Notes under the pieces: generated by a model | The model's database searches: none | Seen by the model: only the letters and a program-made list of their open reading frames with translations | What the model was told of the DNA's origin: nothing | Assembly: GCA_011389735.1 (NCBI GenBank) | Contig: JAABTS010000048.1 | Coordinates: 1-36,082 of the forward strand | DNA length: 36,082 nucleotides | Source: Desulfobacteraceae bacterium | Lineage (GTDB): Bacteria; Desulfobacterota; Desulfobacteria; Desulfobacterales; JAABTS01 | Reading direction: 5' to 3' | Translations under genes and position numbers: made by a program | In this document: positions 1-36,082 of the stretch, in pieces | How the letters are laid out: each line of letters opens with the position of its first letter | Numbering within the stretch: position 1 is the stretch's first letter

Positions 1-13
1 AGAGAGTTGCGCT

Positions 14-358
14 TTGGCGATGTCACTCTGCATTTTCTATTCGGCTAAACCTCAGCATTTAAAAATCGGCGTTTACAATCGAGATATTGGGCGGGAAATA
101 TTGGAAGGAATAAAAGAAATTAAGCGATTAAAAAAGGGAGATGCTGACTTAAGATCTTGGAATTTGAAAGAGCCTTCTCCTGCAAAAACGATCAGAAAAA
201 AGCTTAATTTATCTCAATCAACTTTTGCAATCTTGATGGGGGTTAGCCCCAGGACAATTCAAGATTGGGAACAAGGAAGAAGAAAGCCACAAGGACCGGC
301 TAAATCGCTTTTGCGTATCGCAGAACAACATCCAGAGATATTTATCGAAATTCGATAA
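14..358 (+). CDS. HigA/NadS-like XRE-family DNA-binding protein (start uncertain)
   Basis: A small helix-turn-helix regulator of the kind that acts as antitoxin in RelE/HigB-type modules. Residues about 57-100 form an XRE HTH (SQSTFAILMGVSPRTIQDWE) followed by the family hallmark GRRKPQGPAKSLLRIAEQHP, and the preceding segment IGREILEGIKEIKRLKKG is typical of the HigA/NadS N-terminus. The family normally starts just before the IGREILEG segment. Here no start codon lies there, so the frame runs back to TTG at 14 or ATG at 20, adding about 20 atypical residues. The toxin partner would lie left of the window and is not visible. The family call is fairly secure; the start and the module's completeness are not. 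Confidence 0.75.
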   Translation: MAMSLCIFYSAKPQHLKIGVYNRDIGREILEGIKEIKRLKKGDADLRSWNLKEPSPAKTIRKKLNLSQSTFAILMGVSPRTIQDWEQGRRKPQGPAKSLLRIAEQHPEIFIEIR

Positions 359-810
359 TTGAGGCTGAAATGAAGACTATTAGCATAGGGCCAGGCAACC
401 AAACGGTCGAGAGGACCGGGTTTTGCTACGCTGCGCTTCGCAACCCCTGGCGCGCTCACCTCATCGTTATAGTGCGCGACGAAAGCCTAGCGGCAGGAGA
501 AAAAGAGATGTTCGGGGCGCTAAAATATGTTATTCGGAAAAGCCGGAAACGATAATTTGACTGATATGGTACCAACCTAAATAAAATGGTTTTCGTACTT
601 TTCACCATAGAAGCCAAAAGGTTGTTGTAACCCGGCTCCGTATAACCACCGTTCAAGTGAAAAAAATTTACTCCATTTTTTGGGAAGTTTCATCATATCC
701 TCCTGTTTTTGGTATATTGCGTTGCACGCCAATCTATTATTGCCTCCTTTGTAAAAAAGAATCCAGCATTATTTTTCGAAAACTCGAGGATAAAAAGTCC
801 GGCCGGAAAT
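359..810. other. gene-poor stretch after the antitoxin-like gene
   Basis: About 450 bases without a gene I can support. A 61-codon frame at 370-555 (plus) has no recognisable domain and only a poor ribosome-binding site, so it is left uncalled. Just beyond the stop of the large minus-strand gene, at 797-807, a 10-base palindrome (TCCGGCCGGA) followed on the minus strand by CTTTTTA could act as a weak terminator. No family A, family B or heptamer repeat is present here, unlike most other gaps in the window. Confidence 0.4.
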
Positions 811-3800
811 TTAATCCGTTTTGGGTCGTTGTTCCGGACAAATCCGCCTGCGCAATTGATCCCACCGTTCATCGTCCGGCAGATCCGTATCGACTGCGTC
901 CCATACGGTCTCAATCCGGTCCAGGATATCATCAATTGTGATATCGTTTTCATTTTGAGCGCACAGTTCCATGATTTCATTGACTCGTTCAATGATCACC
1001 GCCGCAACCTCCCGGCTGCCTTTCCCGAACAGCAGGGAAATGTCGCACAGGGCGATCATCCGGTCGTTCCAGTAAATATCGTTTCGAGGCGCGCCGTCAT
1101 TGAATCTGCCCACCAGTTTTAAGTATCTCGGCGTATAGCGATGGTGGAGGGTGGATTCTTTTCCAAGGGCCGTCAATACGACAGGCAATTGATCGGATAG
1201 GGGCGTCCCGTGATCCCAACTGATATAGATCAGATCCACATAATAGAGCCATGTGTTTCCGTTATTGATCAAGGGGAATGCCAGCAGCGTTTCTTGGGAA
1301 ACAGTTTCGCATATATCGGGAATATGAGAATTCAAAATGATCGACGCTTTGCCTATGGGATCTGTCCATCGGCCGGCCTGGGGCTGCGATTCGACCGCCA
1401 GAGTACCTTCGGCCATATCCGCGTCCGTACAAATCAAATAGTAAGGAAGGTGCGGTGAATAAAGCCGGGTCATTTCAAAATTTTCCAGGATGGTTTCGAA
1501 ATGAGCGATATCGTTTTCGAATTCCGCCAGTTCTTCCTTTTCCCAAATTTCTTTGATCCGATACCTCACGGAACCCTTGATTGTTTTCAGGACAGGGGCC
1601 AGTGCTTTCAAAGGGTCTATCAGATAAGGGCTCAACTGATCGATTGTTATGGCGTGCCTTAGCAGCAGCTTTCCCACCACGCCGAAGGATTCGGTGAACA
1701 AGGTTGCTTTGTCGACCGGTGAAAATGAACAGTTCCGTATTCTGGATGCGCTTGCGGCCATGGCCATGCCGATGGGATTGATAGCAAAAGGAAGCAGGAA
1801 TTCGGAAACCGAAACATTTTTTTCACCGTCTTCGAGGGAAGGGATTGAAATTAGATGGCTGACAGGATGTCCGTGAAATCCTTTTTGGTTTCGATGAAAC
1901 ATTTCCTGGGTCAGGAGTATGATCCTCGCATATCGGCAACCGTAGGAACTCAGTTCATCCAGGGCCTGGTTCAGATTCCGGAACCTGGTCGCGTTCAGGA
2001 TTATCAAGTTATCCTTTTTCTGATCATAATCCTCCGATAAAACAGGGAGATACCATTGGCCTTCGGCGAAAAAAGGAGATACCAATTGATCTGTAATAAT
2101 TTTAGTGGTGCGGTGCAAAATGGTGTCGATTTTTTCACCGCCCAGATACAGCCTTTCCCATTCTTCAACCCTTTCCTCTCCGTATCTTGAAACCATCCGA
2201 TTTCTTTGTTCCAACCGGATATATTTCGATTCTACACTGTCGTCCACCGTGACTATGGGACCATGAGCGCTTTCCCCGAAATAATGGTGTTCCTGGTTCA
2301 TGGATGCAGTCCGGTCAAAGGTGTTTTTCCAGGCAAGACCGCATCCTCCGGATGAGGATATAAAAAAAGCCGTTCTATAGCCTTTGTTGTCATCGATCGT
2401 TTGATGGATTTGACGCCTCAGGCCGTCGTTGTTCAAAATCATATCCACCAAACAATGAGCCAGGGTGAAATGCCGTTTGAGTGAGTGGGCTTTTTGAGGG
2501 GCGAATTTTTCAAGGCCGGCAATGAGTACATACGAACAGACGGCGTACAGCAATTCGAACCGGACATGTTGAAATTCATCATTGAGAGCGATATAACCGG
2601 CCGTTTGTTCGTAACCGGTTTTGTCTTCATCGATTGCAGGGCCGATCCGGAGTATGGGGCCCGCAATTTGTTTTTCCATGATTCCAGGATTCAGCACATT
2701 GGGTTCGACCGACGAAATAACAATGGAAAAGGTGTTTTCGGACAGAAAAAACCGGTCGTTCACCATATCCGCTGTCCGAATTCCGCATTCCAGAAAATGT
2801 TTCCATGTGTCCGTCACTGTTTTGGCCGCCGCTTCAGCCGTTTGATCCTGTGGAATCAGTAAAATGGATCGGTCCGAATCCATCCATTCAGACAGCATTG
2901 AAAAGAGTCCGTCGGGTTCCGTGTTTAATGACGATAATCGTCCGAGCGGATACGGATCTGAAAATGTTTTAGATAGTTTTGTAAGTTCTTGATAATAGGC
3001 ACTTTCATAGGGATACTCCGCGGTTTTTTCCCAGACGCTGATCTTCGAGTCCGGCGATGCGGATTCTTGAGCGGGCGTAAACGTCCCGTATTGATCCATC
3101 AAAAAGCGCCACTCTCGTTCAGCGGAGGGGTATTGCCGGGTCCGGCTTCTGGAAATAGTGACGGATTTGGCCCGGTTTCTGGGAAATTCATCCGGTTGCC
3201 GGCCGTGCGCCACGCCGAAACGGTATGCAAACTGGTAATAAAAAATCAGATCCGCGAAGGGCTGGCAGTAATCGGCCAGTTTGGGCGCAGCCAAACAGTT
3301 TCCGCCGCATAAGTATTTCATGTCTTCGAGCATTGAATGTTCATAAGTCACGACGGCGAACTCGATATTCGACAGATGAAGACGTTTCATGAGGTTCAAC
3401 GCATCGGACAACCGGGCCTCATGAGTCGCGTTGACAATCACTTGATTGCCGTTATATCCGTGCGGGGGCGCATAATCATACAAATCCCGGTAGTCGAACA
3501 CCTTACCGATCACCACCCATGTGTTTTCTTCGACTTTGTATGAAGCTTCGAGAGCTGTGCCGGCGGGATCTAGCGCGTCAAAAATCACACAGGAATCTTT
3601 CAAGGGAATGGAATACAACAACCTGTCAATGAATGCATGCAATTTTGAGTCCGCCAACATTGACGCCGTCGTTGTTTTAACCTCCTGGATCTGTTCGATG
3701 AACTCCCGGTCTTGGTCGGTGTTTCCGCGTTTTTTGGAAATCCACAGAGCCAGAAGATGCAGGCACATCATCATGCAAAAAGGGCTTTTCACCGCAGACA

Positions 3801-6234
3801 CCGTCACTTCCTCTCCGCTGCCCGTCCATATCAGCCCTCCGCTTCTCTGAGCGATCAGGGCCATATCCGCAAACAGCTTTTCGGTGACTCCGATCATGGC
3901 CACATTATGCTGGTGGAGAGCTTTGGCCAGCTCGATCATATCCGCTGTGGTCGATGACCAGCTCATCAACACCACCAGATCCGTATCCGGTATAAACCAG
4001 GAGGAAACATTTTCGATTTCGATCGGCTGGACGACAACGATTTCCACATCGGGCGCAAGCAAACCAAACGCCTGCCGGGCCATAATCCCTACGTGGTAGG
4101 CGCTGCCCATTCCCGCGATCACAATTCGTTTCAGGCTCCCCAGGCGGTCGCCGAACCGGCGTTGGAAAAAATTTTCGTTGAGTTCAAAGGCGGGGGTCGC
4201 GGAGTCGCCCGGCAAATAACGGCTCAGTACCGAATCCAGCCGGTCGGGGATCTCATGAAGATGGGTTTCGAAAAAGGATCTGAACAGATCTTTGCGAATC
4301 CAGAGCGGAACCAGCACCGTGGAAAACCGTTTGATATCCGGCAGGGAATTTTCATTGAAATCCATCAGCGTTATTTTGCGTTTCAATCGGCCGTCTTCCC
4401 ATTCCGTTTGAATACGCGCGAATATTTCTTCACCTTCTAGCGGAATGACATGGACCCGAAACACCGCGTCAAGGAATTCCTGTTCTTCCTTTTCCTGCTC
4501 TTTTTTACAGGCGTCGATTTTTTTTCGATCAGTTTCCGTTTCTTTCAAGCGTTTTAAATTTTCTGAATGCCTGTTTCTCAAGGCGTTCAGCTCCAATGTT
4601 TTTTGATGCACCAGATTCTGGGGAAACAGCCCCATTGCGGCGTTAATATCGGAAACCAGCATGATATCGTCCGTATCCGGCCGGCGCACGATAAATGCCG
4701 GCCGGTTGTGGCTTGCCACATAAAGGCATCTCGATGAATATACGCTCATTCCGATGGCCGCAATTTGACCGCCTTTTTGCGCCATACGCCGGACAGCTTC
4801 GCGAAACGCCAGTTCATCCAATTGTTGAAGGTTCTTATGCTTGATGTTCCGGTATACATTGTAATCGACCGTCTGGCTGCCGATGCCGTAATCCGACAAA
4901 TCCGATTCGATCTGTTCCTGAATAGCGTCATAGCGCTGTTTTTCTCGGCTGATATGATTGAAATAATACCCCCAGAGAAATGCAAAATATTCGGACGAAT
5001 TATCGCTTCTAAGTTCAAGGCCTTCTATTTGTACGATAAACTCCTTGACTGCGGCTTCGATTTCAGGATCGAACTGGCCGTTTATACAAATTACGCGATC
5101 CCCCTGGGCGTCCAAAAAGGGATGGGCGTTCCTGGCGGTGACCGCGGACTGCATCGCCCATCGGCCGTGAGATACAACCGGCTGGGCGAAAAAATTCAGG
5201 GAAAGCGGATCTGTATGTCCGAAATTGACCTGGGCGTGTATTTCAGGGGGAAGCCCGATTTTTTGCAAATATGCAAGCGCGGCGGCGGCGGCCCATCCAT
5301 ATACATTGGCGCCTTTTTCCGCCCAGTACAGGGTTCGCCAGTCAATATCGGACAACATGCGGGATTTCGGCCACAGGATTTCCAATTCCCGTTGAATTTC
5401 TTTCAACAATTCGGGTCTTGATCGGATCGATGAAATTAAAGCCGCATCCAGAAAACGGAACGTGCATTTTACGGCGTCCCGGTCATAATCCGGAGGAATT
5501 CGGACCGGAGTGTCTTTCATATAACGCCACAGGTATTTCATGATGTACGGGTTTTTTTGTTCTTCGCCGTACTCTGATCGAATGGGCCTCGGTAATTTTT
5601 CTTGCAAAAAGATGCTTTCGAAAACCCGGTCGAACGTATTCAAAATATCATCCATTTTGAGTTCCGAAGGCTCGGCTTTAAAACGCTCTTCAATTTGTTC
5701 CCGGAGCGACTTTCGAATAAGAGACTGGATCACGACGTATGACAAATCGTACCGGACCGTCAGATCGTGAATGATTCGTTTCATATCGTTCGGCGATCTG
5801 ATAAAAACAGGCGGCAGGCCGCCGGAGCGGCCGGGGTGTCCGGCGGACAGGCTTGATTCGTCGGATGAATCGAACAACTGGTCAAAAGACAGATAATCGC
5901 TCTTACCGGAAATCAATTCGTCATAAGTGTCCGTGGAAAGCTCCTCAAATTGCAGCAGTCTCAATTGATGCGACACATCATTGTAATCTGTTCCCGAATG
6001 CCATAGCGACATCAGTTTTTCCGGCCGGTTCGGATATGCTGAAAATTCCCTCAGGTATTCGCTCAATTTAATGACCGATCCCACGGTTTTGCATGTGCGG
6101 ATCGGTTCCAGATCGTCCCCGAAGATTCCGATCCCGGTACTGTCCGGGGCCCGGTAAATTATAGCCGACATGGCGGACAAGAGCCGTGTCAGGCTGTTGC
6201 CGGCGCTTCCGAAGTAAGCGATGATTCCGCACAT
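811..6234 (-). CDS. giant GlmS-like protein: class II glutamine amidotransferase plus SIS (sugar isomerase) modules, 1807 aa
   Basis: The N-terminus MCGIIAYFG puts the Ntn nucleophile cysteine directly after the initiator Met, which fixes the start. The amidotransferase fold is split. Residues 2-45 carry the nucleophile loop, about 280 unrecognised residues follow, and the domain resumes at 356-411 with HGRW, NAHP, NGQFD (oxyanion-hole Asn-Gly) and SDNSSEYFA. A charged, probably helical linker lies near 550-590. SIS 1 spans about 700-835 (GMGSAYHVG, SWSSTTADM, GSGEEVTVSAVKSPF). SIS 2 spans about 855-1031 and ends in PRNRAKSVTIS, the C-terminal signature of GlmS. A normal GlmS, about 600 residues, would stop there. 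This protein continues for some 780 residues, including a second SIS-like stretch near 1286-1330 (GESAHGPIV, like GELKHGPLA of GlmS). It is probably a glutamine-dependent sugar-phosphate aminotransferase-like enzyme, but the substrate is unknown and it may not replace housekeeping GlmS. It lies downstream of a Nudix gene and a small unknown gene. Confidence 0.85.
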   Translation of the reverse strand: MCGIIAYFGSAGNSLTRLLSAMSAIIYRAPDSTGIGIFGDDLEPIRTCKTVGSVIKLSEYLREFSAYPNRPEKLMSLWHSGTDYNDVSHQLRLLQFEELSTDTYDELISGKSDYLSFDQLFDSSDESSLSAGHPGRSGGLPPVFIRSPNDMKRIIHDLTVRYDLSYVVIQSLIRKSLREQIEERFKAEPSELKMDDILNTFDRVFESIFLQEKLPRPIRSEYGEEQKNPYIMKYLWRYMKDTPVRIPPDYDRDAVKCTFRFLDAALISSIRSRPELLKEIQRELEILWPKSRMLSDIDWRTLYWAEKGANVYGWAAAAALAYLQKIGLPPEIHAQVNFGHTDPLSLNFFAQPVVSHGRWAMQSAVTARNAHPFLDAQGDRVICINGQFDPEIEAAVKEFIVQIEGLELRSDNSSEYFAFLWGYYFNHISREKQRYDAIQEQIESDLSDYGIGSQTVDYNVYRNIKHKNLQQLDELAFREAVRRMAQKGGQIAAIGMSVYSSRCLYVASHNRPAFIVRRPDTDDIMLVSDINAAMGLFPQNLVHQKTLELNALRNRHSENLKRLKETETDRKKIDACKKEQEKEEQEFLDAVFRVHVIPLEGEEIFARIQTEWEDGRLKRKITLMDFNENSLPDIKRFSTVLVPLWIRKDLFRSFFETHLHEIPDRLDSVLSRYLPGDSATPAFELNENFFQRRFGDRLGSLKRIVIAGMGSAYHVGIMARQAFGLLAPDVEIVVVQPIEIENVSSWFIPDTDLVVLMSWSSTTADMIELAKALHQHNVAMIGVTEKLFADMALIAQRSGGLIWTGSGEEVTVSAVKSPFCMMMCLHLLALWISKKRGNTDQDREFIEQIQEVKTTTASMLADSKLHAFIDRLLYSIPLKDSCVIFDALDPAGTALEASYKVEENTWVVIGKVFDYRDLYDYAPPHGYNGNQVIVNATHEARLSDALNLMKRLHLSNIEFAVVTYEHSMLEDMKYLCGGNCLAAPKLADYCQPFADLIFYYQFAYRFGVAHGRQPDEFPRNRAKSVTISRSRTRQYPSAEREWRFLMDQYGTFTPAQESASPDSKISVWEKTAEYPYESAYYQELTKLSKTFSDPYPLGRLSSLNTEPDGLFSMLSEWMDSDRSILLIPQDQTAEAAAKTVTDTWKHFLECGIRTADMVNDRFFLSENTFSIVISSVEPNVLNPGIMEKQIAGPILRIGPAIDEDKTGYEQTAGYIALNDEFQHVRFELLYAVCSYVLIAGLEKFAPQKAHSLKRHFTLAHCLVDMILNNDGLRRQIHQTIDDNKGYRTAFFISSSGGCGLAWKNTFDRTASMNQEHHYFGESAHGPIVTVDDSVESKYIRLEQRNRMVSRYGEERVEEWERLYLGGEKIDTILHRTTKIITDQLVSPFFAEGQWYLPVLSEDYDQKKDNLIILNATRFRNLNQALDELSSYGCRYARIILLTQEMFHRNQKGFHGHPVSHLISIPSLEDGEKNVSVSEFLLPFAINPIGMAMAASASRIRNCSFSPVDKATLFTESFGVVGKLLLRHAITIDQLSPYLIDPLKALAPVLKTIKGSVRYRIKEIWEKEELAEFENDIAHFETILENFEMTRLYSPHLPYYLICTDADMAEGTLAVESQPQAGRWTDPIGKASIILNSHIPDICETVSQETLLAFPLINNGNTWLYYVDLIYISWDHGTPLSDQLPVVLTALGKESTLHHRYTPRYLKLVGRFNDGAPRNDIYWNDRMIALCDISLLFGKGSREVAAVIIERVNEIMELCAQNENDITIDDILDRIETVWDAVDTDLPDDERWDQLRRRICPEQRPKTD

Positions 6235-6319
6235 AAATATAATTTCCCTGAAGTGGTGTAAAGATTCTCGTCAGTTAAACATCTCAATCATGTTGCCAAA
6301 GCCCGCGACGCCGGCTTGC

Positions 6320-6715
6320 CTATCCCCGTATCGAATACCCGGGGGGTTGTTTTTTCCGCTCATTGTACATTTTTTGGGCGTAACGTATTGGAAAATCCGG
6401 ATGTGAAAAGTATGTCAGACCGGTATTCAACAACGTATCGATCACCGTATTGAGTACATCATCCTTTGCCCTTTCATCAACAAAAAACCGCTCCCGTTTC
6501 AGTTCGAACCGGATCGAATCGCCAAGCACCGCCTTCATATCCTCCCGAATATCAGGTTCCACGTCGTGACGGTCAAAAACGGCGTTCAACGCGAAATCGA
6601 TTCTTCCCAAAATTACGACATTCCATCGATCTCCTCCCATCTGTTTGGATATATCAAACAAGTTCAGGGTATGCCCGTTATCCAGGGGAATGGTTTTTAT
6701 TTTCTTCTCTTCCAT
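6320..6715 (-). CDS. conserved-looking hypothetical protein, 131 aa
   Basis: Soluble acidic/basic protein with no signal peptide, membrane segment or motif that I recognise. It lies between the Nudix gene (24 bp upstream) and the giant GlmS-like gene (85 bp downstream), all on the minus strand, so the three are probably co-transcribed. The frame is open, starts with ATG (MEEKKIKTIPLDNGHTLNLF) and has normal composition for the neighbourhood, which supports it being real. The N-terminal part reads as beta-rich, the C-terminal half as helical (DDVLNTVIDTLLNTGLTYF). No function can be proposed beyond a possible link to the amidotransferase. Confidence 0.7.
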   Translation of the reverse strand: MEEKKIKTIPLDNGHTLNLFDISKQMGGDRWNVVILGRIDFALNAVFDRHDVEPDIREDMKAVLGDSIRFELKRERFFVDERAKDDVLNTVIDTLLNTGLTYFSHPDFPIRYAQKMYNERKKQPPGYSIRG

Positions 6716-6739
6716 GAAATTGTATCTCCGATTAAAGGA

Positions 6740-7189
6740 TTAGATTTTCAACCAATCTATAAGCAGGTCATACAAGCCCGCAGGGTAAAGACGATGATTC
6801 GGCGTGTCGGCCTTGAAATCGCCGATCTGTTTCCATTTCGCTTCATACTTTGCGTCGCCGCCTTCACTGACAACGATGGTCACGGCCTCGTAGAGTTCGC
6901 TGTCCACAAATTCCGCGTTAAACATCAAAATGATTTCATGGCCCTGACGGCCTTGATAGGTGAATAAATTTTCCAGGGTTCCGATGTATTCAATATTTTT
7001 GATTTTTGCCTGTATTTCCTCCCATATTTCCCGGCGAAGGGTTTCCGCGGCATATTCCCCGAATTCTACGCCGCCGCCGATAGGGCGATAGAAATATTCT
7101 TGCTTGACATGGTCATATCCCCGGTAAGTCAAAATTTTTCCATCGCGCCAAAAAACGCCCAGCGCCAGGGGACGAATCGTTTCGTTCAT
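6740..7189 (-). CDS. Nudix hydrolase, 149 aa
   Basis: Nudix enzymes hydrolyse nucleoside diphosphates linked to another moiety, using a Mg-binding helix. The Nudix box is at residues 39-61: GGGVEFGEYAAETLRREIWEEI matches G-x5-E-x7-R-E-U-x-E-E, including the REIWEE core. The usual glycine after it is replaced (EEIQA). The N-terminal LALGVFWRDGKILTYRGYD strand and the C-terminal WKQIGDF segment also fit the fold, and the length is typical. It is the first gene of a three-gene minus-strand group ending in the giant GlmS-like protein. A promoter-like sequence lies about 120 bp upstream. The substrate cannot be read from the sequence. Confidence 0.9.
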   Translation of the reverse strand: MNETIRPLALGVFWRDGKILTYRGYDHVKQEYFYRPIGGGVEFGEYAAETLRREIWEEIQAKIKNIEYIGTLENLFTYQGRQGHEIILMFNAEFVDSELYEAVTIVVSEGGDAKYEAKWKQIGDFKADTPNHRLYPAGLYDLLIDWLKI

Positions 7190-7306
7190 AGATTTCCTTT
7201 CAATTCAATTTGTGTTTTGTTTCATGTGAAAGGCTTGATTTTTGTTGCGGTCGATTTTTATTCTCTTGCGCTATTCGTAATCACAAATTTTAGAGGGACA
7301 TTCAAC

Positions 7307-7334
7307 AATTTATCCATTTGCAAAATTTTGTCAA
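7307..7334 (-). promoter_or_regulatory. candidate sigma-70 promoter for the Nudix / GlmS-like operon
   Basis: Read on the minus strand: TTGACA (7334-7329), a 16-base spacer, then TAAATT (7312-7307). The -35 box is perfect and the -10 box is 4/6. It would give a leader of roughly 110 bases before the Nudix start at 7189. This is pattern matching only. Confidence 0.4.
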
Positions 7335-7588
7335 CCGGTGTTTTAAAGCGGTTCCAAAAGCGGTGTCCACGGCCGGAAAAGATTTCCAGAGACCAAACAG
7401 CCTTTTTTCCCAAGTATTCAAGAGGGCAGAGTATCCTATTTAATCCTTGAGATCTTTGCGCCTTTGGGGGCGGGAACCATACCGGCCTAAAATAAAATCA
7501 AGCTCTTTCCGTTCATGCCGCCTGAATCCATGTGTTGCCAATTGGAACCGAATAGGGTATACCCAAAAACGTTTGACAGGTTATCGGG

Positions 7589-7693
7589 TATGGTTTTTCA
7601 GAAATTAAAGTTTACAGGGCGTTGGAACCGGGATCATACTATTCGTATATCCCCGGCCGACAAAACAGTGAAATTCAATTTCTATAAGATTAT
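7589..7693 (-). repeat. family A palindromic element, copy in the nudix-pyrE gap
   Basis: Intact imperfect palindrome of about 105 bp. The outer arms are GGTTTTTCAGAAATTAAAG and GTGAAATTCAATTTCTATAAG, and the GC-rich centre reads ACCGGGATCATACTATTC then GTATATCCCCGGCCGACA. It is inverted relative to most other copies. It occupies part of the 565-bp divergent gap between the Nudix gene and pyrE, where I see no gene. Confidence 0.8.
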
Positions 7694-7755
7694 AGATCAG
7701 CCGGTCGGGAACGCCGGGGCCTCGAACAAGGGAAAAAGAATGAAAGGGCGGGGTA

Positions 7756-8445
7756 ATGAAGGAATTTGATACCGATGAATTTTTTACATTTATCGAAGAA
7801 AACAACGTTTATGGATTTTTCAAAAATCCGGTTACACTGAAATCGGGGCGAACATCTCATTTTTACGCCAACTGGCGGACGGTGGCGTCGGATGTGTATC
7901 TGGCGGACCGTCTGGCCGATTTTTTGTGCGCGTTTGTGAAAAGCAGGGGGATCGGCGTGGACACCTTTTTTGGAGTGCCCGAAGGCGCCACCAAACTCGG
8001 CGTACTCGCGCAATACAAATGGGCCGTCAATGCGCCGGAGTTTTGCAAGGGAAGCCATGTTCTGGCCATGGGGCGCGCAAAACCAAAAGCGCACGGCCGT
8101 CCCGAAGACCGCTTTTTCGTAGGCGAACCCCGAGGCAGAACGGTTGTGGTGGAAGACGTGACAACCACGGGCGGATCTCTTTACAACACCCTGGTTTCGC
8201 TAAAGGATGCGGGGGTTCATGTGGGAGCGGTCGTCAGTCTGACCAATAGAATGGTGCGGCGGGATGACGGAACCTGCGTCGAAGATTTGATCGGCGGCCT
8301 GAATCTGCCGTTTTATTCCATGAGCACCGCCCCGGAACTCCTCCCACGGATTTACAACCGGGTTCAACCCGGCGCCGAAATCGGAAAAGCGGTTGAACTC
8401 GAATTCGAACAATACGGCCTTGCGCCGGTGAGGCTTGGCGTATGA
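7756..8445 (+). CDS. pyrE: orotate phosphoribosyltransferase
   Basis: Transfers phosphoribose from PRPP to orotate, giving OMP, in the cytoplasmic de novo pyrimidine pathway. The type I PRTase PRPP-binding motif VVVEDVTTTGGS is at residues 130-141. The N-terminal TLKSGRTSHFYANWR segment is the orotate-binding region typical of PyrE, and GVPEGATKLG near 73 is also characteristic. At 229 residues it is normal in length. The start ATG at 7756 follows a GGGCGGGG purine run. The stop overlaps the next gene by ATGA (8442-8445), implying translational coupling with the dihydroorotate dehydrogenase that makes its substrate. Confidence 0.95.
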   Translation: MKEFDTDEFFTFIEENNVYGFFKNPVTLKSGRTSHFYANWRTVASDVYLADRLADFLCAFVKSRGIGVDTFFGVPEGATKLGVLAQYKWAVNAPEFCKGSHVLAMGRAKPKAHGRPEDRFFVGEPRGRTVVVEDVTTTGGSLYNTLVSLKDAGVHVGAVVSLTNRMVRRDDGTCVEDLIGGLNLPFYSMSTAPELLPRIYNRVQPGAEIGKAVELEFEQYGLAPVRLGV

Positions 8446-10046
8446 AATTTTTAGGGAAATCCATATCAGGACCGTTTACGATTCCGTCAGGCGTTGTCAC
8501 CACCCATGTATCGGCGATTCGCCGGGTTGCGGCGGAAATTCCCGAGATCGGCGTGATAACGACCAAAAGCATCGGACCGGCCTACCGGGAAGGCAACCGT
8601 GAACCGGTGCTGGCGCAATACGCACCGGGATGCTTCATGAACGCCGTTGGGCTTGCCAACCCCGGCGCCGTGGCATTCGTGAAAGAACTGGAAAAAATCC
8701 GTCTTCCACGAGACCGGTTTCTTTTGATTTCCATATTCGGGAAGGATATGGTGGAATTTCGGGATATTGCGCGTACAATCGCGCCGTTCGCCGACGGGAT
8801 CGAACTGAATCTGTCCTGCCCCCATGCATCCGGATACGGTATGGCTATCGGACAGGATAAACAACTTGTATTCGAAATCGTAAAAGAAGTCAAATCGGCG
8901 GTGTCAATCCCGGTCGTCCCCAAGCTGACTCCCAACGCCGTAAATATCGAGGAAATAGCCGGGGCGGCAAAGGACGCGGGCGCGGACGCGATTTGCGCCG
9001 TCAACACCGTCGGACCGGGATATTACACCGTTGATGGACATCCCGTACTCACCAATGTCAAAGGCGGAATGTCCGGAAAAGGAATACTGCCTATCGGCCT
9101 GGATTGCGTCAAACGTATCGCCGTTTCAGTCGATCTGCCGATCGTCGCCTGCGGCGGAATCAGCGGAGCCGATGACGTCCGGGCGTATCAGGACGCGGGA
9201 GCGTCCATATTCGGAATAGGATCGGCTTTGGCGGGATTGCGGGACATGGAAATGAAACGCTATTTCCGGGCCCTTGGCCGCGACCTGAGCGCCCAAACCG
9301 ATCATGCTGAGGCTTTGCTGAAAACCGGCGTCGATATGAGCTATCGAAAATATACGGTCGCCGAAAACCGAAAACCGGCCCATGATCTGGCTATCGTCCG
9401 GTTTGACGGCGCCATTGATATCGAACCCGGACAATTCGTGTTCGTATGGATTCCGGGCCTGGGAGAAAAGCCGTTTTCCGTCCTGGACGACGATCCGTTG
9501 ACCCTGGCTGTCCGGAAAGCAGGATTGTTCACGAACCGGATCTCGACCCTCGGCAAAGGCGACCAGGTATATTTTAGAGGCCCATACGGCCGCCCCGCGA
9601 TTCCCCCAGACGGCGCCCAAATCGTTCTTGTGAGCGGCGGTTGCGGGCTGGCGGCTCTTTACCCAATCGCCCGGCGGTGCAAAAAAACAAAAGCGTTTAT
9701 CGGAGCCGTTGATAAAGAACACTTATTCTACATCGATCAATTGAAACAATACGCCGATGTATATACCGCCACCGATGACGGAAGCGCAGGCCGCCACGGC
9801 GTTGTAACCGATCTTTTGCAAATCGAACTTGAACGGCGTCCGCCGGCCTCTCCAACGATTTTTTACAATTGCGGGCCAAAACCCATGATCGATGCGGCCG
9901 TGCAAATCGAAGCCGCATATGCGCCGCCGGAAGCGATTTTCAATTCCGTTGATTATATTACCCGTTGCGGCGTTGGAATATGTGGAAGCTGCGCATCGCC
10001 GGACGGGAGAAGATCTTGCGTGGATGGGCCGTTTATGGAATGTTGA
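8442..10046 (+). CDS. fused dihydroorotate dehydrogenase (class 1B catalytic) and PyrK electron-transfer subunit
   Basis: Oxidises dihydroorotate to orotate and passes electrons through FAD and a [2Fe-2S] centre. Residues 1-300 are a PyrD barrel: the active-site cysteine is in ELNLSCPHASGYG (Cys126), which is characteristic of class 1 enzymes, and the phosphate site is ACGGISGADD plus GIGSAL. Residues 303-534 are PyrK: a flavin-binding beta barrel, the nucleotide-binding loop GGCGLAALYPIA (399-410), YNCGPKPMIDA, and cluster ligands Cys509, Cys514, Cys517 and Cys526. In most genomes pyrD and pyrK are separate genes; here they form one frame. The gene follows pyrE with a 4-base overlap. The last two codons and the TGA stop are made of heptamer repeat sequence, so repeat growth has reached or trimmed the 3' end. 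A sequencing-error fusion is unlikely, since the two domains join smoothly. Confidence 0.93.
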   Translation: MKFLGKSISGPFTIPSGVVTTHVSAIRRVAAEIPEIGVITTKSIGPAYREGNREPVLAQYAPGCFMNAVGLANPGAVAFVKELEKIRLPRDRFLLISIFGKDMVEFRDIARTIAPFADGIELNLSCPHASGYGMAIGQDKQLVFEIVKEVKSAVSIPVVPKLTPNAVNIEEIAGAAKDAGADAICAVNTVGPGYYTVDGHPVLTNVKGGMSGKGILPIGLDCVKRIAVSVDLPIVACGGISGADDVRAYQDAGASIFGIGSALAGLRDMEMKRYFRALGRDLSAQTDHAEALLKTGVDMSYRKYTVAENRKPAHDLAIVRFDGAIDIEPGQFVFVWIPGLGEKPFSVLDDDPLTLAVRKAGLFTNRISTLGKGDQVYFRGPYGRPAIPPDGAQIVLVSGGCGLAALYPIARRCKKTKAFIGAVDKEHLFYIDQLKQYADVYTATDDGSAGRHGVVTDLLQIELERRPPASPTIFYNCGPKPMIDAAVQIEAAYAPPEAIFNSVDYITRCGVGICGSCASPDGRRSCVDGPFMEC

Positions 10047-10303
10047 ATGTTGAATGTTTAGTGTTTAGTGTTGAGTGTTGAGTGTTGAGTGTTGAGTGTT
10101 GAGTGTTGAATGTTGAATGTTGAGTGTTGAATGTTGAATGTTGAGTGTTGAATGTTGAGTGTTGAATGTTGAGTGTTGAGTGTTGAGTGTTGAATGTTGA
10201 ATGTTGAGTGTTGAGTGTTGAGTGTTGAATGTTGAGTGTTGAATGTTGAGTGTTGAATGTTGAGTGTTGAATGTTGAGTGTTGAATGTTGAGTGTTGAAT
10301 GTT
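10039..10303 (+). repeat. heptamer tandem array (GTTGAAT / GTTGAGT), about 38 units
   Basis: An uninterrupted 7-bp tandem repeat in which two variants, TGTTGAA and TGTTGAG, alternate irregularly. Early units also include TGTTTAG. The array begins inside the last codons of the pyrD-pyrK fusion and ends directly at a degenerate family A arm (TATAGATTTTCAGAAATTG from 10303). Unit length is not a multiple of three and both forward frames close quickly, so it is non-coding. Shorter tracts of the same heptamer occur near 20965 and 34820. Confidence 0.95.
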
Positions 10304-10378
10304 ATAGATTTTCAGAAATTGAATTTTTGTAAGGCTATAAAAGGCTGTAAAAATTGGATGATACTATTTTTGAAAATC
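10304..10378 (+). repeat. degenerate family A element after the heptamer array
   Basis: ATAGATTTTCAGAAATTGA matches the left arm of family A and TTTTTGAAAATCC resembles a right arm, but the GC-rich core is missing. It lies between the heptamer array and the ribosome-binding site of the yifB-type gene. Confidence 0.55.
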
Positions 10379-10419
10379 CGGAGAAGGATTTACGAACCGG
10401 GAAAAATTAAGGAGGAACA

Positions 10420-11949
10420 TTGCTCGCCAAAGTCAACAGCAGTGCAGTGATAGGCATCGACGCCTTTCTTGTGGAAGTGGAGGTGGATATTACGCCCGGA
10501 CTTCCGTTTTTCGCAACCGTTGGATTGCCTGAAGCCGCGGTCAAGGAAAGCAAGGAAAGAGTGAGGACTGCGATCAATAATTCCGGCTACGATTTTCCCG
10601 ATGACAGAATTACGGTCAATCTGGCGCCGGCGCACATCAAAAAGGAGGGCACCGGATTTGATCTGCCGATGGCTCTGGGGATTCTGGGAGCCACCGGACT
10701 TATCGCTCCCCAAAGCCTTGAAAGGTACATGATTTTAGGGGAACTTTCTCTGGATGGCGGAATCAGACCCGTCAACGGCTCTCTCCCCATGGCGATAGCC
10801 GCCAAACAATATAATTTTGAAGGAATTATCGTACCGGCCGAAAACGGAGCCGAGGCCTCCGTGGTCCAGGATGTTCCGGTGTTCCCGATGAAAAATCTGC
10901 CCGAAGTGGTCGATTTTTTTCTTGGTTTTAACGACGTCGAGCCTCTAAAAACCGATATCGATTCAATCTTTAATGAAAGAGACGCTTATGAGGTCGATTT
11001 TTCGGAAGTCGCCGGCCAGGAACATGTTAAACGGGCGCTGGAAATCGCGGCGGCGGGCGGTCATAACCTGCTTATGATCGGCCCTCCCGGTTCCGGAAAA
11101 ACCATGCTGTCGCGCCGAATTCCATCCATACTCCCGCCGTTCACCTTTGCGGAAGCGATTGAAACCACCAAAATTTTCAGTGTGGTCGGGATGCTTGAAA
11201 AAGATCGCGCCTTGATTACGCGCAGACCTTTCCGGGCGCCTCACCATACCATATCGGACGCAGGTTTGATCGGCGGAGGCCAGGTTCCGAGGCCCGGAGA
11301 AGTCAGCCTCGCCCACAACGGCGTCCTGTTTCTGGACGAGCTGCCCGAATTTAAAAAGCATGTTCTCGAAGTCCTCCGGCAGCCCCTTGAAGATCTTAGA
11401 GTAACCATTTCACGGGCCACATCGACAATCACCTATCCGTCCAGTTTCATGCTGGTTTCCGCCATGAATCCTTGCCCATGCGGATATTACGGCGATTCCA
11501 CGCATAAATGCACATGCAGCCCACAGCAAATCAAAAAATACCGGTCAAAAATATCCGGCCCTCTTCTGGACCGAATCGATCTCCATGTGGAAGTCCCGGC
11601 GGTTTCATACAAGGATTTACTGGGCAAGATTGAATCCGAGACTTCCGAATCCATTCGAAGCCGCATTACCGCCGCCCGCGAAATTCAATCCCAACGGTTC
11701 AAAAAATCAAAAAACTTCTGTAACGCCCAGATGAGCAGCCGGCAAATCAAACAGCATTGCGCGGTCAGCGAGGCGTCGAACCGTCTCTTAGAAACAGCGG
11801 TCGACAAACTGGGGCTTTCAGCCCGAGCCTACAATCGGGTTTTGAAAATCGCCCGCACCATCGCTGACCTGAGCGGCGAAAAAAATATGGATATTCAACA
11901 CCTTTCCGAAGCAATCCAGTACCGGACGCTTGACAGAAGCAGCTTTTGA
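10420..11949 (+). CDS. YifB/ComM-family Mg-chelatase-like AAA+ ATPase
   Basis: The family includes ComM, a helicase-like hexamer that aids branch migration during transformation in some bacteria; its role elsewhere is less clear. The N-terminal ChlI-like Lon-fold domain (about 1-170) includes [20 protein letters not shown] and [17 protein letters not shown]. The AAA+ domain follows, with Walker A GPPGSGKT (221-228), Walker [10 protein letters not shown], and the zinc-finger-like [18 protein letters not shown] typical of YifB. The C-terminal [20 protein letters not shown] motif completes the family pattern at 509 residues, full length. The start is TTG at 10420, supported by AAGGAGG eight bases upstream. 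Confidence 0.93.
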
Positions 11950-12039
11950 CAATGAATCGTTGGGCCGCCAAAAAGCCGGACCGAAAATTATATGCAGACC
12001 GGTCTTAACTTCAGGCCGGCCGGATGGAATTGAAACAAT

Positions 12040-12161
12040 GATTTTTCGGCATCCTTCATAAACCCAGGAAAGTGGTTTACACTTTCCAAGTCGGGATCTG
12101 GATCCCGATAGCAATCCCGATTTCAAAGTGTAAACTGACAGATGAAGGATGCCGATTTTTC
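12040..12161 (+). mobile_element. family B MITE-like element with perfect 8-bp target duplication (copy B1)
   Basis: The element itself is 12048-12153 (106 bp), with terminal inverted repeats GGCATCCTTCAT and ATGAAGGATGCC. An inner inverted pair is TTTACACTTT and AAAGTGTAAA, and the centre holds GGGATC-type short repeats. It is flanked by the identical octamer GATTTTTC at 12040-12047 and 12154-12161, which I read as a target-site duplication. No transposase is encoded. It is the only structure I see in the 466-bp gap between the yifB-type gene and the LUD gene, and could double as a hairpin terminator. Confidence 0.85.
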
Positions 12162-12415
12162 GGGAAGATCCAAAAAAATCAGAAACGGATCCACGGATCT
12201 CGAATAATTCAAGCTATTCACAATGCCGGGGTTGCACTTTAAACAAGCCTATGCGATGACTATATTATATATCGGCATATCGGCTTTCGGAAGTTCAACT
12301 TCGGAAGACGGCGGGCCTGAGATAATAAACGGTTCGTACATTCCACAACCCGGCAATGCATTGGAATTTAACCGCCGGCAAACCATAACAAATTCAATCA
12401 ACGGAGGGACAATCA

Positions 12416-13069
12416 ATGGACAACGCCATCGAAAATTATTGGAAGCACAGACTTGAGAATCTAAAATCGACATTGGAAGGCAACAATTTTGACGCTTTTG
12501 TGGCGAACGATACTGCGGCGGCGTATCGGATCGTAATGGAAGAGATCCTGCCGAAGCTGGACATAAAGACCATTTCCTGGGGAGGTTCGGTCACCTTTGT
12601 GCAAACCGGTGCTTACAAACAGCTTGCAACGGAAAACAAATACACTGTAATCGACACCTATGATAAATCCCTTTCTCCGGAAGCATCGCTCGAACGCCGC
12701 CGCGAGAGCCTTTTGGCGGATCTTTTCATCACCGGAACCAATGCGGTCACCGAAGACGGATGGCTGGTCAACCTTGACATGATCGGAAATCGCGTGGCAG
12801 GGATTACATTCGGCCCAAAAAACGTGATTATTATGATGGGGCGGAACAAGATCGTCCCGGGCCTGGATGACGCCATGGTGCGTATTAAAAATTATGCCGC
12901 TCCGGTCAACACTATGCGGTTGGACAAAAAAACACCTTGCGCCAAGACCGGATTCTGTGAGGACTGCAAAAGCCCCGACCGTATCTGCAATTCCTGGACA
13001 ATCACTGAAAAATCGTTTCCCAAAGGCCGGATTAAAGTCGTGCTGATCAACGCTGATCTGGGATTTTAA
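12416..13069 (+). CDS. LUD-domain (LutC/DUF162-like) protein with C-terminal cysteine motif
   Basis: LUD proteins include LutB/LutC of lactate oxidation, but stand-alone members like this one (217 aa) have no settled function. The LUD core is seen in FDAFVANDTAAAYRIV, SWGGSVTF, DLFITGTNAVTEDGWLVN and RNKIVPGLDDAMVRIKNYAAP. A C-terminal cluster, Cys175-x5-Cys181-x2-Cys184-x6-Cys191 (CAKTGFCEDCKSPDRIC), could bind metal or an iron-sulfur cluster. The start ATG is well supported by GGAGGGACAATC just upstream. No lutA or lutB gene is adjacent: the neighbours are a yifB-type gene and the nickel transporter operon, so it is probably monocistronic. Confidence 0.87.
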   Translation: MDNAIENYWKHRLENLKSTLEGNNFDAFVANDTAAAYRIVMEEILPKLDIKTISWGGSVTFVQTGAYKQLATENKYTVIDTYDKSLSPEASLERRRESLLADLFITGTNAVTEDGWLVNLDMIGNRVAGITFGPKNVIIMMGRNKIVPGLDDAMVRIKNYAAPVNTMRLDKKTPCAKTGFCEDCKSPDRICNSWTITEKSFPKGRIKVVLINADLGF

Positions 13070-13156
13070 GAAATTTTAGCGCAAAAAGAATCAAGAGGAC
13101 TTCAAAGCCGGTGTTTTTTAGGGTTTGACTTTATCTTTTCCGGGCCGTGATGCTTT

Positions 13157-13227
13157 CGCCGCAAAGACGCAATGGACGCGAACCGTTTGATTTCTTTGGT
13201 CTTTGTGAGCTTTGCGTCTTTGCGGTG
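13157..13227. repeat. long hairpin with CGCAAAGACGCAA arms
   Basis: CCGCAAAGACGCAA (13159-13172) is perfectly complementary to TTGCGTCTTTGCGG (13212-13225); with adjacent G-U pairing the stem extends a few bases. The loop is 39 bases. It lies about 90 bp after the LUD gene with no T-run, so it is a dispersed palindrome rather than an obvious terminator. A family A arm fragment (TTTTCCGGAAATTGAATAT) follows at 13264-13282. Confidence 0.7.
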
Positions 13228-13305
13228 AGTATGTTCAACCGGCGGTCGCGGCCAAAGTTAAAGTTTTCCGGAAATTGAATATCAGGGAGCAGATAATCTC
13301 TAATT

Positions 13306-13468
13306 TTAAATTATATGCTTGAAAAGAATAAATGTTTGTGCTAATCCAGCCTTCATAACGCAGGTACGAAACCTGTCCGGAATTCAGCATAAAATTTAAT
13401 TATCCGATTTTTAACCGCAAATAATAATGGCGTTATGGAAACGTCCTACATTCTTGCGGTTTTTTTTT
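13306..13468 (+). promoter_or_regulatory. riboswitch-like leader with terminator upstream of nikK
   Basis: TTAAATTATATGCT (13306-13319) pairs with AGCATAAAATTTAA (13386-13399) with one mismatch, closing a 66-base domain. Inside is a small hairpin, CAGGT-ACGAA-ACCTG (13361-13375). Downstream, AACCGCAA (13413-13420) pairs with TTGCGGTT (13454-13461) and runs straight into seven further Ts, an intrinsic-terminator shape ending 20 bases before the nikK start. CATAACGC (13354-13361) in the upper domain can also pair with GCGTTATG (13430-13437) in the terminator loop, which offers a switching partner. I do not recognise a cobalamin or NiCo riboswitch consensus. Its position suggests metal-dependent attenuation of the transporter operon. 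Confidence 0.5.
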
Positions 13469-13488
13469 ATGTTTTCACGGAGGTTTCA

Positions 13489-14277
13489 ATGAAAAGTCTT
13501 TTTTTTGCACTGTGTTCGCTGCTTCTTGTTCAGTTTTGTACGACGCCTTCAACCCAGGCGCATTTTGGAATGGTGATTCCGTCGGATTCAATGGTTATGC
13601 AAGATGATCCCAGGACCATTCAATTGACTCTGTCTTTTTCCCATCCTTTTGAGATGGTCGGCATGGATCTCGAAAAGCCCAAGGTGTTCGATGTGATGGC
13701 CAACCAAAAGATTGAATCCCTGCTTGGCGCGTTAAGCCAGACCAAAGTCATGGATCATGCGGCCTTTACGGCTGGTTATAAAATTCGAAGGCCCGGTGTT
13801 TACATGTTTTACATGGAGCCCAAGCCTTATTGGGAGCCTGTGGAGGACTGTTTCATTGTTCATTACACCAAAACCGTGGTTACGGCTTTTGGCGATGATG
13901 AAGGGTGGGATGAGGAAATCGGGCTTAAAACCGAAATCGTTCCTCTTTCGAAACCTTATGGCCTGTACGCCGGCAACGTGTTTCAAGGGGTGGTGAAAAT
14001 GAACGGAAAGGCCGTACCTTTCGCGGAAGTTGAAGTGGAATACCATAATGAACAAAAAATATACACGGCTCCCGCTGATTATATGATCACTCAAACGGTC
14101 AAGGCGGATGAAAACGGAGTGTTTACATATGCGACTCCCGGTCCGGGATGGTGGGGGTTCGCCGCTTTGAATGAAGCTGATTTTAAAATCAAGCATGAGG
14201 GCGAGGACAAAGCGGTCGAAATCGGCGCCGTTATCTGGGTAAAATTTCATGAATGGCGGCCGGCGGATGACAAATAG
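13489..14277 (+). CDS. nikK: NikK-like periplasmic component of an ECF nickel transporter (DUF4198 type)
   Basis: Predicted periplasmic accessory of the nickel ECF transporter. A signal peptide ([20 protein letters not shown]...) ends at TQA, giving a mature N-terminus that begins with His (HFGMVIPSD), typical of this family and a plausible metal ligand. The remainder is beta-rich with a second Ig-like segment ([24 protein letters not shown]). ATG at 13489 is chosen because GGAGG lies five bases before it. An in-frame ATG at 13435 sits in the loop of the leader terminator, has no good ribosome-binding site and would bury the signal peptide. First gene of nikKMLQO, 30 bp before nikM. Related DUF4198 proteins serve other metals, so nickel is inferred from the whole operon. 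Confidence 0.82.
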
Positions 14278-14307
14278 TATCCGGCGTGTTTGTAATTAAG
14301 GGGTGTT

Positions 14308-14913
14308 ATGCATATATCCGAAGGCGTATTGTCAGGCCCGGTTCTGTTGTCCGGCGGCGCGTTGGCTGCGGCGGGAACCGCCATTGGGCTTAAAAAGATC
14401 GATTATGACAGGATTGCTCAGGTCGGAGTCCTTTCAGCCGCTTTTTTTGTAGGATCGCTTATTCATGTGAATATCGGGCCGTCAAGCGTACATTTGATTT
14501 TAAACGGTATGGTCGGCCTTCTTCTGGGATGGGGAGCCGCGCCTGCAATCCTGATCGCTCTGGTGCTGCAATCTTTATTGTTTCAATACGGCGGGATCAC
14601 CGTACTCGGCGTCAACACCGTTATCATGGCGCTTCCCGCTGTAATCTGTTATTACGTGTGCGGCCCTCTGATTCGGAAGAAAACATCGATCGCCGCAGTT
14701 GGGGCGTTTGCCGGCGGTTTTTTGTCTGTTTTTTTATCCGCCGTATTGATGGCGGCTGCATTGTTTTTCACGGAAAAAAATTTCTGGGGGGTGGCGGCGG
14801 CGGTGATAATGGCTCATTTGCCGGTCATGGCGATAGAAGGCGTTATATCGGTTTTTTGCATTTCGTTTCTTAAAAAAGTGCATCCCGCTATTCTGCCGAA
14901 TTATTCAGGCTGA
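14308..14913 (+). CDS. nikM: NikM/CbiM, substrate-specific membrane component of the nickel/cobalt ECF transporter
   Basis: Integral membrane S-component that binds the metal ion. The N-terminus MHISEGVLSG is the NikM/CbiM hallmark, in which the amino group and His2 help coordinate the metal, so the start at 14308 is certain. The conserved segment GPSSVHLILNGMVGLLLGW contains further ligand candidates. Six or seven hydrophobic helices fit in 201 residues. The CbiN partner of cobalt systems is absent, and NikK and NikL flank it instead, which favours nickel over cobalt by analogy with described Nik systems. A 348-bp repeat-containing gap separates it from nikL. Confidence 0.92.
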   Translation: MHISEGVLSGPVLLSGGALAAAGTAIGLKKIDYDRIAQVGVLSAAFFVGSLIHVNIGPSSVHLILNGMVGLLLGWGAAPAILIALVLQSLLFQYGGITVLGVNTVIMALPAVICYYVCGPLIRKKTSIAAVGAFAGGFLSVFLSAVLMAAALFFTEKNFWGVAAAVIMAHLPVMAIEGVISVFCISFLKKVHPAILPNYSG

Positions 14914-14970
14914 TGGAACCGGATATTATGGACGCTCATAAGCTCCCGAAGTTTATCCTTAAAAGTAAAT

Positions 14971-15114
14971 GGCATCCTTCATAAACCCAGGAAAATGGTT
15001 GACACTTTCCAAGTCGGGATCGGGATCGCTATCGGGATCGAAACAATTCGCTCTCGATAGCGATAGCGATAGCGATCCCGATTTCAAAGTGTAAACTGAC
15101 AGATGAAGGATGCC
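14971..15114 (+). mobile_element. family B MITE-like element (copy B2) inside the nik operon
   Basis: Same ends as B1 (GGCATCCTTCAT and ATGAAGGATGCC) and the same inner TTGACACTTTCC / AAAGTGTAAACTGACAG arms, but an expanded core of GATCGG and CGATAG hexamers makes it 144 bp. The flanking octamers (AAGTAAAT and GAAAAAAA) do not match, so its target duplication has decayed or never existed. It sits between nikM and nikL. An ATG in its right end opens a frame into nikL, which I consider accidental. Confidence 0.8.
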
Positions 15115-15164
15115 GAAAAAAAGGGGTTTAGTTTAAAAACCGGCCGTTTATATTTCAAAATCCG

Positions 15165-15215
15165 CCACGAAACATACGAAAAATGTTTACGAAATTCTTT
15201 TCGTGTATTTCGTGG
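15165..15215. repeat. palindromic CACGAAA-type hairpin between nikM and nikL
   Basis: CCACGAAA-CAT-ACGAAAA (15165-15182) pairs with TTTTCGT-GTA-TTTCGTGG (15198-15215) around a loop of about 15 bases. It is unrelated to families A and B. Together with copy B2 it makes up most of the 348-bp gap inside the operon, where no gene is visible. Confidence 0.7.
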
Positions 15216-15261
15216 TTCCATTAAAACGGCCGAAATTAGAACAAGGCCCGGAAAAGGATTA

Positions 15262-15930
15262 ATGGTTACTGTTGTGAATAATCAAATATTCTCTAAAATT
15301 GCGCCATCCATCGTTCTTTTGTTCATCGCGGCGGCTCCCGCTTTGGCCCATAGAGCCACTGTATTTGCATGGGTGGAAGGGGATACGGTGCATACTGAAA
15401 GCAAGTTCAGCGGTGGAAAATACGCGAAAAACGCTCCAATCGAAGTTTTTGACGATCAAGGCCTCAAACTTCTTGAAGGCCGAACCAATCAAAAAGGTGA
15501 ATTTTCATTTACACCGCCTCGACAGTGTGCGCTTAAAATCGTGTTAAACGCCGGAATGGGCCATAAGGGAAGCTGGACTATTTCCGCCGATGAATTTGGC
15601 GCTGTAGACGCCGATGTTCATGAATCGCCTGAAATAAAGGAATCAACCGACATAGTAGACGAAAAAAAGATGGAGCGGGAATCATTTGAAACGGACAGCG
15701 GCGTATCTGATCCATCAAGTTTAAAAGCAGCCGAACTCGAACGAATTATTGAAAGAGCCCTGGATAAAAAGCTGCAACCGGTCGTCGCCAAAATCAACAA
15801 GTCGATGGAACCGGATTCCCGCCCTTCAATTTCTGATATTTTGGGAGGAATCGGCTATATTTTCGGCCTGGCGGGCGTCGGCGCCTATGTGAACTATAGA
15901 AAAAAAATAAACGGAAAGCCTTCATCATGA
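15262..15930 (+). CDS. nikL: NikL-like membrane-anchored component of the nickel ECF transporter
   Basis: Accessory protein of Nik-type ECF transporters. A signal peptide (SIVLLFIAAAPALA) leaves a mature N-terminus AHRATVFAWVEG. A carboxypeptidase-regulatory/Ig-like fold follows (IEVFDDQGLKLLEGRTNQKGEFSF), then an acidic helical linker and a single C-terminal transmembrane helix (ISDILGGIGYIFGLAGVGAY) with basic residues after it. ATG at 15262 follows GAAAAGGATTA and begins a proper signal peptide. The longer frame from 15103 starts in repeat B2 and would add 53 unrelated residues. The stop overlaps nikQ by four bases (ATGA at 15927). Confidence 0.82.
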   Translation: MVTVVNNQIFSKIAPSIVLLFIAAAPALAHRATVFAWVEGDTVHTESKFSGGKYAKNAPIEVFDDQGLKLLEGRTNQKGEFSFTPPRQCALKIVLNAGMGHKGSWTISADEFGAVDADVHESPEIKESTDIVDEKKMERESFETDSGVSDPSSLKAAELERIIERALDKKLQPVVAKINKSMEPDSRPSISDILGGIGYIFGLAGVGAYVNYRKKINGKPSS

Positions 15931-16682
15931 TTCAGGAAACGTTCGCGATCGGCGATTCAATTATCCATCGGCTGGATCCGAGAGTAAGGGTTGTTTTTGC
16001 GACTCTTTTTTCTTTTCTGGTAGCGCTTTCGGACAGATTTCCAACATTATACGCCGCTTTCGGGATATCCGTTTTGATGATTATTCCGGCCCGACTGGAT
16101 ATTCGGGAGGCGGGGAAACGGCTGAAAACGTTGTTCTGGTTCATGCTGCTTATCTGGATGGTTTTGCCTCTGACGTTCGAGGGAGATACGATCTACCGAC
16201 TGGGCGTCTTCGCCGTCAAGCGGCAGGGGCTGGTTCTGTGCGCTCAAATAACGTTGAAAGCGGTTTCTATCCTGTTGATTTTTATGGCGCTGCTTTCCAC
16301 GATGAATATCAACACGCTGGGGCATACGCTGAACCGGCTTTCCGTTCCGGGAAAGCTCGTTCACCTTTTTCTGATAACCTACCGGTATATCTTTGTGATC
16401 GAAGAAGAATACCGCCGTTTGAGAACAGCGATCAAAATCCGCGGTTTTAAATCCGGAACCAACCTCCATTCTTATAAAACCCATGCTTATTTGCTTGGCA
16501 TGCTGTTTGTGCGTGCGTCGATCCGGGCGGAACGGGTACACGAGGCCATGCTGTGCAGGGGGTTCCACGGCAGGTTTTATTCGCTTGACGGTTATAAGCC
16601 CTCCCGGAAAAACAGGAATTTTTCAATAATAATGACTGCTGCGATCGCCTGCCTTACCTTTATCGAGTATTATCCCATATGA
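15927..16682 (+). CDS. nikQ: NikQ/CbiQ, transmembrane T-component of the ECF transporter
   Basis: The scaffold membrane protein (EcfT role) that couples the ATPase to the S-component. It has 251 residues and about five hydrophobic helices. The N-terminal signature is HRLDPRVRVVFATLFSF and the coupling motif is IRAERVHEAMLCRGFHGRF, an AxxxA-type helix that contacts the ATPase. It begins inside nikL's stop and ends inside nikO's start (both ATGA overlaps), so nikL, nikQ and nikO are translationally coupled. CbiQ of cobalt systems is a close relative; the nickel assignment rests on NikK and NikL nearby. Confidence 0.9.
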   Translation: MIQETFAIGDSIIHRLDPRVRVVFATLFSFLVALSDRFPTLYAAFGISVLMIIPARLDIREAGKRLKTLFWFMLLIWMVLPLTFEGDTIYRLGVFAVKRQGLVLCAQITLKAVSILLIFMALLSTMNINTLGHTLNRLSVPGKLVHLFLITYRYIFVIEEEYRRLRTAIKIRGFKSGTNLHSYKTHAYLLGMLFVRASIRAERVHEAMLCRGFHGRFYSLDGYKPSRKNRNFSIIMTAAIACLTFIEYYPI

Positions 16683-17416
16683 ACAAGCCGGCGCCGGACA
16701 GAATTCCGCTTATCCGTTTATCCGGGGTATCTTACCGGTATCCCGGCGCGGATACGAATGTAATTGATAACCTTGATTTTCAACTGTATCCGGGGGACCG
16801 TACCGGTGTCATGGCGCCTAACGGGAGCGGTAAAACCACATTGTTTTATTTGCTTATGGGCCTTTTAAAGCCATCGGATGGTCTAATCGAAATTTTCGGC
16901 AAACCTGCTGAAACCGAAAAAGATTTTGAGCAAATCCGACGCCGGATAGGCCTTCTTTTCCAGGATGCGGACGATCAGCTTTTTTCTCCAACCGTGCTTG
17001 AAGATGTGGCTTTCGGCCCTTTGAATCTGGGCAAAAACCAGGAAGAAGCCAGGGACATCGCCATGAAAACACTCAATGAACTAGGGCTGGACGGGTACGA
17101 GAACAAGATCACGTTTAAACTTTCAGGCGGGGAAAAACGTTTGGTGTCGCTTGCAACCGTTCTTGCCATGGAACCCGATGTGCTGCTTCTCGATGAACCC
17201 AGCACCGGCCTGGATGAAAAAACCAAGGCGAGGCTCGTCAACGTGCTTTTAAACCTCGATCTTTCATATATTCTGATCTCCCATGAGACCAGTTTTCTGT
17301 ACGATCTTACAGATTCGGTGTACACCATGCGCCAGGGTAAGATGAAGCGGGCGGAAAAAATTCATGTCCACCCGCATGTTCATCCTCACACGTCCCATAT
17401 CCGCCATCATCATTAG
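16679..17416 (+). CDS. nikO: NikO/CbiO, ATPase of the ECF transporter, with histidine-rich tail
   Basis: Cytoplasmic ABC ATPase that powers nickel uptake. Walker A is APNGSGKTT (46-54), the Q-loop is FQDADDQL, the signature is LSGGEKRLVSLA (148-159), Walker B plus catalytic Glu is LLLDEPSTGLD, and the switch His is in SHETSF. The first glycine of the P-loop is alanine, a mild departure from GxxGxGKT. The last 18 residues are strongly histidine-rich (HVHPHVHPHTSHIRHHH), consistent with metal binding or sensing at the cytoplasmic face, although this role is inferred. It is the last gene of the operon. The ATG overlaps the nikQ stop, and the stop at 17416 lies 6 bases from the convergent small coiled-coil gene. 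Confidence 0.93.
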   Translation: MNKPAPDRIPLIRLSGVSYRYPGADTNVIDNLDFQLYPGDRTGVMAPNGSGKTTLFYLLMGLLKPSDGLIEIFGKPAETEKDFEQIRRRIGLLFQDADDQLFSPTVLEDVAFGPLNLGKNQEEARDIAMKTLNELGLDGYENKITFKLSGGEKRLVSLATVLAMEPDVLLLDEPSTGLDEKTKARLVNVLLNLDLSYILISHETSFLYDLTDSVYTMRQGKMKRAEKIHVHPHVHPHTSHIRHHH

Positions 17417-17422
17417 CGGCGA

Positions 17423-17695
17423 TTATTGAAACCAGTCGCCCATCCGGCGTTTGATGTCGTCGATTTGGTCTTCGCCGGCCCGGCGTATTTCATCCAGCTT
17501 TTGGCGGGCGGAGTCGATCTTATCTTGAAGATCTCTTACTTGATCGACCGCCTCTTCCCTTAGTTCAGCGCCGGCTTTCTCGTTTTCAGCCTGGCTTTCT
17601 TTTTCCCTGGCCTGAGCTTTCGCCGATTCGACTTCCTTCTCCCAAGCATCTATCTGATTTTCAACTTTTTTGATCAATGAATCTTTAATAGACAA
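17423..17695 (-). CDS. small coiled-coil protein, 90 aa
   Basis: Highly charged, almost entirely helical protein with heptad-like spacing (KVENQIDAWEKEVESAKAQA, then DQVRDLQDKIDSARQKLDEI). It resembles the sll1863-type family of small coiled-coil stress proteins, without certainty. The start is TTG at 17695: AAGGAGGTG lies seven bases upstream, which is decisive. A longer frame from 17842 would add 49 residues translated from the family A repeat and lacks such a site. The gene converges on nikO with a 6-bp gap, so read-through or antisense overlap is likely. Confidence 0.72.
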   Translation of the reverse strand: MSIKDSLIKKVENQIDAWEKEVESAKAQAREKESQAENEKAGAELREEAVDQVRDLQDKIDSARQKLDEIRRAGEDQIDDIKRRMGDWFQ

Positions 17696-17815
17696 ATTAG
17701 CACCTCCTTGAATATATGTTTTTAAATCCAGTGACAATGAATCAGAAACCGCCGCAATAGCGGCCCCCCTGTAATTAATTATGAATAAATATTGTATTCG
17801 GCTTTGAATTGAAGA

Positions 17816-17921
17816 TATAGTCTTTTGGAAATTCAATTTCACTTTGCCGCCTGCCGGGGATATACGAATAATATGATCTCGGGCGGGTCGTCTTGTGAAA
17901 TTTAATTTCTGAAAACTTATA
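17816..17921 (+). repeat. family A palindromic element (first of a cluster of three)
   Basis: The arms are GGAAATTCAATTTCAC and GTGAAATTTAATTTCTGAAA, and the core is GGGGATATACGAATAATATG followed by ATCTCGGGCGGG. Length is 106 bp. It lies just upstream of the small coiled-coil gene. Confidence 0.85.
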
Positions 17922-18003
17922 GTTCCGACAGGTATATTATCAAGCTTACATCCAATAGCCTGAAGCCGCCCCTAAGTCAATACAAAAAATGAGTCTTCCT
18001 TTT

Positions 18004-18108
18004 TATGGTTTTTCAGCAATTAAATTTCCCAGGGCTGCAGGCCCGGGTTATTACTATTCGTATATCCCAGGCCGATAACGCAGTGAATTTAATTTATGAA
18101 CGTCTGTA
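18004..18108 (-). repeat. family A palindromic element, inverted copy
   Basis: TTTTTCAGCAATTAAATTTC and CAGTGAATTTAATTTATGAA flank a core of GCCCGGGTTATTACTATTCG and TATATCCCAGGCCGATAACG. It has the opposite orientation to its neighbours at 17816 and 18135. Confidence 0.85.
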
Positions 18109-18134
18109 ATATTTGCATATTACCGGATTTTGTT

Positions 18135-18240
18135 CTATAGCCTTCCGGAAATCAAATTTAACTGAGTTGTCCGCCCGGGATATATGAATAGTATGATCCC
18201 GGGCTTGCCGCTTTGTGAAATTTAATTTCCGACAACCTTT
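18135..18240 (+). repeat. family A palindromic element (third of the cluster)
   Basis: The arms are TTCCGGAAATCAAATTTAAC and GTGAAATTTAATTTCCGACA, and the core is GCCCGGGATATATGAATAGT then ATGATCCCGGGC. It ends 17 bp before the metallophosphoesterase start. Together the three copies fill most of the 560-bp gap between the coiled-coil gene and that start; no gene is visible there. Confidence 0.88.
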
Positions 18241-18256
18241 GTGTTCAATTAACTGA

Positions 18257-19117
18257 ATGGAATATATGAGAACGATCGCACACATATCAGACCTGCACTT
18301 TGGAACAGTCGTACCTGAAATCGCGGACGGCCTGACGAATACGCTCGAACGTATTTCTCCGGATCTCGTGGTCGTCAGTGGAGATTTGACTCAACGGGCC
18401 CGCCATTGGCAGTATAGGGCCGCTCGCGCCTACCTGGATAAAATACCCTTTCCGAAAATTATCGTACCCGGAAATCATGATATTCCTTTGTATAATTTCC
18501 TGGCCCGCTTTTTCTGGCCTCTCAGGAACTACCGTCGCTATATCACAACGGATTTTTATCCTTTTTATCAGGATGAGGAGATGGCTGTACAAGGGATCAA
18601 CACCGCCCGTTCATTGACATGGAAAAACGGCAGAATTTCCCTCGAACAAATGGAAACGGCATACGAAAAATTGATCCGAATTCCCAATTCCGTGTTTAAA
18701 GTTCTGGTCACTCATCATCCGTTTCTTCCGCCGCCCGGCATGGCTCGGATGAAACTTGTCGGCCGGGCCGCAAAGGCGCTTCGATTATTGAAAGACTGTA
18801 ACTTGGATATCCTCCTTGCTGGCCATTTCCATATGAGCTATACCGGCGGGTCATATTCCATTTATACAACGCCGCATCGAGCGATCCTGGTCATCCAGGC
18901 GGGAACCGCGACATCGTCACGCACCCGTAACCATGAAAAAAACGCTTTCAATCTCATCCAGATCAATAAGCATGAAATACGTATAATGGTTTACACCTGG
19001 AATGGAACCGCATTTAAGGAAACCAAACCGGAAGAATACATGCTTCTGGAAACAGGCTGGGTCCCGAGAATTTATAACGATTCTAAACTTGCATCCCTCG
19101 ATATCTCAGGAGGGTGA
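18257..19117 (+). CDS. calcineurin-like metallophosphoesterase
   Basis: Cytoplasmic dinuclear-metal phosphoesterase. All five family motifs are present in order: DLH (12-14), GDLTQ (Asp43), PGNHD (71-75), HHPF (153-156) and GHFH (189-192). The extended layout resembles the bacterial CpdA/3',5'-cyclic-AMP phosphodiesterase class, but the substrate cannot be assigned. The start is ATG 18257 or, equally possible, ATG 18266 (MRTIAHISDLHFG), which is the more usual distance from the first motif. It is followed by a strong terminator, so it is probably monocistronic, with its promoter in or near the family A cluster. Confidence 0.9.
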   Translation: MEYMRTIAHISDLHFGTVVPEIADGLTNTLERISPDLVVVSGDLTQRARHWQYRAARAYLDKIPFPKIIVPGNHDIPLYNFLARFFWPLRNYRRYITTDFYPFYQDEEMAVQGINTARSLTWKNGRISLEQMETAYEKLIRIPNSVFKVLVTHHPFLPPPGMARMKLVGRAAKALRLLKDCNLDILLAGHFHMSYTGGSYSIYTTPHRAILVIQAGTATSSRTRNHEKNAFNLIQINKHEIRIMVYTWNGTAFKETKPEEYMLLETGWVPRIYNDSKLASLDISGG

Positions 19118-19121
19118 ACCA

Positions 19122-19160
19122 AAATAACGCCGGCGGCTTGCAAATCCGCCGGCGTTATTT
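19122..19160. terminator. bidirectional intrinsic terminator
   Basis: A perfect 15-bp stem, AAATAACGCCGGCGG (19122-19136) with CCGCCGGCGTTATTT (19146-19160), and a 9-base loop. It lies between the convergent metallophosphoesterase and BON genes and has A-rich/T-rich edges on both sides, so it can serve both. Confidence 0.88.
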
Positions 19161-19211
19161 GTTACAGGAACCCTAAGCGTCAAAACGCTTATTTATCGCC
19201 TCTTTTCTCGC

Positions 19212-20735
19212 TTATTTCACAACCAGATCATTATCGACCCATACGGCGCCTGCCTGCAAGGCGTTTTCCGCGGCCGCGTGGTATTCCATCCATGAATCCA
19301 CCGAACCGGTCAATTCGACAACACCCGCATTTACCTCAAAATTAACCTGGTCTGAATCAACAAAAGGACTCCAGAATAATTCTCCTTTCAGATCTTCCCT
19401 GATTTCCGCATCGCTTTTCATAGTTTTGCCGGGTTCCTGATAGGCGTACCAGTCATAGTCGTATACATACCAGTCGTCCAGATATGGATCATAACTGTAT
19501 ATGTCCGCATCTGTACTCACAACCAGGTTATTATCCACGGCTAAGACGCCTTCCACTTTCGAAGCGACGTCATCCGCGGCGGCTTTTTCAAAAGAGGTGT
19601 CCACTTCGCCGTATAGATTCGCCACGCCGTTATTGACGTTTACGGTGATTTCATAGCGATCCACGGACGGATCTCTTGAAAGCGCTTCACGGACGTTCCG
19701 GGCTACTTTATTATCGCTGAGCAATGTCGAAGGTTTTACCTTCAATCGGTTTTCTACTTTCCACACCCCAACGGTGTTTCTGGCGTCCCGGCCCGCACTT
19801 CTTTTGGCTTTCAGATTGTCGACCTCTCCTCTGAGCGTTGCGACACCGTTTGAAACATCAGTGAATACGTTAAAACTGTTGACCCGAGGATCATATAGCA
19901 ATGCTTTTTCCACAGCGTTTTTTATATTTTCATCGGACTTGACGACATATTTATCTTGCCTGAGACGTTCATCCCGGGCCCAGAATTTAATGTCCAATTT
20001 GCTTGTGTCTACAGATTTCACGCCGGCCACATACGCGTCGCTTTCAGCCTCGGTTTTCTCCGCCACGCTTCCGACAGTCCCTGAAAGTGTTACCTCGCCT
20101 TCGTCGACTTCAACGTCGATTAATTTATGATCGACCAGAATATCCCATCGAAGCGCCTGTTCGACATCATTCAAGATCTCCTGATCACTTCGTTCCTTTT
20201 TATAGTCAACATCGATATTGTTTATCACTTTCTTGAGACCTTCAACGCCTTTCGCCGTTTTTTCAGCCAGACGGCGTTCCTGCCAGGAATCGACGGTTCC
20301 TGTCAATGTGGCCTCTTTATCTGCAACAGCGACATCGATTTCGTAGGACTCGGCGGCCGGATCCAACAATAATGCGTTTTTGATGCTGCTTTTCAGTTCT
20401 TTATCGGATTTTATCATCAACGGATTCACTTCTATTCGATTAATAACCGAATTGACGCCTTTGACGGTTTCCGAGATTTTTTCGGCTCGTTCTTTGGCCA
20501 AAATGGTGTTCACATTCCCGGTAAGCGTAATGACGCCGCCGTTGGATTCGACGGTGAGCGCATGAACCGGAGTCACCTGGTCGAACAGTAGTTCGTCTTC
20601 GATGGCGTCCTGTATTTCGATATCGGTCACCGGCGCTGCAAGCGGTTGTCCGCACAATATCACCGCCCAACAAAATGCGGCAACGGTGGTGATAATTCCC
20701 ATACGCAACCTATCTTTTCTTGATGATAACCTCAT
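19212..20735 (-). CDS. secreted protein with six BON domains
   Basis: BON domains are small phospholipid-binding modules found in OsmY and in envelope proteins. After a signal peptide (MGIITTVAAFCWAVILCGQPLAA), six repeats follow at about 43-112, 114-183, 190-260, 272-343, 347-418 and 446-514 (numbered from the longer start). Each contains the pattern D-x-x-I/L-x5-A-L-x-D...V-x-L-x-G-x-V. A tyrosine/aspartate-rich linker, near SYDPYLDDWYVYDYDWYAYQ, precedes the last one. ATG at 20735 is preferred because AGGAGG precedes it by ten bases. The ATG at 20756 lies upstream of that site and would translate it. A periplasmic or envelope-stress role is inferred. No operon partner is evident. Confidence 0.9.
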   Translation of the reverse strand: MRLSSRKDRLRMGIITTVAAFCWAVILCGQPLAAPVTDIEIQDAIEDELLFDQVTPVHALTVESNGGVITLTGNVNTILAKERAEKISETVKGVNSVINRIEVNPLMIKSDKELKSSIKNALLLDPAAESYEIDVAVADKEATLTGTVDSWQERRLAEKTAKGVEGLKKVINNIDVDYKKERSDQEILNDVEQALRWDILVDHKLIDVEVDEGEVTLSGTVGSVAEKTEAESDAYVAGVKSVDTSKLDIKFWARDERLRQDKYVVKSDENIKNAVEKALLYDPRVNSFNVFTDVSNGVATLRGEVDNLKAKRSAGRDARNTVGVWKVENRLKVKPSTLLSDNKVARNVREALSRDPSVDRYEITVNVNNGVANLYGEVDTSFEKAAADDVASKVEGVLAVDNNLVVSTDADIYSYDPYLDDWYVYDYDWYAYQEPGKTMKSDAEIREDLKGELFWSPFVDSDQVNFEVNAGVVELTGSVDSWMEYHAAAENALQAGAVWVDNDLVVK

Positions 20736-20964
20736 AGCTAAAAATCCTCCTTTCATTTTAAATGGTTATTCATGTTTCAGAAAATACCGGATAGTCCATT
20801 TTATTAAAACTAAAACACCTCCCTTTCCAATTAAGATTTTAAAGTTAATTTATGGATTCGGCGGTAAAAAAACAATCAGAGGGTTTCTGTACTTGAGGTG
20901 GAAAATTTATGTATTGGAGGCTTGTTGTGGAAAAGTCCCAAAAAACGGATTTTCACGAGGTAAG

Positions 20965-20990
20965 AACATTCAACACCCAACATTCAACAT
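20965..20990 (-). repeat. short heptamer tract joined to a half family A element
   Basis: AACATTCAACACCCAACATT and CAACATAA are the heptamer GTTGAAT read on the minus strand, with one GTTGGGT variant. It runs directly into the family A half element at 20994. Confidence 0.75.
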
Positions 20991-21101
20991 AATAAAATTC
21001 GTATATCCCCGGGCCGACAACGAAATGAAATTAATTATCTGAAAAGCTATATTCGTATATCCCGGGCGACAATATAATGGAATTGATTTATGGAAGATAT
21101 A
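20991..21101 (-). repeat. two tandem half-copies of family A
   Basis: The first half (20994-21050) carries ATTCGTATATCCCCGGGCCG and TTAATTATCTGAAAAGCTAT. The second (21051-21101) carries ATTCGTATATCCCGGGCGAC and GGAATTGATTTATGG. Both are core-plus-right-arm halves in the same orientation. The 70 bases 20981-21050 match the reverse complement of 34759-34828 with only two differences. Confidence 0.8.
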
Positions 21102-21185
21102 GAAATACGTCAAGCCGCCTGCAATAAGCGGTCTGTACACATAAGTTCCCAAAAGGATTTTAAATGCGGAAGTACAAAATTCGAA

Positions 21186-21295
21186 ACACGTTTGGCATCC
21201 TTCATAAACCCAGGAAAGTGGTTGACACTTTCCAAGTCGGGATCGGGATCGGGATAGCAAAGTGTAAACTGACAGATGAAGGATGCCACGCGTTT
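21186..21295 (+). mobile_element. family B MITE-like element (copy B3) with near-perfect 8-bp target duplication
   Basis: The element is 21194-21287 (94 bp, the shortest copy), with GGCATCCTTCAT and ATGAAGGATGCC ends and a core of three GGGATC-like units. The flanking octamers ACACGTTT (21186-21193) and ACGCGTTT (21288-21295) match at seven of eight positions. It ends immediately before the stop codon of the ferredoxin-domain gene. Confidence 0.82.
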
Positions 21296-21296
21296 T

Positions 21297-22367
21297 TTAG
21301 AACTGAATCCCCCGTTTTTGAGCCATGGCCGCCATCTGGTCGAACCCGGACACCGGAGGAACCCGTCGGAGGTCATCGGATTTGGGCGTCAGTGTCAATG
21401 CGTCCGCCGGGCAGGTGATGACGCAGAGTCCACAGCCGATGCATCTGTCCGGATTGATTTCCGCCAATTCGTCGTCGTTCATACGTAAGGCGTTCATCTG
21501 GCATCGGTCAACGCAGGTTTCACAGCCGGTGCACAATTCCTGATCTAGTGCGGCGTAATAATTTGAAAAGACGATTTCAGCGGGTCTGGGATGCAAATTG
21601 ATCGATCCCAGAATACCGCAGCAGTCTCCACAGCAACTGCACATTCCGGAAGGGTTCTGAGCCGTGGCCGGTTGGGTCACCAGGCCGGCCTCCTGAGCCG
21701 ATTCGAGAATCCGTATGGCTTCGTCCGCATTCACCTGGCGGCCCATGTCATGATCGAGATAATATTGCGCCATGCTTCCGAACATAAAACAAACTTCTAG
21801 CGGTTTCCCGCACGATCCTCCGAGCATGTCTTTTTGTTTTCTGCAAATACAATCGGTCACGACGATCAAGTTCATGTTTCGCAGAATTTCGCAGGCGTCT
21901 TCATAGACCGCCACATTTTGCTTGACGTCGATGGACTGATTGATGGGAACCGTTCTCAGAAAATAATCGTTTCCTTTAATAATCGCCTGATTGAATCCAT
22001 CATGATAATATTGATCGACCATTTCAGCCAGATCTTTATCCATACGGCTGACCTGGAATTCAAAAACTCCATGAACAAAAGGAATCGCGCCGTATTTAAC
22101 CACGTCGTCTTTTTTACGGCGGAACAATAACCCCCTCGCCGCCATGTCTTCGAGCTGTTTTGCGATTGCTTCGACCGGTTGGTTCCGTCTTTTCGCGATC
22201 GCTTCAGGTTTTTCAAGGATCGGCGATAAGGCCAGAAACAAGTCTGCATCGTCTTGTGAAAACAATTTTTTCAATATTTTGATTTCAACTCCGGTTTCGG
22301 TTTCCGGAAAGCCCAGTGAATATTTATCCAGCCGTCGCTGTAGTTCCCGGTAAATATCATTCGTCAT
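21297..22367 (-). CDS. winged-helix and cysteine-rich protein with two [4Fe-4S] ferredoxin motifs
   Basis: Probable cytoplasmic iron-sulfur electron-transfer or sensory protein, 356 aa. An N-terminal region (about 45-90, PVEAIAKQLEDMAARGLLFR) looks like a winged helix. The middle has Cys173, Cys175, Cys186 and Cys193 (CICRKQKD...SCGKPLEVC) and a CSCCGDCCG cluster (243-251). Two C-terminal ferredoxin motifs follow, with Cys279/282/285/289 and Cys309/312/315/319. The layout recurs in anaerobes as an uncharacterised 4Fe-4S family. The ATG has CAAGGAGACC upstream, a strong site. It stands alone between MITE B3 and the DMT permease, and no redox partner is adjacent. Confidence 0.88.
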   Translation of the reverse strand: MTNDIYRELQRRLDKYSLGFPETETGVEIKILKKLFSQDDADLFLALSPILEKPEAIAKRRNQPVEAIAKQLEDMAARGLLFRRKKDDVVKYGAIPFVHGVFEFQVSRMDKDLAEMVDQYYHDGFNQAIIKGNDYFLRTVPINQSIDVKQNVAVYEDACEILRNMNLIVVTDCICRKQKDMLGGSCGKPLEVCFMFGSMAQYYLDHDMGRQVNADEAIRILESAQEAGLVTQPATAQNPSGMCSCCGDCCGILGSINLHPRPAEIVFSNYYAALDQELCTGCETCVDRCQMNALRMNDDELAEINPDRCIGCGLCVITCPADALTLTPKSDDLRRVPPVSGFDQMAAMAQKRGIQF

Positions 22368-22473
22368 TTTGGTCTCCTTGTTGTCTTAGCCGTCAATCAT
22401 CCGGCTTGTAGTGTAAGATAATATCAGTATTGCACGTTTACCTCAAACCGTATATCGTTCGATATTTAGAAAT

Positions 22474-23424
22474 TCAAGAGTTTATTTCTGATTTACGCCG
22501 GTTAAACAGGACAAATCCGGTGAGAATAAGCCCCATGCCTATGAAATGATAGGTTTTGACGGATTCATCAAGCAGAATAACGGCCAAAATCGATGCGAAC
22601 ACGGGGATGAAATTGATAAAAAGTCCGGTTCGGCTCGGTCCGATAGTCTGAGCGCCCCGATTCCAACAAATATAAGCGACGATCGAGGGAAAAATCGATA
22701 CATACAAAACGCTCATGATCACCTGCGGATTCAGGTCAAAAGGACCGATCCGGGAATACTCCCAAACATACAGCGGCAGAAGTCCCATAACGCCGATTCC
22801 GAACGTGTAGGTCACGAAACTGAGCCCGTGCATGCGGGACGGTCTCTTTGGGATCAACGCAGTATAAACTGCGTACACAATGACGGCGATGATCATCAGT
22901 AGATCTCCCTGCATGAACGAAAGATTCACCAATGTATCAATATTTCCGCGCAACACCACCAGCGCCGCTCCGAATATGCAGGATAGAACGCCGGCGATCT
23001 GGAACCATCCGACCCGTTCATTGAACAGAATCAGGGATATTAGAATGATGAATGCGGGCAATGTCGTTTGGATCAGAGCCCCGTTAATGGCGGTGATGGT
23101 ATGCACGGCCTTGTAAAGCAGGGTGTTGAAGCATGAAATACCGGTGATTCCCAATAAAACCAGGAGTTTCCAATGCTTTCCGGCGATCTTCCAGTCGCGT
23201 TTCGCAAGACCGAAAGTGAACGGAAGGAGAATAACGAAAGCGATCGTCCATCTCCAGAAAGAAAAGGCGATGGGAGGGATCATATGAATAACGCCCCGCG
23301 CCAGCACGATATTTCCGGCCCAGCACAGGGGCGCAACCGCTACGATCATATACGGCGCAATTTTTTTCAACAGGGTTTTTTGATTTTTTAGGGAACCGAA
23401 TACCGCCATTTTGCTTTTTCCCAC
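22474..23424 (-). CDS. EamA/DMT-family permease
   Basis: Inner-membrane drug/metabolite transporter-type permease with ten hydrophobic helices in two EamA repeats (about 25-160 and 172-308). Characteristic segments are APLCWAGNIVLARG, AINGALIQTTLPAFIILISLILFNERVGW and TGLFINFIPVFASILAVILLDE. The substrate is not readable. The start is at 23424, two bases after the ZIP transporter's stop; a second ATG five codons in is possible. The near-overlap implies co-transcription and coupling with that transporter. 316 residues is a normal length. Confidence 0.9.
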   Translation of the reverse strand: MGKSKMAVFGSLKNQKTLLKKIAPYMIVAVAPLCWAGNIVLARGVIHMIPPIAFSFWRWTIAFVILLPFTFGLAKRDWKIAGKHWKLLVLLGITGISCFNTLLYKAVHTITAINGALIQTTLPAFIILISLILFNERVGWFQIAGVLSCIFGAALVVLRGNIDTLVNLSFMQGDLLMIIAVIVYAVYTALIPKRPSRMHGLSFVTYTFGIGVMGLLPLYVWEYSRIGPFDLNPQVIMSVLYVSIFPSIVAYICWNRGAQTIGPSRTGLFINFIPVFASILAVILLDESVKTYHFIGMGLILTGFVLFNRRKSEINS

Positions 23425-23426
23425 TT

Positions 23427-24239
23427 TCAGACAAAGAGAAGAAGGCTGACCGCCATGACGGCCATTCCGGCTGTCACCCCGTATATGGCGATATGGTGTT
23501 CGCCGTATTTTTCGGCTGCGGGGAGCAGTTCGTCCAGTGAAATAAAGACCATAATCCCTGCAACGGACGCGAACAGCAAGCCAAAAACGACATCATTTAA
23601 AAAATGAAACAGTATCAGGTATCCCACAAGAGCTCCGAGCGGTTCCGACAGACCGGATAAAAACGACAGTGTAAATGCGCGTCTCTTGCTCCCTGTCGCA
23701 TAATAAATGGGCACCGACACGGCGATTCCTTCGGGAATATTATGAATGGCGATAGCCACGGCGATACTCAGTCCCAACGCCGGATCATTCAATGCTGCGG
23801 CGAAGGTGGCCATCCCTTCGGGAAAATTGTGAACGGCGATAGCAATCGCGGAAAAAATCCCCATTCGCATTAAATCCGATTTTTGGCAGGAATCCTCAAT
23901 ATCGTCCATTTCTTCTATTTTACGAGGCTCATGTGGATTTTCAAAGGACGGCACCACTTTATCGATCAAACCGATCAGAAACATTCCCCCAAAAAACGCC
24001 ATGACCGTATACCATTGGCCTCTGCTTTCTCCCAATGCGATAATGAGCGATTCCCGGGCCTTGAAAAATATTTCGATCATGGACACATAGATCATTACGC
24101 CGGCTGAAAAGCCCAGCGCTCCTGCAAGAAATCGGGTGTTCGTCTGATTCGTGAAAAAAGCTAGAGCGCTTCCCACGCCTGTCGCCAGACCCGCGAACAA
24201 AGTCAAACCGAATGCGGCAAGAACATTGTCAATCGGCAT
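23427..24239 (-). CDS. ZIP-family metal transporter (ZupT-like)
   Basis: Inner-membrane uptake system for divalent metals such as zinc, iron or manganese. Eight hydrophobic helices fit in 270 residues. The paired metal-binding motifs in helices 4 and 5 are HNFPEG (137-142) and HNIPEG (166-171), as in ZupT. A short charged loop (about 98-122) replaces the usual His-rich loop. It heads a two-gene unit with the DMT permease, and a good promoter-like sequence lies 27 bases upstream. Confidence 0.92.
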
Positions 24240-24265
24240 AATTCAAATTTCCCGGGATTTTGGAT

Positions 24266-24294
24266 ATTATACGGATTGTGCATGGACGCATCAA
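24266..24294 (-). promoter_or_regulatory. candidate sigma-70 promoter for the ZIP/DMT pair
   Basis: On the minus strand: TTGATG (24294-24289), a 17-base spacer, then a perfect TATAAT (24271-24266). Transcription would start about 20 bases before the ZIP start codon. Confidence 0.6.
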
Positions 24295-24319
24295 AACGGC
24301 CGAAATCCAAATTTAAAAA

Positions 24320-24356
24320 ACAAAAAAAGCGGCTATGATTTCAATCATAACCGCTT
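24320..24356 (-). terminator. intrinsic terminator after tRNA-Val
   Basis: AAGCGG-C-TATGATT (24327-24340) pairs with AATCATA-A-CCGCTT (24343-24356), one mismatch, followed on the minus strand by seven Ts. It ends the trpS-scpA-scpB-tRNA transcript. Confidence 0.88.
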
Positions 24357-24368
24357 GAATTTAACGAG

Positions 24369-24440
24369 TAGGCGATACTGGATTTGAACCAGTGACTTCT
24401 ACCGTGTGAAGGTAGCACTCTCCCGCTGAGTTAATCGCCC
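24369..24440 (-). tRNA. tRNA-Val (anticodon CAC)
   Basis: 72 nt on the minus strand. The acceptor stem GGGCGAT pairs with ATCGCCT (first pair G-U). The D stem is ACTC/GAGT, the anticodon stem CTACC/GGTAG carries loop TTCACAC (anticodon CAC), and the T stem ACTGG/CCAGT has loop TTCAAAT. Discriminator A is followed by CTC, so CCA is not encoded. The 5' ten bases overlap the 3' end of scpB, whose TAA stop lies inside the tRNA gene. Confidence 0.95.
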
Positions 24441-25108
24441 GTATTAGAATCATCGTTATTATAAAAAGGTTCGATTTCAGAGTCAAGCGTTTTTTCGGAT
24501 GATTGTTCTTTTGGGGAATCACCCGGCTTTGATTCGTTGTTCGGTTGTTCAATATGCGGCGGTTTTGGCTGTTCCGCATCGCCGTAAATATTTCCCAGGT
24601 CTTCTATTTCTCGGGGCGTCGGAAGATCTTTCAGGTCTTTAAGGTCGAACATTTCGAGGAATTGTTTCGTGGTGGCGTATATAAGGGGCCTGCCCGGAAT
24701 TTCTTTTCGTCCCAGGATACGGATCAACCGTTTTTCCAGGAGCATTCGAATGACGCCTCCGGAATCTACGCCTCGAATCCGTTCGATCTCGCTTCGAATG
24801 ATCGGCTGGTTCCATGCTATAATGGCGAGGGTTTCCAGAGCCGGTTTGCTGAACCGGGGCGTGGTCGCCCGGAGAAGCTGTTTGATGTATTCTTTGTATT
24901 CCGGGCGGGAGCGTATTTGATATCCGCCGGCGACCTCGCTGAGAAAAAAACCGCCTTTTCTGGATTCGTATTCATCCGCCAGCGTCCGGAGAGTCGATTT
25001 GATTTGCGATGTTTCAGCCATGGGCAGAACTTTGTGAATCCGTTCAACGGTCAACGGCTCCCTGGATACGAACAGCAAACTTTCGATAACACTTTTGATA
25101 TCTTCCAT
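24431..25108 (-). CDS. scpB: ScpB, segregation and condensation protein B
   Basis: Kleisin-partner subunit of the SMC-ScpA-ScpB chromosome-organising complex. Two winged-helix domains are visible: IKSVIESLLFVSREPLTVERI at the N-terminus, and the family signature PRFSKPALETLAIIAWNQPIIRSEIERIRGV followed by LLEKRLIRILGRKEIPGRPLIYATT. The C-terminal 45 residues are a low-complexity acidic tail. It follows scpA by 20 bp. Its last two sense codons (Gly-Asp) and the TAA stop are formed by the 5' end of the tRNA-Val gene. Confidence 0.95.
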   Translation of the reverse strand: MEDIKSVIESLLFVSREPLTVERIHKVLPMAETSQIKSTLRTLADEYESRKGGFFLSEVAGGYQIRSRPEYKEYIKQLLRATTPRFSKPALETLAIIAWNQPIIRSEIERIRGVDSGGVIRMLLEKRLIRILGRKEIPGRPLIYATTKQFLEMFDLKDLKDLPTPREIEDLGNIYGDAEQPKPPHIEQPNNESKPGDSPKEQSSEKTLDSEIEPFYNNDDSNTGD

Positions 25109-25128
25109 ATCAAGAATACGAATGGAAA

Positions 25129-25878
25129 TTAAACATAAAACAAGCGGATAAGCCCTGTTTGCGTGTTTTGATTCATGCGGATCAGGGAAAGCTTGGCCAT
25201 TTCAAGGATCGCCAGAAAGGAGACCACGATTTGAATTCTGGTAAATTGGGATTCAAACAGCTCGTTGAATGTGACGGAACCTTTTTCTTCGAGAATTTGA
25301 ATGATTTCATTGATCCGGTCCTTGATGGAAATTCGTTCGTCGCTCATGTCCACGCTGTGGCCGCCCGGCAGGTTTTCCAGGATATTCCGGAATGCGGCGA
25401 TCAATTCCGTGATTCCGATTTTGACGATCTCGTCTCCGGCGTCTTCAGGGATTTCATCTACGGCCGGACGCCGGAGGAAAAAGTCTTCTCCGAGAAGAAG
25501 CCTTTCCTCGAGCTGTTCCGCGACCGATTTCATTTTGAGGTATTCAATGAGCGGCCTTGTGATTTCATCTCTGGGATCTTCGGCGTCCTCGTCCTCCGAA
25601 TCATAAACAGGAAGCAGCGTCTTAGATTTGATATGCATCAGGGTGGCGGCCATGACAATGAAATCGCCGGCGAAATCAATGTTCATGGCCTTCATCAGAT
25701 CCAGGTATTGCAGATACTGGTCCGTTATAACGGCGATTGGAATGTCATAGATATCCAGTTCGTTTTTTTTGATCAAAAACACCAGAAGGTCCATCGGGCC
25801 TTCGAATATGTTTTCCAATCGAATCCGATATCTTTCTTCGTCTGTTAAATCTGCATGAGGGTTGGGTAATGCGATCAA
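25129..25878 (-). CDS. scpA: ScpA, segregation and condensation protein A (kleisin)
   Basis: Kleisin subunit that bridges SMC heads. Family features are ENIFEGPMDLLVFLIKKNELDIYDIPIAVIT near the N-terminus, FIVMAATLMHIKSKTLLP, and the C-terminal winged helix FNELFESQFTRIQIVVSFLAILEMAKLSLI. It has 249 residues, typical. The start is TTG at 25878 and overlaps the trpS stop codon (TTGA), indicating translational coupling. The gene order trpS-scpA-scpB is shared with many Desulfobacterota (background knowledge, not checked here). Confidence 0.94.
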   Translation of the reverse strand: MIALPNPHADLTDEERYRIRLENIFEGPMDLLVFLIKKNELDIYDIPIAVITDQYLQYLDLMKAMNIDFAGDFIVMAATLMHIKSKTLLPVYDSEDEDAEDPRDEITRPLIEYLKMKSVAEQLEERLLLGEDFFLRRPAVDEIPEDAGDEIVKIGITELIAAFRNILENLPGGHSVDMSDERISIKDRINEIIQILEEKGSVTFNELFESQFTRIQIVVSFLAILEMAKLSLIRMNQNTQTGLIRLFYV

Positions 25879-26861
25879 ATTTTCAACGCCGCCCGTACTT
25901 CTTCCATGGTTTGCCCGGCGGTTTTTCGAGCTTTTTCACCGCCGGTGACAACGATATCCGCCACCAGTTGCGGCCTTTCCTCATAATAAACCCGCCTTTC
26001 GCGCACCGGCTCAAGAAACCGGGACAATCCCGCGGCCATTTTCTTTTTACATTCCACACAGCCGATACCGGCGATCCTGCATTGTTCATTGATTTCCCGA
26101 ACAAGGCCGGAGTCGGAATACATTTTGTGAAAATCAAAAACGTTGCATATATCCGGATTGCCGGGGTCGGATTTTCGAGCCCGATCCGGGTCGGTGATCA
26201 TTTGAGCCGTTTTGGTAAAAATCGTTTTTTCGTCATCCCCCAGAAAGATGGCGTTATTATAACTTTTGCTCATCTTCCGGCGGTCCAGCCCCAGAATTTT
26301 CGGCGTCTCCGTCAGGATCGCCTCCGGTTCCGGAAAAACCTTGCCGTAAAGATGGTTGAAACGCCTTGCGATTTCACGGGTGATTTCCACGTGAGGCACC
26401 TGATCCACTCCCACCGGAACGGCTTCCGCTTTGTAAATAATGATGTCGGCGGCCTGAAGCACGGGATAGCCCAAAAATCCGAATGTGGACAAATCCCGGT
26501 TTTCGATCTGAATCATTTGTTCCTTGTATGTCGGATTTCTTTCCAGCCACGGCACCGGGGTTATCATGGACAAGAACAGGAAAAGTTCAGCGTGTTCTTT
26601 GATGTGCGATTGAACGAACAACGTGCTTTTTTCAGGCGAAAGGCCCACACTGAGCCAATCGATGAGCATGCCCTTGACATATTCCGTTATATTGCCGGGA
26701 TTTTCGTAGTCGCTGGTCAGGGCGTGCCAGTCCGCAATGAAAAAAAAACATTCATATTCATCCTGGATTTTCACCCAGTTGCTGAGAGCGCCGTGAAAAT
26801 TGCCCAGATGAAGCGCTCCGGTGGGGCGCATACCGCTTAAAATCCGTTTTTTACGACTCAT
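25875..26861 (-). CDS. trpS: tryptophanyl-tRNA synthetase with cysteine motif for a possible Fe-S cluster
   Basis: Charges tRNA-Trp; class Ic synthetase. The HIGH-like signature is HLGN (18-21, in TGALHLGNFHG) and the KMSKS loop is at 196-200 (RRKMSKSYNN). Length 328 is normal. Cys239, Cys261, Cys268 and Cys271 form C-x21-C-x6-C-x2-C, very close to the [4Fe-4S] motif known from the Thermotoga maritima enzyme, so a cluster at the anticodon-recognition region is likely. The ATG has AGGGAGA upstream. The stop overlaps the scpA start, and the rhomboid gene ends 31 bases upstream. Confidence 0.96.
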   Translation of the reverse strand: MSRKKRILSGMRPTGALHLGNFHGALSNWVKIQDEYECFFFIADWHALTSDYENPGNITEYVKGMLIDWLSVGLSPEKSTLFVQSHIKEHAELFLFLSMITPVPWLERNPTYKEQMIQIENRDLSTFGFLGYPVLQAADIIIYKAEAVPVGVDQVPHVEITREIARRFNHLYGKVFPEPEAILTETPKILGLDRRKMSKSYNNAIFLGDDEKTIFTKTAQMITDPDRARKSDPGNPDICNVFDFHKMYSDSGLVREINEQCRIAGIGCVECKKKMAAGLSRFLEPVRERRVYYEERPQLVADIVVTGGEKARKTAGQTMEEVRAALKI

Positions 26862-26892
26862 CGTAATGTATCTCCCTAATATTTGAATTGAT

Positions 26893-27738
26893 TCAGCCGA
26901 TAATTTTCACCAAAAAGCCCGAATATAAAGATATTCCCAGCGAAACCACGGTCGCCGCCAGGCACGTCTGGGCCAGAAGTTTGTGCAAAACTCCTTCCTT
27001 ACGTTTGTCCGAATATCCGAGTATGAACCCTATTGCAAAGCCGCCCGCCATTCCGCCAAGATGCCCCCAGTTGTCGATGTTGGGCATTACAAGGCCAAAC
27101 AGAATGATCATCACGGCCCATGTTCCGATCTGCCGGTAAACCGCGTTCCCATAGGCTCCGCCCCTGCTTTTGCCGTAATACAACGCCGCTCCGATAAAAG
27201 CGCACAACGCCGCCGAAGCGCCGATCGTGAATTTGACGCCCATGAGGCTCGATACCGTGAATCCGATTATTCCGCCGATCGTATAGATGGTAAACATGCG
27301 ATAGGGGCCGTATTCCCGAGTTATCAACGGCGCCAGTTGGTTGATGGCGAACATGTTGAAGGCGATATGAAGTATGCCGCCGTGCAGATAATTCGCCGAT
27401 ATAAGCGTCCACCACCGGTCATATTGAAAAACGGGCGTCGATCCGCTCATGCCCATCTCCAGCAAGCTGCGAAACGAGGGCGATATAAGTGAGAACGGAT
27501 TGGACCCCATGCCGGCGTTCATGGGCCTTGATATCAAAGACAGAACAAACATGACGATATTGACGCCGATAATGATATGGAGCAGCAGGTCCGGGTTTTC
27601 CATCGTTCGGCTGACGGACACGGCGCGGCGCCATTTTCCGGGTCGGCTGATTCCGCAGTAAGGACACGACGATTCATCGGAGCTGATGAGCTTTCCGCAA
27701 TTGGGGCATAGGATCGAATTTCTTGTCACGGTTCTCAC
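26893..27738 (-). CDS. rhomboid-family intramembrane serine protease with N-terminal zinc ribbon
   Basis: Inner-membrane protease with the Ser-His dyad: Ser175 in TIGASAALCAF and His226 in NWGHLGGMAGGF. The supporting His124 and Asn128 are in HGGILHIAFNMF, and WR-type loop features are present. Six or seven helices fit. The N-terminal 30 residues hold a zinc ribbon (Cys11, Cys14, Cys25, Cys28) that probably sits in the cytosol. The Ser is followed by Ala where GASG is common, which is tolerated in the family. It lies 31 bp upstream of trpS on the same strand and may lead that operon. The start (MRTVTRNSIL) directly precedes the first Cys pair. Confidence 0.92.
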   Translation of the reverse strand: MRTVTRNSILCPNCGKLISSDESSCPYCGISRPGKWRRAVSVSRTMENPDLLLHIIIGVNIVMFVLSLISRPMNAGMGSNPFSLISPSFRSLLEMGMSGSTPVFQYDRWWTLISANYLHGGILHIAFNMFAINQLAPLITREYGPYRMFTIYTIGGIIGFTVSSLMGVKFTIGASAALCAFIGAALYYGKSRGGAYGNAVYRQIGTWAVMIILFGLVMPNIDNWGHLGGMAGGFAIGFILGYSDKRKEGVLHKLLAQTCLAATVVSLGISLYSGFLVKIIG

Positions 27739-27750
27739 TTTTTAAAGATA

Positions 27751-27772
27751 GACTCGGGTTGACCCTCGAGTC
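27751..27772. repeat. short inverted repeat upstream of the rhomboid gene
   Basis: GACTCG and CGAGTC, ten bases apart (GACTCGGGTTGACCCTCGAG plus TC), form a hairpin 12 bases before the rhomboid start on the minus strand. It could be an operator or an mRNA hairpin; no regulator is indicated. Confidence 0.4.
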
Positions 27773-27829
27773 GGAATTTGGGTTCAAGTTTAACCATTAT
27801 CTTAACCATAAATTTGATTTCTGAAACCC

Positions 27830-27941
27830 TATATCGTCTCCCAGAAATCAAATTTCACTGTTTTGTCGGCCCGGGATATACGAAGAATAGTATGATCCCT
27901 GGCCCGCCGTCTTGTGAAATTAAAAATCTGAAAACCTGTAT
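27830..27941 (+). repeat. family A palindromic element
   Basis: CCAGAAATCAAATTTCAC and GTGAAATTAAAAATCTGAAA flank a core of GGCCCGGGATATACGAAGAA and AGTATGATCCCTGGCCCGCC. It lies in the 290-bp gap between the rhomboid gene and the DUF2520-type gene, preceded by an extra right-arm fragment (TTTGATTTCTGAAACCC). Confidence 0.85.
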
Positions 27942-28028
27942 CGTACTTTAAGACATCGATTAAAATCAAGAAACAATATAAGGCGATGCTTGTATTTGTT
28001 CAACTTCCGGTCATATGACGGTAAGCCT

Positions 28029-28928
28029 TCAGGATTCGGAGCCGTCGAAACGTTTTCTCACTTCTTCGAGATCCGTTTTGGGCGTTTCCCGTTTTTCGGC
28101 GATATCGGCGGTGTACCGGCCAAGCATTCTATATAAAGGCAGCATAGAGGGAAGCATGGCTTCCATGTCCGCCATATGTTGTTCGATGGTTCCGGCGTCC
28201 CCACGAACAATAGGGCCTGTCAGCGCCTTTACGGTTCCGTTTTTTTCAATGTTCGAGAGGGTTCCCAGGATCAGAGGTTTTAACACCCTTATGGCGTCAT
28301 CACCCGATATACCGGCTTTTTCAGCGAGTTGAACCGAAAAATCCAGCAGTGTTACGAGATAATTCGATGCGACTACGGCCGCCGCGTGATAAAGCATTTT
28401 ACCTTCCGTCCGGATTTCGATCTGGTGAGCGTCCAGGTCGCCGGCGATCCGCCCGGCCAGTCGAACGGCCTGTTCATCGCCTTCAACGGCGACGATAATC
28501 TCCTTGAAATGGTTGGTGTTTGTGTATATCGATGCGAAGCTTTGCAGCGGATGGATGGAACCTGTATGCGCATTGCATTTTCGAGCCGGTTCCAGAACGG
28601 CTGATCCTATGGCGCCGCTGCAATGCAGTACGGCGCTGTTCGGCTGAAAACCGTCGTTATCCGCAATTTCTTTGCATACGTTCGCGATGGCGCCGTCGGG
28701 AGTGGTAATGAACACGACATCCGCGTTCCTGGTGATATTCCAGGGGACGGTTCCATGAACGCCTCCGGCTATTCCAGCCGCCCGCGCGGCTGACGATTCG
28801 CTCCGGCTCGAAAACCCGGCTGCCACATAACCCGCGCGGCTCAAGGCATAGGCGAGGGAAACCCCGACCTTGCCGCATCCCACCACGGCGAACGACGGTT
28901 TAGGAGATTGTTCCATTGATTCCGGCAT
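28029..28928 (-). CDS. Rossmann-fold DUF2520-type oxidoreductase-like protein
   Basis: Predicted cytoplasmic NAD(P)-binding protein related to ProC/ketopantoate reductases. The N-terminal dinucleotide loop is FAVVGCGKVGVSLAYALSRAG (GxGxxG, 17-22), followed by DVVFITTPDGAI and VLHCSGAIGS. The helical C-terminal half (KMLYHAAAVVASNYLVTLLD, GDAGTIEQHM) is characteristic of DUF2520 proteins. The family's substrate is unknown. ATG at 28928 or the Met four codons later is possible. It starts 11 bases after the upstream unknown gene, so the two form an operon. Confidence 0.87.
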   Translation of the reverse strand: MPESMEQSPKPSFAVVGCGKVGVSLAYALSRAGYVAAGFSSRSESSAARAAGIAGGVHGTVPWNITRNADVVFITTPDGAIANVCKEIADNDGFQPNSAVLHCSGAIGSAVLEPARKCNAHTGSIHPLQSFASIYTNTNHFKEIIVAVEGDEQAVRLAGRIAGDLDAHQIEIRTEGKMLYHAAAVVASNYLVTLLDFSVQLAEKAGISGDDAIRVLKPLILGTLSNIEKNGTVKALTGPIVRGDAGTIEQHMADMEAMLPSMLPLYRMLGRYTADIAEKRETPKTDLEEVRKRFDGSES

Positions 28929-28939
28929 GTCAGATCCTG

Positions 28940-29761
28940 TTATGCTTTCAATACGTATCCCTTTTCGGATACGGTTTCTTTGTTTTCGACGACCTGCTGT
29001 TTCAGAAATTCAAAAACAGCGCGTCCTTCGGCGTCGGCTTTTTCCTTGCCTTCGGAGATCAGGTAAAGCGCTTTCAGTCGGTCTTTTTCGTCGTCTCTGA
29101 TCCGGCCGTTCACGAGTTTGAGCGTGTTATGAACCGTATGGTACAGGACAAGGGGGCCGAAAACCAGGAGGCCGTTCGCCTCTTTTTCAAGCTTTCCGAA
29201 CATTTCGACCTGGTTCATGTGAAACGCATCGGGGGCCGGAAAATAGCCCAGAAGTTCAGCAAAAAGGCCGAGGGTTTCGATAACGGCGTCTTCCACGCCT
29301 CTGTCCAGCGCCGCGGCGCCGTCCGAAACAATATCATCCAGATCTTCAGGTTTGAACGTCAAGTCCAATTGGCCGATACAGGCGTTTTTAATGGTTTCGA
29401 CGGAGGTTTCCCGTTTGCTGACCAGTACGTCTGAATCTCTCAGAATCTTGATCGCGTTTTTAATTTTGACCATTTCCTTGAGGGTCGGGCTTCTTCTGAG
29501 GCCAACATCTTCCGGAGTCGTATTGTAAATCGCCAGATCGTTAGCGAGAACCACGATTTTTTCCCTGACCTGTGGATCTTCATGAACGTACAAATCCATG
29601 TCGCGTTCCTGTTGATATCGATACGGACCCATTTTCAGAAGCGTCTTCGCGCTTTGAAGATCCGTTTTTCGTTCACCTGCGGGAGGGTCGATGGAATTTT
29701 TCAGGATTTGGGCAAGCCGGTCGATTTTAATTTTTTGGAGAAGATTTTTTTTGAAAGGCAT
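28940..29761 (-). CDS. hypothetical protein, 273 aa
   Basis: I do not recognise the family. It is a soluble, mostly helical protein without cysteine-rich motifs, signal peptide or membrane helices. It begins MPFKKNLLQKIKIDRLAQIL, and an early segment near residue 40 (LLKMGPYRYQQERDMDLYVH) looks conserved in character. It heads a two-gene minus-strand unit with the DUF2520-type gene (11-bp gap). A 218-bp divergent region separates it from the PAS protein gene. The frame is long and compact, with no competing gene on the other strand. Confidence 0.8.
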   Translation of the reverse strand: MPFKKNLLQKIKIDRLAQILKNSIDPPAGERKTDLQSAKTLLKMGPYRYQQERDMDLYVHEDPQVREKIVVLANDLAIYNTTPEDVGLRRSPTLKEMVKIKNAIKILRDSDVLVSKRETSVETIKNACIGQLDLTFKPEDLDDIVSDGAAALDRGVEDAVIETLGLFAELLGYFPAPDAFHMNQVEMFGKLEKEANGLLVFGPLVLYHTVHNTLKLVNGRIRDDEKDRLKALYLISEGKEKADAEGRAVFEFLKQQVVENKETVSEKGYVLKA

Positions 29762-29979
29762 TTGCGTTTTTCCGTGTTTCCGTTTAAAAATGATATCAAA
29801 TAATTTTTTTCGTGCAACAAATCGCCAAAACGGTTATACTATTTTCTTTGAAAGGGCGGCGCCTTTCAATTTGATCTTATGAAATACCCTATCGAACCAA
29901 TGTTCGTCAAGTTCATAATTGACATACTTTCTTGAATTGAAACCGGAAAAATCACAACAACACCGGCTAAAAGGAGAAT

Positions 29980-30864
29980 ATGCGGCAAATGGATAAAGGC
30001 CCTGACAAAAATAAGCGGCCCACTGTAAAAGAACAAATTCAAATCCTTCAGAAAAAATTGAGGGAACTTGAAAGGCAGAACCGTGAACTGATTGAAACCA
30101 ATTTGTATGGAATCCTCGAAATCGATATATACGGTAATATTACCTACATCAACACGGTGATGTGCAAGCTGCTAGGTTATAGCGTGGTTGATTTCGACAT
30201 CAAGGAAATCTGGAGCCTGTTGGCGACCGATGAAGATCGGAAGCGTCTCACGGATTATTTGACCCGGCTTTCCCGTAATGACGAGGTGTCAGGCGACTGG
30301 GACGGCGTGTATCTCACTGAAAGCGATGAAGAAATTGAACTCCGGTCGAGCTGGACTTGCCGCCGGGACGAAAAACAGCATGTCACTGGATTCGTCGCCA
30401 TTACGACGCATATTGAAAACCGGGAGCTGGTGTACAAACCTATCGAGGAAACGCCCTCGTTCGATATGGATCAAACCCAGTCCTGGATGGCCGGCAAGGA
30501 GGTCAATTATCAGCGGATTATTGAAAACGCGCGGGAGCTGATTCTCATTTTCGATATGAAAGGCAAAATCACGTTCATCAACGAAGGCGGTATCGACGTC
30601 CTCGGGTATTTCGAAGAAGAACTCGTGGATATGAACATCACGGATTTCATCCCCGACGATCAAATTGAAACCGTGAAAAAAATTCTGGAAAAAAATAAAA
30701 AAGAGAAAAAGCGGGAGCTGATTTTATTCAATACGGAGCTGATCAACAGAAATCTCAAGCTCGTTCCCATGGAACTGAGCATTGCCCTGCTTGAAAGATA
30801 CGGTTCGCCGTCGGACGTCATGATCATCGGCAGAGAATTTTCCAAACGTCCGGACGCCGGATAA
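29980..30864 (+). CDS. protein with two PAS domains and no visible output domain
   Basis: Cytoplasmic sensory protein, 294 aa. A short coiled coil (QIQILQKKLRELERQNRELI) leads into PAS 1 at about 40-150 (YGILEIDIYGNITYINTVMC) with a PAC-like end. PAS 2 is at about 175-290 (IIENARELILIFDMKGKITFINEGGIDVLG...). No kinase, cyclase or HTH domain follows: the frame ends cleanly at 30864. It may act by binding a partner, perhaps the hydrolase encoded 4 bases downstream. The ATG is preceded by AAAGGAG. The ligand is unknown. Confidence 0.87.
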   Translation: MRQMDKGPDKNKRPTVKEQIQILQKKLRELERQNRELIETNLYGILEIDIYGNITYINTVMCKLLGYSVVDFDIKEIWSLLATDEDRKRLTDYLTRLSRNDEVSGDWDGVYLTESDEEIELRSSWTCRRDEKQHVTGFVAITTHIENRELVYKPIEETPSFDMDQTQSWMAGKEVNYQRIIENARELILIFDMKGKITFINEGGIDVLGYFEEELVDMNITDFIPDDQIETVKKILEKNKKEKKRELILFNTELINRNLKLVPMELSIALLERYGSPSDVMIIGREFSKRPDAG

Positions 30865-30868
30865 GACA

Positions 30869-31792
30869 TTGAATTTATCCGATCTGGAACATATTATTCC
30901 CCTATCCGATACGCTCTACATGGTTCAGGGTTCGAATCGAGCCCGATTTCCATATTGCAACGGGTTTTTGATCGACGGGCCGGACACCGTTTTGATCGAC
31001 GCGGGCGCGGGCGAACGGGTGATCCGGGACATCGACCGGATCACCCGGATCGATGTTCTGATTGTCAGCCATTCCCACCCCGACCATATTCTAAGGTGGG
31101 ACCGGCTCGAAGACCGGCGTTTGATATTGCCGAAGGAAACTCCGGAAAGCGTCCACGACCTGGCTGAATTGGGCCGCCGATTCGCAGGATCTCCGGAAGG
31201 CGGACGGGTCTGGACCCGGTTCGCTCGAAACGGACTGAAGATTAAAGCTTTGAGAGAACCGGACGAACGGTTCGCGGACAGCCGCGTGTTTCGTTTCGGA
31301 GACGTCCGGTTGCGGGCCGTGCATTCGCCGGGCCACGTCAAAGATCACTATTGTTTTTTCGAGGAGACCTCGAACATCCTCCTTACCACGGACGTCGATT
31401 TCAGTTCCTTCGGCCCGTGGTACGGGAACCCGGAAGGCGATATCGAGCGGTTCATGGCGGACATTGAACGACTGAGGCGTTTGCCGGCTTCGATCGTCTG
31501 TTCATCCCATAAGCCGCCGTTCCGGGAATCGATCGATGCGCGGTTTCAGAAATTTTTAAACGCCTTTGAACGGCAGCGGCGCATTGTGTTCGACCTTTGC
31601 GACCCGCCGAAAACATCAGGCGAAATGATTTCGGCGTCGCCCTTTTATCAGAACCGGCTTCATAACCTTGATTTACAACATGTTTTCGAAGGAAACATGA
31701 TTCGGAAAAATCTCGATCTTCTGGTTCGCGACGGACTTGTGGGCGAAGACAACGGTCGTTATTTTCAAAACGAATCATACCGCTTTTCTTGA
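30869..31792 (+). CDS. metallo-beta-lactamase-fold hydrolase
   Basis: Dinuclear-metal hydrolase fold. The HxHxDH motif is SHSHPDH (His68, His70, Asp72, His73), the third-ligand His is in HSPGHVKDH, the bridging Asp is in LTTDVDFSSF, and a late His is in SSHKPPF. The C-terminal 90 residues are a separate helical segment with a winged-helix look (EGNMIRKNLDLLVRDGLVGE). The start is TTG at 30869, 4 bases after the PAS gene stop. No good ribosome-binding site is visible, so translational coupling is likely. The substrate is unknown. Confidence 0.87.
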   Translation: MNLSDLEHIIPLSDTLYMVQGSNRARFPYCNGFLIDGPDTVLIDAGAGERVIRDIDRITRIDVLIVSHSHPDHILRWDRLEDRRLILPKETPESVHDLAELGRRFAGSPEGGRVWTRFARNGLKIKALREPDERFADSRVFRFGDVRLRAVHSPGHVKDHYCFFEETSNILLTTDVDFSSFGPWYGNPEGDIERFMADIERLRRLPASIVCSSHKPPFRESIDARFQKFLNAFERQRRIVFDLCDPPKTSGEMISASPFYQNRLHNLDLQHVFEGNMIRKNLDLLVRDGLVGEDNGRYFQNESYRFS

Positions 31793-31806
31793 TTTTCATT
31801 TAAGAA

Positions 31807-31835
31807 TTGACACTTCACCTTGATTTCAGTAAATT
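31807..31835 (+). promoter_or_regulatory. candidate promoter for der
   Basis: TTGACA (31807-31812), 17 bases, TAAATT (31830-31835). It lies just after the hydrolase gene and about 140 bp before der. Confidence 0.35.
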
Positions 31836-31839
31836 ATCT

Positions 31840-31945
31840 TATAATCTTCCGGAAATTAAATTTCTGAAAACCAATATTTTTTATAGATTTTCAAAATCGA
31901 ATTATCGAAAATTGGATATGGTGTGACAACGGGATAATACCGTTC
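31840..31945 (+). repeat. degenerate family A element before der
   Basis: TCTTCCGGAAATTAAATTTC matches a family A left arm, and AACGGGATAATACCG resembles the core, but the rest is scrambled. It occupies the der leader region. Confidence 0.5.
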
Positions 31946-31975
31946 GATTAACTTTCAACTGAATATCGTATTATT

Positions 31976-33361
31976 ATGATCAAACCGCTAATCGCCATCA
32001 TCGGGAGACCGAATGTTGGAAAATCGACATTTTTTAACCGGATCACCCGCTCTCGCAACGCGATTGTGGACGATCATCCCGGAATCACCCGGGACCGCCA
32101 TTACGGGGATGTTATCTGGAATGAAAAAACCTTCACCCTTGTGGATACAGGAGGGTACATTGAAAACGACGAAGACGTATTCGCCGGTAAAATCCGAGAG
32201 CAAGTCCGTCTGGGAGTTTCAGACGCCGACGCCGTAATTTTACTTCTGGATGGAAAAAACGGGGTTTCCCCTTTTGATCGGGATTTGATTGAATTATTGA
32301 GAACCGGGTCCAAACCGGTTTTTTATGTGGTCAATAAAATCGACGGGCTGGAACAGGAAAAAAATATCTTCGAATTTTACAATCTCGGCGTGGAGTCTCT
32401 TTTTTCGATATCGGCTGAACACGGTTACGGCGTATCGGATTTCATGGACACACTCACGGAATCGCTTCCTGAAACTCCGGATGCGGGCGCGGAACGGTTT
32501 TTAAATATCGCTATCGTGGGGAAACCGAATGTCGGCAAATCCTCCCTGATAAATCGCATTGTGGGCCGCGAAAGGCTTTTGGTGACCGAGCATCCCGGAA
32601 CGACTCGAGACAGTATCGAAGTTGTTCATGAAGCCGGGAAAAAATCCTATCGCATTATCGACACCGCCGGCATCCGAAGAAAAAGGAGCGTTTCCGATAA
32701 AATCGAAAAGTTTTCGATTATCAAAGCGCTTAAAAGTCTTGAACGATGCGATGTCGCGCTCATTATCATCGACGCGGCCGAAGGCGTCACCGAGCAGGAT
32801 GTTACGATCGCGGGCTACGCTTTTGAACGCGGATGCGGATGTGTATTACTGCTCAATAAATGGGATTTGATCGAAAAAGGATCGAAAACCGAAAAGCAAT
32901 ACATCAACCGGCTCAAAGAGCAAACTCAATTTCTCAATTTTGCGCCTGCATTGACCATCTCCGCGCTGACCGGGCTAAGAATCAGAAAAATCTTTAAAGT
33001 GATCGACGAGGTGTATGAACAATATTCGCAAAGAATAGGCACCGGAAAGCTGAACCGGATCATGGAGCAGGCCTTTGAAGAAAATCCTCCTTCTTTATAT
33101 AAAGGAAAGCGGCTCAAATTCTATTATACTACCCAGGTTTCCGAAAAACCGCCTACTTTCGTGTGCTTTGTCAACTTTCCGGAGGGCGTTCATTTTTCTT
33201 ATAAACGTTTTATAACAAATCGGATACGGCAACATGCGGGGCTTGATAAAACTCCCATTCGAGTCTGGTTCCGTCAAAGGACCGGGAGAATCGAATTCCC
33301 CAAAAAAAATCTCAAAAAACAGGATAAAAAGAAAAAAACCATCAGATCGAAGAAAAAATGA
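31976..33361 (+). CDS. der: Der (EngA), tandem-GTPase ribosome assembly factor
   Basis: Essential GTPase for maturation of the large ribosomal subunit. Two G domains are present: G1 GRPNVGKS (10-17), DTGG and NKID; then GKPNVGKS (about 181-188), DTAG and NKWD. A KH-like C-terminal domain follows (YYTTQVSEKPPTFVCFVNFPE) and the protein ends in a lysine-rich tail, as in other Der proteins. It has 461 residues, standard. The ATG at 31976 gives the normal N-terminus. It is followed 105 bases later by the short-chain dehydrogenase gene on the same strand. Confidence 0.97.
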   Translation: MIKPLIAIIGRPNVGKSTFFNRITRSRNAIVDDHPGITRDRHYGDVIWNEKTFTLVDTGGYIENDEDVFAGKIREQVRLGVSDADAVILLLDGKNGVSPFDRDLIELLRTGSKPVFYVVNKIDGLEQEKNIFEFYNLGVESLFSISAEHGYGVSDFMDTLTESLPETPDAGAERFLNIAIVGKPNVGKSSLINRIVGRERLLVTEHPGTTRDSIEVVHEAGKKSYRIIDTAGIRRKRSVSDKIEKFSIIKALKSLERCDVALIIIDAAEGVTEQDVTIAGYAFERGCGCVLLLNKWDLIEKGSKTEKQYINRLKEQTQFLNFAPALTISALTGLRIRKIFKVIDEVYEQYSQRIGTGKLNRIMEQAFEENPPSLYKGKRLKFYYTTQVSEKPPTFVCFVNFPEGVHFSYKRFITNRIRQHAGLDKTPIRVWFRQRTGRIEFPKKNLKKQDKKKKTIRSKKK

Positions 33362-33466
33362 TTGACATTTGGTTCAATATACTATTTTTTTCAATAAGTA
33401 ATTTTGAAATTATTATTCCAAAAATATGATGACCAGGAACGGATATACGAACAGGAAAGCGTGGAG

Positions 33467-34237
33467 ATGAAAGGCTGCATTTTAATAACGGGCGCGTCTT
33501 CGGGATTCGGCGCGGCGTGCGCCGAACGGTTTTATAAAGAAGGATGGCGAATCGTTTTGATCGCCCGGCGGCTGGAACGTATGAAAGCCTTGACCGCTGA
33601 TTTTGAGGATAAATCCCGAATCTATATCACGCAGGCGGATATCAGGGATTTGAAAGCAACGGAAAAAGCGCTGGGTGATGTTCCGGATGCTTTTTCCGGC
33701 GTGGAAGTACTTGTCAATAATGCCGGGCTGGCTCTGGGACTGGGGCCGGCGCATGAACAGGCTGTCGAAGACTGGGAAACCATGATCGACACCAATATCA
33801 AAGGGCTGTTGTATTGTACGCGGCTGCTATTGCCCGGCATGGTCGAACGAAAAAAAGGACACATTGTCAATATCGGATCCATTGCAGGCGACTGGCCTTA
33901 TCCCGGAGGAAACGTGTACGGCGCTACAAAAGCGTTCGTGAAGCAATTTTCCAGGAATTTGCGGACGGATTTGCTGGGGACGCCGGTGAGGGTGACAAAT
34001 ATTGAACCGGGGATGGCGGAAACCGAATTTTCCCTGGTCAGGCACAAAGGCGATTCGGTCAAAGCATCTAGAACTTATGAAGGCTTGAAACCGTTGACCG
34101 GAGCGGATATCGCCGAAATTGTGCATTGGACCGTCAACCTGCCTGCGCATGTGAATATCAACAGCGTTGAAGCCATGCCCGTCAGCCAGGCATGGGACAT
34201 GCTCGCCGTACACAGGGATGAGGAAAATCCCATTTGA
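33467..34237 (+). CDS. YdfG-like NADP-dependent short-chain dehydrogenase
   Basis: Classical SDR: cofactor loop TGASSGFG (8-15), NNAG (84-87), and catalytic Ser138, Tyr151 and Lys155 (YGATK). The run EDWETMIDTNIKGLLYCTR and the end LPAHVNINSVEAMPV are near-identical to E. coli YdfG, which oxidises L-allo-threonine, serine and 3-hydroxy acids, so a similar activity is likely. The start is placed at 33467 because this gives the family's N-terminus (MKGCILITGASSG). The frame opens earlier, at 33404, but those 21 residues do not belong to the fold. 256 residues matches the family. Confidence 0.92.
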   Translation: MKGCILITGASSGFGAACAERFYKEGWRIVLIARRLERMKALTADFEDKSRIYITQADIRDLKATEKALGDVPDAFSGVEVLVNNAGLALGLGPAHEQAVEDWETMIDTNIKGLLYCTRLLLPGMVERKKGHIVNIGSIAGDWPYPGGNVYGATKAFVKQFSRNLRTDLLGTPVRVTNIEPGMAETEFSLVRHKGDSVKASRTYEGLKPLTGADIAEIVHWTVNLPAHVNINSVEAMPVSQAWDMLAVHRDEENPI

Positions 34238-34327
34238 ATTCGACGCCTTCAAGCTGAATGTACGACTCCAAAAACAGCAGGCTTTTTTATACGAGAGTTT
34301 AAGTGATTTTATCGGAGGAGGAAAAAT

Positions 34328-34750
34328 ATGAACGCTATGCTACAACCGGGGCTCACATTCGAATATACCTATAAAGTTCCGGAAAATAAAACGGTTCCGC
34401 ATTTATTTCCCGAGATTCCGGAAGGATCCGTTATGCCTGATGTCTTCGCCACCGGTTATCTTGTGGGATTATTTGAGTTCGCCTGTATCGCCGCGATCAA
34501 TCCGTATATCGACTGGCCCGCCGAGCAAACGGTCGGAATCGGAATCAATATCGACCATAAAGCGGCGACGCCTCCGGGATTTACGATTACGGTCAAAGGC
34601 GAATTGACGAAAGTGGAAGGCAAAAAACTGTCGTTTATGCTCACGGCCAACGACGGAATGGATGATATCGGCGGCGGGAGCCACGAACGGTTCATTATCA
34701 ACGCCGATAAATTCAATAAAGCGGTTAAAAAGAAAATCGATGCGTTATAA
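34328..34750 (+). CDS. FlK-type (fluoroacetyl-CoA thioesterase-like) hot-dog thioesterase
   Basis: Hot-dog fold thioesterase, 140 aa. It closely follows the Streptomyces FlK pattern: ENKTVPHLFPEIPE, then PDVFATGYLVGLFEFACIAA with Thr42 and Glu50, then DHKAATPPGFTITV with His77, then a GGGSHERFIINADKF ending. These are the three FlK catalytic positions, so an active acyl-CoA thioesterase is expected. The phenylalanine lid that gives FlK its fluoroacetyl selectivity is not evident, so a different short acyl-CoA is probable. The ATG has GGAGGAGGAAAAAT upstream, a very strong site. It lies 90 bp after the ydfG-type gene. Confidence 0.87.
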   Translation: MNAMLQPGLTFEYTYKVPENKTVPHLFPEIPEGSVMPDVFATGYLVGLFEFACIAAINPYIDWPAEQTVGIGINIDHKAATPPGFTITVKGELTKVEGKKLSFMLTANDGMDDIGGGSHERFIINADKFNKAVKKKIDAL

Positions 34751-34758
34751 CTTTTTAT

Positions 34759-34980
34759 ATAGCTTTTCAGATAATTAATTTCACTGCGTTGTCGGCCCGG
34801 GGATATACGAATTTTATTATGTTGAATGTTGAATGTTGAATGTTGAATGTTGGATGTTGGATGTTGGATGTGAGTCCCCCATTTAGCATTTAACATTCAA
34901 CATAAATAATTTAGCATTGAACACAAAATTCAACAACCCCGGGCCTGCCGCCTTATGAAATTTAATTCCTGAAAAACTAT
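34759..34980 (+). repeat. family A element split by heptamer repeats
   Basis: The left arm and half core (34759-34818) are TTTTCAGATAATTAATTTCA and GTCGGCCCGGGGATATACGA. The right half (34935-34980) is AACCCCGGGCCTGCCGCCTT and GAAATTTAATTCCTGAAAAA. Between them, GTTGAATG heptamers run forward (34820-34870, last units GTTGGAT) and then a reverse-orientation heptamer-like stretch (about 34882-34934) containing AACATTCAACATAAATAA. The insertion sits at the centre of the palindrome. A further family A arm follows at 35013-35034. Confidence 0.85.
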
Positions 34981-35077
34981 AATATTTGAAAACCGATACA
35001 TCTTTTTTTTAAGGTTTTCAGAAATTAAATTTATGGAATATCACACCAATACGATCATGAAAAAAGGAGCTTGACCA

Positions 35078-35509
35078 ATGAAAGAAATTTCCGTTTTTAT
35101 GAAGGCGCTTGCGGACGGCCTGAAAACCATGGCTCAAGGTATCGAATCATTCGCTGCAAAGGTGGAGGATATCGAGACGGACATGCAGCCTCCAAAGCGA
35201 GAAGAGGAAAAAGAAGAGGAAAAAGAAGAAAAGCCGTCAGAAAAGCAAGCAGATGCGGAAAAGGAAACGCAAAAACGGGGTAGGCCACGGAAAACCAGCC
35301 AAAAGGGCGGTGAGGTGCGGGACACCAGCCGAAAAGCCATGAACCGGATTTATAAAATCATATGTAGTTATCCGGATGGAATATCCAGCAAAGAGCTGAG
35401 GCAAAAAACCGGCTACGAACCCAAAAGTATTCACAATGTCGTGTACCGCCTTAAACAGGAAGGTAAAATTATAAGTAAGCGAAAAGGATTTTATGTCAAG
35501 ACCGGTTGA
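35078..35509 (+). CDS. small AT-hook / winged-helix DNA-binding protein
   Basis: 143-residue predicted nucleoid or regulatory protein. A helical N-terminus (MKEISVFMKALADGLKTMAQ) and a very acidic Glu/Lys linker (40-64) are followed by an AT-hook, KRGRPRK (66-72). A C-terminal winged helix covers about 85-143 (MNRIYKIICSYPDGISSKEL, SIHNVVYRLKQEGKI). The N-terminal segment resembles small phasin-like helical proteins. The start is backed by AAAAAAGGAGC nine bases upstream. It is flanked on both sides by family A repeats. Function and targets are unknown, though AT-rich DNA binding is a fair inference. Confidence 0.82.
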   Translation: MKEISVFMKALADGLKTMAQGIESFAAKVEDIETDMQPPKREEEKEEEKEEKPSEKQADAEKETQKRGRPRKTSQKGGEVRDTSRKAMNRIYKIICSYPDGISSKELRQKTGYEPKSIHNVVYRLKQEGKIISKRKGFYVKTG

Positions 35510-35537
35510 TCCAACCGGCGCTCATCGATCCGATACA

Positions 35538-35644
35538 TATAGTTTTCCGGAAATCGAATTTCACGGCTTTGTCGGCCCGGGATATAAGAATCGTATTATC
35601 CCGGGTTCGGCGCTTTGTGAAATTGAATATCTGAAAAACCGTAT
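35538..35644 (+). repeat. family A palindromic element
   Basis: GTTTTCCGGAAATCGAATTT and GAAATTGAATATCTGAAAAA flank a core of TCGGCCCGGGATATAAGAAT and CGTATTATCCCGGGTTCGG. A right-arm fragment (TTTCAGATATTAAATTTCAG) follows at 35648-35667. Confidence 0.87.
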
Positions 35645-35678
35645 CCTTTCAGATATTAAATTTCAGTGGGTTAACGCT

Positions 35679-35788
35679 TGAACGAAAAGCCGCAAAATAC
35701 GGCTCTGAGAGGTTTTGTAACCCGCGTGTCCCTCTCGTTGGCGACGGGGATTGCAAATCTTCTGGGAGGGTGGGGAGGTTTTCGTTCA
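35679..35788 (+). ncRNA. candidate structured RNA upstream of the NIL-domain gene
   Basis: Closed by a perfect 10-bp stem, TGAACGAAAA (35679-35688) with TTTTCGTTCA (35779-35788). Inside are a hairpin GCCG-CAAAATA-CGGC (35689-35703), an arm GAGAGG (35707-35712) with CCTCTC (35731-35736), and a G-rich 3' part (GGGAGGGTGGGGAGG). The compact multi-branch layout on the coding strand, about 100 bases before the downstream start, looks like a cis-regulatory RNA. I matched it to no riboswitch consensus I know (SAM-I, SAH, TPP, glycine, cobalamin). A chance structure or small RNA gene remains possible. Confidence 0.4.
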
Positions 35789-35886
35789 GCCGCGAGTTAT
35801 CCGCCGAAGACATACGAACTGTCCGGTTTCTGCAGTTTATCCTTCTGAAATATAAAATCTGAAACCCGATAAAGGAGAAAAGCACT

Positions 35887-36082
35887 TTGTTCTCAAAAAT
35901 ACTGGTTCTTCGTTTTCCAAAAGATATTGTACACGACCCGTTGGTGTGTAATCTGGTCAGAGAATTCGATCTGACGTTCAACATTTTGAACGCCGAAGTG
36001 TTCCCCAGGCGTGAAGGAGTGCTTGTGTTGGAACTTTACGGCGCCCGCAAAAATTTCTACCAGGGGGTGAAATTTCTCAAGG
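35887..36082 (+). CDS. NIL-domain protein (N-terminal part, runs off the window)
   Basis: Partial frame from TTG 35887, preceded by AAAGGAGA, reading MFSKILVLRFPKDIVHDPLV then NLVREFDLTFNILNAEVFPR and LVLELYGARKNFYQGVKFLK. This is the NIL domain, a ferredoxin-like fold found at the end of methionine ABC ATPases and, in anaerobes, fused N-terminal to two [4Fe-4S] motifs. In Desulfobacterota such NIL-ferredoxin proteins accompany the COG1900/DUF39 protein in homocysteine synthesis, so that role is likely here. The ferredoxin part would lie beyond the right edge. Confidence 0.72.
   Translation, partial: MFSKILVLRFPKDIVHDPLVCNLVREFDLTFNILNAEVFPRREGVLVLELYGARKNFYQGVKFLK

Follow-up and report, generated by a model that had tools for sequence, protein, structure and literature searches.

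A conserved leader with paired GAA-loop hairpins as a predicted transcription attenuator of nickel/cobalt-type uptake genes in Desulfobacterota

On comparative sequence evidence, the leader of the nikKMLQO operon in a Desulfobacteraceae bacterium is a genuine conserved transcription attenuator, with an anatomy that differs in key details from that proposed in a first-pass annotation of the same DNA. The window, by which we mean the whole stretch of 36,082 nucleotides that was analysed, is contig C396 of a 6.5 Mb genome (477 contigs, 96.9% complete), and the leader lies on its plus strand between a LUD-domain gene and nikK. The operon runs in the order nikK, nikM, nikL, nikQ, nikO on the same strand: domain matches identify a nikK-like gene (13489..14277, ATG at 13489; DUF4198, PF10670), a nikM-like gene (14308..14913; CbiM, PF01891), a nikQ-like gene (15927..16682; CbiQ) and a nikO-like gene (16679..17416; ABC ATPase), and a nikL-like gene of uncertain start (15262..15930) matches the NikL family NF058648 of NCBIfam with 178.5 bits. 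Reading towards nikK, the leader contains the hairpin P1 (13360..13376, GCAGGU-ACGAA-ACCUGU, -6.8 kcal/mol), an A/U-rich linker (13377..13412), an intrinsic terminator (13413..13468, -15.8 kcal/mol) and the ribosome-binding site of nikK (GGAGG, 13479..13483). Within the terminator, AACCGCAA (13413-13420) pairs with TTGCGGTT (13454-13461), nine T occupy 13460-13468, and folding places an apical hairpin at 13429..13445 (GGCGUU-AUGGA-AACGUC).

The inner hairpin and the T-run terminator hairpin, the latter ending 20 bases before the nikK start codon, had both been recognized in the first-pass annotation, and both are present and covary in orthologous leaders. Two further elements of that annotation fared differently. 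The sequence does contain the 14-bp stem (13306-13319 with 13386-13399, one mismatch) and the 8-base pairing across the two domains (13354-13361 with 13430-13437), but among 200 dinucleotide shuffles 10 give a Watson-Crick equivalent of the stem and 107 contain one or more 8-mers of this type. Because of these chance frequencies, and because the stem probably lies partly outside the transcript, we do not retain the P1-like closing role of the one or a functional role of the other; both look fortuitous. Folded as a whole, the leader is no more than modestly favoured over shuffled sequences (z -1.48), so that the evidence for it is comparative and not energetic.

NikK orthologues were found by a protein scan in 80 loci, almost all of which carry the label Desulfobacterales, Desulfobacteraceae or Deltaproteobacteria, and most of their leaders share one layout: a sigma-70-like promoter, P1 with a loop that ends in GAA, a linker, a terminator and a ribosome-binding site. 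Alignment A1 comprises 45 of these 80 leaders and the window; the other 35 had no recognizable element, had long linkers, were odd or truncated, or nearly duplicated aligned ones. In A1 all six P1 pairs have changed on both sides, with 94.2% of cells paired, and in the terminator helix six of nine pairs have done so, with 92.0% of cells paired. Covariation in nikK-orthologue leaders, which the first-pass annotation had named as the check on its attenuator reading, is thus found in P1 as well as in the conserved T-run hairpin. The observed values for covariation score, paired cells, covarying cells and pair types were reached by none of 500 shuffles, and the number of doubly changed pairs in the P1-P2-P3 structure by 5 of 500, in shuffles that do not correct for the relatedness of the sequences. 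RNAalifold applied to A1 predicts P1 and the terminator, and neither P2 (described below) nor the apical hairpin. The linker is poorly conserved in sequence and length, the loop-to-loop distance ranging from 44 to 92 nt across the 45 leaders (some assignments are doubtful), and no invariant core was seen in A1 outside the hairpins and terminator. Model R1, built from the 46 leaders of A1, has matches at E <= 0.01 in 63 of the 80 orthologue loci, of which 45 had served to train it. A second model, R2, was built from 36 leaders and excludes the window and every sequence of its type; this blind model recovers the window leader, including P1, as its sole match below E 1 in the window (43.0 bits, E 2.3e-7).

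The usual 5' strand of the terminator in orthologue leaders is CCACGAAGG, which can also fold alone as a second hairpin, P2, of the form RCC-ANGAA-GGY, with a loop like that of P1. The pattern YC-ANGAA-GR occurs in the terminator strand of 186 of 201 sites, so that the second hairpin overlaps the terminator in most relatives, the window copy not among them. As P2 uses the 5' strand of the terminator, the two structures exclude each other. The third pair of P2 tests this hairpin by itself, because its 3' base falls outside the terminator stem: at 140 of 149 distinct sites it is paired, while 20,000 shuffles average 119.4 and reach 131 at most; counting Watson-Crick pairs only, the figure is 111 (shuffled highest 94). 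The fourth pair reaches 78 against a shuffled highest of 75, and the fifth shows no covariation in the same 149-site test. Of the 36 sites in the non-nik set, 35 keep the third pair, and the fourth gives no signal (14 of 36; shuffled mean 14.1). In A1, 76.4% of P2 cells are paired, the outermost pair being unpaired in 26 of 45 sequences. The best P1 hairpin has a loop ending in GAA at 162 of 201 sites, under a scoring that gave GAA a bonus.

A conserved stem and U-run thus stand between promoter and gene, as in an intrinsic-terminator attenuator, the promoter side being taken from relatives. Promoter-like pairs with a score of at least 9 of 12 are present in 38 of 46 A1 and 79 of 98 A2 leaders, compared with 26.5% and 22.0% of shuffles. 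The best pair lies ahead of the element, its -10 ending 6-18 nt upstream of the model start at 38 of 46 A1 and 74 of 98 A2 sites. The homologous candidate in the window (13319..13347, plus strand) consists of TTGAAA (13319-13324) with GCTAAT (13340-13345, 15-nt spacer) or TAATCC (13342-13347, 17-nt spacer); it is weak by itself, and promoter prediction over the window listed none at 13319-13347. Another candidate further upstream, TTGAAT (13275-13280) with TCTAAT (13299-13304), scores as well or better. Given the position of the pair just upstream of P1 in most relatives, transcription probably does not cover the 5' arm of that 14-bp stem: the arm would lie outside the transcript if the homologous promoter is used, and part of it would be transcribed if the upstream one is.

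These observations bear on a rival explanation, in which the structure is an ordinary constitutive or leader-peptide attenuator, or the terminator of the upstream gene, with no dedicated sensor. A terminator alone would give polarity, and the modest z value of the window fold fits such an explanation; it is nevertheless made quite improbable by the covariation of P1 and P2, by the promoter-like pair just before P1 in most relatives, and by the recurrence of the element before functionally related genes. For a leader peptide in particular, an ATG precedes P2 in only 50 of 201 sites by a crude count.

The reading that we favour, with somewhat better than even confidence, is that of a two-hairpin transcription attenuator that is OFF by default and is antiterminated by a trans-acting factor. 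The median energies are -2.5 kcal/mol for P2 (n=186), -7.0 for P1 (n=179) and -24 for the terminator region (n=186); since the terminator is strong and P2 weak, the default state should be termination, and something must hold P2 for transcription to pass. The transcript would begin shortly before P1 and, without intervention, the strong terminator would form and RNA polymerase would halt before nikK. We infer a factor, presumably a protein, that would recognize loops ending in GAA and bind P1 together with the weak P2 (RCC-ANGAA-GGY in most copies). Keeping P2 intact would occupy the 5' strand that the terminator needs, and transcription would continue. As the regulon would serve the acquisition of nickel/cobalt-type metals, we expect the factor to be active under metal scarcity and to release the RNA when metal is abundant.

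The window itself belongs to a minority variant. Of the 15 sites without the P2 pattern, eight are of the window type: the window, L007, L012, L133, L135, L137, L146 and L187, among which L007/L187, L133/L146 and L135/L137 are near-identical pairs. The window copy has no CCACGAAGG/P2 element; the variant instead has its A(N)GAA-like loop in the terminator's apical hairpin, where the window reads AUGGA and its window-type relatives read AUGAA or AAGAA. By eye, the apical hairpin of L135 and L137 could overlap a second terminator-like hairpin, ACCGCAUG/CAUGCGGU; none such was seen in the window. In this variant, mutual exclusion of the hairpin with the ANGAA-like loop and the terminator is not evident.

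The element is widespread. R1 matches 192 of 241 class genomes at a per-genome E <= 0.1, a threshold at which about 24 chance positives are expected among 241 genomes, with up to 10 matches each. In the phylum set, 60 of 345 genomes match at E <= 0.001 under stricter filters, and 14 chosen genomes contain 2 to 13 matches each at E <= 0.5, some overlapping or antisense. Some weak matches may be false, since L308 and L019 contain a palindrome of the CCACGAAG...CTTCGTGG type that is similar to the core of the terminator. The genome of the window has two clear copies, the second of which (43.4 bits) is outside the training set and precedes a DUF3450 gene and a MotA/TolQ/ExbB gene.

Among the genes examined, those downstream of the element are mostly of the metal-uptake type. 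At the 100 top-scoring sites, the first downstream gene is NikK-like in 38 cases, CbiM/NikM in 9, of the PBP2 (periplasmic-binding) cluster in 9, of the TonB-receptor cluster in 8 and porin-like in 8; a few of these sites have no called gene, closely related species are counted separately, and families were assigned by similarity to Pfam-run members or by eye. The sample leans towards nik, because these are the top-scoring matches of a model trained on nik leaders. Other sites precede SBP_bac_5 (NikA-type), FmdE, methyltransferase, TrmO and DUF3842 genes, as well as ExbB/ExbD- and FecCD-like genes (by eye); in one island the element precedes TonB/ABC genes followed by CobN, and a few sites precede genes with no obvious metal link. 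Metal-acquisition islands in one genome (L216-L218; G083:C1 1.62-1.76 Mb) hold several divergent, low-scoring copies whose P2 loop is often AGGAA, together with TonB-receptor-, ExbB/ExbD- and FecCD-like genes (by eye) and CobN (Pfam). An example without such a link comes from another genome (G209, L219:4057-4339), in which two tandem copies precede a fumarase-/tartrate-dehydratase-like pair and a metE-like gene, the names being assigned by eye; these genes fall outside the metal-uptake theme.

Comparison with catalogued RNAs and known regulators points towards a new family. A scan of the window with Rfam 15 matched only a tRNA; the leader matched no family above its gathering threshold, and a search of it at E up to 10 gave seven weak sRNA/antisense matches, all below gathering scores. 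Twenty of the 80 orthologue loci gave no Rfam match, and a description of such an element was not found in the open-access literature. By these searches, the element is an attenuator family absent from Rfam. Nickel operons of this kind have elsewhere been placed under NikR: one study assigns NikR sites to nik operons of other delta-proteobacteria, whose transporter genes are alike (PMC545781). In the present case control would instead lie at the RNA level. No site of the form GTGTTAC-N13/14-GTAACAC occurs within 3 mismatches in window positions 13000-13500, in agreement with the first-pass annotation, which had seen no NikR consensus; the genome (96.9% complete) has no match to NikR_C (PF08753); and NikR-like sites within 3 mismatches occur in only 2 of the 80 orthologue leaders. 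NikR was rejected as the regulator on the window and genome results. The Rfam, NikR and covariation results together support that annotation in its reading of the leader as an attenuator and as new, and point to an uncatalogued regulatory RNA linked with metal uptake; the metal sensing by the RNA that it suggested is conjectural. For a large group in which no more than 7 of 241 sampled genomes have a NikR_C match, the element would offer a plausible way of controlling nickel/cobalt uptake, TonB receptors and the proteins that energize them included; it also adds a widespread RNA with a predicted two-hairpin code.

Metal riboswitches in front of transporter genes are an established kind of control, and the NiCo (czcD) riboswitch, a junction aptamer before efflux genes, resembles the present element, as do other metal riboswitches, in being an RNA leader tied to transition-metal transport. 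It is conceivable, though rather unlikely, that the element is itself a true riboswitch, in which the two loops with GAA would dock with each other and would themselves bind a metal ion or metal-related metabolite, with no protein involved. The strong conservation of the loops and the set of metal-transport genes fit such an RNA, and the protein reader discussed below is a candidate only. However, the linker varies in sequence and in its loop-to-loop length, with no invariant core; stabilization of P2 by a ligand would turn uptake ON with metal, an unexpected sign; and no known riboswitch family matches, a result compatible with a new family. The element also differs from NiCo and from other metal riboswitches in its tandem simple hairpins, its uptake genes and its lack of an Rfam match. 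Two hairpins in tandem whose loops are alike, joined by a variable linker, resemble a protein target more than an aptamer.

Among protein targets, the closest in layout are the dual-hairpin antiterminators of ANTAR proteins (NasR, AmiR, EutV). As described, these have two hairpins, the second overlapping the terminator, with hexanucleotide loops carrying A at position 1 and G at position 4 (PMC3369931). The two small like-looped hairpins, the second sharing the terminator strand in most relatives, recall this arrangement, and 140 of the 241 class genomes encode ANTAR domains. A target of the NasR/EutV kind is nonetheless very improbable here, and ANTAR proteins were rejected as the regulator: the loops (AGAA, UGAA, ANGAA and similar) are mostly of 4-5 nt and end in GAA, unlike such hexaloops, the linker is longer and variable, the genome of the window (96.9% complete) has no ANTAR (PF03861) match, and neither do 79 of the 192 motif-bearing genomes. 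Motif and domain are not associated, the motif being found in 113 of 140 genomes with ANTAR and 79 of 101 without (p 0.63). NusG-family proteins, surveyed in 117 genomes, were likewise set aside, with no association evident on inspection by eye: among genomes with the motif several have a single copy, and among those lacking it several have two. CsrA, T-box and IRE-like readings of the leader were considered on general grounds.

The leading candidate for the factor, on sequence evidence, is CooT (PF10133), a small nickel-binding protein that forms a dimer, found in 219 of 241 class genomes including that of the window (C353:2409-2588). In the 186 good-quality genomes the motif is present in 145 of 171 with CooT and 2 of 15 without (Fisher p 1.9e-8), and in all 241 genomes in 183 of 219 with and 9 of 22 without (p 2.9e-5); both tests ignore phylogeny. 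The 13 good genomes that have neither CooT nor motif fall into nine families by the labels of the tool. NikK relatives are encoded in 11 of the 15 CooT-less good genomes. Five CooT-less genomes from three families (G077, G143 and G198, of one genus; G075; G097) encode close NikK orthologues (67-71% identity) near which R1 found no match (best score 13.9 bits over 11 loci), and by eye their leaders are devoid of the element except for L312, with a relic CCACGAAGG and no T-run. Motif-preceded operons contain five CooT-like genes in four loci and DUF3842 in seven loci, all within 1.4 kb downstream, a count based on 229 listed sites, among them some repeats and a few in antisense orientation; the motif also stands before some of the DUF3842-cooT operons.

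Because of this co-occurrence, the leaderless NikK genes of CooT-less genomes and the motif-preceded DUF3842-cooT operons, we tentatively propose that apo-CooT could bind the paired GAA-loop hairpins and antiterminate metal-uptake operons, that nickel binding would release the RNA, and that CooT would be the nickel sensor of the regulon; this is possible, at clearly less than even probability. CooT and motif could also both merely follow nickel dependence. Two good CooT-less genomes carry the motif (G065, one match; G108, six matches, 95% complete), and 26 of 171 CooT-bearing good genomes do not. The 52 cooT loci examined, most of them from top-scoring CooT matches and with short flanking sequence, include a single one (L293) where the motif is matched at E below 0.01. 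Should CooT prove to be the reader, the role of a poorly understood protein would be explained as that of a metal-sensing RNA-binding antiterminator, an RNA-level counterpart of NikR across Desulfobacterota.

CooT has carried the old label 'predicted RNA-binding protein' and would have an Sm-like fold, neither of which was confirmed by our modelling. Structure prediction from the single sequence was poor (pLDDT 61.5), and a Foldseek search brought up the CooT entries 6fan, 5n76 and 6y8v, without any further convincing structure. A member of the family from this group is matched to PDB 6fan (E 4.9e-15), and the protein of the window's genome retains the cysteine, as do the other displayed CooTs, which were found with a search pattern that required it. 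The described CooT is a nickel-binding accessory protein of CO dehydrogenase, with a CO dehydrogenase link in 85 of 111 CooT-containing proteomes; the accessible text gives no regulatory or RNA-binding role, and the word RNA is absent from it (PMC6006190). The PF10133 protein encoded in some motif-preceded operons here is of the same family, whereas an RNA-binding regulatory role is the proposal of the present analysis.

Around cooT itself, the main cluster (L306:1059-4323; C353 in the genome of the window; similar in L257-L307) reads by eye as DUF3842, cooT and the start of an IspH-like gene. In the genome of the window DUF3842 is preceded by a ParB-like gene (by eye); several other genomes have in this place a gene resembling that of the NYN_YacP (RNase-like) protein in L272, which hints at RNA biology. 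The window has further features of its own. Upstream of the leader lies an intergenic palindrome, GCCGCAAAGACGCAA...TTTGCGTCTTTGCGGTG (13159-13228), and between nikM and nikL there is a long palindrome of GATAGC-type repeats. A dispersed sequence is apparently repeated at 14980-15110, 11818-12126 and 20970-21260, with two minus-strand ORFs that have in common a run like SRSRLGKC.PLSWVYEGC. On the minus strand, positions 811-6234 hold an unusually long ORF of 1807 residues that starts like a class-II glutamine amidotransferase (MCGIIAYFG).
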